A stretch of DNA of 64,000 nt from Rossellomorea marisflavi (lineage in GTDB: Bacteria > Bacillota > Bacilli > Bacillales > Bacillaceae_B): positions 1,255,001 through 1,319,000 of the forward strand of contig CP033051.1 in the NCBI GenBank assembly GCA_003667865.1, read 5' to 3'. This document shows, piece by piece, positions 1 to 64,000 of this stretch (position 1 is the stretch's first letter; every line of letters starts with the position of its first letter). Under the pieces are notes generated by a model that worked only from the letters and a program-made list of their open reading frames with translations, ran no database searches and was not told the DNA's origin. Made by a program: the position numbers and the translations under genes.

Positions 1-159
1 AGTAGAGAAAATCGTAAAGATCTAGACTATAGGTGTATCCAATAGTGCTTCGTTTAATGAAGAACTCCTTCGTATATATATGCAAAAAGTTGTCCAGTTG
101 AGTCATATAGGCATTAATGGATACAATAGAAGTAATGATATATTCAAGGGGGAAGACTT

Positions 160-1059
160 ATGAGGAAAGATATATCGATTATAGGAGTACCAATGGATCT
201 TGGACAAATGCGTCGAGGCGTGGATATGGGACCAAGTGCCATTCGTTATGCGGGAGTAGTAGAAAGATTAGAGAATCTAGGTTTTACTATAGAAGACCTA
301 GGGGATATAGAAATCAGTCCAGCTGAACGTGTACATAATCCGGATACAAACTTACGTAATTTGAAAGCGGTTGCGGATGGCAGTGAAAGATTAGCGAACA
401 AGATTCAGGAAGTTCTATCAAAAGATCATTTCCCACTTATTTTTGGAGGAGATCATAGTATTGCAATAGGGACACTTGCCGGTGTTGCAAAGTCTTATAA
501 AGAATTAGGTGTTATCTGGTATGATGCTCATGGCGACTTAAATACTGGAGAAACATCTCCTTCTGGGAATATTCATGGGATGCCACTTGCTGTTAGCTTA
601 GGTATTGGTCATGAGACATTAACCAATATTGGCGGCTACAATCCAAAGATTAAACCTGAAAATATTGTCATTATAGGGGCACGTTCTCTTGATGAAGGAG
701 AAAAGGTATTAATCAAGGAAAAAGGGATTAAAGTGTACACGATGCATGAAATTGATCGTCTTGGTATGGCACAAGTAATGGAAGAAGCGATTTCATACTT
801 GAAAGAAAAAACAGATGGTGTTCACCTTTCACTTGATCTAGATGGACTAGACCCAAGTGATGCACCAGGTGTTGGAACACCAGTAATCGGAGGAATCAGC
901 TATCGTGAGAGCCATCTAGCAATGGAAATGCTTGCTGAGGCTGGAATTGTTACTTCGGCTGAGTTTGTCGAAGTAAACCCTATATTAGATGAGAAAAATA
1001 AAACAGCCTCTGTAGCTGTTGCATTAATGGGTTCACTTTTTGGAGAGAAACTACTTTAA
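160..1059 (+). CDS. rocF: Arginase
   Basis: Hydrolyses L-arginine to ornithine and urea in the cytoplasm, the entry step of arginine catabolism. The 299-residue protein has the usual length of bacillary arginases. The ureohydrolase manganese ligands are all visible: GGDHS (His99), DAHGD (Asp122, His124, Asp126) and SLDLDGLDP (Asp226, Asp228). The start at 160 follows an AGGGGGAAG ribosome binding site. It is a single gene followed by a terminator. I see no -24/-12 SigL promoter in the 159 bases upstream, so regulation by RocR/SigL cannot be shown from this window. Confidence 0.96.
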
Positions 1060-1141
1060 AAAAGCTGCTATAAAAAAGGACTAAAACTATTTATGTATGT
1101 AGTTCAGTATAAGAATATAAAATAAGAAAAACAATGCTTTT

Positions 1142-1179
1142 AGCATACGAATTCACAACATATTCGTATGCTATTTTTG
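1142..1179 (+). terminator. Intrinsic terminator after rocF
   Basis: An 11-bp stem (AGCATACGAAT / ATTCGTATGCT) is followed by ATTTTTGTT, 80 bases after the arginase stop. Confidence 0.85.
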
Positions 1180-1431
1180 TTGATGTAATAAAGATTGAAT
1201 CATTTTTCAATGGTGTATTCACACATTCATTTGTATATCTTTTCAAAGCAGTGAACTATATATAGTGGCTAGTGATTTTAACTGCACACTCACTTGCTGA
1301 TTAGTAACAAAATCATAACGTATTGTTTCCCTCCATAAACGCTTCTCTCTTTTAGAGGGAATTCATTCACTTTTTTAAATCGACCTTATCTTCAACTAAT
1401 GCCTTGTTAACGAGAAAGCGATTTGGTTAGA

Positions 1432-1610
1432 GGACATTTATTCCTTTATTCACCTAAATAATGCTCTTTTTAAAATGCTGACGGACATTTATTCCGTTAT
1501 AATCAACATTCAGTACGAGAATGGCCATGAATTTGTAAAATAGAGGAACAGATGTCCGCTTACACTTTCGCTTCTTTGTTTTAAGCTAAATTAAGGGAAT
1601 AAATGTCCGC
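1432..1610 (+). repeat. 180-bp four-motif interspersed repeat, copy A
   Basis: Four motifs start at about 1432, 1483, 1543 and 1594. The first two read GGACATTTATTCC and the last two read as their reverse complement (GGAACAGATGTCC, GGAATAAATGTCC), so the element can fold as a nested hairpin. Copies B (20495), C (46610, inverted) and D (30260, divergent) have the same spacing. The sequence beyond the last motif is variable and rich in GCATG/CGCATG. No coding potential was seen. Confidence 0.85.
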
Positions 1611-1774
1611 ATGTCGCATGTCTGCAAGCCGCATGCCTCCTTCTATGTTAAACACATGCAAGCTTATTCTCTTTCTTGTTCCTTTAAAGCATCTAATAAA
1701 GAACATACTTATTATATAAAATAGGCAGCTACAAGCAGTCTTAGATTCTTATACAGTGACTGATCTACGAGCAC

Positions 1775-1806
1775 ACAAAAAATAGCAGTCCTTTTCCGAC
1801 TGCTAC
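1775..1806 (-). terminator. Intrinsic terminator of the spo0E-like gene
   Basis: Read on the minus strand, TAGCAGTC / GACTGCTA pairs around a short loop and is followed by TATTTTTTG, just downstream of the small gene at 1842-2009. Confidence 0.75.
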
Positions 1807-1841
1807 TGCTAAAACTTGCTTCAAAATGGAACTATTTATGC

Positions 1842-2009
1842 TTAGTCCTTACTTGTTTTAAAGTATTGGTATTGGTTCAATAGCTTGTCCAAATGTGAGC
1901 TTAATCGAATAACTTGTTCATTTTGAAATGAAGAAGCTAATGCAAGCTGAACCATTTCAAGGCGACATTCTTCTATTCTCTTCAAAAGATCCTGTAACTT
2001 CGCATTCAC
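1842..2009 (-). CDS. Spo0E-like aspartyl-phosphate phosphatase
   Basis: A 55-codon frame starting with GTG. The product is a two-helix peptide with the Spo0E family signature: an amphipathic first helix (LLKRIEECRLEMVQLA), a turn, then SSHLDKLLNQYQ, matching the family's SxxLDxLLNxY pattern. Family members remove phosphate from Spo0A~P and delay sporulation. A GGGG-containing site lies just upstream of the start and a terminator follows the stop. It stands alone between rocF and sigW. The family call is firm. Which response regulator it acts on is inferred. Confidence 0.85.
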   Translation of the reverse strand: MNAKLQDLLKRIEECRLEMVQLALASSFQNEQVIRLSSHLDKLLNQYQYFKTSKD

Positions 2010-2114
2010 TTGTATTCCCCATTTCTAAAATTTTTATTTATCTATTTATTCCCTTTTTTACTAATTATAAAACATTTTTGGGTAGAAATCTGATAGGATA
2101 ATTATAAAAAGATA

Positions 2115-2140
2115 TGAAACTTTTTTGAACCTCATTCGTA
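2115..2140 (+). promoter_or_regulatory. SigW autoregulatory promoter
   Basis: TGAAAC (2115-2120), a 16-base spacer and CGTA (2137-2140) match the SigW consensus exactly. It sits 37 bases before sigW, as expected for positive autoregulation. Confidence 0.92.
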
Positions 2141-2176
2141 TATGAAAATAGCCGCATAGAGCGGAGGGAATATAAT

Positions 2177-2740
2177 ATGGAAACAATCGTTAATAAAAGA
2201 ATAAAACAAGTCATTAAAGGCGACCAGAACGCTTTTGGGGAAATCGTAGAGCTTTACAAAGATAAAGTGTTTCATATATGCTTTCGAATGTTAGGGAACC
2301 GTCATGAGGCGGAGGACATTGCACAAGAAGCTTTTGTTCGAGCATATGTAAATATTAAAACATTTAATCAAAACAAGAAATTTTCAACGTGGCTATTTCG
2401 TATTGCAACAAATTTATGTATTGATCGTATTCGAAAAAAGAAACCAGATTATTATTTAGATGCTGAAGTTTCAGGAACTGATGGATTAACGATGTATTCT
2501 CAAGTTGCATCAAGCACTCCATTACCAGAGGATGAGGTAGAAAACCTAGAGCTACAATCTACCATCCAACAAGAAATATCCAAGCTCCCTGAGAAATATC
2601 GATCGGTAATTGTCCTTAAATATATTGAAGAGCTACCTCTTCAGGAGATTAGTGAAATATTAGACCTACCATTAGGAACAGTAAAAACACGTGTTCATAG
2701 AGGACGAGAAGCACTTAGAAAACAACTACGTAAGGTATAA
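2177..2740 (+). CDS. sigW: ECF RNA polymerase sigma factor SigW
   Basis: A 187-residue ECF sigma factor directing the cell-envelope stress regulon (antimicrobial peptides, alkaline shock). Region 2 lies at about residues 20-90 (EAEDIAQEAFVRAY, then FSTWLFRIATNLCID). Region 4 is at about 130-185 (LPEKYRSVIVLKYIEEL, then a helix-turn-helix ending GTVKTRVHRGREALRKQL). The start follows a GCGGAGGG site. The gene lies directly under a perfect SigW promoter and 13 bases before its anti-sigma gene, and the cdaA cluster follows, the same order as in Bacillus subtilis. Confidence 0.96.
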   Translation: METIVNKRIKQVIKGDQNAFGEIVELYKDKVFHICFRMLGNRHEAEDIAQEAFVRAYVNIKTFNQNKKFSTWLFRIATNLCIDRIRKKKPDYYLDAEVSGTDGLTMYSQVASSTPLPEDEVENLELQSTIQQEISKLPEKYRSVIVLKYIEELPLQEISEILDLPLGTVKTRVHRGREALRKQLRKV

Positions 2741-2753
2741 AGAGGTGAACATA

Positions 2754-3371
2754 ATGAAGCCTTGTTTAGAGGAAATTGTTCAATATATGCACGACTATCT
2801 TGATGAAGATATCTCACATGAGCACGAGATGGTTTTAAAGGAACATCTTCAGAAATGTGAAGATTGTCAGAGTCATTTTCATGAGTTAAAGAAAGCCATT
2901 GCCCTTGTACAAAGCACATCGCATGTACAAGTATCTAATGACTTTACGCAAAGAGTCATGGCAAGCCTACCAAAGGAAAAGAAGCAAGTAGAGGTAAAGC
3001 GATGGTTCCGCCATCATCCATTATTAACAGCAGCATCACTTTTTATTGTATTCATGATGGGGAGTGTTCTAACCTCATGGAATGCAAGTGATGAATTTGC
3101 GTTTACAAAACAACCGAACCTGGTCGTCCAAGATCATACAGTCATTGTACCTGAGGGAGAAACCGTAAAAGGAGATGTTACTGTAAAGAATGGAGATATA
3201 AAAATTGAAGGAGAAGTTCAAGGGAATGTTACTGTTATTAATGGAAAACAATACCTTGCTTCTGCGGGATCTGTTACTGGAGAAATAAAAGAAATAGATG
3301 AGGCATTCGAATGGCTGTGGTATCAAGTGAAAAAAGGCGTAAAATATACATTAAACATTGGGAACAATTAG
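2754..3371 (+). CDS. rsiW: Anti-sigma-W factor RsiW
   Basis: A membrane anti-sigma factor that holds SigW inactive until it is cut in turn by PrsW, a signal peptidase-like or tail protease and RasP. The cytoplasmic zinc-binding anti-sigma domain has the HxxxCxxC motif (HLQKCEDC) near residue 35. One transmembrane segment lies at about 85-107. The extracytoplasmic part has polar beta-repeat sequence (VKGDVTVKNGDIKIEG). The start at 2754 is chosen because of the AGAGGTGAAC site; an upstream in-frame ATG lies inside sigW. Length 205 residues. Confidence 0.93.
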   Translation: MKPCLEEIVQYMHDYLDEDISHEHEMVLKEHLQKCEDCQSHFHELKKAIALVQSTSHVQVSNDFTQRVMASLPKEKKQVEVKRWFRHHPLLTAASLFIVFMMGSVLTSWNASDEFAFTKQPNLVVQDHTVIVPEGETVKGDVTVKNGDIKIEGEVQGNVTVINGKQYLASAGSVTGEIKEIDEAFEWLWYQVKKGVKYTLNIGNN

Positions 3372-3400
3372 CATATAAATCAATTTTAAGATAAAATAGT

Positions 3401-3428
3401 AGGGACAGGTCTTTAAAGACCCGTCCCT
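3401..3428. repeat. GGGAC...GTCCC palindrome after rsiW
   Basis: AGGGACAGGTC and GACCCGTCCCT form an imperfect hairpin 30 bases after the rsiW stop, without a strong T-run. It resembles the GGGACGGACC palindromes at 52349, 57906 and 59037 and may terminate or stabilise the transcript. Confidence 0.55.
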
Positions 3429-3552
3429 ATAATAGTTTATTTGAATGTTATGAAATATATATATGTTGGCAGGATGTTGTTGCATGTACTAGCTAACATT
3501 TAAAGTAGGATACGTTTAGGTTGTGTTCGAGTATGGTAATGGAGGATAGAAT

Positions 3553-4380
3553 ATGCCGTTTTTCGATGTATACGCAGATTACTCCGTATTAGATTATGTG
3601 TCTGATTTAATTGACATTCTTCTAGTGTGGTTTGTAATATATAAGCTCATCATGCTTATAAAAGGTACAAAAGCAGTACAGCTACTTAAAGGAATTTTTG
3701 TTATTATCATTGTTAGGGGATTAAGTAGTATCTTTGGCTTTAATACTCTAGGTTGGATCATGGAGCAAGCACTGACTTGGGGTTTTCTAGCAATCATCAT
3801 CATTTTTCAACCAGAGCTTAGAAGAGCATTAGAACAACTAGGAAGAGGTAGATTGTTCTCAAGAAGTGGTTTGCAAGATGAAGAAGAACAAGAACAGATG
3901 ATTGAATCCATCACAAAAGCAGTTAGCTATATGGCTAAACGAAGAATTGGTGCATTAATTTCAATAGAGCGTGAAACGGGAATGAGTGACTACATAGAAA
4001 CAGGTATTGGGTTAAATGCTAAAATATCATCCCAATTGCTTATAAATATATTTATTCCTAACACACCGTTACATGATGGAGCAGTAGTGATTCAAAAAAG
4101 GCAAATTGCGGCTGCTGCAAGTTACTTGCCTCTATCAGAAAGTCCTTTTATATCAAAAGAACTAGGTACGAGGCATCGGGCCGCACTAGGAATAAGTGAA
4201 GTAACGGATAGTGTGACAATTGTCGTATCAGAAGAAACAGGAGCCATTTCCATTACGAAGAATGGTGAACTTTATAGAAACTTAAGCCTAGAGGATTTTA
4301 AAGAGATGTTAACATTAGAGCTTATGGTAAATGCTTCCTCAACAAAATGGACTTGGAAGGGGAAGAAAGCTGATGGATAA
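3553..4380 (+). CDS. cdaA: Diadenylate cyclase CdaA (DacA)
   Basis: Makes the second messenger c-di-AMP from two ATP at the membrane. It controls potassium and osmolyte transport and cell-wall homeostasis. The N-terminus has three hydrophobic segments (about residues 15-35, 42-60, 68-88), followed by the DAC domain with the catalytic DGA motif (175-177, LHDGAVVI) and the RHR motif (207-209, GTRHRAALG). The length of 275 residues is typical. The stop overlaps the start of cdaR by 8 bases, so the two are translationally coupled. Confidence 0.96.
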   Translation: MPFFDVYADYSVLDYVSDLIDILLVWFVIYKLIMLIKGTKAVQLLKGIFVIIIVRGLSSIFGFNTLGWIMEQALTWGFLAIIIIFQPELRRALEQLGRGRLFSRSGLQDEEEQEQMIESITKAVSYMAKRRIGALISIERETGMSDYIETGIGLNAKISSQLLINIFIPNTPLHDGAVVIQKRQIAAAASYLPLSESPFISKELGTRHRAALGISEVTDSVTIVVSEETGAISITKNGELYRNLSLEDFKEMLTLELMVNASSTKWTWKGKKADG

Positions 4381-5602
4381 GTTTATGGAAAATCGCTGGT
4401 TTATGAGAATTGTTGGTTTGACCTTGGCATTTCTTCTTTATATGTCAGTAAACTTTGATGATTTGACAGCAGAAAATACAGGAACAAATCCACAAAGTGA
4501 TGCTGAAACAATTGAAGATGTTCCCTTGGAAGCATTCTATGACCAAGAAAATCTAGTTGTATCCGGGTTACCGAGTACAGTAGATATATCAGTCGAAGGA
4601 CCTATGAGCATTGTGCAATCCGCCAAAGCATTAAAGGATTTTCAGGTTTTTGTTGACCTGAACGATATCGGTTTGGGCTCGCACCAAATACCTATTAAGA
4701 TACAAAATATATCTGAGAAGTTGAAGGTAACAATTGAGCCTTCATATGTAAATGTAACGGTACAAGAAAAGGTCTCACAAGAATTTTCAGTTGATGTAGA
4801 GTTCGATGATTCTGTATTAGCTAAAGGTTTTGAGGTTGAGACATTGACTACAAAACCAAACAAAGTCACGATTACTGGCTCAAAAGAAGCCATTGAAAGT
4901 ATAACGTATGTTAAAGCAACACTTGATATCGAGGATACGGTTGACGAAACCTTTACGGAGGAAGCGAGAGTACAGGTTCTTGATAGAGAGTTAAATAAAC
5001 TCAATGTAACAATTGAACCTCAAGTAGTAGATGTAACAGTTAAAGTAGTGAACCCAAGCAAAGAAGTCCCAGTTGCTATTGAAGAAATAGGAGATCTTCC
5101 AGAAGGGGTCCGTATTTCAAATATCACAATTGATCCAGAGAGAGTAAGGATATTTGGTAAGCAGAACACCCTTGATGCGATATCAGAAATGGGTATTCAA
5201 GTTGATGTAAGTGAAATAACGGAAGATACAACCATCGAGGTTCCAATAAAGCTCAACGATGGGCTTAATAAAGTTGAACCGGAAATGATTGAAGTAACTA
5301 TTGAGGTCGAAGATACTGCTGAGAGGACGATTACGGGAGTATCATTTGTTCCAATAGGACTGAGTAATGATTATGAGTACTCGGTCCTATCACCAGAGGA
5401 TGGTGTTGACATTACATTAGAGGGCTTCAAAGAAGAGCTTGATGAGATTACGAAGGAAGATTTCACATTAAACCTTGATTTAACAGGACTTGAGCCAGGA
5501 GAGCACGAGGTCGAAATTAGTGCGAGCGGTCCAGAAGGTCTTGCTTGGTCCTTATCACAAAATAATATCACAGTACAAATTAGGGAAAAAACTTCAGTAT
5601 AA
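4373..5602 (+). CDS. cdaR: CdaA regulatory protein CdaR (YbbR domains)
   Basis: Extracytoplasmic modulator of CdaA. An N-terminal membrane anchor (WFMRIVGLTLAFLLYMSVNF, about residues 8-27) is followed by tandem YbbR domains, visible as repeated beta-rich blocks with the recurring pattern LPxxVxIxVEGP...VxVQ. The start at 4373 overlaps the cdaA stop. An upstream in-frame ATG lies within cdaA and lacks a site. Length 409 residues, a little shorter than the B. subtilis protein. It is in an operon with cdaA and glmM. Confidence 0.93.
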   Translation: MDKFMENRWFMRIVGLTLAFLLYMSVNFDDLTAENTGTNPQSDAETIEDVPLEAFYDQENLVVSGLPSTVDISVEGPMSIVQSAKALKDFQVFVDLNDIGLGSHQIPIKIQNISEKLKVTIEPSYVNVTVQEKVSQEFSVDVEFDDSVLAKGFEVETLTTKPNKVTITGSKEAIESITYVKATLDIEDTVDETFTEEARVQVLDRELNKLNVTIEPQVVDVTVKVVNPSKEVPVAIEEIGDLPEGVRISNITIDPERVRIFGKQNTLDAISEMGIQVDVSEITEDTTIEVPIKLNDGLNKVEPEMIEVTIEVEDTAERTITGVSFVPIGLSNDYEYSVLSPEDGVDITLEGFKEELDEITKEDFTLNLDLTGLEPGEHEVEISASGPEGLAWSLSQNNITVQIREKTSV

Positions 5603-5627
5603 AGCTGGGTAGAAGGAGTGTCTAATA

Positions 5628-6977
5628 ATGGGTAAGTATTTTGGAACTGATGGAGTAAGAGGAATTGCAAATACAGAATTAACCCCTGAGCTAGCATTTA
5701 AATTAGGTCGATTTGGAGGTTATGTTTTAACTAAACATGCCCAGCGTCCAAAAATATTAATTGGTAGGGATACTAGAATCTCCGGTCATATGTTAGAGGG
5801 GGCACTTGTGGCTGGTCTTCTTTCAATTGGAGCTGAAGTAATGCGATTAGGTGTCATCTCTACACCAGGAGTAGCATTTTTAACAAAAGCTCTTGGAGCA
5901 CAAGCAGGAGTGATGATTTCTGCTTCTCACAATCCAGTAGGAGATAATGGAATTAAGTTTTTTGGGCCAGATGGATTTAAACTATCTGATGAACAAGAGC
6001 TTGAAATTGAATCATTATTAGACGAAGTAAATGACTCTTTACCTAGACCGACTGGAGCTGACCTAGGTCAAGTTAGCGATTATTTTGAAGGTGGTCAAAA
6101 ATACATTCAATACTTAAAGCAGACAGTCGATGAAGAATTTTCCGGTATACATATTGCACTAGACTGTGCTCATGGTGCGACGTCATCTTTAGCCACACAC
6201 TTATTTGCTGATTTAGATGCAGATCTGTCAACAATGGGTTCCTCACCAAATGGACTTAATATTAATGATGGAGTAGGATCAACACATCCAGAAGCACTAG
6301 CAGCACTATTGAAAGAAAAAGGTGCAGATGTTGGTCTTGCATTTGATGGAGATGGAGATCGTCTTATTGCTATTGACGAAAAAGGTGAAATCGTTGACGG
6401 TGATCAAATCATGTTTATCTGTGCAAAGCACCTGAAATCAGAAGGAAGACTTAAGCAGTCTACAGTTGTAGCAACAGTTATGAGTAACTTAGGCTTCCAT
6501 AAGGGATTAGAGGAATTAGATATCCACGGGTTACAAACGGCAGTAGGAGATCGTTATGTTGTAGAAGAAATGAAAAAAGGTGGATATAATCTGGGTGGAG
6601 AACAATCCGGTCATATTATTTTCCTTGACTACAACACGACAGGTGATGGGCTTCTAACAGGTCTTCAATTAGTAAATATCATGAAGCAAACTGGAAAGCC
6701 ATTATCAGAATTAGCAGGTGAAATGAAGAAATATCCTCAAACATTAGTGAATGTTCGTGTGCGAGATAAGCACCATGTAACAGACAATGAGAAGGTTAAA
6801 GAAGTAATTCAAAAAGTAGAAGCAGAAATGAACGGAAATGGTCGTATCCTTGTAAGACCATCAGGAACTGAGCCACTAGTACGTGTAATGGCAGAAGCTC
6901 CGACAAAAGAACTATGCGAACAATATGTTAATGAAATTGTAAATGTAGTTGAATCAGAAATGGGATTAACAGAATAA
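5628..6977 (+). CDS. glmM: Phosphoglucosamine mutase
   Basis: Converts glucosamine-6-phosphate to glucosamine-1-phosphate on the way to UDP-GlcNAc. The phosphohexomutase motifs are present: the catalytic phosphoserine Ser100 in ISASHNP, the magnesium loop DGDGDR at about residues 240-245, the sugar loop GGEQSGH, and the phosphate-binding [11 protein letters not shown] near 410. Its 449 residues match the family. It is the third gene of the cdaA-cdaR-glmM operon; GlmM and CdaA are known to interact in other Firmicutes. A strong terminator follows. Confidence 0.97.
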
Positions 6978-6988
6978 CAATAAACGTA

Positions 6989-7028
6989 TGCATAAGGGTA
7001 ACAAAAATAGCCCTTATGCATATTTTCT
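6989..7028 (+). terminator. Terminator after glmM
   Basis: TGCATAAGGG / CCCTTATGCA pairs over a 12-base loop, followed by TATTTTCTT. Confidence 0.85.
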
Positions 7029-7211
7029 TATTACACGGTAATTAATATAGCATTGTAGTAGGAAAAATTTACCTAACTCTATTCTTTTTTATTGACGAAT
7101 AGATAGCGCTAATGTATGATTATCGTTGTTCGATTCACTAATAAATTTTTGTGAACTGAATGAATTTTAAAATAGGAAGGTGGATAGGGGACATCATCAA
7201 AACTTTATAAA

Positions 7212-7360
7212 GCGCCAGGGCTAAGTTTGAGCGAAAAAACTTAGTTGACGAGGTGGAGGTTCATCGAAGTTTCGGCGGATGCCTCCCGGTTGAATATCGC
7301 ACAGCCGTTGATCTTTTCTTAAAGCATTGAGGCAACTTAATGGACAAAGGAAAAGATATG
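7212..7360 (+). ncRNA. glmS ribozyme (glucosamine-6-phosphate riboswitch)
   Basis: The leader carries the conserved glmS ribozyme core. The cleavage site is A7211/G7212 within AGCGCCAG, followed by TTGACGAGGTGGAGGTT, CGGCGGATGCCTCCCGG and TTGAATATCGCACAGCCG. A distal P4 stem pairs GATCTTTTCTT with AAGGAAAAGAT. Glucosamine-6-phosphate acts as coenzyme for self-cleavage, and the cut message is then degraded, which gives product feedback on glmS. The 3' limit is set by the P4 pairing and is approximate. Confidence 0.96.
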
Positions 7361-7417
7361 CGAAACAAAAGGCATGAATAGCCTTTCTATAAAAAATAGA
7401 CACTATAAACAACAGAG

Positions 7418-7458
7418 ATAAGGGGGTAAGTACCCCCAGAGGCAACTTACCCCCTTAT
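7418..7458 (+). promoter_or_regulatory. Bistable hairpin between ribozyme and glmS ribosome binding site
   Basis: ATAAGGGGGTAAG (7418-7430) is perfectly complementary to CTTACCCCCTTAT (7446-7458). The loop contains a second TACCCCC that can pair with the same G-run (GGGGGTA-AG-TACCCCC). No T-run follows, and the AGGAGG site of glmS begins a few bases later, so it is not a simple terminator. A role in mRNA stability or translation after ribozyme cleavage is inference. Confidence 0.6.
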
Positions 7459-7477
7459 TATCAAGGAGGAAGAAATT

Positions 7478-9280
7478 ATGTGTGGAATCGTTGGATATAT
7501 CGGAAGAAATGACGCAAAAGAAATTCTTTTAAAAGGTTTAGAAAAGTTAGAGTACCGCGGTTACGATTCAGCAGGTATTGCTGTTCAAAATAATGAAGGC
7601 ATTCATGTATTCAAAGAAAAAGGACGTATTGCTGACCTACGAAGTGTTGTAGATGACAATGTCCTTGGAAATACAGGAATTGGCCATACACGCTGGGCAA
7701 CTCATGGTGTCCCAAGTAAAGTGAATGCTCACCCTCATCAAAGCACAACAGAGCGCTTAACACTTGTTCATAATGGTGTTATTGAGAACTACTCAATCCT
7801 TAAGCGTGAATATTTAGAGGGTGTTCAATTAAAGAGTGAAACGGATACAGAAGTTATTGTTCAGCTATTAGAAAAGTTCGTAAACGAAGGAAATAGTGTT
7901 GAAGACGCATTCCGTCAAACACTTACACTTTTAAAAGGTTCTTATGCTATTGCTCTTCTAGATAAAGAGAACGACGAAACAATTTTCGTTGCTAAAAATA
8001 AAAGCCCACTACTTGTTGGATTAGGCGAAGAATTCAACGTAGTTGCTAGTGATGCTATGGCTATGCTACAAGTAACAGACCAATTTGTTGAGTTAATGGA
8101 TAAAGAAATGGTTATCGTTACAAAGGAAAAAGTAACGATTAAAACATTAGAAGGCACAGTTGTTGAACGTGATCCTTACACAGCAGAATTAGATGCTAGT
8201 GACATTGAAAAAGGAACATACCCACACTACATGTTAAAAGAAATTGATGAGCAGCCTGCAGTGATGCGTAAGATTGTTCAATCTTACCGTAATGATGATG
8301 GTTCCTTATCAGTTGATGAAGATATTATCGGTGCAATGAACGAAGCGGACCGTATCTATATCATTGCTGCAGGAACAAGTTACCATGCTGGTCTTGTCGG
8401 TAAACAATTTATCGAAAAAATGGCGAAAATTCCTGTAGAAGTCCATGTAGCAAGTGAGTTCAGCTATAACATGCCAATACTATCTGAAAAACCATTATTT
8501 ATCTTCATTTCTCAAAGTGGAGAAACAGCAGATAGCCGTGCCGTTCTTGTACAAATTAAAGAATTTGGTTATAAAGCATTAACAGTTACTAACGTACCAG
8601 GGTCAACACTTTCCCGTGAAGCAGATTATACATTATTACTTCATGCAGGCCCTGAAATTGCTGTTGCTTCTACTAAAGCATATACAGCTCAATTAGCAGT
8701 ATTAGCAATTCTAGCGAGCGTAACTGCAGCTTCAAAAGGAATTGAGATTGATTTCGACCTAACACAAGAGCTTGGAATCGTTGCAAATGCAATGGATGTT
8801 TTATGTGATGCGAAGGAAGAGTTTGAAGAAATTGCTCGTAACTTCTTATCAACAACTCGTAACTGTTTCTTTATCGGTCGTGCCCTTGACTATTATGTAG
8901 GCTTAGAAGGATCCTTAAAGCTTAAGGAGATCTCATATATCCAAGCAGAAGGTTTTGCTGGAGGAGAGCTAAAGCACGGAACGATTGCACTTATTGAAGA
9001 AGGAACGCCAATCATCGCGATTTCAACTCAAGAGCATGTAAACTTAAGCATCCGTGGTAATGTGAAAGAGGTTGTTGCTCGTGGAGCAAACCCTTGTATC
9101 ATTTCTATGAAGGGCTTAAATGAAGAAGAAGATTCATTTGTACTTCCTGAAGTTCATGAATTATTAACACCACTTGTCTCTGTAGTACCATTACAACTAA
9201 TCTCTTACTACGCAGCACTACACCGTGACTGTGATGTGGATAAACCACGTAACTTAGCGAAATCTGTTACAGTTGAGTAA
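7478..9280 (+). CDS. glmS: Glutamine-fructose-6-phosphate aminotransferase (isomerizing)
   Basis: Makes glucosamine-6-phosphate from fructose-6-phosphate and glutamine, the first committed step to UDP-GlcNAc and peptidoglycan. The N-terminal class II glutamine amidotransferase domain begins MCGIVGYIG (Cys2 is the nucleophile after Met removal) with HTRWATHG and HNGVIEN. Two SIS domains follow, with AAGTSYHAG and SQSGETADS in the first and the C-terminal [13 protein letters not shown] tail. Length 600 residues. It is controlled by the glmS ribozyme upstream and starts after an AAGGAGGAAG site. Confidence 0.98.
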
Positions 9281-9302
9281 TCATTGTAGTCGGTATTTTA
9301 TG

Positions 9303-9333
9303 TCCGCTCCATTTCATTGGAGCGGGTTTTTTT
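9303..9333 (+). terminator. Terminator after glmS
   Basis: CCGCTCCA / TGGAGCGG with a 6-base loop, then a run of seven T. Confidence 0.92.
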
Positions 9334-9359
9334 GTTTGATTTAAATGAAGCATGGGTGA

Positions 9360-9414
9360 GAAGCGTGGGGACGGATCTCTTGCTTCGGAAGCAGTAGAAA
9401 CGTCCCCACGCTTC
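9360..9414. repeat. 55-bp palindromic repeat, copy 1
   Basis: A hairpin with outer arms GAAGCGTGGGGACG and CGTCCCCACGCTTC and an inner TTGCTTC/GGAAGCAG stem. It is a direct repeat of 9962-10016 (two differences in 55). Together the copies bracket the membrane-protein gene at 9499-9999. GGGGACGG palindromes of this kind recur in Bacillaceae intergenic DNA. Confidence 0.85.
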
Positions 9415-9498
9415 CGCACTTCCTGAGCTTCTCCCAGCCTATGCATAATTAACAGATCCTTGAAGAAAACTATGCAGGACAACTTGGAGGGAAGAACA

Positions 9499-9999
9499 AT
9501 GAGAAAAGTTTTTATAGCGCTAATTTTGATGGCTATATATGCTATTGTCATGCCAAAGAATTTATCAAGGACGGAAATTTATGCAACATCATTCTTTTCA
9601 TTATTTTATGGAAAGACTGTTGATGAACTTTTAGATTTGAAAAAGAACCTATATGGTTTTTTGGGCAAAGGGGTCGATTATAAAGGGGTTCTTGCCCAAA
9701 TTATTATATACCCAACTGTTAATCTGTTATTTTTAAATTATTTCCCATTTAAGAAAAGTGTTATGGAACAGGGTAGATATATTTTGGGGTGGACAGTATT
9801 TTCAGTAGTGTTTGAACGGTTTTCTAGTCAAACTAGATTTTTTTACTATACTAAGTGGAAACTGTTGTATTCTGCAGCATTGTATCCCCTAATATTTCTC
9901 TCATTAGTTGCAAACCTTACATTTTTAAGAAAGCTTATTCATAGGGATCATCAAGTGAAAGGAAGCATGGGGACGGATCTCTTGCTTCGGAAGCAGTAG
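9499..9999 (+). CDS. Small multi-pass membrane protein of unknown function
   Basis: A 166-residue protein with about four hydrophobic segments (near residues 3-20, 55-75, 90-110, 122-145) and no recognised catalytic motif. It resembles the CBO0543-type membrane proteins of spore-formers in size and layout, but I would not name it. The start at 9499 follows CTTGGAGGGAAG. An earlier ATG at 9460 lacks a site. The last 12 codons (GSMGTDLLLRKQ) and the stop lie inside the second 55-bp palindrome, so the C-terminus has been supplied or replaced by repeat DNA. Confidence 0.7.
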   Translation: MRKVFIALILMAIYAIVMPKNLSRTEIYATSFFSLFYGKTVDELLDLKKNLYGFLGKGVDYKGVLAQIIIYPTVNLLFLNYFPFKKSVMEQGRYILGWTVFSVVFERFSSQTRFFYYTKWKLLYSAALYPLIFLSLVANLTFLRKLIHRDHQVKGSMGTDLLLRKQ

Positions 10000-10016
10000 A
10001 AACGTCCCAACGCTTC
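9962..10016. repeat. 55-bp palindromic repeat, copy 2
   Basis: Matches 9360-9414 at 53 of 55 positions. It contains the 3' end of the upstream membrane gene and abuts the stop codon of the convergent DinB gene at 10017. The two substitutions weaken the outer stem rather than compensate for each other. Confidence 0.85.
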
Positions 10017-10541
10017 TCATCGATTCAAGATACCTAAATATGCTTTCCAAGGACCTACATCATCTTTGTAGACATTGGCCATAACACGTGTGATCTGTGA
10101 TATATGGGTTAAATCATGGACGACCCAGGTTGACAGTAATTCTCTTAGCTTTACTGAGCCAAAAGCAGGGTGAATTCCAGTTTGATCTAACTGTAGCTCA
10201 GTTTGAACTAGCTCTTTCAGTTTGATGATATTTTCTGTCCTTAATGAGGAAAATTCTAAAATTTTGTCGTGCAATGTTTGGTTTAAGCTGTCATGCAAGT
10301 GAGCAAAACGGTCAAACTCTGGAAATGACTTTTTCTCCCCTTCTACAAGGATTATTTGGAGTCTTGGTATCCAATTGGTTTTTTCCCCTTCAATGAGATG
10401 ATCAATTACTTCTGTAACATTCCAGGTACCTTCACCTTCGTTACTTTGTAACCATCGTTTAGATAATCCTATTAAGAAGGATTCTAACGTTTTTGGTGTA
10501 CGTTCTAATAACTCGATGGCTTCGTTTAAATTAAAGTTCAT
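10017..10541 (-). CDS. DinB-family protein
   Basis: A 174-residue four-helix-bundle protein of the DinB/YfiT fold. The likely metal-binding histidines are visible in VIDHLIEGE (about residue 48) and HDLTHISQI (about 142 and 146). Members include thiol-dependent transferases and many uncharacterised damage-inducible proteins; the substrate is unknown. It ends exactly at the second 55-bp palindrome. A GAGGAGC-type site precedes the start. A second DinB-fold gene lies at 19355. Confidence 0.85.
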
Positions 10542-10861
10542 AACAAGCTCCTCCCCTTACAAGGCATATTCTTAATTATATGCTTTAGATATAACGTTTT
10601 TATAAATTTGTTTTAACTTTTTTGACTATCAAATAGGAGAAATAGTAGATTAGTAGTGTGTTTGAGTATAAAGAGATATTCTTTCATGAATAGTTATATG
10701 TAGAAAACAGAGGAGATAGAAGATTTTAATGAGAAACGTCTCCATAAAGCAATCTTTCAAACAAATAGCAAATTTGTAAAATATGGATATTCATAATACT
10801 TTTAGATTACTACATTAACCTTACAAAAATGTAGAGTATAAAAAGATGGGAGTGTTTTTAA
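10542..10861. other. 320-base gap between divergent genes
   Basis: AT-rich spacer between the DinB gene and the secreted protein gene. It must hold their promoters, but I cannot single out a convincing pair of boxes. No frame with a ribosome binding site, hairpin or repeat was seen. Confidence 0.5.
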
Positions 10862-11152
10862 ATGAAAGGTATGAAAGTAAAAGAATTAATGAAATGTGCT
10901 TCTGCTGTTATATTGTCTCTTTCTCTATTTTCTATTGTTGCTTCACCAGCTTTAGCAGCACCAAATGATGGCGGAGAAGTTATTGTTGTTGATCCTGGAG
11001 AAGGAGATAGCCGTAATTGGTATTTATATGAAACTTACAATCAAAATGGTCAGAAACATTATAAGTATTATGAGACGTCAGGAGTTTATTATAAGCTAGT
11101 TGTTTATGATAAAAATGGGAACCGGGTAAGCATAGAGATCGGTAAAGTCTAA
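10862..11152 (+). CDS. Small secreted protein of unknown function
   Basis: A 96-residue preprotein. Residues 1-33 form a clear signal peptide (Lys-rich start, a hydrophobic stretch of Val/Ile/Leu/Ser, cleavage after ALAA or SPALA). The mature part of about 63 residues is acidic then Tyr/Asn/Gly-rich (WYLYETYNQNGQKHYKYYE), lacks cysteine and ends in a short beta-like VVYDKNGNRVSIEIG segment. It may be an envelope-associated or inhibitor-like peptide. It converges on the ECF anti-sigma gene and shares a terminator with it. No family was recognised. Confidence 0.75.
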   Translation: MKGMKVKELMKCASAVILSLSLFSIVASPALAAPNDGGEVIVVDPGEGDSRNWYLYETYNQNGQKHYKYYETSGVYYKLVVYDKNGNRVSIEIGKV

Positions 11153-11174
11153 CTAGAATAGGTACACCATATAT

Positions 11175-11210
11175 AAAGGTCTATACGAAGTAATGTATAG
11201 ACCTTTTCTA
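11175..11210. terminator. Bidirectional terminator
   Basis: AAAGGTCTATAC / GTATAGACCTTT with an 8-base loop lies between two convergent genes. T-runs flank it on both strands. Confidence 0.85.
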
Positions 11211-11217
11211 AAAGTGA

Positions 11218-11856
11218 TTATCTAAATGATTCTGCAATTTCAATCATGACCCTCTTTGGAAGTGATTTTCTGGCTTCTCCGGAAATGTACGTCACAGTAT
11301 ATAGGTCTTTAACTTCTAGCCAAGATAAATTATTTGTACCATACTCAGCTCCTTCCAAATACATACCTCTATACCCTCTTACGGTTATTGGCTCAAAACG
11401 ACTTAAATCAGCACTGTCAACACCAGAAACAAACCTAACTTTTAAAAATTGATCGTTTGTTCCCTCTATACTTACAGTTGTAATATGCGTTTTTTCGGAA
11501 TGCTTTGCTGAGATCCCCTTAAACTCAAAAGGCAATTTGGTTGGTAGTTTAATTGGCCTATTACGTAGCTCTTCTGGCTTGTTTTCAAGGTTCATCTCAT
11601 AATACTTCATTTGATTCCCACTATGTTCACCAATAAACCCTAATTGGTTTCCAGTAAAATATAAAAAGAGTGTGAAAGAAGTCGCAATGATGATAAATGA
11701 CAAAATGGGTGCTAGAAGTAGTTTTCTACCTTCACGTCTCGTGGTATTCCCTGAATGAACCTCATCTAGGATATTATTGCGAATTCGATTGTTAAAGCCT
11801 TTGTCTTTAAAGGTATCATTTTTCATAATATCTCGCAGATTCTTTAATTCATCCAT
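11218..11856 (-). CDS. Probable membrane anti-sigma factor of the adjacent ECF sigma
   Basis: A 212-residue protein with a cytoplasmic N-terminus of about 45 residues, one transmembrane segment (about 47-67, LLLAPILSFIIIATSFTLFL) and a C-terminal extracytoplasmic domain resembling DUF4367 sensor domains (WLEVKDLYTVTYISG near the end). The gene begins four bases after the sigma gene ends. It lacks an HxxxCxxC zinc motif, so it is not of the RsiW type. The anti-sigma role rests on order, topology and size. Confidence 0.78.
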   Translation of the reverse strand: MDELKNLRDIMKNDTFKDKGFNNRIRNNILDEVHSGNTTRREGRKLLLAPILSFIIIATSFTLFLYFTGNQLGFIGEHSGNQMKYYEMNLENKPEELRNRPIKLPTKLPFEFKGISAKHSEKTHITTVSIEGTNDQFLKVRFVSGVDSADLSRFEPITVRGYRGMYLEGAEYGTNNLSWLEVKDLYTVTYISGEARKSLPKRVMIEIAESFR

Positions 11857-11859
11857 TGT

Positions 11860-12390
11860 TTACACCTCACCTTCGTACATCTTAGCAATTAATTTCTTTC
11901 CTTTACGTAGCCGCGTTTTTACAGTATTAATATTAAGTTCCATACATTGGGCTATATCCGTTAATTTCATCTCTTCAAAATAATATAGAAATATGATTTC
12001 TCTGTACTTGAGTGGAAGCTGTAAAACAGCTCTACTTAATTCATGCTGTGTTTCTTTGTGAACAAGAGCTTGTTCGGGCGTAGAACTTTTCCCTTTAATC
12101 ATTTGGTGAACTCGATCCGTCACAATGGTCAGCTTCGTATCCATCCTTCGGAAGTAATCCTTACAGTGATTGATCGCAATTCGAATTAGCCATGTTTTTA
12201 AGGAAGAGTCTTCTCGAAAAGAGCCCAAGTTATTATAAAGCTTAACGAATATTTCTTGAGTAAGATCCTCGGTTACAGTATGGTTTTTAACATAAGAATA
12301 CACGATATAATAAACGTCATTACCATACTCATTCATGGCAACTTCCAGAATATCATCCTTCTTTTTTTCTTGGTCATATTCCCCCTTCAA
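11860..12390 (-). CDS. ECF RNA polymerase sigma factor
   Basis: A 176-residue ECF sigma factor. Region 2 has VTEDLTQEIFVKLYNN and SLKTWLIRIAINHCKDY. Region 4 has LPLKYREIIFLYYFEEM, then an HTH ending INTVKTRLRKGKKLI. The TTG start is set by the AGGTGA site six bases upstream. It is similar in style to SigV/SigM-type factors, but the exact group cannot be fixed by eye. It is paired with the membrane protein downstream and has an ECF-type promoter in front, so it is probably self-activating. Confidence 0.9.
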   Translation of the reverse strand: MKGEYDQEKKKDDILEVAMNEYGNDVYYIVYSYVKNHTVTEDLTQEIFVKLYNNLGSFREDSSLKTWLIRIAINHCKDYFRRMDTKLTIVTDRVHQMIKGKSSTPEQALVHKETQHELSRAVLQLPLKYREIIFLYYFEEMKLTDIAQCMELNINTVKTRLRKGKKLIAKMYEGEV

Positions 12391-12421
12391 AAAGATTCAC
12401 CTACTTTCCTTCATAATATTA

Positions 12422-12447
12422 GACGGGTAAAGCTTAAAAAGGTTTTC
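12422..12447 (-). promoter_or_regulatory. ECF-type promoter of the sigma/anti-sigma pair
   Basis: On the minus strand, GAAAAC (12447-12442), a 16-base spacer and CGTC (12425-12422) match the AAC-N16-CGTC pattern of ECF promoters, 30 bases before the sigma gene start. Confidence 0.75.
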
Positions 12448-12532
12448 AATTCTATTTAAGTATACTTCAATAGCTTTTTCCTGGGGGAATGAAGTTTATC
12501 TAGAATAAAGGAAATAGAAAGGAGCTTAAAGA

Positions 12533-12971
12533 ATGTATACAAGGAATAGAAAAAATAGGAAAAGGGTGACGAAAGATTCATTTATTTACTGGAGTTCATC
12601 AAATAAATATAAGAGTAAGAGACATACATAAGGCAGTAGAATGGTATCAAAAAATACTAGGCTTAGACATTCTAAAGGACTATTCTTCCACTGTTGTACT
12701 AGGTTTCAAAGAACAGGACCCGCACACGATGCCGCATATCTGCTTAATCGAAATCAATACTGAGAACATCCCAAGAAGCTTAACGCATCCGGTAATTGCT
12801 ATTGCAGCTGAGCAGGCAAGAAATTGTAGGGAAAACCTTCAAAAAATGGGGGTCGAAATTCTAGACGGAGGAAATATGGCTCATTTTAAGTTTCTTGACC
12901 TAGATGGCAATCTATTAGAAGCCTTTTTACCAAGCTTGTACGAGGATCCACAATATGAAGATTTAAGATAA
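12533..12971 (+). pseudogene. Glyoxalase/VOC-family gene with damaged 5' end
   Basis: A continuous frame from 12670 to 12971 encodes a recognisable vicinal-oxygen-chelate domain (GVHQINIRVRDIHKAVEWYQ, KFLDLDGNLLEAF). It has no ATG, GTG or TTG start near its beginning, and a TGA lies at 12667-12669. An ATG at 12533 or GTG at 12566 opens another frame (VTKDSFIYW) that would join the VOC frame after a one-base shift near 12585. So this is either a frameshifted gene, an assembly error, or a gene using the rare start ATT at 12676 behind AAAGGGTGA. The only in-frame ATG, at 12729, would remove half the domain. Confidence 0.7.
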
Positions 12972-13039
12972 AAGAAAGAGAAACAAACTAAAATAAACAA
13001 ACAGACTACATAATCACAACTATCAAAGGATGTTTTGAA

Positions 13040-13867
13040 TTGAAGCGATACTTTATTGAAATAGGAAAAATGAAGGTCCATATTACAGAATGGGGACAGA
13101 GTGATAAACCCGTAATATTTTGTTTGCATGGGTTAGGGAGTACAAGTTTTAGTTTTATAGAAATTGCTGAAGCGGTTAAGAATGACTTTCGCATCGTATC
13201 AATTGATGCTCCAGGTCATGGTAAAAGTACACCTTTTGAAGCTTCTTCTGAATACGAGATGCCTCGTTTTACAAAATGGTTATCACATGTTCTAGACGCG
13301 CTTAGCATTACAAACTTTTATTTCCTATCACATTCTTGGGGAAGTTTTGTTGCACTTTACTTCTTACATCAGAATCCTCAACGAGTAAAAGGCTCTATTT
13401 TAATTGATGGTGGATACCAAACCAAGAGGAGAATGAAAGAAACTCTGGAGGAAGAAATCAATTATTATGAGAAGGATTTTGAAGAGTACATTTTCAATAA
13501 CTGGAGTGAGTTTTTTCAATCAGAGAAAGAGGCATATACCCGATGGTCTCCATTAATTGAAGTTGCTGTAAAAGATCTAGGTGTGGAACATGAAGGTAAA
13601 GTGAGATGGCATGCTCGAGGAAAGACAGCTAAAGGCATCATCCAAGCCATGCATAAGCATGAAACAGAAGATATCTATGAGGAAATTCATAATCACTTAT
13701 TATTACTGGCTCCACAAGATAAAGATGCACATGGTGAAGAAACATTACGTGTCTTTGAAAAGAGTACAAATAGTGTTATTAGGAGAGTTCCTGAAACAAC
13801 GCATATGCTTCATTGGGATAATCCTTACATTGTCATTGAAGAGATTTACCGTAATTGGAAGGCTTAA
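13040..13867 (+). CDS. Alpha/beta-fold hydrolase
   Basis: A 275-residue alpha/beta hydrolase. The oxyanion region HGLGSTSFSF is at about residues 30-40, the nucleophile elbow SHSWGS at about 97-102 (Ser99) and the catalytic His in TTHMLHWDNP near 256. The acid is probably Asp in LLAPQDKDAHG (about 228-231). The substrate is unknown; ester or lactone hydrolysis is the default. The TTG start follows AAAGGATG. It is one of a run of small accessory enzymes between 12.5 and 14.6 kb. Confidence 0.87.
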   Translation: MKRYFIEIGKMKVHITEWGQSDKPVIFCLHGLGSTSFSFIEIAEAVKNDFRIVSIDAPGHGKSTPFEASSEYEMPRFTKWLSHVLDALSITNFYFLSHSWGSFVALYFLHQNPQRVKGSILIDGGYQTKRRMKETLEEEINYYEKDFEEYIFNNWSEFFQSEKEAYTRWSPLIEVAVKDLGVEHEGKVRWHARGKTAKGIIQAMHKHETEDIYEEIHNHLLLLAPQDKDAHGEETLRVFEKSTNSVIRRVPETTHMLHWDNPYIVIEEIYRNWKA

Positions 13868-13920
13868 AATCTAGGAATGTTTTAATAAAAGAAACTCAAG
13901 TGTGAGCATATTGAAAAGAA

Positions 13921-14049
13921 TTGACGGCGAGTATTAACAAAAGTGCCCACTTTCCTGATTTAGAAGAAGAGCAGAAATTTGCAGAAACAGTCTTGGAATT
14001 TTTAGACGAACACTTCCCCGAAGGAGAAACGGTATATGAGCCAAAATAG
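13921..14049 (+). pseudogene. C-terminal remnant of an alpha/beta hydrolase
   Basis: A 43-codon frame gives INKSAHFPDLEEEQKFAETV and LEFLDEHF. This is the usual end of an alpha/beta hydrolase, with the catalytic His in SAHF followed by the last helix. The nucleophile and core are missing and there is a stop just upstream, so it is a 5'-truncated relic. Its last codons overlap the start of the next gene by 14 bases. Confidence 0.65.
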
Positions 14050-14566
14050 AAAAGTAGTATTATTTATTGCTCAAAGTGTGGATGGATATATAGCAAGAGA
14101 AGATGATACATTGGACTGGTTGTTTAAGGTTGCTGGCGAAGGGGACAATGGCTACTCTCAATTCTATGAAACGGTCGACACAATCGTCATGGGAAGAAGA
14201 ACCTATGACTGGATTATGGAGCATGAAAAAGGGGAAAATCCATATAAGGGAAAGGAATGTTATGTTTTCTCAAGCGCAGCTTCAGTTTCTAATGAAATGA
14301 CATTTGTTCAAGAAGATCCATATACCTTTATTGAAAAGGTAAAGGAAGATGACGGCAAGGATATTTGGATTGTGGGTGGAGGAGAGATGATTCATTCGTT
14401 TATGAAAAAGAAGCTAATAGATGAATATAGAATTACGCTTGCTCCTACAATACTTGGGAAAGGCATTCCTCTATTTAAAAGAGGGGAATATGAACACGAG
14501 CTAGTCCTAAAAGGGATGAATCGGTATAACCAATTTGTCGAATTACATTATGAGGTTCTTCGCTAA
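14036..14566 (+). CDS. Dihydrofolate reductase-like (RibD C-terminal domain) protein
   Basis: A 176-residue protein with the DHFR/RibD_C fold: VVLFIAQSVDGYIAREDDTLDWL at the start, then VMGRRTYDW near residue 50, IWIVGGGEMIHSFM near 112-125 (the NADPH-binding GGG) and ITLAPTILGKGIPLF near 140. It resembles B. subtilis YyaP/YwjB-type reductases of unknown substrate. The ATG lies after GGAGAAACG inside the relic of the previous gene. True folate reduction is unlikely to be its main job. Confidence 0.88.
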   Translation: MSQNRKVVLFIAQSVDGYIAREDDTLDWLFKVAGEGDNGYSQFYETVDTIVMGRRTYDWIMEHEKGENPYKGKECYVFSSAASVSNEMTFVQEDPYTFIEKVKEDDGKDIWIVGGGEMIHSFMKKKLIDEYRITLAPTILGKGIPLFKRGEYEHELVLKGMNRYNQFVELHYEVLR

Positions 14567-14611
14567 ACCTTATGCAGAGAGAGATATTCTTATTTACTTG
14601 CACAATGAGTA

Positions 14612-14640
14612 TTGAACACAAATTCTCCATGTGGTAAAGT
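14612..14640 (+). promoter_or_regulatory. SigA promoter of the hisS2 leader
   Basis: TTGAAC (14612-14617), a 17-base spacer and TAAAGT (14635-14640). Transcription would start near 14647, just before the leader peptide's ribosome binding site. Confidence 0.6.
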
Positions 14641-14664
14641 AATGGAAATATGAGGTGATTTCCT

Positions 14665-14721
14665 ATGCTTTCCAATAGAAGAAGGATCAATCTTTCACAA
14701 CAACATCATCATACATTGTAG
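14665..14721 (+). CDS. Histidine-rich leader peptide of hisS2
   Basis: An 18-codon frame, MLSNRRRINLSQQHHHTL, with a strong GAGGTG site seven bases before its ATG. Three consecutive CAT histidine codons (14704-14712) sit three codons before the stop. It lies in the leader of a histidyl-tRNA synthetase gene and immediately before a set of competing hairpins, which is the layout of a transcription-attenuation leader. A ribosome stalled at the His codons for lack of charged tRNA-His would cover the first hairpin. Confidence 0.75.
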   Translation: MLSNRRRINLSQQHHHTL

Positions 14722-14818
14722 TCTTGCTAGTCGATTTATAAAAATCGTACATAGGAAGACTATTTATCATGAACCGCATTGATTAGTGTTTTAACTACTA
14801 AATCAGTGGGGTTTTTTT
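14719..14818 (+). promoter_or_regulatory. Predicted ribosome-mediated attenuator of hisS2
   Basis: Three mutually exclusive pairings can be drawn. The first hairpin is TAGTCTT (14719-14725) with AAGACTA (14756-14762), with an inner CGATTT/AAATCG stem. The antiterminator is ACTA and ATCA (14759-14769) with TGATTAGT (14780-14787). The terminator is 14772-14788 with 14795-14813 followed by seven T. Stalling at the His codons blocks the first hairpin, frees the antiterminator strand and allows read-through; normal translation lets the terminator form. No T-box sequence was seen here. Confidence 0.68.
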
Positions 14819-14899
14819 ATTTTCTAAAAAGTTGTTAAGGAAGAAAATGAGGAAGCATCATTGCCTTACATCAAAAAAATATATACGGAGGAATAATTT

Positions 14900-16174
14900 A
14901 TGAAGAAGATGGAATATCAAAATGTAAAAGGAACTCAGGATTATTTACCTGAAGCAGAAGGGATCAGAATGAAGGTTAGAAGGGAATTGGAAGATGTCTT
15001 TATTCAATATGGCTGTAAACCTTTGGAAACACCTATTTTAAATTATACAGAATTACTCTCTTCTAAATATGGTGGAGGAGCGGAAATATTAGAAGAAATG
15101 TACACATTGTCGGACCGTGGAGAGAGAGAACTAGCTTTACGCTATGACCTTACGATACCATTTGCTAAAGTGGTTGCTATGAATCCAACGCTTAGAATGC
15201 CTTTCAAAAGATACGAAATAGGCAAAGTGTTTCGAGATGGTCCTATAAAAGCAGGGAGATTTCGGGAATTTACACAATGTGATGTCGATATTGTGGGGGT
15301 GAGCTCTCAAATAGCGGAGGCTGAATTAATGGAAATGGCCTTGGAGGCTTTTCGCCGACTAGACCTTAACGTGACGATTCAGTACAATAATCGAAAGCTT
15401 CTAACAGGTATGCTAAAGCTTTTTGCAACTCCAGAAGATAAAATGAATGAAACTGTACTAGTATTAGATAAGCTCGAGAAAATGGGTATTGAAGCAGTAA
15501 AAAATGAGCTTTCAGAAAAAGGGTTAGCAAGTAAAGTGGTCAAGAATATAGAAGAGTTCCTCACTAATCCAAACAACACATCACTTGACTATTTTTTCTC
15601 CTATACAAATGAAAATAAAGAAATTCTAGAAGGAGTAAAAGAACTTAAAGAGCTTCAAACATATCTGCAATATATGGGAATTTCAGCACAATGTATCTTC
15701 AATCCGTTTCTAGCCAGAGGGTTAGAAATCTACACAGGTACGATCTATGAAATCTTCTTATCCAACAAGGAAATTACATCAAGTATCGGGAGTGGCGGTC
15801 GTTATGATAACGCAATAGCTGGGCTAATCGGTACTACTGAATCATTCTCGACAGTGGGAATATCATTTGGTTTAGACGTCATCTACACAGCGTTAAGCAA
15901 CACTGATTTCAAAGTAGATGGGGAGCTAGATTATTATATTATCCCACTACAAACAAAAAAAGAAGCCCTACTAGTCGCCACATCCTTTAGAAGAAAAGGC
16001 TACAAAGTAGAGCTAGAAATGTCAGACAAAAAACTTGGAAAAGCACTAGACCGTGCCAATAAAGAAGGCATTCAAAACGTCATCATCATCGGTGAAAACG
16101 AAGTAAGCAACAATAGAATCAAAATTAAAAATATGATCACTGGAGAAGAAAGAACAGAGTCGTTTTCATTTTGA
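14900..16174 (+). CDS. Histidyl-tRNA synthetase, second-type (HisS2)
   Basis: A class II synthetase that charges tRNA-His. It opens with the family's KGTQDYLP. Motif 2 reads VFRDGPIKAGRFREFTQCDVD, the histidine-A region ARGLEIYTGTIYEIF and motif 3 GSGGRYDNAIAG. A C-terminal anticodon-binding domain covers about residues 330-424. These variants (RDGPIKAGRF, EIYTGTIYE) are those of the additional HisS of some bacilli rather than the housekeeping enzyme, so a main hisS-aspS copy is expected elsewhere. The ATG follows ACGGAGGA. It is controlled by the His-codon leader upstream. Confidence 0.9.
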   Translation: MKKMEYQNVKGTQDYLPEAEGIRMKVRRELEDVFIQYGCKPLETPILNYTELLSSKYGGGAEILEEMYTLSDRGERELALRYDLTIPFAKVVAMNPTLRMPFKRYEIGKVFRDGPIKAGRFREFTQCDVDIVGVSSQIAEAELMEMALEAFRRLDLNVTIQYNNRKLLTGMLKLFATPEDKMNETVLVLDKLEKMGIEAVKNELSEKGLASKVVKNIEEFLTNPNNTSLDYFFSYTNENKEILEGVKELKELQTYLQYMGISAQCIFNPFLARGLEIYTGTIYEIFLSNKEITSSIGSGGRYDNAIAGLIGTTESFSTVGISFGLDVIYTALSNTDFKVDGELDYYIIPLQTKKEALLVATSFRRKGYKVELEMSDKKLGKALDRANKEGIQNVIIIGENEVSNNRIKIKNMITGEERTESFSF

Positions 16175-16296
16175 ATAAGAAGCTAGTAGCTAGTATAGTT
16201 GAAATACCGCCTTTCCATTATTGTCAGGGTAAAACATTTTAAGTTTTTGGCATAATGAAGGCAACGGTCTTTTTAAAATCAAAACTCATTTTTCAT

Positions 16297-18231
16297 TCAA
16301 GAATAAAGAGGCCTATCATGATAAAGCTCTTTCAAACGAACAATCGTCTCATCAATAACCTCTTCACTAAGACTGGTCTCCTCTACAAGATCAATCATAT
16401 CTTGTAGAGCCCACTCTTTCCGAATAGCCAAAAGCCACTTTACCGTGCATTCAACAGCATCACGAATATCCAGCAAGTGATCATAAATATGAGCCATTTC
16501 AAAATACGCAGCCTCATGATATGGATCTAACGAAACACATTTCTCAAAGTTAGATAAAGCCTCCTCCTCTTCTGAATCCGCTAATAATGCAAGTGCATGA
16601 TTGTAATGCGCTTCAGCATCAGAGGGGTGTAACCATACATATTCTGCCGCGTCCTTTACAGCATCAGAGGTTCTTCCTAACTTTAAATGAATAAGACCTC
16701 TAAGCCAATAAATGTCTGAAGGATCGCCGCCCAATTCGAATGCCTTATTGCAATCTTCTAATGCTTTTTCAAACTCCTCAGCATCTAAATAGAGCTCAGC
16801 TCTTTTATAGTGTAGAAAGGGATTATCCTTATCAATAGATAGAGCCTTTGTCATCTCCTCTACTGCTTCTAGAAAGTAGTGTAATGCCTTTAATGACATG
16901 GCTACGTCAAAGTGGTAGAAACTAATCTGTTCTAAATGAGGATTACACGCTTTCGCATCTAATAAGTCCTTTAATGCATCCTCATAGTGACCAAGACGCA
17001 TCCGAGCCTTACTACGTCCAATTAATGAATCATCATTGTCAGGCGCAAGAGATAAAGCATGATGGAAGTCCTTTTCAGCTTCTGAAAACAAGGACAGCTC
17101 AAATTTTGTATAAGCTCTTTCTGATAAGAACGTAGCGTCGGCTGGTTCTAGGTCAATAAGACGATTATAATAATCGAGTGCTTGCTCAAATTCTCCGATA
17201 GCATGAAAACATCCCGCAATCCAATAAGGGCACATGGTAAAAGAAGGATCCAGTTCCCATGCTTGCAGAAAATCTGAAATAGCAAGTTCGTGCTTGCCCA
17301 TCTCTTTGTAGGTTAGCCCTCTTTCAACATATGCAAATTCTGAATTCGGATCGTGCTCAATGGCTTTATGTAGAATCTCGAGTGCGTTGTCAAAATCTAA
17401 TTTCTCCCTATATAACTCCCCTAAATCAAGAAGAAACGAACATCGACTCTCTGCTAGGTCATAGAACTGGCGGAAGGCAAATGTAGAGTAGCGTCCTCTA
17501 TTAAAGTATTCTTGAATGCCTTTATCGTGATGAGAAGAGAGTTGTTGATGGAGCATTTTCGCTTTTTCCATATAGGAAATGGCTTGGTCGAGCAACCCTT
17601 TTATCTGATATTCCTTAGCTAACCGATAATAATACATCGGTATTGCGTTTTCTATATCTTTTACGGCTTGATGAAACGCATGAAGAGCTTTATCGATATT
17701 CATTAGTCTTGAATACGTATCTCCTAGCTCATACCAAGTAGAACTAGTCCCGTATCCAGCTTTACGTTCATACGTAATCGTTTCTTTGAAATCTCCAATT
17801 GCCCGTTCATATAATTCTAAATCAACGTAAATAAGGGCACGAGTATAAAAATAGAAGGATAACTTTGAGTTCTGAGGATGAAGTGTAATAGCAGTTGAGA
17901 TGGCTTCAAGTGCCTCTGTTTCCCTTCCAGATTCTCGCAGAATAACGCTTTTAATAAGGAATAGTTCGGGCAAATCTACTCCTTTCTCTTCTAACATACA
18001 TAGAGTAGCTAATGCTTCATCTGCATGTCCGGTTTCTTGTAATAGATGGCAATATCCTACCTGATCTGAGTAGGATAACGTTTCCCAAGGGGATTTCTTT
18101 AGTATATGTAAAGCCATCTCAAATCTACCTTCTCGGTTTAGAAGCTTCGCCACTTTCGGTAGTAACGGAGATGAATTTGCCACCGTGCTTTTTATTTGAT
18201 TGGTTTTGAACAGAATATATTTTTGGCTCAT
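16297..18231 (-). CDS. Tetratricopeptide-repeat protein
   Basis: A 644-residue cytoplasmic protein built almost wholly of TPR units, about 14-16 repeats of 34 residues. Typical cores are FDNALEILHKAIEHDPNSEFAY, GEFEQALDYYNRLIDLEPAD and YEDALKDLLDAKACNP. No signal peptide, HTH or enzyme domain is visible. It would act as a protein-interaction scaffold. It is a single gene on the minus strand, converging on hisS2. Partner unknown. Confidence 0.88.
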   Translation of the reverse strand: MSQKYILFKTNQIKSTVANSSPLLPKVAKLLNREGRFEMALHILKKSPWETLSYSDQVGYCHLLQETGHADEALATLCMLEEKGVDLPELFLIKSVILRESGRETEALEAISTAITLHPQNSKLSFYFYTRALIYVDLELYERAIGDFKETITYERKAGYGTSSTWYELGDTYSRLMNIDKALHAFHQAVKDIENAIPMYYYRLAKEYQIKGLLDQAISYMEKAKMLHQQLSSHHDKGIQEYFNRGRYSTFAFRQFYDLAESRCSFLLDLGELYREKLDFDNALEILHKAIEHDPNSEFAYVERGLTYKEMGKHELAISDFLQAWELDPSFTMCPYWIAGCFHAIGEFEQALDYYNRLIDLEPADATFLSERAYTKFELSLFSEAEKDFHHALSLAPDNDDSLIGRSKARMRLGHYEDALKDLLDAKACNPHLEQISFYHFDVAMSLKALHYFLEAVEEMTKALSIDKDNPFLHYKRAELYLDAEEFEKALEDCNKAFELGGDPSDIYWLRGLIHLKLGRTSDAVKDAAEYVWLHPSDAEAHYNHALALLADSEEEEALSNFEKCVSLDPYHEAAYFEMAHIYDHLLDIRDAVECTVKWLLAIRKEWALQDMIDLVEETSLSEEVIDETIVRLKELYHDRPLYS

Positions 18232-18558
18232 AACATGTATTCTCCATTTCTTTACAATAAAAAAAGAGCTTTGCTACTATGTTAGCATGTTTTTCTACTA
18301 TGTAATATACTCATAAGCTTTGTAAAAGTTCATGTCTTCATTCAAGAAAGAGATTTGTTCTTTGCTTCTAAAATTTCCTTGTAATCAATATTATGAAAGA
18401 ATAAAACGCCCTCAAAGAACAAAATCCAAAACATATTTTACAATGATATAAAAATAAATAATGTGAAATATTCCAATATAGGGTAGAAAGTGAGAAGTAA
18501 TTACATTATATTGAAATAGTATATCGGTATTTTACTAAAGAAGAGGGGATTAGCAAGT
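18232..18558. other. 327-base gap between divergent genes
   Basis: AT-rich DNA upstream of both the TPR gene and the CPBP gene. A near-consensus TTGAAA...TATCGGTAT lies around 18511-18533 on the plus strand, but the -10 match is weak. No ORF, repeat or structured RNA was recognised. Confidence 0.4.
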
Positions 18559-19287
18559 ATGAATGAAGTAGTTGAAGTAAATGAGGAGGAGTCTCCATCA
18601 TTTTCAGAGGGAAGGGATGAGACACTCACTTGGAAAACTGTGGGAACATTCATACTAAGTTTTATTGGTTTGAGTTTTCTTACAGGTATAGTTGTGGGAG
18701 TAGTATCAATCTTTATAGGACATGATCTTTTTGACACCATTTTTCAAGGCTATAGAGGGTTATTATTAGATGCATTGTTCTTTTTGATTGTTATCTTGGT
18801 ATTTAAAAAAATTCGTTTATCATTAGTAAATAGCTTCTCGTTACGTCCATTTAAATATTTTAAAACGTATCTTTTTCTTATTGCAGGGATTATAATCCTT
18901 TTTGGTTCGCAACTAGTATTGATCGCAGTCTTAGGTATTGACGATACATCTGGTCAAGCACAAAACTTAGATTTAGAAAGTGCAAAAAGCTCTATATGGA
19001 GCATGCTTTTATTCTTTTTATCGATATCCATTATTACCCCAATTAAAGAAGAAATTCTTTTTCGTGGAATTATATATCGTTTCTTGGCAGAGCGTTATCA
19101 TTTTGTTGTTGGACTCATTGCATCCTCGGTTATATTTGGGCTTTTGCACGGAGGGTATCCTTTTTCAGCAATAACGATGGGAATCGTATTTGCTCTTCTT
19201 TACAAACTGACGAAGAGCTTAATGGTCCCAATCGCACTACATATTGGATGGAATCTTTTTGTGGCTATTGTGCAATTCATAACCTAG
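18559..19287 (+). CDS. CPBP-family intramembrane glutamic endopeptidase
   Basis: A 242-residue membrane protein with about seven hydrophobic segments and the CPBP (CAAX-processing/bacteriocin self-immunity) motifs: EEILFR at residues 164-169, FGLLHGGY (His197) and HIGWN (His228, Asn232). Family members are intramembrane proteases related to Rce1 and Abi immunity proteins. The N-terminal 25 residues are acidic and cytoplasmic. No bacteriocin genes are adjacent, so immunity is not supported by context. Confidence 0.88.
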   Translation: MNEVVEVNEEESPSFSEGRDETLTWKTVGTFILSFIGLSFLTGIVVGVVSIFIGHDLFDTIFQGYRGLLLDALFFLIVILVFKKIRLSLVNSFSLRPFKYFKTYLFLIAGIIILFGSQLVLIAVLGIDDTSGQAQNLDLESAKSSIWSMLLFFLSISIITPIKEEILFRGIIYRFLAERYHFVVGLIASSVIFGLLHGGYPFSAITMGIVFALLYKLTKSLMVPIALHIGWNLFVAIVQFIT

Positions 19288-19320
19288 CTTTTTCCTAATT
19301 TTAATCCTTTTAGAAGGATA

Positions 19321-19355
19321 AGGGCTGCCTCGTTACGATTAGGCAGCCTTTTTCT
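19321..19355. terminator. Bidirectional terminator
   Basis: GGCTGCCT / AGGCAGCC with a 10-base loop and TTTTTC after it, between convergent CPBP and DinB genes. Confidence 0.85.
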
Positions 19356-19849
19356 TATATCTGAGCAACAAGCTCATTAATTTGTTCCAAATGTCTTTTC
19401 TCATGATATCCAACAAAAGGGACCCATTGATCTAGTCGCATTAAACCAAACACAGGGTGCGGATAAGCTTTTTCCTTTAAAGCATCTTCTGATGTACCTG
19501 CAAGAAGTTTGAGGAAATCATTTCGAGATTGTTCTAGCATCATTGTTATTTTTGAAGCGGTCATAAAGTCAGTTGTAGGCTCTACGAATGGAGGAGCACT
19601 TACTTTTCTAGAGCGGTCAACAGTGAATTGAATCGGCTTTGAATCGACCTCTTGTTTTTCACCCTGAGTCAGTGTAGCTTGAATCGCTTTTGTTACGGTT
19701 ATTTCCATTAGATATAAGTGATGGAGTACTTGCATAATCGTCCAATCACTTCCGTCAATTGACTGATTTAATTGTTCGTCTGAGATCCCTTGGAAACTGT
19801 TTAGAAGATCTTCTCGGATCTGTTTGTTTTGATTCAAATACTCTTCCAT
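19355..19849 (-). CDS. DinB-family protein
   Basis: A 164-residue DinB-fold protein with the metal-binding pattern: VLHHLYLME near residue 45 and VGYHEKRHLEQI near 147-153 (His, His). The ATG at 19849 is chosen because the AGGAGGG site lies seven bases upstream; a TTG two codons earlier is too close. Function unknown; the fold is shared with bacillithiol transferases (BstA type), which is a reasonable but unproven guess for a Bacillus. Confidence 0.85.
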   Translation of the reverse strand: MEEYLNQNKQIREDLLNSFQGISDEQLNQSIDGSDWTIMQVLHHLYLMEITVTKAIQATLTQGEKQEVDSKPIQFTVDRSRKVSAPPFVEPTTDFMTASKITMMLEQSRNDFLKLLAGTSEDALKEKAYPHPVFGLMRLDQWVPFVGYHEKRHLEQINELVAQI

Positions 19850-19927
19850 TACCAATCCCTCCTATGTAAAAGAAAAAATATTCTTTCTCTTTCATCTTAC
19901 TTTATATTACCTTATCTGAAAATAGAA

Positions 19928-20130
19928 TTGATTCTAAAGAAAGAGTTTAACGATTTTTAGGCAGAATTCGGTAAAGTGGAGAAAGTACATAAGTTTAACG
20001 ATCTGAGAACTTGCGTCTAGGTCAAGAAAGCACCTTCCAGAGCTATTATGCAGTTCAGCACTTTTCATAGGGGAGCCTATCATCCCACATAAGGAGCACA
20101 ACAAAATACTGTTGAAAGTCTTCATTCAAT
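19928..20130. other. Unexplained segment of unusual composition
   Basis: About 200 bases, richer in G and C than the flanks, with short inverted pairs (GGGA...TCCC, ATAGG...CCTAT) and two copies of GTTTAACGAT 57 bases apart. The minus strand has a 63-codon frame without a convincing ribosome binding site. It looks like a conserved element or relic rather than a gene. I cannot name it. Confidence 0.35.
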
Positions 20131-20201
20131 TAAACGATACATATGTACGTGTTTGTTAAAATAAGGTAAATAATATAATGCTTTTGAAGGGAGTGTAGGA
20201 A

Positions 20202-20369
20202 GTGGAGACCTTTGGGAGAGGCTGTCTCTATATTATTATAGGTATTGTAGTCTTGCTGTTTTTGGCCATGATTACACAGAGTCATATTACCATTCCGTTT
20301 TTCATTGCGATTCCATTAGTCATTGTAGCTTTCTGGATGGCAAAGAAAAAAACAGATGAAAAAGACTGA
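20202..20369 (+). CDS. Small membrane protein
   Basis: A 55-codon GTG-start frame behind GGGAGTGTAGGA. It encodes two hydrophobic helices (about residues 8-24 and 31-46), joined by a short ITQSHIT loop, with a Lys/Asp-rich tail (AKKKTDEKD). Size, site and topology suggest a genuine small membrane protein. No family was recognised. Confidence 0.6.
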   Translation: METFGRGCLYIIIGIVVLLFLAMITQSHITIPFFIAIPLVIVAFWMAKKKTDEKD

Positions 20370-20494
20370 ATTGAGGATGAGGTATAGGATAAAGAAAAAG
20401 GACCTTTTATTATTGATTTTAAGTAGCTCAGTTTAGGGGAGACAATATAGGAAAGAGTCAACAAAAGCATTCATGTGCACCAAAGTAACTTAGA

Positions 20495-20672
20495 GGACAT
20501 TTATTCCTTTATTTTAATAAATATTGCTCTATTTAAAGTGCGGACGGACATTTATTCCGTTATAATCAAAATTCATTAGAATAACGACCTTGATTTTGTG
20601 AAATAAAGGAACAGATGTCCGTTTACACACCAATTTCATTGTTTTAAGCTACATTAACGGAATAAATGTCCG
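20495..20672 (+). repeat. 180-bp four-motif interspersed repeat, copy B
   Basis: Same orientation as copy A, with the motif spacing preserved and the same GGAACAGATGTCC variant in position three. Similarity to copy A continues weakly to about 20875, including AAGCTTATTC and a TAGCAG...CTGCTA hairpin. The tail after the core holds the direct repeat GCATACCATATG twice. The region 20370-20953 otherwise holds no gene. Confidence 0.85.
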
Positions 20673-20953
20673 CATACCATATGCCGCATACCATATGTCA
20701 CCTACCACACCCCGCATCAAACTTATCAAAGCTTATTCCTTTTCTATTCCTAATTATATAAGCTATGTTTATAATTTCCTGAAAAAAATAGGCATCTTTG
20801 AAAAGCCTGCGATTGTTAATAGTTACTATATCTAAGATTACACAATAAAATAGCAGCCCTTTTGGACTGCTATTTTCAAATTTGTACTCTAATTGAAACT
20901 ACCTAATTATTGATTAAGTGGTCTTTTCCTTATTGAAGTTTCCAGTATGTTCA

Positions 20954-22087
20954 TCATTGTTTAACAAGCCCCAATAAATAAATAAGCCTTTCAACAGCCT
21001 TAGGCTTTGGAATAGGTTGCTTATTGATTAGAAGAATGAGCTGTAGAATAGTAATTGATACTAGTGTCTTTCTATATACAATGTACTTCGGTTCCCACGT
21101 GCAAGCAAATTTCCCTTTAAAATCTCTGAGACCTTTAAAGTTATATACTTTGTTTCCACGACGATATGCGATATTCAACAGTTTTTCTCCAAGAATACAG
21201 TTCTCATCAATCCCTACATTGGATAAAGGAGACATTCCCAAACTGCAATATGCAAAACCATGTTCTTTCGCCCATTCAAAAATATGGAGAAATAATACAT
21301 CCATTGTCCCAGATGGACTATCGGGAGTTTTTCTCATAAGATCAATACTTATAGAATCATTATAATCAGTTGCTAAGGTAGAAAAAGCAATAATCTTTCC
21401 TTCGGGATTCGTAAGGGTTGCGATAGGAAAGTGAGACACATATTCATGGCTGTAAGACACAACAGAAAAGCCTTTTTCTTTTTGCTTGCCAAGCCATGAA
21501 TCTGATACAAGATGAAGCTCTTGTAAGAAAGAATCAGAGAAAGGTGGATGCTGTACCTGAAAGTTAAATCCCTCACGGTTCAATATATTGAATCGTGAGC
21601 GTAGTTTTGCTCTTTTTTTGCCAGCAAGAGAATAGTTCTCTAAATTCACTTTCCCTTCTTCTCCAACATTTATAGAACGAAATCCGCAATCATGATAGTA
21701 TTGCATATATTGAGGGCTAACCTGGTAAAAAACAGGCTTAAGACCTTTACGATCAGCGTAGTCACAGAACTCTTTTATAGAATCTTGGATAAGGCTAGAA
21801 TCCCCAATAGGATCACCCAAAACAATCAGTTTGTTGAAAATTTGTCTATATGCGATTAATACACGCTCATTTTGTGCCCAAAAGATTTGTTTATCCTGTA
21901 GTAGAATTAAATGGGAGAGGTGATTCCCTCCTTTTTCTTTAAGGAAGGATAAAATCTTAGTAGTATTAAGGTCTTTATGATTTCCATATGGAGGTATAAG
22001 AGTACGACTCTTAATCATTCTTATATAGTAGATTCCTACAAAAGTAAGAAGTAATAGAAAACAATACAAGTATGTTAGATAAAGCAT
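20954..22087 (-). CDS. DUF2156 / lysylphosphatidylglycerol-synthase-like protein
   Basis: A 377-residue protein with one N-terminal membrane helix (about 3-22), then the tandem GNAT-like fold of the MprF synthase domain: VLIAYRQIFNKLIVLGDPIG near 75-95, FYQVSPQYMQYYHDCGFRS near 120-138, AKLRSRFNILNREGF near 165 and MDVLFLHIFEWAKEHGFAYCSLGMSPL near 262-290. MprF uses aminoacyl-tRNA to modify phosphatidylglycerol. This protein lacks the multi-helix flippase part, so it may modify a lipid or another acceptor. The start follows AGGAGGTAAAA. Confidence 0.85.
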   Translation of the reverse strand: MLYLTYLYCFLLLLTFVGIYYIRMIKSRTLIPPYGNHKDLNTTKILSFLKEKGGNHLSHLILLQDKQIFWAQNERVLIAYRQIFNKLIVLGDPIGDSSLIQDSIKEFCDYADRKGLKPVFYQVSPQYMQYYHDCGFRSINVGEEGKVNLENYSLAGKKRAKLRSRFNILNREGFNFQVQHPPFSDSFLQELHLVSDSWLGKQKEKGFSVVSYSHEYVSHFPIATLTNPEGKIIAFSTLATDYNDSISIDLMRKTPDSPSGTMDVLFLHIFEWAKEHGFAYCSLGMSPLSNVGIDENCILGEKLLNIAYRRGNKVYNFKGLRDFKGKFACTWEPKYIVYRKTLVSITILQLILLINKQPIPKPKAVERLIYLLGLVKQ

Positions 22088-22337
22088 TTGCGTTTTACCT
22101 CCTAAAGAAGAATCTACATAAAGATAACATAATATCGGAATTGTAAATAGACTAAATTATTATTTACTAGCAAGTACCATTTATGTTTGTTTCGTAGATT
22201 CACATTTTCTTGATATATTATCTATATCGGTACGAATGCTGTGATGATTGAATTGAAGGGCAAATTTTTTTTCCGTGTGTTAGTAAGATGAAGGTAGTTC
22301 CTAAATTAGAAAAATGGATATTGAAAGGAAGAAGGAT

Positions 22338-22733
22338 ATGCTGAAGAAGTTTACACTTCAAACGGGTAAACGAGATGAGATGATTGAAGTTACAGCGAAG
22401 GTCCAAAAGTTTATTGAGGAAAATGGAGTACAAGAGGGTGCAATCATCGTGTATTGTCCGCATACTACAGCTGGATTCACGATTAATGAAAATGCTGATC
22501 CCGATGTAAAACGGGATATGATTCGCAGATTTGATGAAGTGTATCCATGGGAACATCGACTAGATCGTCATTTGGAAGGCAATACAGCAGCTCATATGAA
22601 GGCAAGTACAGTAGGAGCTTCCCAATATGTTATTGTCACAGAGGGACGATTACTTCTTGGAACATGGCAAGGGATCTATTTTTGTGAATTTGATGGACCG
22701 AGAATGAGGACGTTTTATGTAAAGGTGGTGTAA
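22338..22733 (+). CDS. YjbQ/UPF0047 family protein
   Basis: A 131-residue protein of the YjbQ family, for which thiamin-phosphate-synthase side activity has been reported; the natural role is unsettled. Conserved blocks are visible: [20 protein letters not shown] (about 37-57), [18 protein letters not shown] (about 75-92) and [15 protein letters not shown] (about 107-121). The three His are the likely metal ligands. The ATG at 22338 follows AGGAAGAAGG, better than the in-frame ATG at 22314. Confidence 0.92.
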
Positions 22734-22767
22734 GAAGGTAAGATAGACATCTCTAAAAACCCAAACG

Positions 22768-23025
22768 CTACTCATCACCACCATCGTCACCAATATCATC
22801 TATATCATGATATCCACCATCAGAGTCAGTATGATCATCCTCAAAAAAATCATTTATATAATCAATAATAGATTTCGATGAATTCTTTTGAGGATGAACG
22901 AAATCTCGATTCATAAATTCATGTAGCGTAAAAACGATTGATTGTTGTCGGTTTCGATACACAACAAGGATGAACAATAGAAAAATCGTAATGATAATAA
23001 AGGACACAATAAGAATAAGCAACAT
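22768..23025 (-). CDS. Small membrane protein with acidic tail
   Basis: An 85-residue protein: an N-terminal transmembrane helix (residues 1-22, almost all Leu/Ile/Val/Phe), a basic patch, then a cytoplasmic or exposed tail ending in a run of Asp/Gly/His (DDHTDSDGGYHDIDDIGDDGG). The tail could bind divalent metal, but that is speculation. The start is fixed by AAGGAGGTG just upstream. No family was recognised. Confidence 0.7.
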   Translation of the reverse strand: MLLILIVSFIIITIFLLFILVVYRNRQQSIVFTLHEFMNRDFVHPQKNSSKSIIDYINDFFEDDHTDSDGGYHDIDDIGDDGGDE

Positions 23026-23097
23026 GAATTCACACCTCCTTATTCTCAGTATATGGGACAATCCCTTAAATATTTCTATAAAATGGTAATAATTAAC

Positions 23098-23541
23098 TTA
23101 GGATTCTTCTGTCGGTAATATTTTTCGGTAAGGAACTGGGGATGTTAGAACAGTAGACGTATTAATTTGTCCATACGATAATAACCGGTCAATTAAAAGC
23201 CTCATTCCATTCATATTGGAAACTGCGGCTTTTAGAAAATAACTTACCTCACCGGTTACACGGTGACATTCGATGATATCCTCTTCCGCTTGCACGAACC
23301 GTTCAAACTCATCTAAGGAAACCTTCACATGACTCACGAGAATAATTAACAAAATTTCTCTGCCAACAGCGGGTAACGAGATGCGTGCTGTAAACTCCTC
23401 AATTACTCCTTGTTCTTGTAACCTTTGAAGACGTTCTGAAATACTTGGGCGACTTAAAGCTAGCTGATTAGATAATTCACTTATTGTCATTCTAGAATCA
23501 TTTTGTAAAAGCTCAAGAAGCTTTACATCAATTTGATCCAT
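23098..23541 (-). CDS. Lrp/AsnC-family transcriptional regulator
   Basis: A 147-residue regulator. The N-terminal winged HTH is LLQNDSRMTISELSNQLALSRPSISERLQRLQEQGVI (about residues 9-45), and the C-terminal RAM/AsnC ligand domain includes ECHRVTGEVSYFLKAAV. The ATG at 23541 follows AAAGGAGTGGG. It is divergent from the YitT-type membrane gene at 23710, which is a likely target. The effector, probably an amino acid, cannot be told. Confidence 0.9.
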   Translation of the reverse strand: MDQIDVKLLELLQNDSRMTISELSNQLALSRPSISERLQRLQEQGVIEEFTARISLPAVGREILLIILVSHVKVSLDEFERFVQAEEDIIECHRVTGEVSYFLKAAVSNMNGMRLLIDRLLSYGQINTSTVLTSPVPYRKILPTEES

Positions 23542-23709
23542 ATTCCCACTCCTTTGCAAATTGAAGGTAATACGGATATTTTTCCTTCAGGTTGAATATA
23601 AACCAACCTTATTCCCTTCATTATTATATATAAATATACCATCTATTTTTATATAGTTACATTACAGCCTTTTTTGCAGGTGCAGTACAACAGAGAAGTA
23701 GGTGTTTTA

Positions 23710-24318
23710 ATGAACAAAAAGTGGTTATTTATTTTCTTAGGCTGCTTGATTACAAGTATTGGAGTTATCATCCTCAAGCATTCATATATTGTAACTGGTG
23801 GGACAGCGGGGTTATCATTAAGTCTTTCATATCTAACAGGCAGCTCATTTGCCCTCGTATTCTTTATTGTGAATCTTCCCTTTTATATTTTCTCCTTTAT
23901 CCGTATGGGGGTTACCTTTACACTATCTACAATTGCGTCAGTAACATTACTTTCATGTATAACAATGATTGACCATTGGCTACCTACCTTTAGTATTCCG
24001 AGTGCGGTTGGAGCAATTATCGGTGGCTTTATCGTTGGTCTTGGTTTGTCTCTTGTATTTATTAACGGTTCATCATTAGGGGGAGCCAATATTTTGGCAT
24101 TGTTTCTACAAAAACGGTTCGGTACCAACCCAGGTTTGGTAAATTTCCTTTTTGATTTTATCGTTGTCACAACGAGTATTTATACGGTTGGTTTGCTTAG
24201 AGGGGTGTTATCTATCTTGTCCATATTTGTGACAGCAAGAGTGATAAGCTACTTTAAGAAAGAAATTGCACAAGGACATGTGGCAAAACAAAAAACAGAG
24301 TCACCTCAAAGTGCTTAA
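23710..24318 (+). CDS. YitT/YczE-type membrane protein
   Basis: A 202-residue protein with five or six membrane helices and the family's glycine-rich signatures: ILKHSYIVTGGTAGLSLSLSYL near residues 22-42 and GAIIGGFIVGLGLSLVFINGSSLGGANILAL near 102-132. The transport substrate is unknown for the family. The ATG at 23710 follows AAGTAGGTG. It is divergent from an Lrp-type regulator, hinting at a small-molecule exporter controlled by it. A strong terminator follows. Confidence 0.85.
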   Translation: MNKKWLFIFLGCLITSIGVIILKHSYIVTGGTAGLSLSLSYLTGSSFALVFFIVNLPFYIFSFIRMGVTFTLSTIASVTLLSCITMIDHWLPTFSIPSAVGAIIGGFIVGLGLSLVFINGSSLGGANILALFLQKRFGTNPGLVNFLFDFIVVTTSIYTVGLLRGVLSILSIFVTARVISYFKKEIAQGHVAKQKTESPQSA

Positions 24319-24327
24319 AGAAAATAG

Positions 24328-24372
24328 ATCCCTACTTACTGAGCAATTCTGTCAGATAAGTAGGGATTTTTC
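24328..24372 (+). terminator. Terminator after the YitT-type gene
   Basis: ATCCCTACTTA / TAAGTAGGGAT with an 18-base loop and TTTTTC after it. Confidence 0.87.
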
Positions 24373-24435
24373 ATATCCACAAATAGGAAATAACAGAGTA
24401 TAATAAATGGAGAAATGAGGGAGGAACGATCGAAT

Positions 24436-24783
24436 ATGGATGCTATTCAAAGATTGCAAAATGTCTTCTTTGAAGCATGGTCTTTAGAATCTAGTTCAAA
24501 ATGGACAATAGATCATCCTGCAAAAGGGCAGTGTAGTGTAACAGCTTTAGTTGCCCATGACCTTTTCGGTGGTCAAATTCTGAAAACAACACAACCAGAT
24601 GGTTGGCATTTTTATAATAAGGTCAATGGTGAGCGCATTGATTTTACTGAATCACAGTTTGATCAATCTATTTACTACGAGGATATCCCATCCTCTAGAG
24701 AAGAAGCTTTCCTAGATACAAATGAAAAACAATATACCATCTTAACGAAGCATGTGTGTCAGTTATGGGAATTGAACTTGTAA
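24436..24783 (+). CDS. YunG-family protein
   Basis: A 115-residue cytoplasmic protein with the conserved pattern of the YunG family: SKWTIDHPAKGQCSVTALV near residues 24-42, GGQILKTTQPDGWHFYN near 49-65 and RIDFTESQF. The Cys-His arrangement resembles a small cysteine-dependent hydrolase fold, but no activity is known to me. The start at 24436 follows GAGGAACG. The next gene starts 30 bases after its stop and may be cotranscribed. Confidence 0.8.
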   Translation: MDAIQRLQNVFFEAWSLESSSKWTIDHPAKGQCSVTALVAHDLFGGQILKTTQPDGWHFYNKVNGERIDFTESQFDQSIYYEDIPSSREEAFLDTNEKQYTILTKHVCQLWELNL

Positions 24784-24813
24784 GCGGACCTTAAGATTAA
24801 AGGGGGATGATTT

Positions 24814-25344
24814 ATGAGAAGAATTATGGTGATGGGGGTGTCATCAGGAGTAGGTAAATCTACTTTTGCTGCTAAACTTGGAAAATATCTAAATATTCCT
24901 GTACACCATCTTGATTCCTTGTTTTGGAGACCGAATTGGGTAGAGGCTCCACTAGAGGAATTTCAACAATCACAAGAAGAGATCGTAGGTAAGGAACAAT
25001 GGATTATCGAGGGGAACTATAGTAATACATACGATCTTCGGATAAGGCATGCCGATACCGTTATTTATCTGGAGCTTCCATTAAAAACTTGTTTATATCG
25101 CGTTTTCAAGCGATTTCTTCTAAATATAGGGAAAACAAGACCAGATATGGGTGAAGGATGCCCCGAAAAAATTGACTACGCATTTATTAAGTTTATCTGT
25201 ACAACGTATAAGTCTCGCAAAAAAAAGATGGCAGCACGACTAGATGCATTTCAAAAAAGTGGTCCTGAAAAGAAAATCATTGTTCTAAAAAGTAAACGAG
25301 AAATTGCACACTACCTTCAAACATTAGAAGGTCTAGATTCATAA
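24814..25344 (+). CDS. P-loop NTPase, topology-modulation/adenylate-kinase-like
   Basis: A 176-residue P-loop kinase-like protein. Walker A is GVSSGVGKST (residues 8-17). HLDSLFWRPNWVEAPLEEF (about 32-50) and IIEGNYSNTYDLRIRHADTVIYLELP (about 67-92) are the signatures of the FlaR/topology-modulation group. It probably phosphorylates a small molecule; the substrate is not known. The start follows AAAGGGGGATG. Confidence 0.88.
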   Translation: MRRIMVMGVSSGVGKSTFAAKLGKYLNIPVHHLDSLFWRPNWVEAPLEEFQQSQEEIVGKEQWIIEGNYSNTYDLRIRHADTVIYLELPLKTCLYRVFKRFLLNIGKTRPDMGEGCPEKIDYAFIKFICTTYKSRKKKMAARLDAFQKSGPEKKIIVLKSKREIAHYLQTLEGLDS

Positions 25345-25437
25345 ATTGTATTATTTCTATTCCCAGCTGTTTAGATTTTCAAATCAGAATTCGAGCACTT
25401 TCGTTAAAAACAATTCCATATTGGTCAGCAACCTCTT

Positions 25438-26154
25438 CTAGTATTCTATAGTGATAATAGGACTCCCAATTGTTACGTCTACTGTTCTATTCTCACTTTG
25501 TCTGATTCCAAGTTGATAGTTTAATGGCTTCCCATTAGATTGTAATGTTGTGGATTCCCAGTTGTGAGTATAACCTGAAATAGAAATAAAGGAATCCTCC
25601 TCAAGTGATTCAACAACCGAACCTCTAAGGGTTGTAAGGAATTGATTTTTCATACTATCAATATTCTCTTGAAGAGGGTATGTAGCTGTTACATTTGTAT
25701 ATAACTCCTCAGAGTGTGTAAAGTACTCTTGGACAAGTTGCTGACTCTGTTTTGTCCAACTAGACTGACCACGAATTTCCTTGACCAGTGCAAGCGTATG
25801 TTTATGATTCTCAAGGTAACTCGAAATTGTAATGGTCAGGATACTGTTATCGTTTAATGATTTAGAGCCTTTTAAAGTCATATGATCTGAATGTTTTGTT
25901 ACCTTCCAATCTACAGATGGAAACATAGATTGATAGGATTGGAGTGTATGATTACGGTCACTTTCATTAGAAAAAGATCCGATCACCTCGTTCGAGAAGA
26001 GATGCCACTCTTCTATGTCACCGCCAGCTGCTTCAAGTAGGCTAATTTGTTTTTGAACAATATTCTCAACATTTTCCTTGCCTTTAATCACTTGCAACGA
26101 GATAGTAGATATAATGGATAGAAATAGTACTGACATAATGATTGTTTTCTTCAA
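25438..26154 (-). CDS. ywmB: YwmB-family secreted protein
   Basis: A 238-residue exported protein. A signal or anchor helix covers residues 1-22 (KKTIIMSVLFLSIISTISLQVI), followed by a TATA-box-like alpha/beta domain typical of YwmB. The TTG start at 26154 lies eight bases after GAGGTGATC. In many bacilli ywmB sits next to spoIID and murAA; here it is alone. Function unknown. Confidence 0.8.
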   Translation of the reverse strand: MKKTIIMSVLFLSIISTISLQVIKGKENVENIVQKQISLLEAAGGDIEEWHLFSNEVIGSFSNESDRNHTLQSYQSMFPSVDWKVTKHSDHMTLKGSKSLNDNSILTITISSYLENHKHTLALVKEIRGQSSWTKQSQQLVQEYFTHSEELYTNVTATYPLQENIDSMKNQFLTTLRGSVVESLEEDSFISISGYTHNWESTTLQSNGKPLNYQLGIRQSENRTVDVTIGSPIITIEY

Positions 26155-26230
26155 AATGATCACCTCATCAGTCAGTGTGACCATCATTAATAAAATATAT
26201 ACCATACTAGTAAAAAAGGATTCTATTTTT

Positions 26231-26262
26231 ATATAAAAAGCCTGACCTAAAGGCCAGGCTCC
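26231..26262 (-). terminator. Terminator of the yjcZ-like gene
   Basis: On the minus strand, AGCCTGGCCT / AGGTCAGGCT is followed by TTTTTATAT, just after the glycine-rich peptide gene. Confidence 0.82.
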
Positions 26263-26268
26263 TTCGCA

Positions 26269-26415
26269 TTAGTTATAAAATGCTGCTCCAACGATGATTA
26301 ACAAAATGAAAAGCACTACGATTAAAGCAAAGCCACCGCCGTAGCCACCGCCGTAGCCACCGCCGTAGCCACCACCATAGCCTCCGCCATATCCATATCC
26401 GCCGCAGAATCCCAT
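26269..26415 (-). CDS. YjcZ-family sporulation protein
   Basis: A 48-residue peptide that starts MGFCGGYGYGGGYGGGYGG with five near-identical GGGYG-type units encoded by a 12-base tandem repeat (about 26333-26393), then a hydrophobic helix (FALIVVLFILLIIVGAAF). This is the sYjcZ family of small spore proteins in Bacillaceae. An AAAGGAGATTG site lies before the ATG. The tandem repeat makes the number of glycine units prone to change. Confidence 0.88.
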   Translation of the reverse strand: MGFCGGYGYGGGYGGGYGGGYGGGYGGGFALIVVLFILLIIVGAAFYN

Positions 26416-26631
26416 AGTTCAATCTCCTTTCATTATTTAGTCAATAATAGGATATTAAAAATGTGTAAATTGGATTGTACAAATGTCCATTTTTAAAAAA
26501 TATAGGTGTTTGTTACAAATATGACAAAAAAATTTCACTTGTTAAATACCCCTTTTCTGGTTGATTATGGGTAATTTTGCTTATATAATTAACATGTACT
26601 GTAAATTGACTGATTATTACATAATTGGATA

Positions 26632-26728
26632 CTTTGAGCGAAATGGCAAATTCATCGAAAGATGAGGACGCAAAGCTAAAGGGGCTAAAATCGAGTAAAG
26701 GGATAATGCCAGCCAGCTATCGATATCT
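26632..26728 (+). ncRNA. c-di-GMP-I riboswitch (GEMM-I)
   Basis: The conserved aptamer core is visible. GGCAAA (26645-26650) precedes TTCATC-GAAA-GATGAG, a hairpin with a GAAA tetraloop, and is followed by GGACGCAAAGC, GGGGCTAAAA and the 3' half ATGCCAGCCAGCTATCG with its tetraloop-receptor side. A terminator follows at once. It lies 190 bases before a diguanylate cyclase gene, so the cell's c-di-GMP would feed back on its own synthesis. The end points are approximate. Confidence 0.92.
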
Positions 26729-26736
26729 TCTACACA

Positions 26737-26769
26737 AAGACTAATCGATAAAAGGGTTAGTCTTTTTTT
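26737..26769 (+). terminator. Expression-platform terminator of the c-di-GMP riboswitch
   Basis: AAGACTAA / TTAGTCTT with a 12-base loop and seven T after it. TATCGAT at the aptamer's 3' end is complementary to ATCGATA in the loop, a possible competing pairing, so binding probably decides termination. Confidence 0.85.
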
Positions 26770-26920
26770 ATTTGACTTTTATTCTTCACTTCTGCAAAAT
26801 CCTTCTAGTGAGACAATCTAGTGAAGGAAACTTCCAGATAGTGAAAGTATAAGACTTTCTTCCTATATTAGGAAATAAAGAGTATCACGTAAAAAGTAAT
26901 GAGAAAATGTGGGGAGTTAT

Positions 26921-27904
26921 ATGGCAACAGCATACAACGTTGTGTTAGGTCTCATAATTGGTATGGTGATCATGAGTTTGATTTATTTCGTTTCAAAAGT
27001 GCTAAGGAGAAACAAAAGTGATATTAAACGGCAGATGTATCACTTAATTGAATCATCAAAGGATATCATATATGTCTGTGATGTTGAACCAGATTTAAAA
27101 TTCCGATACATCAGTCCATCAATAGACGATAACTTAGGTTACGGAGTTCAAGAGGAAAGTTATAAAAATGCATATTCTGCATTTGAACGTATCCATCCTG
27201 AAGACTTTACCACGCTCTATCGAAAAGTAAAAGGACAGCTAAACTTTAAGGAGCCTATTCTTCAAAGGTGGAAAAACAATAGTGGGGAATATATATGGTT
27301 CGAGGAATATGCAGAACCAATATATAAAAGAGGGAAACTAATTGCAATCCAAGGGATTATTCGGAATATTGATGACAAAATGAAACTACAACAAGATTTA
27401 GTATATCAAGTTCAGCACGATGCTTTGTCTGGAATCTATAACCGAGTATTCTTTGACCAAGAAATGCAGCGGTTTGATCAAACCGAAGATCGCCCAATTG
27501 CAATTATTCTCTGTGACTTAGATAATCTGAAGCAGCTAAATGATCAGTTTGGTCATAAGGCAGGAGACAAATTAATTCAATCAACAGCAAAATTACTTAG
27601 TTATTTCACTTCTGAATACACAACTATATCCAGAATAGGAGGCGATGAATTTGCCTTTCTAGCTCAAGGATATAGAGAAGAAGAAATTATTAAATTGATT
27701 GCAAACATTAATACCATGATGATGAACTTTAATGATCGTAATCAAGAGCATCCAATAAATATGTCCATAGGGTATGCATACAGTTCTCATTCAATCGGTC
27801 AAATGGAAGATCTTTTCATCCAGGCAGATCATAATATGTATGAACAGAAATTTAATAAAAAGAGCATGCTATTAAAACAAGGTACATTGCAAGAAACAAA
27901 ATAA
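26921..27904 (+). CDS. Membrane-anchored PAS-GGDEF diguanylate cyclase
   Basis: A 327-residue protein: an N-terminal membrane helix (about residues 5-27), a PAS domain with PAC motif (about 40-150; FRYISPSIDDNLGY, EYIWFEEYAEPIYKRGKLIAIQGIIRNI) and a GGDEF domain (about 165-320). The catalytic GGDEF is intact (240-244), so it should make c-di-GMP. The inhibitory RxxD site expected five residues upstream is absent (SEYT there). Feedback may instead come from the c-di-GMP riboswitch upstream. The ATG follows GTGGGGAG. Confidence 0.93.
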   Translation: MATAYNVVLGLIIGMVIMSLIYFVSKVLRRNKSDIKRQMYHLIESSKDIIYVCDVEPDLKFRYISPSIDDNLGYGVQEESYKNAYSAFERIHPEDFTTLYRKVKGQLNFKEPILQRWKNNSGEYIWFEEYAEPIYKRGKLIAIQGIIRNIDDKMKLQQDLVYQVQHDALSGIYNRVFFDQEMQRFDQTEDRPIAIILCDLDNLKQLNDQFGHKAGDKLIQSTAKLLSYFTSEYTTISRIGGDEFAFLAQGYREEEIIKLIANINTMMMNFNDRNQEHPINMSIGYAYSSHSIGQMEDLFIQADHNMYEQKFNKKSMLLKQGTLQETK

Positions 27905-27947
27905 GACTGTCCTAAGTCTGTCGCATGACTCAGGACAGTCTTATTTA
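27903..27947 (+). terminator. Terminator after the diguanylate cyclase
   Basis: AAGACTGTCCT / AGGACAGTCTT with an 18-base loop and TATTTATTTT after it. Confidence 0.87.
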
Positions 27948-28035
27948 TTTTCATAGTAAAAGAAATGTGCATTTGTTTTAATAGTGCCTTTTTTCGAAGT
28001 ATGGGAGTTTCAAACGAAAGAAAAGGATACCTAGC

Positions 28036-28329
28036 TTATAGTGATAGAGAGATATCTCCATTCTCTGCAATTTCTACAGTAGTATAACTATAAAAGGCTT
28101 TATCATCTTGTAATGTACTGTGAACCTCATTCTGTAGTTCTGCCATATATTGCTCATATACTTGAGGATCTTTTACAATATGATAGAAGAAAACATTCAT
28201 CCCATCGCTAACATCTTGGCTTTTATATATAAAGGAATCTTTATATTTTTGTTGAAACCAATTACGAGCTTCTTCATGAGAAGCGAAGTCAGGTAATTCT
28301 TGTGCAAGCTGTTCGATACTTATATTCAT
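28036..28329 (-). CDS. Conserved hypothetical protein
   Basis: A 97-residue soluble protein with no recognised domain. It is acidic with mixed alpha/beta pattern (SHEEARNWFQQKYKDSFIYKSQDV, YHIVKDPQVYEQYMAELQ). The start is fixed by AAGGAGGAACG just upstream of ATG 28329. It is divergent from the peptidase gene at 28440. I cannot assign a function. Confidence 0.7.
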   Translation of the reverse strand: MNISIEQLAQELPDFASHEEARNWFQQKYKDSFIYKSQDVSDGMNVFFYHIVKDPQVYEQYMAELQNEVHSTLQDDKAFYSYTTVEIAENGDISLSL

Positions 28330-28439
28330 GTTCGTTCCTCCTTGTTTCTGACGATGTAGGATATAACCCCTATCCTTATTATCATCCCCGAAACAACTTA
28401 AAATTTGAGGAATATTTAAAAACGGAAGGTGTGAAGGAT

Positions 28440-29483
28440 ATGACAAGAAAACGTTTAAGAGAACTCGGAATAAACGTCGGAAGATTTAAAACAGGTACAT
28501 ATAATGCGATTACAGATGTCAAAGGTGTAAAGGTAGGGCATAAAACGGTGATTAAAGATGGTGAATCAGTAGCAAGAACTGGGGTTACGGCTATTGTACC
28601 CCATGATGGAAATTGGTTTCGAGAGAAAGTGTTTGCAAATAGTTATGTTATAAATGGATTCGGTAAAACCTCTGGGACGATTCAAGTTGATGAGCTAGGA
28701 GTTCTCGAGAGTCCCATTATGTTAACGAACACATTATCTGTAGGGGATGTTCTAAAGGGAACAATCTCCTACATGCTTGATCAGACACCAGAGATTGGTG
28801 ATACAACAGGTACGGTTAATGTTGTAGTTGGTGAATGCAATGATGGTTATCTGAATGATATAAGAGCGATGCATGTCACACCAGAAGATGCACAAGAGGC
28901 GATAAAAAATGCAAAAGCGGGTACCGTAGAAGAAGGATGTGTTGGGGCTGGAACTGGAATGCTTTGTCTAGGTCATAAAGGTGGAATTGGAACAAGCTCT
29001 AGAATTGTGACAGTTGGAGAAGAGCAATATACGGTGGGTGCGCTTGTTTTAACGAATTTTGGACGGAAGCAAGATTTGAGATTCTCTAACAAGCTAATGA
29101 ATGAGGATACAAATATTCCAGACGGATCCATTATGATCATCTTAGCAACAGATGCACCTGTAAGTGATAGACAGTTAAAGAGGATTGCAAAGCGTGCTTC
29201 CTTTGGATTGGCAAGAACCGGATCATCAGCCTCTCATGGGAGTGGTGATATCGTTTTAGCATTTTCGACCGCACATAAAATTCCTCATCAGTATCAAGCT
29301 ACAAATAATACTGTACAGTATCAGTTTATAAAAGAGGATGGTCCAATCATATCCGATTTATTTGAGATGACGGTTGATTGCGTAGAAGAAGCAATCTGGA
29401 ATTCGATGTGCAAAGCTGAAACAACAAAGGGAAGAAATGAAAGGAAGATGGAAGCCATCTCGTATGACTATTTTCTTCGTTAA
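28440..29483 (+). CDS. P1-family (DmpA/BapA-type) aminopeptidase
   Basis: A 347-residue self-processing N-terminal-nucleophile hydrolase related to DmpA/BapA. Family blocks are clear: ITDVKGVKVGH near residues 24-34, ARTGVTAI near 45, GFGKTSGT near 73-80, ECNDGYLND near 132, and SSASHGSGDIVLAFST near 263. The expected autocleavage and nucleophile is Ser230 in PDG-SIMIILATDAP. It would act on small peptides or beta-amino amides. The start follows GGTGTGAAGGAT. Confidence 0.92.
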   Translation: MTRKRLRELGINVGRFKTGTYNAITDVKGVKVGHKTVIKDGESVARTGVTAIVPHDGNWFREKVFANSYVINGFGKTSGTIQVDELGVLESPIMLTNTLSVGDVLKGTISYMLDQTPEIGDTTGTVNVVVGECNDGYLNDIRAMHVTPEDAQEAIKNAKAGTVEEGCVGAGTGMLCLGHKGGIGTSSRIVTVGEEQYTVGALVLTNFGRKQDLRFSNKLMNEDTNIPDGSIMIILATDAPVSDRQLKRIAKRASFGLARTGSSASHGSGDIVLAFSTAHKIPHQYQATNNTVQYQFIKEDGPIISDLFEMTVDCVEEAIWNSMCKAETTKGRNERKMEAISYDYFLR

Positions 29484-29526
29484 AAATAAAGTGTGCAAGA
29501 AGTGCTAAGACAGGAAAGGAGCAACA

Positions 29527-30111
29527 ATGGAACCAACCCCCCTACCAACAGAGTTTTATAAAGCACCCACCCTACAGCTAGCCCAAAATCTATTAGGCTG
29601 CCTCTTAATGAAAGAAACAGCAGAGGGACGGACCTCTGGATTTATTGTAGAGACAGAGGCATATATTGGTCCAGAAGACCGAGCTGCACATAGCTTTAAT
29701 AATAGAAGGACAAAGAGGACAGAAGTGATGTTCGGTGAAGCAGGTTTTGTCTATACGTATACGATGCATACTCATTGTTTGGTTAACGTAGTAAGTGGAA
29801 AGATAGATGCACCTGAAGCTGTTCTAATACGAGCAGTGGAACCTTATGAAGGCATTGACCTGATGAGAATGAGAAGAAGTGGACAACAGGATCGTAATTT
29901 AACAAGCGGACCAGGAAAGCTGACAAAAGCCCTGGGCATAACAATGGACGATTATGGACATCATTTCAGTCAGCCGCCATTGATGATTGCAAAAGGCTAT
30001 GTACCGGAAGAGATCATGAGCGGAAAACGAGTTGGAATTGATAATAGCGGCGAAGCAGTTGAGTATCCTTGGAGATATTGGGTGAAGGATAATCCGTATG
30101 TTTCTCGATAG
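29527..30111 (+). CDS. 3-methyladenine DNA glycosylase (AAG/MPG family)
   Basis: Base-excision repair enzyme removing alkylated purines. The 194-residue length fits the bacterial AAG family. Motifs: LAQNLLGCLL near residues 17-26, GFIVETEAYIGPEDRAAHSFNNRRTKRTEVMF near 37-70 (catalytic Glu in VETEAY), VYTYTMHTHCLVN near 77 and LTSGPGKLTKALGI near 127-140. The ATG follows AGGAAAGGAGC. It may be cotranscribed with the peptidase gene 43 bases upstream. Confidence 0.94.
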   Translation: MEPTPLPTEFYKAPTLQLAQNLLGCLLMKETAEGRTSGFIVETEAYIGPEDRAAHSFNNRRTKRTEVMFGEAGFVYTYTMHTHCLVNVVSGKIDAPEAVLIRAVEPYEGIDLMRMRRSGQQDRNLTSGPGKLTKALGITMDDYGHHFSQPPLMIAKGYVPEEIMSGKRVGIDNSGEAVEYPWRYWVKDNPYVSR

Positions 30112-30259
30112 AAGTTCTTACTTTTTGATTACTTGGTATCGTTAGACCCATTACTATTAGTGCTTGGGCTAGAGATACTGAACATCTATTCAGTGTTTAA
30201 GAGGATTTGGGTCTTTACTATAACATTGAAAGCTATTAATGGCATTGGTGATTCTGAGG

Positions 30260-30439
30260 CGGACATTTAGTCCGCTATTTTTGTTTAAAAGAGTAATATA
30301 AGTGAGTAAAAGGACATTTGTTCCGTTAATACATGATATTTTTATGATATTAGCCACTTTTTTGATGAATAACGGAATAAATGTCCACTTCCCCTTATAA
30401 ATACCTCTTTTTCTCGTAGATAACGGAATAAATGTCCGC
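30260..30439. repeat. 180-bp four-motif interspersed repeat, divergent copy D
   Basis: Motifs at about 30261 (GGACATTTAGTCC), 30313 (GGACATTTGTTCC), 30374 and 30426 (GGAATAAATGTCC) keep the 52/60/50 spacing. The intervening sequence differs from copies A-C. It is followed by a 100-base C-rich, G-poor tract of CACACC/CACCC units (about 30440-30535). No gene was seen in 30112-30708. Confidence 0.75.
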
Positions 30440-30708
30440 TTACTCCCCACACCTACAACACTCCACGCCCATGCCCTCACCCAAACCCCAGAACCCACAC
30501 CCCACACCTACAGCACCCCATCCAACAACCTCCAAGTCCGCTTTCTTTTTCAAAAAAAAGAAAGCAAACATCTGGATATATAGCGAATTTCTCAAGCCGA
30601 TAAAATCCGCTGATATATAATCGTAACAAAAGTCAGATAAAAGTAAAAATTGAAAAAATTAAGTAATTGGAATAAAATAGGTTAAAGAAAACTTAAAGGG
30701 GTAAAGAG

Positions 30709-32679
30709 ATGAAAATCATAAGGGTCTTATTTTACTATCTGTTAGGTGTGCTCGGAATACTTGGAGTGAGTATTGCTCCACAAGTTATAAGAGAGCGAGG
30801 ACTTTATAATTTTGTAGGATTTATCGAAGAGTACATAAAGTTTTTCTTCCTATTTATTAATAAAGAGAATTGGAGTTATACCTATAAAGGAGCCACAACC
30901 GAGATCTTTGATATGCTTTGGGGACCGTTTGTATACTCGATGCAAATTCTGTTATCTGCCCTTGTATTAGGAGTTGTACTAGCCTTTGTGTTAACCATGT
31001 TTACAGTGTTCTTGCCACGCTGGGTCATGAAACCAATAAAGCAATTGCTCAGTGTGCTTGAAACCGTTCCAGATCTAATGGTGGCATTTATGCTACAGCT
31101 ATTTATTGTTTTCTTTTTTAAAACATTCGGATTTGAGTTAATGAGCTTCACAGCACTTGGTGAGGAGAAAGTCTATCTTGCACCCATTATTACAATTTCT
31201 ATTTTACCGATGATAGGATTCTTCCGAATTATGCTACTAGTAATAGAAGAAGAGCTACTGAAACCTCATATCGAATTTGCAACGAGCAAAGGACTTACAA
31301 AAGCGCGTATTATGGGCGCTCATGTCCTGAAAAATATTTCTCCAAGCCTCTTCTTCCATGGGAAAATGATCTTATGGGGAATGCTTTCTAGCTTATTTAT
31401 TATTGAAACAATCTTTAATATGCGAGGAATTACCTATTATATCGTTGAAGATTTTCGCCCGATGGTGATCGCAATTTCACTTCTTATGATCTATAGTCCG
31501 TTCTTTTTAATCTATCAATTGATCTATATGTGGCTTAATACAGAGAGTTATGTTGATTTTACAAAGTACAAAAAGGACAAAAAACATTGGAGAGAATGGA
31601 AGATTTGGAGTTGGATTCGTCTTTCAGCTTCTCTATTAAAACAGCATATGAAAAACCCGAAGTTCTTTATCGGTTTTGTAGTGTTATTTGGGATGGTTGG
31701 ATATAGTCTTGCTTATTCCATTTTTGTGAAGGAACCGATTTTCCATATTCAATTTATGAAGGATGAAAATGGTCGAATTATTAGTGGCCCACCTCATCCC
31801 CCTTCAGATCAAATGATTCTTGGATCTGACTTCTATGGCTACAGCATTTTAGATCAACTTATTGTAGGAGCAAAGTATACGTTACTTTTCGCCTTAATTG
31901 TTGCTTGTTTACGCGTTATTGGTGGATTTTATTTAGGGGTAGCGTATCATTTCTATTTAAGTGAAAGTCGGAAACAGTGGTTAAATCGTGTTGTAGATTC
32001 TATTCACTTTTTACCATTAAGTATTATTGCCTACCTGATGCTAAGACCGGTATTATGGGGGCTTCCCGTTCTAGGGTGGGATCACTCCATGTTTGAGCGA
32101 CTTGTCTTTGAGGCGATTGTCCTGACAATCTTGGTATTACCATTAACGACCATCCTAATCGGGAATGAACTGAATCTAATATCAAGAAATGACTTTGTAT
32201 TGTCGGCAAAAGTAATGGGTGGGAGTAATAAACATTTGCTGTGGGTTCATTTGTTTCCACATCTTGCACCTAGGTTGTTTATTATATATGGGCAACAATT
32301 CATTCAAGTTTTACTCATATTAGTTCATCTCGGAATGTTCCATCTATTCTTAGGCGGAACCATTGTTTCTGATAATGGAATGATGGCAGATCCACCGAAG
32401 TCAGGCACATATGAATGGTCCGGGCTCATAAGCTCAGCGCGATACTCGTTAATGACAGGGAAGTACTGGATTGTCATTGCACCATTGTTCGCATTTATGA
32501 TTGCCATTTTATCGATGCAAATGATGGTTCAAGGAATAAAAGAAATCCAACAGCGTAAAGTCGGTGTATTAACCAACTTTAAACGAGCAAAGAGAAAGAA
32601 ACAGAAAGAACAAGCGGCACAATACGCGCCTTCTATTGAGGATTTTCAAATTCAAAACAATCATTCAAAACATGGTTAA
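30709..32679 (+). CDS. Fused OppB/OppC-type ABC transporter permease
   Basis: A 656-residue membrane protein in which two binding-protein-dependent permeases are joined. The first half (about 1-290) has six helices and the EAA-type loop EFATSKGLTKARIMGAHVLKNI. The second half (about 310-640) begins with a single helix, then the OppC-type LGSDFYGYSILDQLIVGAKYTL, and its own loop FVLSAKVMGGSNKHLLWVHLFPHL. The tail is Lys-rich. No ATPase or binding protein lies nearby, so it must use subunits from elsewhere. The start follows AAAGGGGTAAAG. Confidence 0.85.
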   Translation: MKIIRVLFYYLLGVLGILGVSIAPQVIRERGLYNFVGFIEEYIKFFFLFINKENWSYTYKGATTEIFDMLWGPFVYSMQILLSALVLGVVLAFVLTMFTVFLPRWVMKPIKQLLSVLETVPDLMVAFMLQLFIVFFFKTFGFELMSFTALGEEKVYLAPIITISILPMIGFFRIMLLVIEEELLKPHIEFATSKGLTKARIMGAHVLKNISPSLFFHGKMILWGMLSSLFIIETIFNMRGITYYIVEDFRPMVIAISLLMIYSPFFLIYQLIYMWLNTESYVDFTKYKKDKKHWREWKIWSWIRLSASLLKQHMKNPKFFIGFVVLFGMVGYSLAYSIFVKEPIFHIQFMKDENGRIISGPPHPPSDQMILGSDFYGYSILDQLIVGAKYTLLFALIVACLRVIGGFYLGVAYHFYLSESRKQWLNRVVDSIHFLPLSIIAYLMLRPVLWGLPVLGWDHSMFERLVFEAIVLTILVLPLTTILIGNELNLISRNDFVLSAKVMGGSNKHLLWVHLFPHLAPRLFIIYGQQFIQVLLILVHLGMFHLFLGGTIVSDNGMMADPPKSGTYEWSGLISSARYSLMTGKYWIVIAPLFAFMIAILSMQMMVQGIKEIQQRKVGVLTNFKRAKRKKQKEQAAQYAPSIEDFQIQNNHSKHG

Positions 32680-32868
32680 TATAATAAAGGAAGGGAAGCA
32701 GTCCGTGAATGGGGCTGCTTTTTCTATCAGTAAATGATTTTCTAGTAGGATGATAAATTATGTATCTACCTTAATATACTGTAAAAGAAAACGAGAACTC
32801 GATTGATAACATTTCCTTTTCTCGTGGTGATTTTATATACTTTAGACAAAAGAAGGGAGAGATCTCGT

Positions 32869-33627
32869 ATGAATTATGCGATCGTAACAGGAGCTACAAG
32901 AGGCATGGGAGAGGCTGTTGCCAAATTGTTTATTGAGCGTGACATCTCTGTAATAAATGTGTCCCGACGTGATAATGAGACGTTAAGAGATGCTGCTAAC
33001 AACCATCATGGTACATACGATTTTGTTGAGTGTGATTTACGAGATACGAAGCAAATAGAGAATGCCATCCAAACTGTAACGCAGAAAGTATTTACGGAAG
33101 GTACAGAAACAGTCTATCTTATTCAAAATGCAGGAATTGTCTCTCCAATCGGTCCAGCGGGGTCACTACAAACAGAAGAAATTGAAGCAAGTGTTCAAGT
33201 CAATTTATTGTCTCCTATGATTATTTTAAATGCGATGGTTAAAGCTTCTATGCAACAGAAGAATACAAAAATGGTAATTGCTAATGTTACATCAGGAGCA
33301 GCAAAAAGAGCCGTGCATGGATGGAGTACGTATGGTACAACAAAAGCAGGGTTAAACATGTTAACAGAATCTGTTGCCTTTGAGTTTGAAAAAATGCATT
33401 CAAAACATAAAGTAATTGCTTATAGTCCTGGAATTATGGATACGGATATGCAAGGTGAAATTCGAGCATCAGAAAAAGAACATTTTCAAGATGTTGAGAT
33501 TTTTCAAAGGTACAAAGAGGAAGGAATGCTACGCGAGGCAGCTGTTGTTGGTGAAGCACTCGTAAATCTTATACTGAATCAAGACATTGAAAACGGAAAG
33601 ATATATCATGTGAATGACTTATTATAG
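32869..33627 (+). CDS. Short-chain dehydrogenase, YueD/benzil-reductase type
   Basis: A 252-residue NADPH-dependent SDR. The Rossmann motif TGATRGMG is near residues 6-13, ECDLRD near 60, the NAG motif (IQNAG) near 90, catalytic Ser in NVTSGAAK, and Tyr/Lys in STYGTTKAG near 158-163. The late VIAYSPGIMDTDMQ segment matches sepiapterin-reductase-like members such as YueD. The physiological substrate is unknown. The ATG at 32869 follows AAGGGAGAG; the frame extends upstream without a site. Confidence 0.88.
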   Translation: MNYAIVTGATRGMGEAVAKLFIERDISVINVSRRDNETLRDAANNHHGTYDFVECDLRDTKQIENAIQTVTQKVFTEGTETVYLIQNAGIVSPIGPAGSLQTEEIEASVQVNLLSPMIILNAMVKASMQQKNTKMVIANVTSGAAKRAVHGWSTYGTTKAGLNMLTESVAFEFEKMHSKHKVIAYSPGIMDTDMQGEIRASEKEHFQDVEIFQRYKEEGMLREAAVVGEALVNLILNQDIENGKIYHVNDLL

Positions 33628-33653
33628 AGACCTATATTCTAGGTCTTTTTTTG
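33628..33653 (+). terminator. Terminator after the SDR gene
   Basis: AGACCTA / TAGGTCT, then a run of T. Confidence 0.82.
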
Positions 33654-33789
33654 TTGATCATTTTAAAGCGAAACCAGGTTTATTGAGTATTTGATGAAAA
33701 GGGCAGCAGTAAAAGTAGGGGAATTAGTGATTTACAAAATTAGGAATGGGCGATATAGTTTATGGAGAAAAACATGCGGAGGAAACACA

Positions 33790-34974
33790 ATGGATAAGTC
33801 TTTTCGAAAAACATTACTCTCCCTTCAAGGGTTTTATTTACTTGCATTCTTTGGATTTGGAAGCCTATTTCCATTGTTGAGTGTTTATTTAAGCCAGGTG
33901 CATCAGCTTAATGGCGTTCAGATTGGGACGATTATGTCTGTTGGACCAATTATTTTTATTTTTTTTCAGCCTCTATGGGGAATGTTTAGTGATTACAGTG
34001 GCGCACCTAGATATGTTTTAAGTGCGACTTCTTTATTAGCAGGTATTATGGCATTAGGCTACTTACTGCTTGAATCGTATACAGGTTTATTATTTGTGGC
34101 GATATTTGTTGCTGTATTTCAAAGTGCTATTGTTCCAGTATCAGACAGTATAAGTGTTAAATTTTCAAGTAATTATCGGTATGATTATGGCAATATTCGA
34201 TTATTTGGTTCCCTTGGTTTTGGTTTAGCTGTTTTTATTGTGGGTAAGCTTTCAGAAGGCAGTATTGGACCTAATATAATCTTTTATGCTTTCTTCGTTT
34301 GCTTGGTACTATCAGCATTTATCTCGCTTCGTTTTCCAAAAGAAACGGTTGTGAAAAATCTTAAACTGAAAGAAGGGTTCCAAGAATTAGTAAAGCTAAA
34401 GAAGTTTATTATTTTTCTCATTATTACTTTCTCAATTTTTGGACCAAACCTTGCGAATAATACGTACTTTGGATTGTTTGTAGAGGATTCCGGAGGCACA
34501 TATGCAGGAATTGGGATTGCCTTCTTTGTAGCCGTTATGGCGGAAATTCCCTTTATGAGATGGTCTGGTGCGTGGATAAAGAAAATCGGTTTGCTTCACG
34601 TTACGATCATTGCCGGTGTTGCCTCTTTAATTAGATGGGCTTTTTATTTCACGGAACCCAGCTTAATGCTTGTCTATGTTTCTTCTGTCATTCAAGGTAT
34701 ATCAATCGGGTTCTTTGTACCTGCTGGTATACAATATATTAGAAAAATAACACCGAATCATTTAACGGCAACCGCAATTACACTCTACTCTGCGATAGGG
34801 AATGGTTTGGGCAATTGGTTTCACACATTTGTCGGTGGTATTGTCATGGAGCAGTATTCCATTTATACCGTTTATCTATTTTTTGCCCTGCTAACGTCCT
34901 TAGGAATCATCCTATCAGTTTATTTAGTAAAAGGAGAGAAGCGGGAAGTATTGATGTACGCGAAAAATAACTAA
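33790..34974 (+). CDS. MFS transporter (MFS_1-like, YwbF/HcaT type)
   Basis: A 394-residue transporter with twelve predicted helices. The first loop motif is seen as QIGTIMSVGPIIFIFFQPLWGMFSDYSG near residues 43-70, and NIRLFGSLGFGLAVF near 128-142 is typical of the HcaT/YwbF/nucleoside-symporter group. The substrate is probably a sugar, nucleoside or aromatic acid. The start at 33790 follows GCGGAGGAAAC. Confidence 0.88.
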   Translation: MDKSFRKTLLSLQGFYLLAFFGFGSLFPLLSVYLSQVHQLNGVQIGTIMSVGPIIFIFFQPLWGMFSDYSGAPRYVLSATSLLAGIMALGYLLLESYTGLLFVAIFVAVFQSAIVPVSDSISVKFSSNYRYDYGNIRLFGSLGFGLAVFIVGKLSEGSIGPNIIFYAFFVCLVLSAFISLRFPKETVVKNLKLKEGFQELVKLKKFIIFLIITFSIFGPNLANNTYFGLFVEDSGGTYAGIGIAFFVAVMAEIPFMRWSGAWIKKIGLLHVTIIAGVASLIRWAFYFTEPSLMLVYVSSVIQGISIGFFVPAGIQYIRKITPNHLTATAITLYSAIGNGLGNWFHTFVGGIVMEQYSIYTVYLFFALLTSLGIILSVYLVKGEKREVLMYAKNN

Positions 34975-34985
34975 GAAGTCGAAAG

Positions 34986-35020
34986 GAAAAGCCAAGGAAT
35001 GGCTTTTCTTTATAATTTTT
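34986..35020 (+). terminator. Terminator after the MFS gene
   Basis: GAAAAGCC / GGCTTTTC with a 7-base loop, then TTTATAATTTTT. Confidence 0.8.
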
Positions 35021-35145
35021 CGTCTGAAAATTATAATTATTTCCTAGGAATTTAGATTCATATAAAAAGGAATACCTTCATGGATCTATAATAGTAGTAA
35101 GGAGTACTTATTTTACATGAATGTTTTTAAAAAAAAGGAGAAACA

Positions 35146-35367
35146 ATGCGAAAATATGTAAAAAGATTATTTCCCCTGTTAGTAGTATTATTTGCTATGG
35201 TTGGATGTCAGAAACATGCAATTATAGGAGGGGGTACGTCAGGCATAACAATGAAACCAGTTGAACTATCAGACTATGAAAAAAGCCTCCTAAATGCAAC
35301 AAGCATTGATGACATCCATTTTTATAAAATAATAGAAAATAACAATACAAAAAAGCTGTGGGATTAA
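35146..35367 (+). CDS. Small lipoprotein of unknown function
   Basis: A 73-residue lipoprotein precursor. A Lys/Arg-rich start, a hydrophobic core and the lipobox AMVGC place the lipidated Cys at residue 21. The mature part has about 52 residues with a Gly-rich segment then a short helix (DYEKSLLNATSIDD). An AAAGGAG site precedes the ATG. Function unknown. Confidence 0.72.
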   Translation: MRKYVKRLFPLLVVLFAMVGCQKHAIIGGGTSGITMKPVELSDYEKSLLNATSIDDIHFYKIIENNNTKKLWD

Positions 35368-35429
35368 GACCAAAGCTTTTTATATCGTCTTATTCAACTA
35401 TTACCTTTTTAATAAAAGCTATTTAGATC

Positions 35430-35642
35430 TTAAAGTTCCATAAGACCTTTAATTAAAATAATTACGCCTACGATAAAAAATAACGGAAGCAAGATAACCA
35501 TTAGCGCACCAGCAGCAAAGCCACTGCCTTCACTCGAGCCATAAATCATTCCAATCACAAAGGATAAAAGTGGTGCTATTATAAACATAGTGGCTAAGCC
35601 CAATATTATGAATACTTTTCTTTTTGAAATATTACCTTCCAT
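35430..35642 (-). CDS. Small two-helix membrane protein
   Basis: A 70-residue protein with two hydrophobic helices (about 10-30 and 42-66) separated by a Gly/Ser-rich loop (YGSSEGSGFAAG). The start follows an AAGGGGATTA site. No family was recognised. Confidence 0.68.
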   Translation of the reverse strand: MEGNISKRKVFIILGLATMFIIAPLLSFVIGMIYGSSEGSGFAAGALMVILLPLFFIVGVIILIKGLMEL

Positions 35643-35895
35643 TAGTAATCCCCTTTTTTTATGAAATGAATATTTCTTTTTTACGCTTCTACCTGTTAGT
35701 TTAAGAACACAAACTATACATCTATTTTAACATAAAATTACAATTATCTACTTGGTTAATAAGAATCAATATAGCAATCGGCTTACGAAATAACATAGGA
35801 TTTAACATACTAACTGACAAAAGCTACTGTCAATTAAGGTGTTATATCGTATGTGTACGGAACGCACTAATATTCAATAAACATTGAATGATAAA

Positions 35896-35938
35896 GAAAA
35901 AGTAACAGACCAAATCGCAGATTTGGTCTGTTACTTAG
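35896..35938 (-). terminator. Terminator of the AgcS-type symporter gene
   Basis: A perfect 16-bp stem (AGTAACAGACCAAATC and its complement) over a 3-base loop, followed on the minus strand by TTTTTCTTTAT. It lies 78 bases past the symporter stop. Confidence 0.9.
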
Positions 35939-36013
35939 TGTACTATTTTGAGTGATCCTCAACTGTATTGGAACTTCAAACCCTAAGGATCAGCCCTTTA
36001 CTTTAGCCTTTCA

Positions 36014-37441
36014 TTATTCAGAAGATGCCTTTTTTACGTCTTCTCGTTTTGGCCAGCTTTCTACCCCTTTTAATCCAGGGATGCTATCTGCATAGAATAC
36101 AGGATCTAGGCCTTTTCGGCGTTGGTCCATGTAATCGTTTAGTGCTTTAAAGGCTATTGGCGCTAGTATACCAATTGCAATCAAGTTAGTTATCGCCATG
36201 AGTGCCATTGAGAAGTCTGCCAGGTTCCAAACAATATCTAAGCTAGCAACAGATCCAAAGACCACCATTCCTAGGGCGATGAGTCGATAGATGAACAATC
36301 CAGCTTTACTGTCATTAATAAATGGAAGGTTTGCTTCTCCATAATAGTAACTACCTACGATAGAACTGAATGCAAACGTAAAGATTGCGATAGCAAGGAA
36401 GATACTTGCCCATGAAGCAAAGTGTTCATCCATTGCAGCTTGTGAAAGTTCGATTCCTGTTAAACCTCCTCCATAAGAGCTTGAGGTTAAGATAATAAAT
36501 GCCGTTGCAGAACAAACAAGAATCGTATCAAAGAATACTCCCAGTGCCTGAATAAAGCCTTGCTTTACTGGGTGAGAAACAGAAGCAGTAGCGGCTGCGT
36601 TAGGCGCACTACCCATACCAGCTTCATTTGAGAATAGACCACGTTTTACACCATTCATGATGGCTGCACCTATTCCTCCACCAACAACCTGTTCAATACC
36701 AAATGCATTTTTAAAAATAAGTCCAATTACTGCTGGAATCTCTGTGATATTTGTGATCATAACGTATAATGCCAATAGCACATAGAATAATGCCATTACT
36801 GGAACAATGATGGATGAAAAGGTTGCGATTCTCTTAACCCCACCGAAAATGATGATCGCTGTAAGGCCGGCTAACACAAGTCCAATAACAGTAGTATTAA
36901 TATCAAATGAATTACTGAAAGCGCTTGCAATCGTGTTGCTTTGAACAGCATTAAATGTAGTACCAAAGGATAGAATGATTGTTACCGCAAAAATGGTACT
37001 CATCCATCTTTTACCTAGCTGTTTCTCCATATAGTAGCCAGGCCCACCTTTAAATCCAACCTTGTCTTTTACTTTGTAGATCTGCGCTAGTGTACTTTCC
37101 ACAAAGGCACTCGCTCCACCTAATAATGCAACAAGCCACATCCAGAATACCGCTCCAGGGCCCCCAAGTGCTAAGGCAATTGCCACTCCGGCTAAGTTAC
37201 CTGTACCAATTCGAGTACCTGCTCCGATAAAAAATGCTTGAAGAGAGGATACTTTCTTGTCTCCACCAGCTTCTTGAACATCCTTATCTCCTAAAAGTCG
37301 GAACATTTCTCCTATGTGTCTTAGTTGAACAAACTTTGAACCAATCGTGAAATACAACCCTAACCCTAATAGTAATGCAATTAACACATAACCCCATAGT
37401 AGTGTATTACCTGCCGATACAAAGTTGTTTAATATTTCCAT
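36014..37441 (-). CDS. Sodium:alanine/glycine symporter (AGCS family)
   Basis: A 475-residue transporter with about eleven helices. The AGCS signatures are seen: GAGTRIGTGNLAGVAIALALGGPGAVFWMW near residues 73-102, GGPGYYMEKQLGKRW near 131-145 and RGLFSNEAGMGSAPNAAATASV near 267-288. It takes up alanine, glycine or glutamine with Na+. The ATG follows AAGGGGGCAAAT. A hairpin at 37531-37557 lies in its leader, and a strong terminator follows the gene. Confidence 0.94.
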   Translation of the reverse strand: MEILNNFVSAGNTLLWGYVLIALLLGLGLYFTIGSKFVQLRHIGEMFRLLGDKDVQEAGGDKKVSSLQAFFIGAGTRIGTGNLAGVAIALALGGPGAVFWMWLVALLGGASAFVESTLAQIYKVKDKVGFKGGPGYYMEKQLGKRWMSTIFAVTIILSFGTTFNAVQSNTIASAFSNSFDINTTVIGLVLAGLTAIIIFGGVKRIATFSSIIVPVMALFYVLLALYVMITNITEIPAVIGLIFKNAFGIEQVVGGGIGAAIMNGVKRGLFSNEAGMGSAPNAAATASVSHPVKQGFIQALGVFFDTILVCSATAFIILTSSSYGGGLTGIELSQAAMDEHFASWASIFLAIAIFTFAFSSIVGSYYYGEANLPFINDSKAGLFIYRLIALGMVVFGSVASLDIVWNLADFSMALMAITNLIAIGILAPIAFKALNDYMDQRRKGLDPVFYADSIPGLKGVESWPKREDVKKASSE

Positions 37442-37530
37442 ATTTGCCCCCTTGTATAGTTGATGTATATATTATCTGAAAATTACAAAAGAAAGTCAAG
37501 GGTATTATCTAAAAATTTTGAAAATTAAAA

Positions 37531-37557
37531 GAAATACTTCGTTATTCGAAGTATTTC
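37531..37557 (-). terminator. Hairpin with T-run upstream of the symporter gene
   Basis: GAAATACTTCG / CGAAGTATTTC with a 5-base loop, followed on the minus strand by TTTTAATTTTC. It either ends the small gene at 37711 or works as a leader attenuator for the symporter; it sits 90 bases before that start. Confidence 0.7.
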
Positions 37558-37710
37558 CCTATAGTTTATAAGCTTTGGAATGAGAGTATATAATGTATAT
37601 AAAGACAAACATGCACGTAATAAGAATATGAATGGTATTCTAGTATAGCTTTTGGAGGTGTAAGTTCCATTTGTTTACGAAGTACTTTTAGTGGAAAATT
37701 GTACTAGGAA

Positions 37711-37875
37711 TCAATAATTCCAAGAATTTAGGACGTATAATAAAACACCAGCAATAATGGATATCCCACAAAACATAAACATTAAGTCAATGAATCCCTC
37801 TAGCATAGCTTTACGTTGATTTTCTCGCTTGAAATTTTTTACTTCTTTTCGATAGTATCTACTTGATCTGCTCAT
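37711..37875 (-). CDS. Small membrane protein
   Basis: A 54-residue protein with a basic N-terminus (MSRSSRYYRKEVKNFKRENQRK) and one hydrophobic helix (about 29-50). The start is chosen because GGGAGGTTAC lies just upstream; the longer frame upstream runs through the CBS-gene terminator. Function unknown. Confidence 0.68.
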   Translation of the reverse strand: MSRSSRYYRKEVKNFKRENQRKAMLEGFIDLMFMFCGISIIAGVLLYVLNSWNY

Positions 37876-37972
37876 ATGTAACCTCCCTAGAAATAATAAA
37901 ATCAACATATAATTAGTAACTTCTAGAGAAATGTAGAAATTCCTTCTATTCCGTTGTTTTTTGGCGAAAAAA

Positions 37973-38007
37973 AAGAGAGACTCGGGAGGAAGCACCGAGT
38001 CTCTCAT
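37973..38007 (-). terminator. Terminator of the CBS-domain gene
   Basis: GAGAGACTCGG / CCGAGTCTCTC with a 9-base loop, followed on the minus strand by TTTTTTTT. Confidence 0.9.
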
Positions 38008-38013
38008 GATTAC

Positions 38014-38433
38014 TTAGTGAAGCTGACTAGGTACAGAGATGTTACTTAGAGCATCTCCAGCACTTTCATCAGACTGCTGTTGTACCGCCAAATCTCCTAG
38101 AGCAAGCATCCCAACAAGTTGACCATTTTCAACTACTGGTAAGCGACGAACTTGATTTTGAGCCATTAATGCTGAAGCTTCTTGTAATGAAGCATCGGGA
38201 GAAATTGTTACGACGTTATTAGACATAACCTGTGATACATTCCCTTGTGTAGACTGAGTAAGTCCTCTTGTTACAAGGTCACGGTCTGTAACCATCCCGA
38301 CAACTTGTCCATTTTCAACAACAGGAACTGCACCGATATTCATGGATTGCATTTTACTCGCTACTTGTTGAAAGGAATCCTGATTTGAACAAGTCTCAAC
38401 ATTCGTGGACATAATATCGCGTACTTTCATCAT
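38014..38433 (-). CDS. Tandem CBS-domain protein
   Basis: A 139-residue protein consisting of one Bateman module. CBS1 is MSTNVETCSNQDSFQQVASKM...AVPVVENGQVVGMVTDRDLV, and CBS2 is VVTISPDASLQEASALMAQNQVRRLPVVENGQLVGML. It has the form of YhcV/YrkF-type stress proteins that bind adenine nucleotides. Two adjacent ATG codons follow AGGGGGAG; the second (38430) is equally possible. Confidence 0.92.
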   Translation of the reverse strand: MMKVRDIMSTNVETCSNQDSFQQVASKMQSMNIGAVPVVENGQVVGMVTDRDLVTRGLTQSTQGNVSQVMSNNVVTISPDASLQEASALMAQNQVRRLPVVENGQLVGMLALGDLAVQQQSDESAGDALSNISVPSQLH

Positions 38434-38573
38434 CTAACTCCCCCTAGTTCATATTATGGCAGTACACATATAGTATCTGATAACATTCCTTGCTCTATTC
38501 GAGATGCAACCTACCCAAATTTTTGAAGAAGATAACGGTCCAAATGAACTTCAGAGAAATGACGGGCAAACTA

Positions 38574-38646
38574 GCAAAAAAAAAGTCTGTCCACTTTCAG
38601 CAGTCATGGGTAGTAAGAACCTACTATTTGCTGAAGTGTCAGACTA
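38574..38646 (-). terminator. Long terminator hairpin
   Basis: AGTCTGACACTTCAGCA pairs with TGCTGAAAGTGGACAGACT and is followed on the minus strand by a run of nine T. It lies just after the gene ending at 38661. Confidence 0.82.
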
Positions 38647-38660
38647 AATGAACCTAAATT

Positions 38661-39188
38661 TTATTCGTAAATACGTAAAACTTCATTTGAAGGATTATGA
38701 CGATGAAATAGGATGATGAAAATCGGAACAAAGATAGTGAATATACATAATATAATCATCACCAATAAAAATGAACCAATTGAAATGGACTTTTGAATAT
38801 CATGTTGATGCTCTTCAACAAAGGTTTTCAGATCATCATTTGAAACAATAGTAGAAGAGTCAATCAACACGTCTTCATGCAGGTCATAATAGAAAATCTC
38901 GCTTTTGTTGAAGTGGAAAAGTGTATCTCTTGTTTCTTGGAAGCGCACAAATACCGCTTTAATCTTTGTTTCCTTCGTTTCAGCTTCTCCAACTGTAATG
39001 TTACTTCGAACATCCACAAAATCTTTAACCACAACGCTGTTTGCTCGATAGTATCCGGTTCTTTCTGACAGTTGCTGATCAATTGCCTTTACGATAGGGT
39101 CCTCAGCCTGACTCGGCGATAAAAAGCTAAAGGAAAGAATGATTATCAGAGCAGATATAACTATTATAGGAAAGTAAGACCTCAACAT
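38661..39188 (-). CDS. Exported/membrane protein of unknown function
   Basis: A 175-residue protein with an N-terminal signal or anchor (about 7-28, ending SPSQAED), an extracytoplasmic domain of about 105 residues, a C-terminal membrane helix (about 137-162) and a short cytoplasmic tail. No cysteine and no known motif. The region 38434-38660 otherwise holds only its terminator. The start follows GGGGGGAC. Confidence 0.72.
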   Translation of the reverse strand: MLRSYFPIIVISALIIILSFSFLSPSQAEDPIVKAIDQQLSERTGYYRANSVVVKDFVDVRSNITVGEAETKETKIKAVFVRFQETRDTLFHFNKSEIFYYDLHEDVLIDSSTIVSNDDLKTFVEEHQHDIQKSISIGSFLLVMIILCIFTIFVPIFIILFHRHNPSNEVLRIYE

Positions 39189-39275
39189 TGTCCCCCCTTA
39201 TCTTTGGTACTACTAAATGTATGCGGGGAGACAAATGATTATGGCTAGGACTCATGAGTGTCTCATACTATCGTA

Positions 39276-39318
39276 CATAAAAAAACCTTGCCTAGCTCTA
39301 ACTAGGCAAGGTTTTATA
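39276..39318 (-). terminator. Terminator of the LysM-CAP gene
   Basis: A perfect 12-bp stem (AACCTTGCCTAG / CTAGGCAAGGTT) with TTTTTTTATG after it on the minus strand. Confidence 0.9.
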
Positions 39319-39320
39319 AG

Positions 39321-39974
39321 TTATTTTCCAATGAACATTTGCGTCCAGTAGGTACCGTAAGATCCTCCTTTAGCGTATCCTACTCCGATATGAGTATAAT
39401 TTGCGCTTAAGATGTTTTTACGGTGGCCTGGGCTTGCCATCCATTCTTGAACAACTTGAGCTGCTGTTGTTTGACCAGCTGCAATATTTTCTCCAGCTGT
39501 GCGATAACTAATATTGAAGCTTTTCATCATATCAAATGGAGAGCCGTATGTAGGGCTGGTATGAGAAAAGTATCCACGGTCACGCATATCAGCAGATTTA
39601 TATCGGGCTACTCGAGAAAGCTGCCAATCACCTTGTAAAGGAGCAAGTCCTTGCTTAGAACGTTCAACATTTGTTAAACGAATGACTTCACTTTCTATTG
39701 ATTTTGTAGCATCAATATTTGGTACCGTAATCTTTTGACCAGGGTAAATTAAGCTAGGGTTTGGAATTTGAGGATTTGCCTCAATAATCTCAGAAAGTCC
39801 AATCTGATACTTCTGAGCTATTTTCCAAAGAGAATCTCCTTTCTGAACATAATACGTATCTGCGGCGTGCGTCGTTAACCCAGTTAGTCCAAAGGCTGAA
39901 AGGAACAGAGCAACAGTTAGGAAAATTTTTGTTTTCATGGTCATAATTTGCTTCAGGATTTTATTTTTATACAT
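39321..39974 (-). CDS. Secreted LysM and CAP-domain protein
   Basis: A 217-residue cell-wall-associated protein. A signal peptide ends near ATHAADT (about residue 38), one LysM domain covers about 40-84 (YYVQKGDSLWKIAQKYQIGLSEIIEANPQI...), and a CAP/SCP domain about 92-217 (NVERSKQGLAPL, RGYFSHTSPTYGSPFDMM, AGENIAAGQ, WMASPGHRKNILSANYTHIGVG). This is the layout of YkwD/SafA-like proteins of Bacillus. The start could be 39974 or an ATG 10-12 codons later; neither has a strong site. Confidence 0.9.
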   Translation of the reverse strand: MYKNKILKQIMTMKTKIFLTVALFLSAFGLTGLTTHAADTYYVQKGDSLWKIAQKYQIGLSEIIEANPQIPNPSLIYPGQKITVPNIDATKSIESEVIRLTNVERSKQGLAPLQGDWQLSRVARYKSADMRDRGYFSHTSPTYGSPFDMMKSFNISYRTAGENIAAGQTTAAQVVQEWMASPGHRKNILSANYTHIGVGYAKGGSYGTYWTQMFIGK

Positions 39975-40119
39975 TTAATTCTTTAAGAATCTAAGAAATT
40001 TAGCAAAAAATGTTTTGACAAGAAAAAATAAGGTAATAAAGAAAATAAATGAAACCTTTCTCCATCAAGAACGTCATATATGTATAGGAAAAATATGAAT
40101 TGTATAGAGGGTGGACAGG

Positions 40120-40269
40120 TTGGCAAAGAAGAATCCAAAGATCCAAAATGTAATTTCTAAATTATCAAAAGTCGGAGTGAAAATTTCTGGCACGAAATCT
40201 CGACTAGAAATCCTACAAGAAATCAAACCCTACCAGCCCCTGCCAAAAAGGCTGACTCATGATTCTTAG
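40120..40269 (+). CDS. Small basic protein, possible gene
   Basis: A 49-codon TTG-start frame after GAGGGTGGACAGG. The product is basic (KNPKIQNVISKLSKVGVKISG, KPYQPLPKRL) and has no membrane segment. No family was recognised. It is listed because the codon pattern is gene-like and a ribosome binding site is present. Confidence 0.45.
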   Translation: MAKKNPKIQNVISKLSKVGVKISGTKSRLEILQEIKPYQPLPKRLTHDS

Positions 40270-40353
40270 AAATATCGTTTAAATATCATGACATTAAGTT
40301 GGACAGACATAAAGAATAATTCCCTTAGATATATTTTAATAAAGGAAGGGGAG

Positions 40354-40632
40354 ATGTGTGTGTTTGATATTAATATTTTAGAGGATATTAGAAAGCGTGC
40401 GGATGGAATATCATATCAATGTATGAGTCAACAACGTTACTTAGATCAGGAGAGCTTAGTGACAGCATTAGACCATGTTTGTCGAGCTCTATCTATGTTT
40501 GCTGAAATAGAAATCCAGCGCTTAAAAAATGAAAACATTGCGTATGACCCACAGTCCTATATTAAAGGACGACTTGGAATCGCCCACAAGGTTATGAATC
40601 GTGCAATTAAAGACGACACATTCTCAGCGTAA
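40354..40632 (+). CDS. Small helical protein of unknown function
   Basis: A 92-residue protein, mainly helical (ILEDIRKRADGISYQCMSQQRYL, CRALSMFAEIEIQRLKNENIA), with two cysteines and no membrane segment. The ATG at 40354 directly follows AAGGAAGGGGAG; the upstream extension of the frame has no site. A strong terminator follows. It converges on argS2. Confidence 0.68.
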   Translation: MCVFDINILEDIRKRADGISYQCMSQQRYLDQESLVTALDHVCRALSMFAEIEIQRLKNENIAYDPQSYIKGRLGIAHKVMNRAIKDDTFSA

Positions 40633-40641
40633 TACTATATA

Positions 40642-40712
40642 CGATGTCTCAAAAGAAACCATAGATCACTGTAGAATATAGTGATCTTCTTTTGAGACAT
40701 CGATTTTATTTT
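40642..40712. terminator. Bidirectional terminator
   Basis: CGATGTCTCAAAAGAA pairs with TTCTTTTGAGACATCG across about 29 bases that contain a second stem (GATCACT/AGTGATC). T-rich sequence follows on the plus strand. It lies between convergent genes. Confidence 0.85.
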
Positions 40713-40768
40713 ATTGTGATTTTGTCTTCTATTTCTCGGGAAATATCGACAATACTTGCTGACATTTG

Positions 40769-42460
40769 TTACATTTCTTCCGGTGCTTTAATTCCTAGTA
40801 AGGATAGCCCCTCACGTAATACAGTAGAAACTGAATGAACAAATGCGAGTCTGTTTATTTTTTCTTGGTCTTCTTCTAAAATTCTTACTTTCCCATAGTA
40901 TTTGTTAAAGCTTTGAGCCAAATCTACAAGGTATTTTGCTAGAACAGATGGAGAATATTGACGATGAGAACGCTTGATAACATCTGGGAAATTTTGAAGA
41001 AGCTTAACGACGTCCCAGCTATCTTCATCATGAAGGCCATCAAATTTCAGTTCAGAAAAAGGAACATTTGCTTTCCGTAAAATAGACTGAGCACGAGCAT
41101 GGGTATATTGTACATATGGTCCTGTTTCTCCTTCAAATGTAAGCATATGCTCTAATGAAAATTCAATATCATTTAGGCGATCATTTTTTAAGTCATGAAA
41201 TATAACGGCGCCAATCCCGACAGCCTTAGCGACTTCTTCACTATTCTCTAGATGAGGATTTTTTTCCTCAATATTCTGCTTGGCAATCTCTATCGCTTTT
41301 GTTAGCACCTCTTCAAGAAGGATGACTCTACCCTTACGAGTCGACATCTTTTTCCCTTCTTTTAAATACAAGCCAAAAGGAATATGGTATAGATGTTTGG
41401 CCCACTCATAGCCAAGCTTTTCAAGTACAGCATAGACTTGTTTGAAATGTATGGTCTGCTCCTGGCCAACAACATATAAAGCTTGATTGAAAGAATACTC
41501 ACGTTGACGATATAAGGCAGCTGCTAGGTCTCTTGTAGCATAAAGGGTTGCACCATCAGACTTCTTGATCAAACATGGAGGTAGATTATGTTCTGGCAGC
41601 ATCACAACCTCAGCCCCCTCTGAGTGCTCTAACAATTGCTTATCTTTTAAAAGCTCAACAACCTCATCCATTTTGTCATTGAAAAATGCCTCACCATGGT
41701 AGGAGTCAAATGAGATTCCAAGTAGGTCATAAATGGCTTTAAATGCTTCTAGTGATTCATCACGGAACCAACGCCATAGTGACGTTATTTCCTCATCCCC
41801 CTCTTCTAACAGCTTAAAGGCACGTCTTCCTTCAGCTTCGAGCTCCGGATACATTTCTGCTTCTTCATGAAACTTTTTGTAAAGGACAAATAGCTCCTGA
41901 ATTGGATTTTGTCGTACTTGCTCGATATCCCCCCACTTTTTAAACGCTACGATAAGCTTTCCGAACTGTGTACCCCAATCGCCGATATAATTGATTTTTA
42001 CTGGTTTATAAGCGCACTTCTTTGCAATTAAGGATACGGCATTCCCAATAACTGTTGAGCGCAAATGACCCATTGAGAATGGTTTTGCGATATTCGGAGA
42101 CGAGAGGTCAAGTACAATCGTCTCACCATTTCCAAACGAATGACTACCATAATTCGCTCCCTCATGCATAACGGCATCAATAATATCCTTGCTAATCTTT
42201 TCTTTATTCAGAAACACATTTACATATGGTCCCACTGCCTCAGCACGTTCTAGATAGGGCGAATGGAGTTGGCTAGCAATATTTTTGGATAGAATAGCTG
42301 GAGATGTTCTTTCAATTTTTGATAATTGGAAACAAGGAAAAGCAAGATCTCCTAAATGCGAATGTTTAGGGACTTCAATTAAAGAATACATCTCGGAGTA
42401 TTCAATTTTTTCGTTTAAGACTGAAAATAAGATGTCCGAATAAATGCCTTTCAAGTCCAT
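40769..42460 (-). CDS. argS: Arginyl-tRNA synthetase, T-box controlled copy
   Basis: A 563-residue class I synthetase charging tRNA-Arg. The N-terminal Add-1-like domain is about 1-115. The ATP-binding HIGH-type motif reads SPNIAKPFSMGHLRST, with Ser in place of the first His. GDWGTQFGKL follows, then KKMSTRKG as the KMSKS-type loop near 360, and a C-terminal DALR anticodon-binding domain ending LLGIKAPEEM. Its T-box leader and the variant motif suggest a second, starvation-induced ArgS beside a housekeeping copy elsewhere; that is inference. The start follows TAAGGAGG. Confidence 0.9.
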   Translation of the reverse strand: MDLKGIYSDILFSVLNEKIEYSEMYSLIEVPKHSHLGDLAFPCFQLSKIERTSPAILSKNIASQLHSPYLERAEAVGPYVNVFLNKEKISKDIIDAVMHEGANYGSHSFGNGETIVLDLSSPNIAKPFSMGHLRSTVIGNAVSLIAKKCAYKPVKINYIGDWGTQFGKLIVAFKKWGDIEQVRQNPIQELFVLYKKFHEEAEMYPELEAEGRRAFKLLEEGDEEITSLWRWFRDESLEAFKAIYDLLGISFDSYHGEAFFNDKMDEVVELLKDKQLLEHSEGAEVVMLPEHNLPPCLIKKSDGATLYATRDLAAALYRQREYSFNQALYVVGQEQTIHFKQVYAVLEKLGYEWAKHLYHIPFGLYLKEGKKMSTRKGRVILLEEVLTKAIEIAKQNIEEKNPHLENSEEVAKAVGIGAVIFHDLKNDRLNDIEFSLEHMLTFEGETGPYVQYTHARAQSILRKANVPFSELKFDGLHDEDSWDVVKLLQNFPDVIKRSHRQYSPSVLAKYLVDLAQSFNKYYGKVRILEEDQEKINRLAFVHSVSTVLREGLSLLGIKAPEEM

Positions 42461-42489
42461 AGTACAAACCTCCTTAAGATATTTTGAAA

Positions 42490-42716
42490 ATAAAAAAGCC
42501 TCATCTCTAAAATAGAGACGAGGCTTACTCGCGGTACCACTCTTGTTCCCCTAAGGGCTCTTACTAGATAACGGGTTCTCCGTCCTTACCTACTTCCAAA
42601 GGTTCAATAAGGATTCTCAGAAGTGCGGTTCATTCTATTCTTCACGCCAAGCTTTCACCGATCCTTGGCTCGCTTTGATCCAATATAGAATTACTCTCTT
42701 CTTCAATGAATGGTTA
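42490..42716 (-). ncRNA. T-box riboswitch of argS, specifier CGC
   Basis: On the minus strand, the conserved T-box sequence GAGTGGTACCGCG (about 42544-42531) is followed by the terminator AGCCTCGTCTCTA / TAGAGATGAGGCT with six T. Stem I has AGTA near its base and ATTCTAT/ATAGAAT. The specifier loop reads GAAC-CGC-A, with CGC (42627-42625), an arginine codon. Uncharged tRNA-Arg would stabilise the antiterminator and raise synthetase expression. Confidence 0.95.
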
Positions 42717-42768
42717 TAAATTTGTTATTGTATATTTTACACAAATGCCATTAGATGGCAAGTGGAAT

Positions 42769-43947
42769 TTAAGAATCTTCTGAAGAAAACATATAATTTT
42801 TATGATGGAACCTCATGCTAAAGACAATACCAAGTGCGAGCATATTCCCCATTAAAGAACTTCCACCGTAGCTGACAAATGGTAACGGAATCCCTGTAAT
42901 CGGAAGCAACTGTATCGTCATACCAATGTTCTGGAACACATGAAAGGTAATCATACTAATAATACCTGCACACACATAGGCGTTAAAAGGATCTCTCGTA
43001 TCAAGTGCTGTTTTTGTTAGGTGATAAATTAACACAAAGAACACACTGATGACAATACTAGCTCCTATAAATCCATATTCTTCGCCTATTACACTAAAGA
43101 TAAAGTCAGTATGGTTTTCTGGAATATATACTTCTCGGTCCTGATATCCTTTCCCAAATATCTGACCTGAGCCGATTGCATTCAAGGAGTTAATTAAGTG
43201 AAACCCTTCCTCCCTAGCATAGTTATAGGGATCTAACCATGAATAAATTCGACCAAATTGATATGCCTCAATTCCTAGGTACTTCTCTAGAAGATCAGGC
43301 TTCCAAATAACAAGAGAAAATATTGCGCCACCTAGTATTGCAAATGACCCAAATGCCGGAATCATTATCTTCCAGTTAACCCCTGACACTAAAATAATAC
43401 CAATTGTAATCGCGATCATAACCAATGTTGTTCCAAGGTCTGGCTGTTGCATAACAAACCCCATCGGAACAATGGCGATGGCAGCAATTTTCAACATCAG
43501 GATAAAGTCCGTTTTTAATGTTTTTGATTGATACAATTCATGATGGTTTGAAATCACTCTGGCCATAGCAAGAATCATGAATGTTTTCATAAACTCTGAA
43601 GGTTGAATCGAACCAATCACTGGGAGTCTAAACCAACTCTTTGCACCATTTATGACAGGTGCTATAGTCTCAGGAGAAATCAATAAAACAACAAGTAAAA
43701 ATATGCCTATCCCATAAATATACCAAGCTAAACGCTTATATTGCTCTGGATCAAAAAAGAGTGCAAAACCAATAATAATAAACCCAATAACATAATTTAA
43801 TGCTTGTCGAAGAACATAGTTTGTTTCGCCGTACTGTTCGGTTGTTTGCGCACTACTAATCCCTGCTGCGCTGATGATAAAAAGAAGAAGGATAATAAAC
43901 ACCAATCCCCAATCAATCTTATCAACCACTCGTTGTTTTGTTTCCAT
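42769..43947 (-). CDS. RodA/FtsW-family SEDS peptidoglycan polymerase
   Basis: A 392-residue SEDS protein with ten membrane helices, polymerising lipid II for wall elongation or division. Family motifs: GAKSWFRLPVIGSIQPSEFMKTFMI near residues 108-132, WLDPYNYAREEGFHLINSLNAIGSG near 237-261, PENHTDFIFSVIGEEYGFIGA near 276-296 and GIPLPFVSYGGSSLMGNMLALG near 355-376. It looks closer to RodA than to FtsW or SpoVE. It is a single gene upstream of argS on the minus strand. Confidence 0.92.
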   Translation of the reverse strand: METKQRVVDKIDWGLVFIILLLFIISAAGISSAQTTEQYGETNYVLRQALNYVIGFIIIGFALFFDPEQYKRLAWYIYGIGIFLLVVLLISPETIAPVINGAKSWFRLPVIGSIQPSEFMKTFMILAMARVISNHHELYQSKTLKTDFILMLKIAAIAIVPMGFVMQQPDLGTTLVMIAITIGIILVSGVNWKIMIPAFGSFAILGGAIFSLVIWKPDLLEKYLGIEAYQFGRIYSWLDPYNYAREEGFHLINSLNAIGSGQIFGKGYQDREVYIPENHTDFIFSVIGEEYGFIGASIVISVFFVLIYHLTKTALDTRDPFNAYVCAGIISMITFHVFQNIGMTIQLLPITGIPLPFVSYGGSSLMGNMLALGIVFSMRFHHKNYMFSSEDS

Positions 43948-44205
43948 ATATATTCACCAGATTTCTGTTGATTTCAAAGAAAAATAAGGCATAAAAAAAG
44001 CCCTATAAAAAAACTGTATGCATCCTTCTATTATGCTACCAAAGAACACTTTTTTCTACAATTAACATTCAGCAACTTTTTCCTAATACAACAAAAGGAA
44101 TAACCCAACAAAGATAACCCGAGACTAGATGGGGAAGAATTTTATAGGTGTTTTATAAGTATGTGACCTTTTTAGTCTATACAAGCATTCTTATACTACT
44201 GAGTT

Positions 44206-44296
44206 GCTTGGAACGGAACCTCGCAGGCGCAAGCGCAGAGGAGGCTCACCGCCCGCCCCGCGGAAAGCAAGCATCTGGAGTGGAAAGCAACGGGCC
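44206..44296. repeat. GC-rich Bacillaceae interspersed repeat, short copy
   Basis: About 90 bases of high-GC DNA in an AT-rich gap: CCTCGCAGGCGCAAGCGCAG, AGGAGGCTCA and GCGGAAAGCAAGCATCTGGAG. It shares GCAGGCG, GAGGAGGCTC and GGAAAGCAAG...TCTGGAG with the element at 49021-49253. It seems truncated. The frame running through it is not a gene. Confidence 0.75.
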
Positions 44297-44391
44297 ACAT
44301 ATTATGACGAATAAATTAAAAATTCTGTTTTGACTAACAAATTCTGATAGAATAGGAACATTAGAATGTGCACCATCAAGGAGAGAGCTTT

Positions 44392-45168
44392 ATGAAATCT
44401 AATGGACAAATCGAACAAGTAATCTATGTACATAAGCATAAAGAACAACATTATGTCCTATCCTACGGAATCACCTTCCAGGACTTTGTTCACCACTTAC
44501 CAATTCGACTACAAAATATATTATTACTCAAACATCAATGTGATGAAACCTCATTTAATATCCATACCATGATGGAATATATCGAAAAAGACCAAATAGA
44601 CGATTTACTAAAAGACGACGTCAATGGCTATGGTGATTTCTGTTGGATTGATTTTGCAGAAGAAGTAGGGGTAAATGAATTAAAAGGACAGGAAATAGCA
44701 GAGCTCTTATTCCTTGGTCATCTGAAACAACATCTCAAGCTCCCATTTTATTCAAACCTAAATAACCGTTTTGTTTACTTAGCTCATGACGATGGCTGGT
44801 TTAACAAAGTGTACTATCGTGATTTTAATCATTTCTATACGATCCTTGGTGGAAGTATTGCTGATAAGCTAAGCGAAGTAAGAAAAGAGAAAACATTTCT
44901 TGGAATCAAGAAGAAGACATCCAGTATTCCACCAATTCCACTAGAGCTTCTTCGTTCATTAGATGACAAAATCAATGAAGGATTAGTGTTATCATTAGAA
45001 AAAACAAGCATGACTAGAGGGAAAATTGAAATTCCTGTATGGGTTATTGGGGATTATTATAATATGGATGAAATGTACGAGGATTATCAAGATTTGAATA
45101 AGGACGTAGTGAGCTGCACACTTGTGTATGATCGAAGAGCTAAGGAATGGAGTACCATTTTAAAATAA
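44392..45168 (+). CDS. Conserved hypothetical protein
   Basis: A 258-residue soluble protein with no domain I can name. It has a beta-rich start (IEQVIYVHKHKEQHYVLSYG), a central GDFCWIDFAEEVGVNELKGQEIAELLFLGHLK and VYYRDFNHFYTILGG, and a C-terminal VWVIGDYYNMDEMYEDYQ. Codon use and length suggest a true conserved Bacillaceae gene. The ATG at 44392 follows AAGGAGAGAGC. It is a single gene with its own terminator. Confidence 0.72.
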   Translation: MKSNGQIEQVIYVHKHKEQHYVLSYGITFQDFVHHLPIRLQNILLLKHQCDETSFNIHTMMEYIEKDQIDDLLKDDVNGYGDFCWIDFAEEVGVNELKGQEIAELLFLGHLKQHLKLPFYSNLNNRFVYLAHDDGWFNKVYYRDFNHFYTILGGSIADKLSEVRKEKTFLGIKKKTSSIPPIPLELLRSLDDKINEGLVLSLEKTSMTRGKIEIPVWVIGDYYNMDEMYEDYQDLNKDVVSCTLVYDRRAKEWSTILK

Positions 45169-45183
45169 AAATCATCGCGATGA

Positions 45184-45221
45184 AAAAATGTCTGGAAGCC
45201 AAGCTTTCAGGCATTTTTTGC
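45184..45221 (+). terminator. Terminator
   Basis: AATGTCTGGAAGC / GCTTTCAGGCATT, then TTTTTTG, after the hypothetical gene. Confidence 0.8.
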
Positions 45222-45484
45222 TGTAGTCTCTTACGTAAAGTTTGTTGCTATACATTCCTTTTTAAACATAGAGTGCATGGAGCGCAATACACCACAGTCC
45301 ACATGTCCTAAGCAGATCTGTATAAAAGACAACAAAGTATGTAAGAACAGTCTTGTTGTAAAAAAGTAATATCTAAAAATAATTCACGGAACTCTTATAT
45401 GTAGAGGACCGCAAACATACATATGTAACACACTGACTAAGTGAATACATGACTGTCATTATAAAGGAGAGCGGAGGAACATAT

Positions 45485-46471
45485 TTGAGTGCCTATATTG
45501 AAGTGGAAGGACTTAGCAAGGTATTTGAGGTGAAGAAAGTCATTGATCAGTTATCCTTTTCAATGCAAAAAGGAGAGATTTTATCTATTATTGGACCTTC
45601 TGGTTCTGGGAAATCTACTTTATTACGAATATTACTCGGTTTAGAGGATGTAACAGAAGGAAGTATTAGAGTGGAAGGGAGAGAGGTTAGCTCAGATCAA
45701 ATTAAAGAGCGAGATATTGGTATTGTGTTTCAGAAGCCTATGTTATTTCCACACATGACTGTCTTAGAAAATGTTATTTATGGACTGCGAATGAAGCAAG
45801 AGGCTGTGGACTCTCACTATACTGAAGCCTACAAATACTTAGAAAAAGTAGAAATGGAGAACTATTCAAAGCACTACCCCAATGAGTTATCTGGGGGACA
45901 GCAACATATTATTTCTTTAATTCGTACCTTGGTTTTAAAGCCAAAACTCCTTTTACTGGATGAACCATTTAATCACTTAGATCCTGGCCTTCGTGCGAGC
46001 ACTGCAAAATGGGTAAAGCAATGGCTTCGTAGTGAAGGAATAACGACCATTTTTGTCACGCATGATGTTGAAGAGGTTCGTAGTTTCGGAGATCGTATTG
46101 CTTTAATGAATAATGGCGAGTTTGAACAAATCGGGTACCCAGATGCACTCTACTTTAATCCTGCCACCCCATTAGTAGCCTCCTTTTACAGTAATGTCCT
46201 AGTACTAGAAGATGGGCTATACTTGCATGTGGATAGTCTGAAATATGAACTGCTGGATGCAGATAATAGTATAAATACAGAATTAAAATGGAAGGCACAT
46301 GTCGTAAGACGGCTGTATCATCCTGCAGATCAAAGATACCAAGTGGAAATCCCCTCATTAAATCAGAAGATCGAACTGCCATCAAATGAAAATCTACTAC
46401 ACAAAAAAATATGGATATACTCCGATTCTCTTCACTTGCAAAGTTTTAAGAAACGAGTAACAAAGCGATAA
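45485..46471 (+). CDS. ABC transporter ATP-binding protein (PotA/FbpC-like), orphan
   Basis: A 328-residue ATPase. Walker A GPSGSGKST is near residues 36-44, Q-loop VFQKPMLFPHM, signature LSGGQQH (normally LSGGQRQ), Walker B LLLLDEPFNHLDP and H-loop TIFVTHDVEEV. The last about 90 residues form a small beta domain like the TOBE regulatory domain of metal, polyamine or anion importers. The TTG at 45485 is chosen because of GCGGAGG seven bases before. No permease or binding protein is adjacent. Confidence 0.88.
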   Translation: MSAYIEVEGLSKVFEVKKVIDQLSFSMQKGEILSIIGPSGSGKSTLLRILLGLEDVTEGSIRVEGREVSSDQIKERDIGIVFQKPMLFPHMTVLENVIYGLRMKQEAVDSHYTEAYKYLEKVEMENYSKHYPNELSGGQQHIISLIRTLVLKPKLLLLDEPFNHLDPGLRASTAKWVKQWLRSEGITTIFVTHDVEEVRSFGDRIALMNNGEFEQIGYPDALYFNPATPLVASFYSNVLVLEDGLYLHVDSLKYELLDADNSINTELKWKAHVVRRLYHPADQRYQVEIPSLNQKIELPSNENLLHKKIWIYSDSLHLQSFKKRVTKR

Positions 46472-46609
46472 AAGTAGAGGCTAGGACACGAGTATTTAAA
46501 CTTGAATAATTAGGCAATACAAAAACGCATGCTAGTTTAGTGTGTAAACGTAGATGCCTGTTTTTTATGATCACATAAGCATGCAGAGTTTAATGTGGAT
46601 GAGGGCATG

Positions 46610-46787
46610 CGGACATTTATTCCGTTAATGTAGCTTAAAACAAAAAATTTGGGGTGTAAGCGGACATCTGTTCCTTTATTTGACCTAATTAGGGCCAATT
46701 TCGTAATGAATTTTGATGATAACGGAATAAATGTCCGGCAACACTTTAAAAAGAGCAGTATTTAGTGAAATAACGGAATAAATGTCC
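46610..46787 (-). repeat. 180-bp four-motif interspersed repeat, copy C (inverted)
   Basis: The reverse complement aligns with copies A and B over the whole core, with the same GGAACAGATGTCC variant at the third motif and the same motif spacing. Its variable tail (about 46495-46609) again carries GCATGC-type words. The gap 46472-46878 holds no gene. Confidence 0.87.
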
Positions 46788-46878
46788 TCAACAAAATTGC
46801 TTTGTCGTTACGGGCTTTAGTTAAAGTCACTTTCAAACGTTAAAATATTTAGTGAAGTAGAACGAACTGTTTATTCAG

Positions 46879-47418
46879 CTACCTACTTTCCCATTCCTCA
46901 CGTAACACACCAATACGAATGGAATCAAAATATTCACCGTTATAGTAACGGCATTTTCTCATACGACCCTCAAGCTGCATCCCAATCTTTTCTGCTGCTT
47001 TGATCATACGATGATTGCCCGACCAAGTTGTAATGCCCACTCTAGGAATGTCCATCGTGTTAAAAAGGTGATCTACCCATAAAGTTAAAGCTTCGGTACC
47101 ATACCCACCATTCCAATAATGAGGATCGTAAATTATAATCCCTGCTTCAAGCCATTTGGTTGCTTCATACTCCCAATAAAAGCCGACCGTTCCGATTATC
47201 TTTCCATCAACCTCAATAACCTTACCTTTTTCTGGTTGAGGGTTTACCTTAAAATCTTCCTCATATTGCTCGTAAGGTATATGAGGTAATGGGAAATAGG
47301 GGGCATCCCATTTCTTCCATTCAGGATTGGGAGTGCCATAAATGTATTCCCACAATGTATGTAAGTCTTCTAGTTTTTTATCACGTAATGTTACTCGATT
47401 TCCAGTTATTATTGTCAT
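46879..47418 (-). CDS. GNAT-family N-acetyltransferase (RimJ/RimL type)
   Basis: A 179-residue acetyltransferase of the ribosomal-protein/aminoglycoside-like group: ITGNRVTLRDKKLEDLHTLWEY at the start, IIGTVGFYWEYEATKWLEAGIIIYDPHYWNGGYGTEAL near 70-110 (acetyl-CoA loop NGGYGT), and NHRMIKAAEKIGMQLEGRMRKCRYYNGEYFDSIRIGVLREEW at the end. The start at 47418 follows TGGAGG. The acceptor is unknown. Confidence 0.92.
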   Translation of the reverse strand: MTIITGNRVTLRDKKLEDLHTLWEYIYGTPNPEWKKWDAPYFPLPHIPYEQYEEDFKVNPQPEKGKVIEVDGKIIGTVGFYWEYEATKWLEAGIIIYDPHYWNGGYGTEALTLWVDHLFNTMDIPRVGITTWSGNHRMIKAAEKIGMQLEGRMRKCRYYNGEYFDSIRIGVLREEWESR

Positions 47419-47444
47419 AGAAACCTCCAAATGTATGAACTGAA

Positions 47445-48713
47445 CTATAGGATCTTTTCCGGTTTTTTTGCAAGAAGTGATGCGATTACTCCTAATATAG
47501 GGAAAATCAGTGTGAGTAATAGAATCTCGGTATAGCCTCCGAATGTATCATAGGCAAAGCCAAAGGGTAAAGGTCCAAATGCAGATCCAAGAACCATAAT
47601 GGTTGTGGCAAGTCCTTTAATACTACCAAGATAGGTTCTGCCGTAATAACTAGGCCACACATACGTTAAGGCAATCCGTTCAAATCCGCCACTAATTCCC
47701 CAAAGAATTCCGAAAAGGATGGCTGTTAAAACCGATTTTGTTAGAAATAAAAAGAGAACAAACACGATTTCCCCTATAAAAATGCCTGCCAGAACATATC
47801 GCACCTGTACACGATCTAGTAGCCGACCAGCTATTAATGTGATGGGAAAACCAATAATGGCCATTAAACTAAGCACAAGTGCGGCCATTCCAGTTGAAAG
47901 ACCATTCCACTTGAATATGGAAATCAGATGAAAGGTTAAGCCTGTATTTACGAGAGCAGGGATGCTTACGCAAAATAAAATAAGCCAAAACGCTTTTGTT
48001 TTCATTGCTTCCTGCAATGTCCAGTTCTCTTCTTCTGGAATCTCATCGTCCTCGTCTTGATCAATTTGCGATTTCTGCTTTCTACCATCAGGTAATAGCC
48101 CGATATCTTCGGGTTTATTTCGTACAAAATAATAAGCAATCGGTGTAAATACAAGTAGTAGTAAAATCGCCCAAACCTTCCATGTGAAGCTCCAACCATA
48201 TTGTGTAACGAGCCATGCATTAATGGGTGGAATAGCAGCCGAACTGGCGAATCCTCCTATAGCCATATAGCTTAAGGCCTTCCCCCTATGAGTGATAAAC
48301 CATTGAGGTACTAATGTATTCGGTATTAAAGTTAAAGAGCCCTGCCCAAATAGCCTTATAAAAAAGAATCCAAAAAAGAGCATCATCATATTTGTAACAT
48401 AGCTATTTAGAAGACATGCTAATGCAAAAGCAATCCCAATGACCAAAAGTAGCTTACGTTGACCGAGCTTATCTATAAATCTACCAACAAAAAACATACA
48501 AATTCCTGATAATAATGTAGCAATCGAATATAAAGAAGAAACCTGTGAACGGCTCCAACCAAAATCACGAATATATGCATCAATGAAAACAGAAACCGAA
48601 TATGTTTGGCCAGGTCCTGAGAAGAACACACTTAGAGAAGCGACAGCTACGACAATCCAACCGTAATAAAAAGGAGACTGGATCGGTGCACTTCTGTTTT
48701 GAGCCTGATTCAT
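47445..48713 (-). CDS. MFS transporter (monocarboxylate/oxalate-formate-like)
   Basis: A 422-residue transporter with twelve helices, a central acidic loop (RKQKSQIDQDEDDEIPEEENW) and typical MFS signatures: FSGPGQTYSVSVF near residue 30, GRFIDKLGQRKLLLVIG near 70 and AGRLLDRVQVRYVLAG near 280. It is of the OFA/monocarboxylate type. The start follows AAGGAGGAG. It lies 26 bases upstream of the acetyltransferase gene and is likely cotranscribed with it. Confidence 0.87.
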   Translation of the reverse strand: MNQAQNRSAPIQSPFYYGWIVVAVASLSVFFSGPGQTYSVSVFIDAYIRDFGWSRSQVSSLYSIATLLSGICMFFVGRFIDKLGQRKLLLVIGIAFALACLLNSYVTNMMMLFFGFFFIRLFGQGSLTLIPNTLVPQWFITHRGKALSYMAIGGFASSAAIPPINAWLVTQYGWSFTWKVWAILLLLVFTPIAYYFVRNKPEDIGLLPDGRKQKSQIDQDEDDEIPEEENWTLQEAMKTKAFWLILFCVSIPALVNTGLTFHLISIFKWNGLSTGMAALVLSLMAIIGFPITLIAGRLLDRVQVRYVLAGIFIGEIVFVLFLFLTKSVLTAILFGILWGISGGFERIALTYVWPSYYGRTYLGSIKGLATTIMVLGSAFGPLPFGFAYDTFGGYTEILLLTLIFPILGVIASLLAKKPEKIL

Positions 48714-48942
48714 ATAACACTCCTCCTTACTTTTATATAGTAACAGAAAATTATTTCGACTATCTAATGATTTTCTTTCATTGTTCCGAAACAATCATTA
48801 TTGTCCGTTAAAATGAGCGATAAGTATTTGTCATAAATACGTAATGGTTCTAATCTTGTAAGTCGTATTTTTCCACTCTACAATATAAGTAATCTGTTAG
48901 TAAGAAGCCGTATCGGTTAGGCTATAGATAGGAGAAGGAAAA

Positions 48943-49596
48943 ATGAAGAAAATCTTATTAGCTTGTGATGGATCAAAACAATCACAAAAGGCCGCCATGC
49001 AAATTGTACGTCTTTGTAGGTAGGCTGTTTTCGTAACGATTGTTGCTTATGAATACCATAATAACTTCCTATAGTGAAATGGAGCGGAAGACACTTGACT
49101 CCTACGGGAACTGAGGAAAGGTCGAGACCCCGCAGGCGAAGCCGAGGAGGCTCGAGTTCCTCCCCGTGGAAAGCAAGTGTCTGGAGCGCAATGGAACGAA
49201 CAAGTTACTAGCAAAAATAAGCTGAAAGCCACAAAATATATGAAAACAACATTTAGGAAAGAACGAGAAGTACTTGTGACACTCTTACATGTGGTGGACC
49301 CTGAGTCTTCAAAGCACGATATGTTAAGCTACCATGATGCTATAACGGTCGAAGTAGAAAGAGAGGAAAGGATAAAACCAATCTCTCAAATTTTAAAAGA
49401 ACATCAGCTGCCATACCATGTCGTCATGCTAAAGGGAGATCCCAGTAAAACGATTATTGACTATGCAAATCGTACCCCATATGACCTTTTGGTTATCGGA
49501 AGCAGGGGGCTTAATACATTACAGGAATTACTACTAGGAAGTGTGAGCCATGAGGTGGTTCAAAAAGCCACGATACCAGTACTAGTTGTAAAATAG
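48943..49596 (+). pseudogene. Universal stress protein gene interrupted by a repeat element
   Basis: The first 26 codons (MKKILLACDGSKQSQKAAMQ...) behind GGAGAAGG are the start of a UspA-type protein. They run into a TAG at 49021 that belongs to an inserted element. Coding resumes at about 49255 (RKEREVLVTLLHVVD...) and ends with the ATP-binding GSRGLNTLQELLLGSVSHEVV and PVLVV. Removing 237 bases (79 codons) restores one 138-residue protein of normal Usp length in the same frame. An ATG inside the element (49177) could give a shortened C-terminal product. Confidence 0.85.
49021..49253. mobile_element. MITE-like GC-rich repeat inserted in the usp gene
   Basis: A 233-bp element with imperfect terminal inverted repeats (GGCTGTTTTCGTA at the left, TATATGAAAACAAC at the right), an inner GACACTTG / CAAGTGTC pair and a GC-rich core (GACCCCGCAGGCGAAGCCGAG, GAGGCTCGAG). 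TAGG occurs at 49017-49020 and again at 49254-49257, a possible 4-bp target duplication. It has no transposase frame. It belongs to a repeat family common in Bacillaceae intergenic DNA. Confidence 0.75.
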
Positions 49597-49784
49597 AGAA
49601 TTCTTTTGTGACAAGACGAGTTTCTCCTTTCATACATATATAAAAATAGGCTATTATCATACAGATACTAAAGAATAGAAATCATGCAATTTACACAGCC
49701 GGAATCCATGAAAAAAATTCCTACTGAATCAAAATGAACGTGATAAAATAGAAGAATCTATGAACACTGGAGGTTACGGAATAC

Positions 49785-50858
49785 ATGAAAACAAAACTTT
49801 GTCTCCTATATGGTGGAAAATCAGCTGAACATAATGTTTCCCTGCAAACTGCAAAAGCAGTAATCGGAGCTTTAGATATAAATCAATATGATATTCATCC
49901 TATCTATATAACAAGCGAAGGAGAATGGAAAAAGGGTCCTAGCTTAACGGGTCCAGTTCAGGATGTGAAAGAGCTAGCTTTTTCTGAAGGTGAAGCGATT
50001 GCACCGAATGCATTATCCTCTAGCTTAAAGCCTCAAGAGTCGGATACGGGCTTCGATGTCATTTTTCCATTGCTGCACGGTCCTAACGGAGAAGATGGCA
50101 CTGTTCAAGGAATGTTAGAACTTCTAAACCTTCCTTATGTAGGAAATGGAGTATTAGCTTCTAGTGCTGGTATGGATAAAGTTATTATGAAGAACTTGTT
50201 CGCACAAGCGGGCATTCCGCAAGTGAACTATACATGGTTTATCCGCAAAAATTGGGAAACGAACAAAGATCAAGCATATACTCATGTTGAAGAAACAATT
50301 GGATACCCTTGCTTTGTAAAGCCTGCTAATCTAGGATCTTCCGTGGGAATCAGTAAGGCTACAAATCGCGAAGAGCTAGAAAAAGCATTTAATGAGGCCT
50401 TCCAGTTTGATCGCAAAGTAATTATTGAACAAGGTGTCAAAGCTCGTGAAATCGAAATTGGAATCCTTGGAAATGATGAGCCACAATGTTCTGTTCCAGG
50501 TGAAATTGTTCCGAAAACAGAATTCTATGATTATAAAGCCAAGTACGAGGACGGAGATACAGGTCTTATTATCCCTGCTGATATATCAGCAGACGTATAT
50601 GAGCAAATGAAGGAAATTGGAATCGCATCCTTTAAGGCTTTAGATTGTTCTGGTTTGGTTCGTGCAGACTTTTTCTTATCGGAAGAGGGTCAGCTCTACA
50701 TGAATGAAGTGAATACAATGCCTGGCTTCACACCGTTCAGCATGTTCCCACTTCTTTGGAAGCATACAGGTGTTGAGTACCCAGAGCTAATTAAGAAATT
50801 ACTATCACTAGCATTAGAGCGTCATGAAGAAAAGCAGCAAATTAAACATACAATGTAA
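49785..50858 (+). CDS. ddl: D-alanine-D-alanine ligase
   Basis: Joins two D-Ala for the peptidoglycan pentapeptide. The 357-residue ATP-grasp enzyme shows [17 protein letters not shown] at the start, [19 protein letters not shown] near residues 90-110, [16 protein letters not shown] near 175-190, [18 protein letters not shown] near 210, and [17 protein letters not shown] near 305-322 with the metal ligands. The active-site Tyr of D-Ala-D-Ala-type ligases is likely in the DYKAKYEDG loop. It is followed by murF after a terminator. The D-Ala supplier alr is 10 kb downstream. Confidence 0.96.
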
Positions 50859-50878
50859 TGTCTAATAAGAGGGATAGA

Positions 50879-50910
50879 CGCGGTAGAAGCAGTGCCGCGT
50901 TTTCTCTTTT
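50879..50910 (+). terminator. Terminator between ddl and murF
   Basis: ACGCGGT / GCCGCGT with TTTTCTCTTTTATTTT after it, 37 bases before murF. It may be partial, allowing murF read-through. Confidence 0.75.
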
Positions 50911-50946
50911 ATTTTACCCTATATAAGATGTAAAGGAGTTCGGAAT

Positions 50947-52326
50947 ATGATCAAAAGATCCATTGAACAAGTAGCTGATATGATTCAGGTTGAAAATGAG
51001 ATCGCTTCATTTAAGGACCTCATCATACAGGGAGTTTCTATAGACTCCCGTAACATTCAACCTGGCAATCTTTTTGTCCCTTTTAAAGGTGAGAATGTTG
51101 ATGGACATAAATACGTTGAACAGGCACTAGAAAAAGGTGCAGCAGCTTCTCTATGGGAAAAAGATGTGCCAAACCCTCCCAAGGACTTGCCTATCATTAT
51201 CGTTGAAGATTCCTTAGCCTCTCTACAAACGTTAGCAACTAGCTATCGTAACCAGCTTAATTTAAAGGTTGTAGGGATTACAGGGAGTAACGGAAAAACA
51301 ACCACAAAGGATATGATTACAAGTGTTCTCTCGCAAGAATTTATCGTTCAAAAAACCGAAGGAAACTACAATAGTCATATCGGACTTCCACTCACGATTC
51401 TTGGATTAAAAGAGGAAACAGAAATAGCAGTTCTGGAAATGGGTATGAGTGGGTTTGGTGAAATTGAGGAACTTTCCCTGATAGCTCAGCCGGATGCAGC
51501 TGTCATCACAAATATCGGTGAATCACACCTCCAAGAATTAGGATCAAGAGAAGGAATTGCAAAGGCTAAACTAGAAATTGTTCTAGGATTAAAAGAAAAC
51601 GGTCTATTTGTTTATTTTGGTGACGAGCCTCTTCTGCAGAACGCTGTTTCACAATCAGAACCTTATCGAATCCAAACGTTTGGAAATAGATCCACGAACA
51701 CACTGTACCCAACCTCAGTATCACAGCAAAGTGAAGGAAGTATTTTTACAGTTAATGAACAACCCGAACTTGAGTTCATTCTTCCGGTACTCGGACAACA
51801 CAATGTAAATAATGCGCTTGCTGCCATTTTAATTGGGCGAGAGTTCGGAGTTTCGGATACGAATATAAAAGAAGGACTGCTGTCACTGAAGTTAACAAAA
51901 ATGAGGACGGAAATGCTTGAAGGTCCAAAGGAATCCCGCTATATCAATGATGCCTACAATGCTAGTCCAACTTCAATGAAAGCAGCCATAAAATTGATGT
52001 CAGAAATTCAAGGCTACTCCACAAAAATCGTTATATTAGGAGATATGCTTGAGCTTGGTCCGAACGAAAAAGAGTTTCATTATGATATTGGCAAGCAGCT
52101 GAACCCAAGTGACATTCAGTATGTATTTACGTATGGGCCACTCTCAATGGAGACCTACCGTGGTGCTACGGAACAGTATGCTGATAATCATGTCTTCCAT
52201 TTTGAAGACAAAGACAAATTGGCGGATAGTCTAATTGCAACGCTAAAAGGTGGAGAACTGGTTTTATTTAAGGGATCAAGAGGTATGAAACTAGAAGAGG
52301 TAATTGAAAGAACACAAAGAAAGTAA
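50947..52326 (+). CDS. murF: UDP-MurNAc-tripeptide:D-Ala-D-Ala ligase
   Basis: Adds the D-Ala-D-Ala made by Ddl to UDP-MurNAc-tripeptide in the cytoplasm. The 459-residue Mur ligase shows SIDSRNIQPGNLFVPFKGENVDGH at residues 31-54, the ATP loop GITGSNGKTTTKD (110-122), TEGNYNSHIGLPLTIL near 138-153, VLEMGMSGFGEI near 160, and the C-terminal INDAYNASPTSMKAA and GDMLELG. The start follows AAAGGAGTTCGG. The ddl-murF order is the same as in other bacilli. Confidence 0.97.
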   Translation: MIKRSIEQVADMIQVENEIASFKDLIIQGVSIDSRNIQPGNLFVPFKGENVDGHKYVEQALEKGAAASLWEKDVPNPPKDLPIIIVEDSLASLQTLATSYRNQLNLKVVGITGSNGKTTTKDMITSVLSQEFIVQKTEGNYNSHIGLPLTILGLKEETEIAVLEMGMSGFGEIEELSLIAQPDAAVITNIGESHLQELGSREGIAKAKLEIVLGLKENGLFVYFGDEPLLQNAVSQSEPYRIQTFGNRSTNTLYPTSVSQQSEGSIFTVNEQPELEFILPVLGQHNVNNALAAILIGREFGVSDTNIKEGLLSLKLTKMRTEMLEGPKESRYINDAYNASPTSMKAAIKLMSEIQGYSTKIVILGDMLELGPNEKEFHYDIGKQLNPSDIQYVFTYGPLSMETYRGATEQYADNHVFHFEDKDKLADSLIATLKGGELVLFKGSRGMKLEEVIERTQRK

Positions 52327-52348
52327 CACCTAATAGAGGATGTCTTAT

Positions 52349-52390
52349 AAGGGTCTGTCCTTAGAAAAGGTAGACCGACCCTTATTTCAT
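52349..52390. terminator. Hairpin between murF and the HAD gene
   Basis: AAGGGTCTGTCC pairs imperfectly with GGTAGACCGACCCTT, followed by ATTTCATTCTTATTTTTT. It resembles the GGGACGGACC palindromes of this window and probably terminates murF. Confidence 0.7.
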
Positions 52391-52392
52391 TC

Positions 52393-53052
52393 TTATTTTT
52401 TGGTGCCAGTTACAAATGGTAGAATATCTAATAATTGGTCTACACAAAGATCAACAGCCGGGTGCTCCTGTATCTGAGGTTGTACCCAAATGGTTTTCAT
52501 CCCCAATTTCTTTGCGGAGATCATATCGTTTTCAACATGATCTCCAACATAACATGCTTCACTTGGCTCAACTCCGAGTTGGTTTAGAGCAAGTTCAAAA
52601 ATGGCAGGGTCAGGTTTCTTGTAGCCAGCTTCTTCAGAAATCACGATAGCATCAAAATAGTGGCCAATATCTAACGTCTTAATCGTCTTCTTCTGAAAAT
52701 CAGTGAACCCGTTCGTAATCAAACCAAGCTTGTAATGTTGTTTCAGAGAAGAAAGTAGCTCATCAGTACCATCCATGGATACACACCATTGGGAGAAATT
52801 CATAAGGTAATCTTCTAATAATTCCTCAGCTTGTATGGAAAGGGAATACGTATCGACAAGTCTTTGATACACAATATCCTTCCACACATATCCATTTTTT
52901 TCGAATTCTCTAAAGCATTTGAAGTAATCTTCTCTTGTAAAGTGGGTATACTTGCTTTTGAGTAGACGGTCATATTGATCATTGATAAAATATTCAACAG
53001 ATTTTGAGCGGTTATGAAGAGTTTCATCTAAATCAAAAAATATGGCTTTCAT
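52393..53052 (-). CDS. HAD-superfamily hydrolase (subfamily IA)
   Basis: A 219-residue haloacid-dehalogenase-type phosphatase. Motif I FFDLDETLH (nucleophile Asp7), motif II LGLITNGFTDFQ near residues 111-122, motif III Lys in EEAGYKKPDPAIF near 140-152, motif IV YVGDHVENDMISAKKLGMKTIWV near 167-189. A helical cap lies between motifs I and II. Similar to YjjG/YsaA-type nucleotide phosphatases; the true substrate is unknown. Confidence 0.92.
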   Translation of the reverse strand: MKAIFFDLDETLHNRSKSVEYFINDQYDRLLKSKYTHFTREDYFKCFREFEKNGYVWKDIVYQRLVDTYSLSIQAEELLEDYLMNFSQWCVSMDGTDELLSSLKQHYKLGLITNGFTDFQKKTIKTLDIGHYFDAIVISEEAGYKKPDPAIFELALNQLGVEPSEACYVGDHVENDMISAKKLGMKTIWVQPQIQEHPAVDLCVDQLLDILPFVTGTKK

Positions 53053-53167
53053 ATCGGCTTCTCCTCCTATGAGTACTAGCTAATGGCATGGAGAAGATCA
53101 TCGATGAATTAGCTAATAAGAAATTTACGTTACATCGAAATTATCGTAACAATACGGTGGTGTCAAC

Positions 53168-53857
53168 ATGAAAGGATGCTTATTAATACATGGTTTTACA
53201 GGTGGTCCTTATGAAGTAGAACCATTAGCGGAATTTTTACGAGAACATACAGATTGGGAAATTGTTGTGCCAACTTTACCAGGGCATGGGGAAGTTCTTG
53301 AATTACGAGGAGTAAAACATACAGAGTGGATTGAACACGCAGAAGAGCAGCTTCAAGAATTGAATCAGAAGTGTGATGAAATCTATGTTGTTGGATTTTC
53401 AATGGGTGGATTAATTGCATCGTATTTGTCGGTAAAATACAATGTGAAAAAGCTTGTCTTATTAAGTGCTGCAGCTAGATATTTAAATGTGAAGCAATTA
53501 TTCAAAGACGTAGCGGATTTAGTGCGTGAAGGCGTAAATGGGTCTATCGCAGAAAATGAACTTTACCGCAGATATAAAAACAAAATTAGTCAAACCCCCA
53601 TTCTTTCCGCGTATGAATTTCGAAAAGTTGTCGGGATGGTTCGTCCGATTTTAAAAAATGTAGATATTCCCACTTTTATAGCTCAAGGAGAAAATGACGG
53701 AATTGTTCCTCCCCAAAGCGCACAATACATTTACGAACGTATCTCATCGGACAAAAAAGATTTGTATTTTTCTCCAAAAGCTAAGCATTTGATTTGTCAT
53801 AGTGATGAAAATGAGGAATTATTTAGAAATATCTTGAAGTTTTTATTGAAAGAATAA
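53168..53857 (+). CDS. Carboxylesterase, Est30/YvaK type
   Basis: A 229-residue alpha/beta hydrolase. CLLIHGFTGGPYEVEPLA is at the start, the nucleophile elbow is GFSMGG near residues 77-82, the acid is Asp in QGENDGIVPP near 178, and the His is in PKAKHLICHSDE near 206. It matches the monoglyceride-lipase-like Est30 group. The start follows ACGGTGGTG. It is a single gene with a terminator-like hairpin about 75 bases after its stop. Confidence 0.93.
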   Translation: MKGCLLIHGFTGGPYEVEPLAEFLREHTDWEIVVPTLPGHGEVLELRGVKHTEWIEHAEEQLQELNQKCDEIYVVGFSMGGLIASYLSVKYNVKKLVLLSAAARYLNVKQLFKDVADLVREGVNGSIAENELYRRYKNKISQTPILSAYEFRKVVGMVRPILKNVDIPTFIAQGENDGIVPPQSAQYIYERISSDKKDLYFSPKAKHLICHSDENEELFRNILKFLLKE

Positions 53858-53933
53858 ATGAACTATTTGTAATTCGTTGAAATCATTAGATATAAATGGT
53901 AACATTACTCTAACACAGATTGGAACGGGAATG

Positions 53934-53968
53934 ATACTGCTCTTCAATTAGGAGAGTATATTTTTTTG
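53934..53968 (+). terminator. Terminator between the esterase and cshA
   Basis: ATACTGCTCTTC / GGAGAGTAT with a run of seven T. Confidence 0.78.
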
Positions 53969-54075
53969 TGAAATTCTGTTTCATTTAATAAGTATTAGCA
54001 AACTCTAATAGTAGTTGAGTAAAGAATACTTTTATTATAAAAAAGAGGAAACATAAAAAAGGAGTATGAGAAGCA

Positions 54076-55575
54076 TTGACAAAGTTTTCAGATTTAAATT
54101 TAAGCCCCTCAACGCTTAAAGCTATCAAGCGCATGGGCTTTGAGGAAGCAACACCTATTCAAGCTGGAACAATACCAGTAAGTTTAGAGGGTAAGGACGT
54201 AATTGGTCAAGCGCAAACAGGTACAGGGAAAACTACAGCGTTTGGTATTCCGATGATTGAAAAAATTGACGTGAAGGTTGGAGATGTACAAGGATTAATC
54301 ATTGCACCTACACGTGAACTTGCGATTCAAGTTTCGGAAGAGCTTTACAGAATCGGTAGCGATAAGAGAGTTCGTGTATTAGCTGTATATGGTGGACAGG
54401 ACATCCAACGCCAAATCCGTGCAATGAAAAAAGAACCACATATTATCGTCGGAACACCTGGTCGACTACTGGACCATATCAACCGTCGTACCCTTAAACT
54501 AGGAAACGTTCAAACCCTAGTTCTAGACGAAGCAGATGAAATGCTAAACATGGGATTCATTGAAGATATTGAGTCCATCTTAAAAACAGTACCAGCATCA
54601 AGACAAACACTTCTTTTCTCAGCTACGATGCCTGGTCCAATCCAGAAAATTGCAGAAAACTTTATGACAGAACCAGAAGTTATTCGTGTGAAATCGAAAG
54701 AAGTAACTGTTCCACACATCGAGCAGTTCTACACAAAAGTACACGAAAGAGAAAAGTTTGAAACGCTTGCACGTTTAATCGACGTTCAATCTCCAGAATT
54801 AGCGATTGTATTCGGTCGTACAAAGCGTCGTGTTGACGAACTTTCAAACGCATTATCCATTCGTGGGTATCTTGCTGAAGGAATCCACGGTGATCTTTCA
54901 CAAGCAAAACGTATGAGTGTACTACGCAAGTTCAAAGAAGGAAAAATCGATGTTCTTGTTGCGACAGACGTTGCAGCGCGTGGACTAGATATTTCTGGTG
55001 TAACACATGTATACAACTTCGATATTCCACAAGATCCTGAAAGCTACGTTCACCGTATCGGACGTACAGGAAGAGCGGGTAAAGAAGGAATGGCAGTTAC
55101 CTTCGTAACACCAAGAGAAATGGATTACCTGAAAATCGTTGAACAAACAACGAAAAAGCGCATGACACCACTAAAGCCACCAACATTAAACGAAGCTTTA
55201 GAAGGTCAACAACGCTTAGCTATGGAAAAATTAATTGAGTCCCTTAAAGATGGTGACGTATCAGATTACATGGTTGTTGCAAAAGAACTTGCAGCTGAAT
55301 ATGATCCGGTTCAAGTTGTAGCAGCAGCAATCCGTCTTATGACGAAAGAGCCAGACACAACACCGGTTCAACTTTCTGAAGAACGCCCATTACCAAACCG
55401 CAAACGTTCAGGCGGCGGCGGTGGCGGTGGAAACCGTAGAGGACCGAAGAAAGGTCAAGCACGTGGCGGCAGCGGCGGTGGAGATCGCGGCGGTGACCGT
55501 GGCGGCCAAAGAGGACGCAGCCCACGCTCGGGAAGCGGTAACCCACGTGGAAAGAGTTATAATAAGTCTAGATAA
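54076..55575 (+). CDS. cshA: DEAD-box RNA helicase CshA
   Basis: Unwinds structured RNA; in relatives it works with the RNA degradosome and ribosome assembly and matters in the cold. The 499-residue protein has the Q motif [19 protein letters not shown], Walker [10 protein letters not shown] near residues 45-53, PTRELA, DEAD at about 153, SAT, then the second RecA domain with [12 protein letters not shown] and [10 protein letters not shown]. The tail from about residue 440 is Gly/Arg-rich. The TTG start lies 10 bases after AAAGGAGT. Confidence 0.95.
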
Positions 55576-55582
55576 GTTTTTG

Positions 55583-55616
55583 AACCACGCTTTGAGTAGC
55601 GTGGTTTTTTTGTTTT
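55583..55616 (+). terminator. Terminator after cshA
   Basis: AACCACGC / GCGTGGTT with an 8-base loop, then TTTTTTGTTTTTTTG. Confidence 0.92.
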
Positions 55617-55645
55617 TTTGGGGAAAAGTAGCTTAGAATTTAATT

Positions 55646-55729
55646 TGAGTCGTTTAGATTAGACTTTGGGTCGTTTAGAATCTGAGTTAAGTCGTTTATA
55701 ACTAAATTTGAGTCGTTTATAGCAGTAGC
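55646..55729 (+). repeat. Four-copy 21-bp direct repeat array
   Basis: GTCGTTTA begins at 55649, 55670, 55691 and 55712, exactly 21 bases apart, preceded by TGA/TGG/TAA/TGA and followed by GA or TA. The remaining 8-10 bases of each unit are degenerate. It lies in the 290-base gap between cshA and the NERD gene, about 140 bases before the latter, on the same face of the helix in each unit. It may be a protein-binding array or a decayed tandem repeat. Confidence 0.75.
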
Positions 55730-55864
55730 ACAACCATTTTTCGGGACTTCGTCTACAAAACAACCAGGGAAGATAACAAATATTTCAACTAAAACACGCA
55801 AAGTAGCAGGAACTTAAAGAAGAAATAGAGAAATTAACAATGAATCTAATAAGGAGATGATAAT

Positions 55865-56845
55865 TTGACAAGAAAAAGGCTAACAATACCGCTAAACGTA
55901 AGGCTAAATCAAGCTTTGTTAAGGAGATTACCTCCGAATCATGAAAAGATCCCCATAATTAGAGAGGATTTAATGAAGAGAAATGCTGGGTATCGAGGAG
56001 AAAAAGCTTTAGATGCACAATTAAGGGTAATCGAAGCAAAAGGATATACTATTTTCCAGGGGCTAAGGCTTGAAGTGGACCAGCAAGTCTTTCAAATTGA
56101 TACACTTATCATATCTTGTAGATTTGCTTTAATATTAGAGGTGAAAAATATTGCGGGAACATTAATTTTTGACCAAAGGTTTAAACAGTTGATCCGTGTA
56201 TTAGATAATAAGGAAGAAGGTTTTTTAGACCCAATTTCTCAAGCCCAGCGGCATAAATTTTTACTCGAGGAATTATTAAAGAAGATAAAGTTGTTTAATG
56301 TTCCTATCCTATTCAAAGTAGTCATCTCAAACCCAAGCACTATAATTAAATCAGCCTCATACAATGTAATAGATCCCTCAATTGTAATCCACCTAAATCA
56401 ACTTCTAATCAACTTCCATAAAATTGAAAACTCCTATTCCGAAGAAAAAATTACAAAGAAAGAACTAAATAAGATAAAGAAAGTCATTCTAAAAAATCAT
56501 AGTATTATAATCCCGAACAAATCCATTTATAAAGTAGAAGATGATGAAATCCGTTCAGGTGTACTATGTGAGAAATGCTCTGTTAAGAAAATGATAAGAA
56601 GGAAGACGTATTGGTATTGTCCATCTTGCATGCATAAATCAGCCTCATCACACATTAGTGCCCTCTCTGATTACTGCCTTCTCATTAATCCTAATCCAAG
56701 AAATGAAGCCATAAAAGATTTCCTCAATATTAAATCTAGTAAATCCACAAGATTATTACTGCAATCCATGAATATTCCACACGAAGGTGATAAAAGGTGG
56801 CGTAGGTATTTATTGCTGGATTACTTCATAAAGATCTGGGATTAA
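55865..56845 (+). CDS. NERD nuclease-related domain protein with zinc ribbon
   Basis: A 326-residue protein. The NERD domain is at about residues 40-160, with a restriction-fold active-site pattern: Glu47 in GEKALD, Asp79 in FQIDTLII and Glu92-x-Lys94 in LILEVKN. A zinc-ribbon candidate (CEKC...CPSC) lies at about 234-258, and a C-terminal ISA-motif/helical part (RNEAIKDFLNIKSSKSTRLLLQSM) follows. The codon use is more AT-rich than its neighbours. The role is unknown; a DNA-processing or defence function is only a guess. TTG start after AAGGAGATG. Confidence 0.87.
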   Translation: MTRKRLTIPLNVRLNQALLRRLPPNHEKIPIIREDLMKRNAGYRGEKALDAQLRVIEAKGYTIFQGLRLEVDQQVFQIDTLIISCRFALILEVKNIAGTLIFDQRFKQLIRVLDNKEEGFLDPISQAQRHKFLLEELLKKIKLFNVPILFKVVISNPSTIIKSASYNVIDPSIVIHLNQLLINFHKIENSYSEEKITKKELNKIKKVILKNHSIIIPNKSIYKVEDDEIRSGVLCEKCSVKKMIRRKTYWYCPSCMHKSASSHISALSDYCLLINPNPRNEAIKDFLNIKSSKSTRLLLQSMNIPHEGDKRWRRYLLLDYFIKIWD

Positions 56846-56944
56846 ACATTAGGATATTCCAATGTAGCAGTATGTTCAATACAAACCTCTTCTTACGGAT
56901 ATAATAATTACTACTATATTTTTGAGAAAGAGGTGCAACCCAAT

Positions 56945-57907
56945 ATGACCCTAGTCCGTTTAGGCTACGTAGCAATGAGCATGCAGCTTCAAAATGCCTC
57001 GCCGTCACAGACGATGACCTATAAGCAATTTTCACAGATTCAGGATCGGGAAGCGGCATTAAGAAAGCTCGAAAGAATTGCAGTGTCAAATATCGAAAAT
57101 TGCTTACGTTTGTTAAAGCATAATCAAATGCATGATATCCATTTCTTTCGACTAAGCTCAAAACTGATTCCGTTAGCAAACCATCCAGAGCTAGAGGATT
57201 GGAACTTTCTCCCTCCTTTAAAAAAGGTACTGAAGGAACTAGGAGAGTATGCGAATTCGCACAAAATGAGAATTGGATTTCATCCCGATCACTTCGTTGT
57301 GTTGAATGGAACTGATGTTGACATATTAAAAAACTCATTGGTTACTCTTAAAATGCATGAGGCATTATTAAAGCTAATGAACATTCCGAGACAGCATCGC
57401 TGTGTGCTTCATGTGGGTGGAGCATATGAAGACAAGGAAAAGGCACTTGAACAATTTATACATAACTGGAGTCTTACCCCGACTTCACTACAAGAGATGT
57501 TGATACTCGAAAATGATGACACGGTGTTTACTGTTTCTGAAACTCTTTATCTCTGTGAAAAGCTAGGCATCCCCCTTGTATTCGATTATCATCATCATTT
57601 AGCAAATCATACAAGTGATTGGAAGACAGAATGGCCAAGGATTGTACAGAGCTGGGAGCACTCTCCTTTACCGTTAAAGATGCATATTTCAAGTCCGCGA
57701 TCGGAAAAAGATTTCAATGCACATTCTGACTATATTGACCCCAATATGTTCTTGGAATTTTTACAGCATGCAAAAGGCTCTGTTGATCAAATTGATTGTA
57801 TGATCGAAGCGAAGCAAAAAGACGAAGCGCTATTCAAGCTTGTGGAAGACCTTCAAAAAGAAAGCAGCATCGAGTGGGTTGACAAGTCATCGTTTTACAT
57901 TAAATAA
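56945..57907 (+). CDS. uvsE: UV damage endonuclease UvsE
   Basis: Cuts DNA 5' of UV photoproducts for alternative excision repair. The 320-residue TIM-barrel shows VRLGYVAMSMQLQNASPSQTMTYKQF at the start, RLSSKLIPLANHPE near 67-80, MRIGFHPDHFVVLNG near 105-119, VLHVGGAYEDKEKAL near 156-170, LENDD near 197 and VFDYHHHLAN near 225. The His and Glu residues in these blocks are the metal ligands of the family. The ATG at 56945 follows AGAGGTG. No LexA box is obvious upstream. Confidence 0.95.
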   Translation: MTLVRLGYVAMSMQLQNASPSQTMTYKQFSQIQDREAALRKLERIAVSNIENCLRLLKHNQMHDIHFFRLSSKLIPLANHPELEDWNFLPPLKKVLKELGEYANSHKMRIGFHPDHFVVLNGTDVDILKNSLVTLKMHEALLKLMNIPRQHRCVLHVGGAYEDKEKALEQFIHNWSLTPTSLQEMLILENDDTVFTVSETLYLCEKLGIPLVFDYHHHLANHTSDWKTEWPRIVQSWEHSPLPLKMHISSPRSEKDFNAHSDYIDPNMFLEFLQHAKGSVDQIDCMIEAKQKDEALFKLVEDLQKESSIEWVDKSSFYIK

Positions 57908-57931
57908 AGGTCCGTTGAGGGACGGACCTTT
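57906..57931. terminator. Palindrome between uvsE and the rhomboid gene
   Basis: AAAGGTCCGT / ACGGACCTTT, a perfect 10-bp stem with loop TGAGGG, overlapping the uvsE stop region and between convergent genes. The T-run is weak. It belongs to the GGGACGGACC family. Confidence 0.65.
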
Positions 57932-57940
57932 CACATACAA

Positions 57941-58525
57941 CTATTTCTTTGCGAAAAAACGACCAAGTAGGAACCCTGCAAGAAGCCCAAATATATGAGC
58001 AGTAACGTTAATACCTGACTGGAAGAAGGTCATTCCAAGCCCAATTACGATAATAGGTAGAAGAATTTGCTTGTTGTCTCGTGTTATAAACGGGTGTTTC
58101 ATTGAAATTAATGCAAGGTAATACCCAAATAGTCCAAATATAGCACCAGAGGCACCGACATGACTGTATGTTAATGGTTTTAAAAAGAAGGTTGCAATGT
58201 TTGCTGAGATTCCACTAACAAGGTAAATTAATGAAAACGAAAGCTTTCCTAAATACCGTTCTAATGGAGGCCCGAAAAGTACGAGTGAAAATGTATTAAA
58301 TAGAAAATGAGCAAAGCCTAAATGAACAAACATAGGTGTAATGAGGCGCCACCATTCACCGTTTTGAATATATAAGTTTACTCCTGCCAATTGTTCGAAT
58401 ACTAGAACCTTCGGAAAAAAGGGAACGAGGTTTCCTAGAAAAAGGATTGTATGGATCGCTGCAATTATCGAGATTACAGGATATAAACGAATGAATTGTG
58501 AAAAGCTTTCTGTACGCACAAACAT
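57941..58525 (-). CDS. Rhomboid-family intramembrane serine protease
   Basis: A 194-residue six-helix membrane protease. The catalytic Ser126 lies in GASGAIFG and His177 in NVTAHIFG. The conserved HxxxN (His73, Asn77) is in AHFLFNTFS, and the WWRLITPMFVH motif is at 58-68. It lacks the TPR tail of GluP. The start at 58525 follows AGGAGGTCC; an upstream extension lacks a site. Substrates are unknown. Confidence 0.93.
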   Translation of the reverse strand: MFVRTESFSQFIRLYPVISIIAAIHTILFLGNLVPFFPKVLVFEQLAGVNLYIQNGEWWRLITPMFVHLGFAHFLFNTFSLVLFGPPLERYLGKLSFSLIYLVSGISANIATFFLKPLTYSHVGASGAIFGLFGYYLALISMKHPFITRDNKQILLPIIVIGLGMTFFQSGINVTAHIFGLLAGFLLGRFFAKK

Positions 58526-58687
58526 TGAAACGGACCTCCTATTATAGATAAAATAATAATCATATGGATAGTGTATCATGTTGAGTGTAGAAATCATTAT
58601 AATATGTTATGGCTGAACTTATACATATAGGAAATGACACTTGTACAAGTTATGCTCTCAGCAAGTGAATTAGAAGGAGAGTTTTGT

Positions 58688-59038
58688 GTGATAAAAGGGA
58701 TAGGATTGGATCTTGTCGATCTTGATAGAATTCAGAAGCTGGTTGAGCGACAACCGAAATTTGTAGAAAGAATCTTAACTTCTGAAGAAAAGAAACGGTA
58801 TGCAACACTATCAGATAAAAGAAAAGTGGAATTTTTATCTGGAAGATTTGCAGCAAAAGAGGCCTTTGCAAAAGCGATGGGAACCGGAATTGGAACACAT
58901 GTATCATTCCAGGACATTGAGGTTCAAAATGACGCCTCAGGAAAGCCATACATATCAAAACCAATACAAAACGGTGTGCACTTATCCATCACCCACAGTA
59001 CACTAACTGCAGCAGCGCAGGTTATTATTGAAGAATGA
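58688..59038 (+). CDS. acpS: Holo-[acyl-carrier-protein] synthase
   Basis: Transfers 4'-phosphopantetheine from CoA to acyl carrier protein. The 116-residue length fits AcpS. Motifs: [12 protein letters not shown] (catalytic Asp8), [19 protein letters not shown] near residues 49-67 (Glu and Lys) and HLSITHS near 104. The GTG start at 58688 follows AGAAGGAGAG; an earlier ATG has no site. It leads into the acpS-lipoprotein-alr-ndoAI block found in the same order in other bacilli. A strong palindrome overlaps its stop codon. Confidence 0.96.
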
Positions 59039-59076
59039 GGGACGGACCTTCGAATAAAATTCGAGGTCCGTCCCTC
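59037..59076. repeat. GAGGGACGGACC palindrome at the acpS stop
   Basis: GAGGGACGGACCT and AGGTCCGTCCCTC pair, extended by TCGAAT/ATTCGA, giving a near-perfect 18-bp stem. It overlaps the acpS TGA. It is followed by A-rich, not T-rich, DNA on the plus strand, so it is not a standard terminator for acpS. Confidence 0.8.
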
Positions 59077-59302
59077 AAAAAAATTATAGGCTTGTCATCT
59101 TCTATAGCATATTCGGTAAGGTTGTCTCATATATTCATAGTGCAGTAGGAGAGACAAGGGTAGCCTTTACGAATTGCATTGCTTATTTTGGTGAGTGGAT
59201 CAGATCGTGGACGGTAGTACCAAAGGGCGTGTTCATTTTTAGAGTGCTATACTTTCCCCTCTCTCATATACGTAATTGAGACAAAAGGGGTTGAAGAGAA
59301 GA

Positions 59303-60316
59303 ATGAAAAGTAAATCATGGATAGTCGTATTACTGATGATCGCAGTGTTGGCACTTAGTGCTTGTGGAACAAAGACGAAGGAAGATATTGTTGAGGACCT
59401 CAATGCTAAGGTAACAGACTTAAAAGGCTACAAAGCAACTGCAAAAATGACCTTGCAGGTAGGCGAAGAGCCTCAAACATATGATGTGGATGTTTGGCAT
59501 AATGAACCTCATTACTATCGTGTACATTTAAAGAACACAGCTAAAGAGCAAAGCCAAATGATTTTACGTAACGATGAGGGAGTATTTGTTTTAACTCCTG
59601 CACTAAACAAGAGCTTCAAATTCCAAAGCGAGTGGCCTGACAATAGTAGCCAAGCTTACTTGTATCAATCATTAGTACAAGACATCCTGGAAGATCCAGA
59701 AGCGAAGTTTACAGAAACAGAAGAGCATTATGTGTTTGAAACAAAAACAAGATACAAAAACAGTCAAATGCTTCCTGTTCAAGAAATCAAGTTTAATAAA
59801 AAAGAGTTAACGCCTGCAGAAGTTAAAGTGATGGATGCAGACCGCAACGCTCTAGTTGTTGTAGAGTTTTCAAAAGTAGATCTAAATGCAACATTTGAAA
59901 AAGATGACTTTGATATGAAGAAAAACATGACTGGAGCTCAATTAGAGGTACCGGTAAATGCGACTGTAGGAAGTCAGGAATTCAGTGTTATGTATCCACT
60001 AGCCGAAATTCCAGCAACAGAGCTTGTTGAAGAGAAAGAAGTAGCAACTGCAAATGGAAAGCGTGTCATTTTAACATATGACGGTGAGAAGCCATTTACG
60101 CTAGTTCAAGAAAAAGCACAAGTCGTTCCAACAATGACGGTTTCTACTCCAGTTAAAGGAGAGTTAGTAAACCTTGGGCACACAATGGCGGCAGTTACAG
60201 ATAATTCCATTAAGTGGACGCATGATGGTGTAGATTATACTTTAGCATCTTCAAACCTTACTAAGGATGAAATGGTTATGCTAGCACAATCTGTTCAAGG
60301 AACAATGGTAAAATAA
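59303..60316 (+). CDS. ydcC: Lipoprotein with LolA-like fold (YdcC family)
   Basis: A 337-residue lipoprotein. Signal peptide with lipobox LSAC (lipidated Cys20), then a LolA/LppX-like half-barrel domain (about 25-200: LKGYKATAKMTLQV, HYYRVHLKNTA, FVLTPALNKSFKFQSEWPDN, YVFETKTRYKN). The C-terminal domain (about 215-337) is of the DUF4367-like kind. It sits between acpS and alr, as ydcC does in B. subtilis. It is expressed in the forespore there; that is known of the family, not seen here. The ATG follows GAAGAGAAG. Confidence 0.9.
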   Translation: MKSKSWIVVLLMIAVLALSACGTKTKEDIVEDLNAKVTDLKGYKATAKMTLQVGEEPQTYDVDVWHNEPHYYRVHLKNTAKEQSQMILRNDEGVFVLTPALNKSFKFQSEWPDNSSQAYLYQSLVQDILEDPEAKFTETEEHYVFETKTRYKNSQMLPVQEIKFNKKELTPAEVKVMDADRNALVVVEFSKVDLNATFEKDDFDMKKNMTGAQLEVPVNATVGSQEFSVMYPLAEIPATELVEEKEVATANGKRVILTYDGEKPFTLVQEKAQVVPTMTVSTPVKGELVNLGHTMAAVTDNSIKWTHDGVDYTLASSNLTKDEMVMLAQSVQGTMVK

Positions 60317-60327
60317 ATCACCTCCTA

Positions 60328-60364
60328 AAAGACCAACAGGTCCATACCTGCTTGGTCTTTTCTT
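60328..60364 (+). terminator. Terminator after the YdcC-like gene
   Basis: AAAGACCAA-CAGG / CCTG-CTTGGTCTTT with a 6-base loop and TCTT after it. Confidence 0.85.
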
Positions 60365-60586
60365 CTATATATCAACCTGTGGATCCGTTCCAGCTACAGC
60401 CTCAAGCATGTCACAACAATAGCATGTGGAAAATAAGTACCTTACAAGATCAGTACGTTTTAATACCTAATGCAAAAGCTCTATTTCTCATGTATAAGGG
60501 ATAATGTATTTGACAGAAAGTAGTAAGGTATGAATAATCAACAATAACAAGGAATATAATGAATCGTTTGTATGCAGAGGAAGTGA

Positions 60587-61762
60587 ATGGTTTTGGATTT
60601 ACGGAAGGAATTCTTTCGAGATACATGGGTGGAAATTAATTTAGATTATTTGTACGAAAATGTTACGAGAATGAAACAACATCTAGCTGCTGATACCTCT
60701 ATTATTGCTGTAGTGAAAGCAAATGCGTATGGACACGGTGACCTTCAAGTTGCTCAAACTGCTTTGGAAGCAGGTGCTACGATGCTTGCGGTTGCTTTTT
60801 TAGATGAGGCGGTTGCTTTAAGAAAACAAGGTCTTAAAGCGCCTGTTCTAGTATTAGGAGCGACAAGGCCAGAAGATGCTAGGATTGCAGCAGAGTTAGA
60901 TATTTGCTTAACGGCTACTAGTAAGGAGTGGTTATGTGAAGTAGAACATCATGTTACCTCGAACAGTCCGCTCTCAATCCATGTAAAGTGTGATACAGGG
61001 ATGGGGAGAATTGGAATCCGAAGTATTGAAGAGCTGCTAGAAGTTGTAGAAATCCTGCGTGATTCAGAGTGTTTCGTGTTCAACGGAGTATTTACTCACT
61101 ACGCGACAGCAGATGAGCTAGACACCCAATACTTCAAGTATCAGTTAGAGAAGTTTGAAGAGATGCTGAATTCTCTACCAGTAAGACCGCCATTTATACA
61201 TTCTTCAAATAGTGCTGCATCCTTAATGCATCCTTCTTCACACTTTAATTCTGTGCGTATAGGGATTGCGATGTACGGGTTAACACCTTCACTAGAGATA
61301 AAAGATCATTTGCCAATTCCGTTAAAACAAAGTTTTTCTTTGCATTGTCGATTGGTTCAGGTAAAAGAGGTTGAGGCAGGGGAGAAGATTAGTTATGGTG
61401 CAACCTATGAGGCCTCTGATAGAGAATGGATTGGAACACTCCCGATTGGGTACGCTGATGGCTGGCTGAGAAGGCTGCAAGGCCAAGAGGTACTAATTGA
61501 GGGCAGACGAATGCCGATCGTCGGAAGAATCTGTATGGATCAGTGCATGATTCGACTACCTCATAAGGTAGAAGTTGGTACAAGAGTTACGTTGATTGGT
61601 CAACAATTAGATCAGTCTATATTGATTGATGAGATTGCGAAACATCTTGAAACGATTAACTATGAAATTCCGTGTATCATTTCAAATCGAGTACCAAGAG
61701 TATATGTAAGAAATGGAAAATATCAATCAGTTGAAAATAATATTATGTCTTTATGGAAATGA
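60587..61762 (+). CDS. alr: Alanine racemase
   Basis: PLP enzyme interconverting L- and D-alanine for the cell wall; it feeds Ddl, encoded 10 kb upstream in this window. The 391-residue protein has the PLP lysine Lys44 in AVVKANAYGHG, the phosphate-binding VKCDTGMGRIG near residues 134-144, HSSNSAASL near 205, the catalytic Tyr in ISYGATY near 270, and IGYADGW near 288. The ATG follows GAGGAAGTGA. It is followed by the ndoAI-ndoA toxin system. Confidence 0.96.
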   Translation: MVLDLRKEFFRDTWVEINLDYLYENVTRMKQHLAADTSIIAVVKANAYGHGDLQVAQTALEAGATMLAVAFLDEAVALRKQGLKAPVLVLGATRPEDARIAAELDICLTATSKEWLCEVEHHVTSNSPLSIHVKCDTGMGRIGIRSIEELLEVVEILRDSECFVFNGVFTHYATADELDTQYFKYQLEKFEEMLNSLPVRPPFIHSSNSAASLMHPSSHFNSVRIGIAMYGLTPSLEIKDHLPIPLKQSFSLHCRLVQVKEVEAGEKISYGATYEASDREWIGTLPIGYADGWLRRLQGQEVLIEGRRMPIVGRICMDQCMIRLPHKVEVGTRVTLIGQQLDQSILIDEIAKHLETINYEIPCIISNRVPRVYVRNGKYQSVENNIMSLWK

Positions 61763-62053
61763 ATGCATAAATGATGATTCATTTGGTGGATAATAGAAGA
61801 GGTTGTTAAATAAGTGCCCATTCAATAGAGGATAAAGCTTTAATTGTCAATACTTCTCATTTGAAAAAGTGGCCGTGTATCCGATATTATTCAATAAGCG
61901 ATGTTTTAATTATTTATTTATTATTGAATCTCGTTTCTTCTCCCAAATGATAGGAAAGAGTTCAATAAAGCCTTTTCTTTGTGTGGATAAGATGGTATGA
62001 TTATTTATGGTAGAGATTGAAACGGTGTGTAGTGATTTGTGGAGGTGTCGTTT
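61763..62053. other. 291-base gap before the EndoA module
   Basis: AT-rich spacer between alr and ndoAI. It ends with the GTGGAGGTG site of ndoAI. I see no terminator of note and no ORF with a site; the promoter of the toxin-antitoxin pair must lie here, but I cannot pick it out. Confidence 0.4.
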
Positions 62054-62335
62054 GTGTCTGAATCCAGCGCAACAACAGAAATCTTAATTCGCTTACCGCA
62101 ACAGCTCGTATCTGAGCTAGACGGCTTTGCAGAACAGGAAAAATTGAATCGCAATGAATTTATTCATCGAGCAACGAAAATGTACCTTAGAGAGCGTAAA
62201 AAGCGACAGATCCGCGAAGCTATGAGACGTGGGTATATGGAAATGGCGAAAATAAACTTGGCCATTGCTTCAGAAGCGATTCAAGCAGAATATGAGGCAG
62301 AGCATACAGTCGAGCGTTTAGTAAGCGGAGGTTAA
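62054..62335 (+). CDS. ndoAI: EndoA antitoxin (EndoAI, MazE-like)
   Basis: A 93-residue ribbon-helix-helix antitoxin that neutralises EndoA and probably represses its own operon. The RHH domain is [38 protein letters not shown] (about 8-45). The C-terminal part ([19 protein letters not shown]...[12 protein letters not shown]) matches the toxin-binding tail of B. subtilis EndoAI closely. The GTG start is set by GGAGGTG. The toxin gene starts four bases after its stop. Confidence 0.96.
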
Positions 62336-62339
62336 TCCT

Positions 62340-62690
62340 TTGATTGTTAAACGCGGTGATGTTTATTTTGCGGACTTGTCCCCGGTTGTTGGTTCTGAAC
62401 AGGGTGGGGTTCGCCCAGTCCTTGTGATTCAAAATGATATTGGGAACCGGTTTAGTCCTACTGTGATTGTGGCAGCCATAACTGCCCAGATCCAAAAAGC
62501 AAAACTGCCTACTCATGTTGAAATCGATGCAAAGCGGTATGGATTTGAACGTGATTCTGTAATCTTACTCGAACAAATTCGAACAATCGATAAGCAACGT
62601 TTAACTGACAAGATTACACATTTAGACGATGAAATGATGGAAAAAGTGGATGATGCACTTCAAATTAGTGTTGGACTTATTCAATTCTAA
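62340..62690 (+). CDS. ndoA: mRNA interferase EndoA (MazF family)
   Basis: A 116-residue ribosome-independent endoribonuclease; the B. subtilis enzyme cuts at UACAU. The MazF pattern is fully kept: [31 protein letters not shown] (catalytic Arg and the flexible loop, about 4-34), [21 protein letters not shown] near 43-63 and [15 protein letters not shown] near 74-88. The TTG start overlaps the antitoxin's AGCGGAGG site region, favouring coupled and lower toxin synthesis. Confidence 0.97.
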
Positions 62691-62749
62691 TTCATTCAAA
62701 TGCATAAGAATCTAGTATCATCATGGATTTAAAAGTTTTTATAAATATT

Positions 62750-62805
62750 GGGACTTTTGCTCTAGGGACATCTATAGGACTTAGAGAAGAGTCCCTTTTT
62801 TATTA
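62750..62805 (+). terminator. Terminator after ndoA
   Basis: GGGACTTTTGCTCTA pairs with TTAGAGAAGAGTCCC (imperfect), then TTTTTTATTA. The gap to rsbR (62691-62980) otherwise shows no gene. Confidence 0.8.
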
Positions 62806-62980
62806 GATCCAATAAAATGACAATAGATAAAATCTTGGACAATTAGGTGGTTTCTCTTTATATTTAGAATATTGTCTTGTATAAAAATAAAAAAGTAATA
62901 GAATGTTTATCTGATACGAGAAAATAAAGAAGATAAATGGAATTTAAAACAAAATAGTATGAATAGGAGAGGAATTTCGG

Positions 62981-63811
62981 ATGGATAAGCTAGTGTATGA
63001 TTTTATTCAGGAGCATGAGTCTAACTTAGTTACTCTTTGGATGGAAGAAATGAAGGGGGAAGCGGATGAAAAGTTCCTTCAAGTTATTTCAGATCAAATT
63101 TTTGTAAAGACGAGCCACGACTTTGTCAATCTAGTCGTCTCACATTTAGAGAACTCGAACGATTTTTCTACTAGATTAAGAGAGTTTGCTGAAAAAATTG
63201 TTCGTCTTGGATGGCCATTAACCTTTGTAACAACAGGCTTAAGAACGTTTGGGAAAATCCTCTATAAACAAATGACAGATAATAATATTATTGCAACAGA
63301 CAATAGTTTTGAATTTGTTACATATTATGAAGACTGGTTAACTCCAATGAATCACGAGATTGTCAATGCTTATACAGCATCATGGGAGAAAACAGTATCT
63401 CTCCAAAAAATGGCTCTACAAGAGCTTTCAGCACCATTAATCCCAGTATTTGATAAGATTACAGTTATGCCACTTGTTGGAACAATTGATACAGAAAGAG
63501 CAAGATTAATAATAGAGAATCTATTAAATGGTGTTGTTAAACACCGAGCGGAAGTTGTACTAATTGATATTACAGGAGTACCGGTTGTTGATACAATGGT
63601 TGCTCATCATATCATTCAAGCAGCTGATGCTGTAAGGCTAGTAGGTGCAAAATGCATGCTAGTGGGAATCAGACCAGAAATTGCACAAACAATTGTAAAC
63701 CTTGGGATTAATTTAAACCAATTCAAGACGCATAGTACGTTACGTAAAGGGATTGAACAGGCTTTAGAGATGACCAACCGAAAAATTGTACATACGGAGG
63801 GGCATAAATGA
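62981..63811 (+). CDS. rsbRA: Stressosome sensor RsbR (RsbRA type)
   Basis: A 276-residue stressosome scaffold. The N-terminal non-haem globin-like domain (about 1-135) senses stress by an unknown signal. The C-terminal STAS domain (about 150-265: [52 protein letters not shown]) carries the Thr residues that RsbT phosphorylates. Together with RsbS it sequesters RsbT and so controls SigB. The start follows GGAGAGGAATTTC. Its stop overlaps the start of rsbS (ATGA). Confidence 0.96.
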
Positions 63812-64000
63812 GAATTCCGATTTTAAAGCTACATGATTGTCTATTAATTTCTATACAGTGGGAGCTAGACGACCAAACAGCCCTACAGTTTCAGGAAGAT
63901 CTTCTACATAAAATTCATGAAACAAATGCCAGAGGTGTCGTAATCGATATTACGTCAATTGACTTTATTGATTCATTTATTGCAAAAGTAATCGGTGATG
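63808..64000 (+). CDS. rsbS: Stressosome STAS protein RsbS, cut by window end
   Basis: The first 64 codons of RsbS: a single STAS domain ([20 protein letters not shown]..., [22 protein letters not shown]). The phosphorylated Ser lies in DFIDSFIAK (near residue 57-59). It starts by a four-base overlap with rsbR and a GGAGGGG site. The rest, and presumably rsbT to sigB, lie beyond the window. Confidence 0.95.

Follow-up and report, generated by a model that had tools for sequence, protein, structure and literature searches.

A putative histidine-codon leader peptide attenuator upstream of a second histidyl-tRNA synthetase gene in Rossellomorea marisflavi and its relatives, with a glutamine version before glnS

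Transcription attenuators that read amino acid supply through a translated leader peptide are textbook regulators in Proteobacteria, but few have been studied in Bacilli, where T-boxes, which bind tRNA directly, dominate and where the coupling of ribosome and polymerase is thought to be loose. In the enterobacterial his and trp leaders, strand 1 shares sequence with the regulatory codons, and strand 2 is the one masked by a ribosome that has reached the stop codon. The closest described relative of the leader studied here is the His leader that Naville and Gautheret (2010; PMC2965389) predicted before the Bacillus hisS paralogue (hisS*) and hisZ, which likewise consists of a computed His-codon ORF and a terminator upstream of a second hisS gene in bacilli; the claim of the original prediction for our locus, that no His-leader attenuator had been described for a Firmicute hisS, is thus wrong. 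The section of that paper on the hisS* leader gives no structural logic, and its likeness to the leaders described below is one of description only. Ashniev et al. (2022; PMC9413887) described candidate attenuators with a His leader upstream of the his operons of three lineages of Firmicutes (the B. cereus group, Peptostreptococcaceae with Lutispora, and Erysipelotrichales), which, like our leader, have 3-5 consecutive His codons just before the attenuator structures but differ from it in that the target is a biosynthetic operon and antiterminators are reported. An amino acid leader with experimental support in a Firmicute is the S. aureus ilv-leu attenuator peptide (PMC5794164), which differs from the present one in its Leu/Ile codons, its biosynthetic operon target and its structure. 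For glnS, a predicted RNA element labelled as a synthetase leader has been placed before the Shewanella gene (PMC2659441).

The window analysed here is a stretch of 64,000 nucleotides from Rossellomorea marisflavi, in which the gene that we call hisS2 lies at 14900..16174; all features given below are on the + strand and in window coordinates. The gene encodes a second histidyl-tRNA synthetase of the NF009085/PRK12420 type with 424 aa, whose score against the NCBIfam PRK12420-type model is 634.7 bits (cut-off 540), against 148 bits for the hisZ model, below the cut-off of 272. The solved chains nearest to it are HisRS, several of them labelled cytoplasmic. The genome of 4.59 Mb also carries hisZ and a canonical hisS (TIGR00442, 522.8 bits), and the latter has a T-box about 100 nt upstream (RF00230 match, 118.6 bits). 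None of the 28 RF00230 matches in the genome lies at hisS2, in agreement with the earlier remark that no T-box is present there. Rfam covariance models gave 3 matches in the window (T-box, glmS and c-di-GMP-I), none of them at the hisS2 leader, where the his leader model RF00514 (number as in PMC9413887) also had no match above its gathering score. The T-box of canonical hisS and the leader of hisS2 would presumably answer to the same uncharged tRNA-His signal and serve the same enzyme activity.

The leader starts with a putative promoter at 14612..14640, with TTGAAC at 14612-14617, a 17-nt spacer and TAAAGT at 14635-14640. The boxes and their spacing are as first described, but as a SigA-like promoter the site is plausible only: it has 8/12 consensus matches and is therefore absent from a stricter promoter scan, and in 36/70 relatives the top-scoring -10 box has its end 24-31 nt upstream of the leader ATG, the mean best promoter score being 8.7 compared with 8.1 in shuffles. 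Downstream, a Shine-Dalgarno sequence, GAGGTGA (14652..14658), whose columns are conserved in a 70-row alignment, precedes an ORF of 18 codons (14665..14721) encoding MLSNRRRINLSQQHHHTL*, which ends in QQHHHTL; its three CAT His codons occupy 14704..14712 and its TAG stop codon 14719-14721. Hairpin 1 (14719..14762; -17.2 kcal/mol, with a G.G mismatch) begins at this very stop codon, with its 5' arm at 14719-14730 and its 3' arm at 14751-14762, and is followed by a linker of 9 nt (14763..14771), which together with the end of the hairpin reads CUAUUU, close to the NusG pause motif TTNTTT. An intrinsic terminator, recognised by fold and covariation, then extends over 14772..14818 (-16.2 kcal/mol), with a tract of seven T at 14812-14818, and leads to hisS2. 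The fold energy of 14717-14820 is -36.5 kcal/mol, compared with -15.9 +/- 2.9 kcal/mol in shuffles (z -7.07; 0/200 as good). The strong ribosome binding site, the 18-codon ORF, the hairpin rising from its stop codon and the terminator with seven T had all been read in this order by the original prediction, and all hold; as sequence features, the sensor ORF, the hairpin and the terminator are firm. The CAYCAYCAY run taken alone is not rare, with 12 occurrences on both strands of the window compared with 3.65 expected. A second start site, AGGAAGG-AUG within hairpin 1, was considered and dropped, as its AUG is not conserved.

A search of the genus found hisS2 at >=63% identity in 22/35 other genomes. 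A scan of named genomes was added, from which the best 80 of 323 hisS2 loci were kept, and the removal of identical genes left 88 distinct hisS2 genes, including that of the window. Upstream of 87 of these 88 genes lies a short ORF in which two or more His codons stand side by side close to the stop; three of the leaders (L094, L099 and L103) were added by hand, and a few have just two His codons or one of them replaced (for example L052, L062, L064, L066 and L081). The sole hisS2 without a leader, L051 of Oceanobacillus sp. J11TS1, appears on inspection to retain just the 3' end of the terminator, and a hisS2 paralogue on the same contig (L050) has a leader. Three alignments were used: A1, with 70 of the 87 leaders after those more than 93% alike had been dropped; A2, with 54 of the 69 leaders that have a clear landmark (L073 has none), 15 near duplicates having been removed by hand; and A5, with 11 of 17 sequences. 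The N-terminal half of the leader peptide is variable and its C-terminal end is often SQLHHHIK, and in the last seven codons of the 70 leaders His is written as CAT 203 times and as CAC 9 times. The distance from the last His codon to the UAG at the RNA level is 6 nt in 59/70 leaders. The real stop codon lies upstream of this UAG in 6/70, and in the five leaders where it sits one codon earlier the spacing from His to UAG is still 6 nt in all five.

Both helices are backed by compensatory changes. Across the 70 leaders, 99.4% of the alignment cells of hairpin 1 and the terminator are paired, and 49 cells are double-changed, compared with 12.3 +/- 2.7 in shuffled alignments and 0-11 when the helices are slid. 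The covariation includes the stop codon itself: the alignment pair G83-C130 becomes A-U in 7 leaders and G-U in 3, and changes in the stop codon are answered in the 3' arm (UAG:CUA, UAA:UUA). By eye, two leaders of family f26 show further matched changes, one pairing UGA with UUA (L259) and the other having UUG in place of UAG opposite CAA, so that its ORF continues into the hairpin (L257). We also compared the duplex energy of each leader's own segments with that of segments swapped between leaders, for 21 and 12 segment pairs with 69/70 and 67/70 leaders respectively, and this test recovered hairpin 1 (own better in 55/69) and the terminator (69/69). Hairpin 1 is thus based on covariation and on own-versus-swapped duplex energies, and the check on relatives that the original prediction proposed comes out in favour of the His run and of a covarying hairpin 1 and terminator, and against the competing stem, which is treated below.

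R1, a covariance model of the leader built from His leaders only, matches the window's 4.59 Mb genome once at E<=0.001, namely at the hisS2 leader. Among 397 genomes of the order, R1 matches occur in 67 and hisS2 in 62; for 60 of the 70 matches, spread over 59 genomes, the next gene downstream is hisS2, at a gap of 26-343 nt (median 29). Of the 62 genomes with hisS2, 59 have R1 directly upstream, and the remaining three comprise two with a broken or truncated hisS2 and one (G234) with a diverged His leader. Of 398 genomes drawn from the class, 7 have R1, two of them with weak matches. Four weak matches (G078, G147, G297 and G341; E 1e-4 to 6e-4) look like chance by eye, and those in G176 and G313 are on the opposite strand of true matches. 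Strong matches in genomes lacking an intact hisS2 number four. One of these (G181) precedes hisS2 fragments (tblastn E 8e-9), and its hairpin, by its look, has decayed along with the gene; another (G085), with a leader ending ...LVQLHHIN*, precedes a HAD-family hydrolase gene (Pfam 8e-18), and no hisS2 remnant was detected in that genome.

The other two strong matches carry Gln codons in place of His. Their leaders end in ...QLQQQN* (G237) and ...TIQQQQ* (G260), are followed by a similar hairpin and terminator, and stand in front of an RlmI-like methyltransferase gene, whose best NCBIfam match is below its cut-off, and then glnS (in G237, TIGR00440 at 725 bits, cut-off 425.8). The glnS gene occurs in 114/299 genomes of the order, and 80 of 124 listed glnS upstream regions were fetched. 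A QQ-type ORF is present in 6/80, and a hairpin accompanies it in 4 (L202, L204, L245 and L246) and not in L187 and L222; L245 and L246 are the G237 and G260 leaders again, the scan of upstream regions added two further Gln leaders (RRQQQQI* and HVQQQK*), and all four with a hairpin belong to family f26. Two variants from one genus with the f26 Gln leaders (L203 and L206) have Gln codons and the hairpin with no stop at the hairpin foot, and L208, of the same family f26, has neither Gln codons nor hairpin. That a clear Gln leader with hairpin is found in 4/80 glnS upstream regions, plus the two variants, counts against the attenuator reading. The hairpin and terminator were kept while the codons and the target gene changed together, which fits a sensor of codon-specific stalling, and the homologous leader before glnS is a natural swap of His for Gln codons that argues for codon-specific ribosome stalling. 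Among the open-licence papers listed in full-text searches, none was found that reports a glnS leader of this kind.

These data also bear on the idea that the short ORF encodes a functional His-rich microprotein, for instance a metal-binding one, upstream of a leaky, constitutive terminator. The well conserved C-terminal SQLHHHIK would suit such a product, but the N-terminal half varies freely, the stop codon of the ORF covaries with the hairpin, Gln codons take over before glnS, and hisS2 is directly downstream of 60/70 R1 matches; we consider this explanation very improbable.

We consider it likely, from the sequence comparisons above, that the hisS2 5' leader works as a transcription attenuator in which a leader peptide serves to sense charged tRNA-His, with starvation giving more readthrough. 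It has the two elements that define such attenuators, an ORF with a run of cognate codons upstream and a terminator between this ORF and the gene. That a His-codon leader peptide and a terminator together report the charging of His-tRNA to hisS2 is well supported by the conservation, the covariation and the natural Gln/glnS swap. Translation of the ORF, the sign of the response and the step that couples ribosome to terminator are what we infer.

For this coupling step, the original prediction had proposed the classic Proteobacterial his-type mechanism, in which a ribosome stalled at the His codons masks the 5' arm of hairpin 1 and the freed 3' arm and linker pair with the 5' arm of the terminator, through an 8-bp antiterminator (14759-14769 with 14780-14787). 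This pairing can be drawn, but it is weak (-2.7 kcal/mol) and not conserved. Among the 70 relatives, 71.7% of the cells of the linker:terminator helix are paired, compared with 71.0% in shuffles (107/500 as high); own linker and terminator segments give -3.09 compared with -3.80 for swapped ones, own being better in only 25/69; and region 2, linker and terminator 5' arm folded alone form weak and varied structures. Several other segment pairs did better with their own partner than with a swapped one: the His-codon stretch with the terminator 5' arm (44/69), the Shine-Dalgarno sequence with the terminator 3' side (42/69), the hairpin 5' arm with the terminator 3' side (39/69), and upper-stem strands with terminator strands (52, 55 and 50 of 67). 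These were rejected, as their energies are small or they join A-runs to U-runs, and the composition of clades could explain them.

The position of the ribosome was then modelled by masked folding, in which the ribosome covers 12 nt past the first base of the A-site codon, the footprint taken here. In the window, the lower stem of hairpin 1 keeps 6.66 of 7 pairs with the first His codon in the A site, 2.33 with the last His codon and 0 with the stop codon. Upstream pairing of the terminator 5' arm stays at 0.23-0.33 whatever the ribosome state. With the ribosome at the CAT codons, the hairpin is thus closed at the first of them, and about two thirds of its lower stem opens at the last. Since the stop codon forms the 5' foot of hairpin 1, full opening is achieved only by a ribosome at the stop and not by one at His. 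Within the window's family, segment folding, duplex energies, pair counts and ribosome-masked folding all failed to reveal a conserved pairing that competes with the terminator, and no terminator-competing pairing shifts with ribosome position, which counts against the attenuator reading as such. With the enterobacterial his and trp leaders, the hisS2 leader thus has in common a regulatory codon run, a leader stop, a hairpin and an intrinsic terminator; it differs from them in that the stop codon, rather than the regulatory codons, overlaps strand 1 and forms its foot, in that a ribosome at the stop does not mask strand 2, and in that the window's family has no conserved antiterminator excluding the terminator. 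The lower stem, of which 2.3 of 7 pairs remain with the ribosome at the last His codon, would agree with the classic scheme, but the 5' arm is masked even further once the ribosome stands at the stop, so that starvation would hardly be told from plenty, and linker:terminator pairing is at shuffle level, with swapped segments as good; we regard this mechanism as improbable at hisS2.

More distant relatives offer a view of how the coupling may work. Homologues of HisS2 with 41-56% identity are found in families f68, f50 and f65; of 392 genomes, 31 gave a hit at E<=1e-80, and 28 of these belong to the three families. We examined 27 of the 28 upstream regions, and 23 of the 27 have leaders with HH or HHH (for example MFLQQHHHT* and NQLHHHKQR*); the other 4 have HYYH or YYH, which, as they make up 4/10 of the f50/f65 leaders, counts against the attenuator reading. 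A comparison with Rfam gave no match for these attenuators (20/27 scanned). They are GC-rich and can be read as five segments with the pairings A:B, B:C, C:D and D:E, where segment A lies at the stop codon, C:D is a predicted antiterminator and D:E is the terminator. In f68 (17 leaders, many of them nearly identical in sequence, so that they do not count as 17 independent cases), the mean probability of C:D falls from 1.00 with the first His codon in the A site to 0.20 when the stop codon is there, and that of B:C goes from 0.00 to 0.80. In f50/f65 (10 leaders), the corresponding values are 0.78 and 0.32 for C:D, and B:C goes from 0.31 to 0.90. In f68, B:C and C:D share five bases of segment C and are mutually exclusive, whereas in f50/f65 they share just two bases and mostly coexist, so that the switch is weaker there. 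The f68 antiterminator is dominant also without a ribosome (0.92), the opposite of what is familiar from trp. In L288, one C:D pair is A-U instead of G-C. There are exceptions: L262 and L263 show no switch, with the antiterminator at 0.99-1.00 even at the stop; it remains at 0.44 and 0.66 at the stop in L269 and L286; and in L280 it reaches 0.16 at the first His codon. The diverged leader of G234 (L159), a third architecture, looks by eye like a clean five-segment switch, but masked folding gives one dominant hairpin throughout and no antiterminator in any state, so it counts against. Overall, the modelling suggests that in the distant leaders hairpin 1 stays closed and readthrough is favoured when the ribosome stalls at His, clearly in one group, with exceptions, and more weakly in the other.

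Taking the geometry of the window's leader together with these distant leaders, we think it most likely that readthrough occurs when hairpin 1 is closed. When charged tRNA-His is ample, the ribosome would pass the three His codons to the stop and open hairpin 1, and the terminator would end most transcripts; when it is short, the ribosome would stall on the His codons, hairpin 1 would stay closed during the wait, and more polymerases would enter hisS2. Two further helices appear to mediate the coupling in the distant relatives. Segment C and these helices are absent from the compact form in the window, whose last step may perhaps involve polymerase pausing at the YUAUUU linker.

A fuller version of this last idea makes hairpin 1 a pause hairpin and the linker a NusG motif, with the ribosome at the stop codon releasing the pause and stalling at His altering the timing of terminator folding. 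The linker columns 83, 85 and 86 are T in 54, 53 and 54 of 54 sequences and column 87 is T in 43, near TTNTTT, and in B. subtilis NusG pausing is required for tlrB induction and tunes vmlR (PMC6851288, PMC9226507). However, at column 82, where the motif has its first T, 46 sequences have C and 8 have T, at least two GC-rich Gln leaders (L202 and L204) are without a NusG-like motif, and the scheme gives no account of how the pause alters termination. We therefore rate pausing as an unlikely coupling mechanism, both for the release of a pause by the ribosome and for the timing of terminator folding, and treat the resemblance of the YUAUUU linker to the NusG motif in PMC9226507 as a lead.

Returning to the closed-hairpin logic, the His and Gln leaders may be members of one codon-programmable family of synthetase attenuators in Bacilli with a reversed geometry, being on unless translated to the end: an idle or stalled leader would leave hairpin 1 closed and allow readthrough, and termination would follow only when a ribosome gets to the stop codon. 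Such a family would include the long and compact forms and the swap from His/hisS2 to Gln/glnS, and might work where the polymerase outruns the ribosome; in B. subtilis, RNA polymerase does outrun the lead ribosome, which makes control of this kind harder (PMC9226507). We hold this generalisation tentatively, as possible but somewhat doubtful, the more so as the competing helices of f50/f65 share just two bases. Beyond the section on the hisS* leader in PMC2965389, the present analysis contributes a hairpin anchored on the stop codon, the lack of an antiterminator, the counterpart at glnS with Gln codons and an occurrence across many genera. In the open-licence literature we found neither a covarying hairpin anchored in this way, nor a leader of this kind that lacks a classic antiterminator, nor the Gln/glnS version.

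If the reading preferred here is right, one genome would use two sensors for one amino acid, a T-box at canonical hisS and a leader peptide at hisS2. The matched leaders of hisS2, with His codons, and of glnS, with Gln codons, would provide a ready natural codon-swap experiment, and the stop-anchored hairpin predicts that blocking translation of the leader would increase readthrough, the opposite of trp.

Across the 4.59 Mb R. marisflavi genome, 28 T-box matches were found, 19 of them above the cut-off; one precedes the canonical hisS, the other histidyl-tRNA synthetase gene of the genome that carries hisS2, and another lies within the window on the minus strand (42511-42715). Runs of the form CAYCAYCAY are over-represented in the whole window, with 12 occurrences against 3.65 expected.

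In the alignment of 70 hisS2 leaders, the G.G mismatch within hairpin 1 (14719-14762), formed by columns 88 and 125, is nearly always conserved and is absent in leaders L021 and L090. In four hisS2 leaders (L281, L282, L285 and L287) the His run is replaced by HYYH or YYH, mixing Tyr and His codons. A second hisS2 copy (L051), about 12 kb from L050, has lost the leader and kept the terminator end. In genome G085, in which hisS2 was not found, an HH leader with hairpin and terminator (L151) is followed by a HAD-family hydrolase gene, and in G181 a leader whose hairpin looks decayed (L152) precedes hisS2 fragments.

The glutaminyl-tRNA synthetase gene, glnS, was found in 114 of the 299 genomes sampled from the order, 10 of them with two matches. 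Gln-codon leaders lie 5' of glnS at L153/L245 (G237), L154/L246 (G260), L202 (G103) and L204 (G187), each with a hairpin and terminator of the same type as the His leaders and with an RlmI-like gene between leader and glnS. Folded structures of Gln leaders likewise show the hairpin G.G mismatch. These Gln leaders before glnS are a specificity swap occurring in nature.
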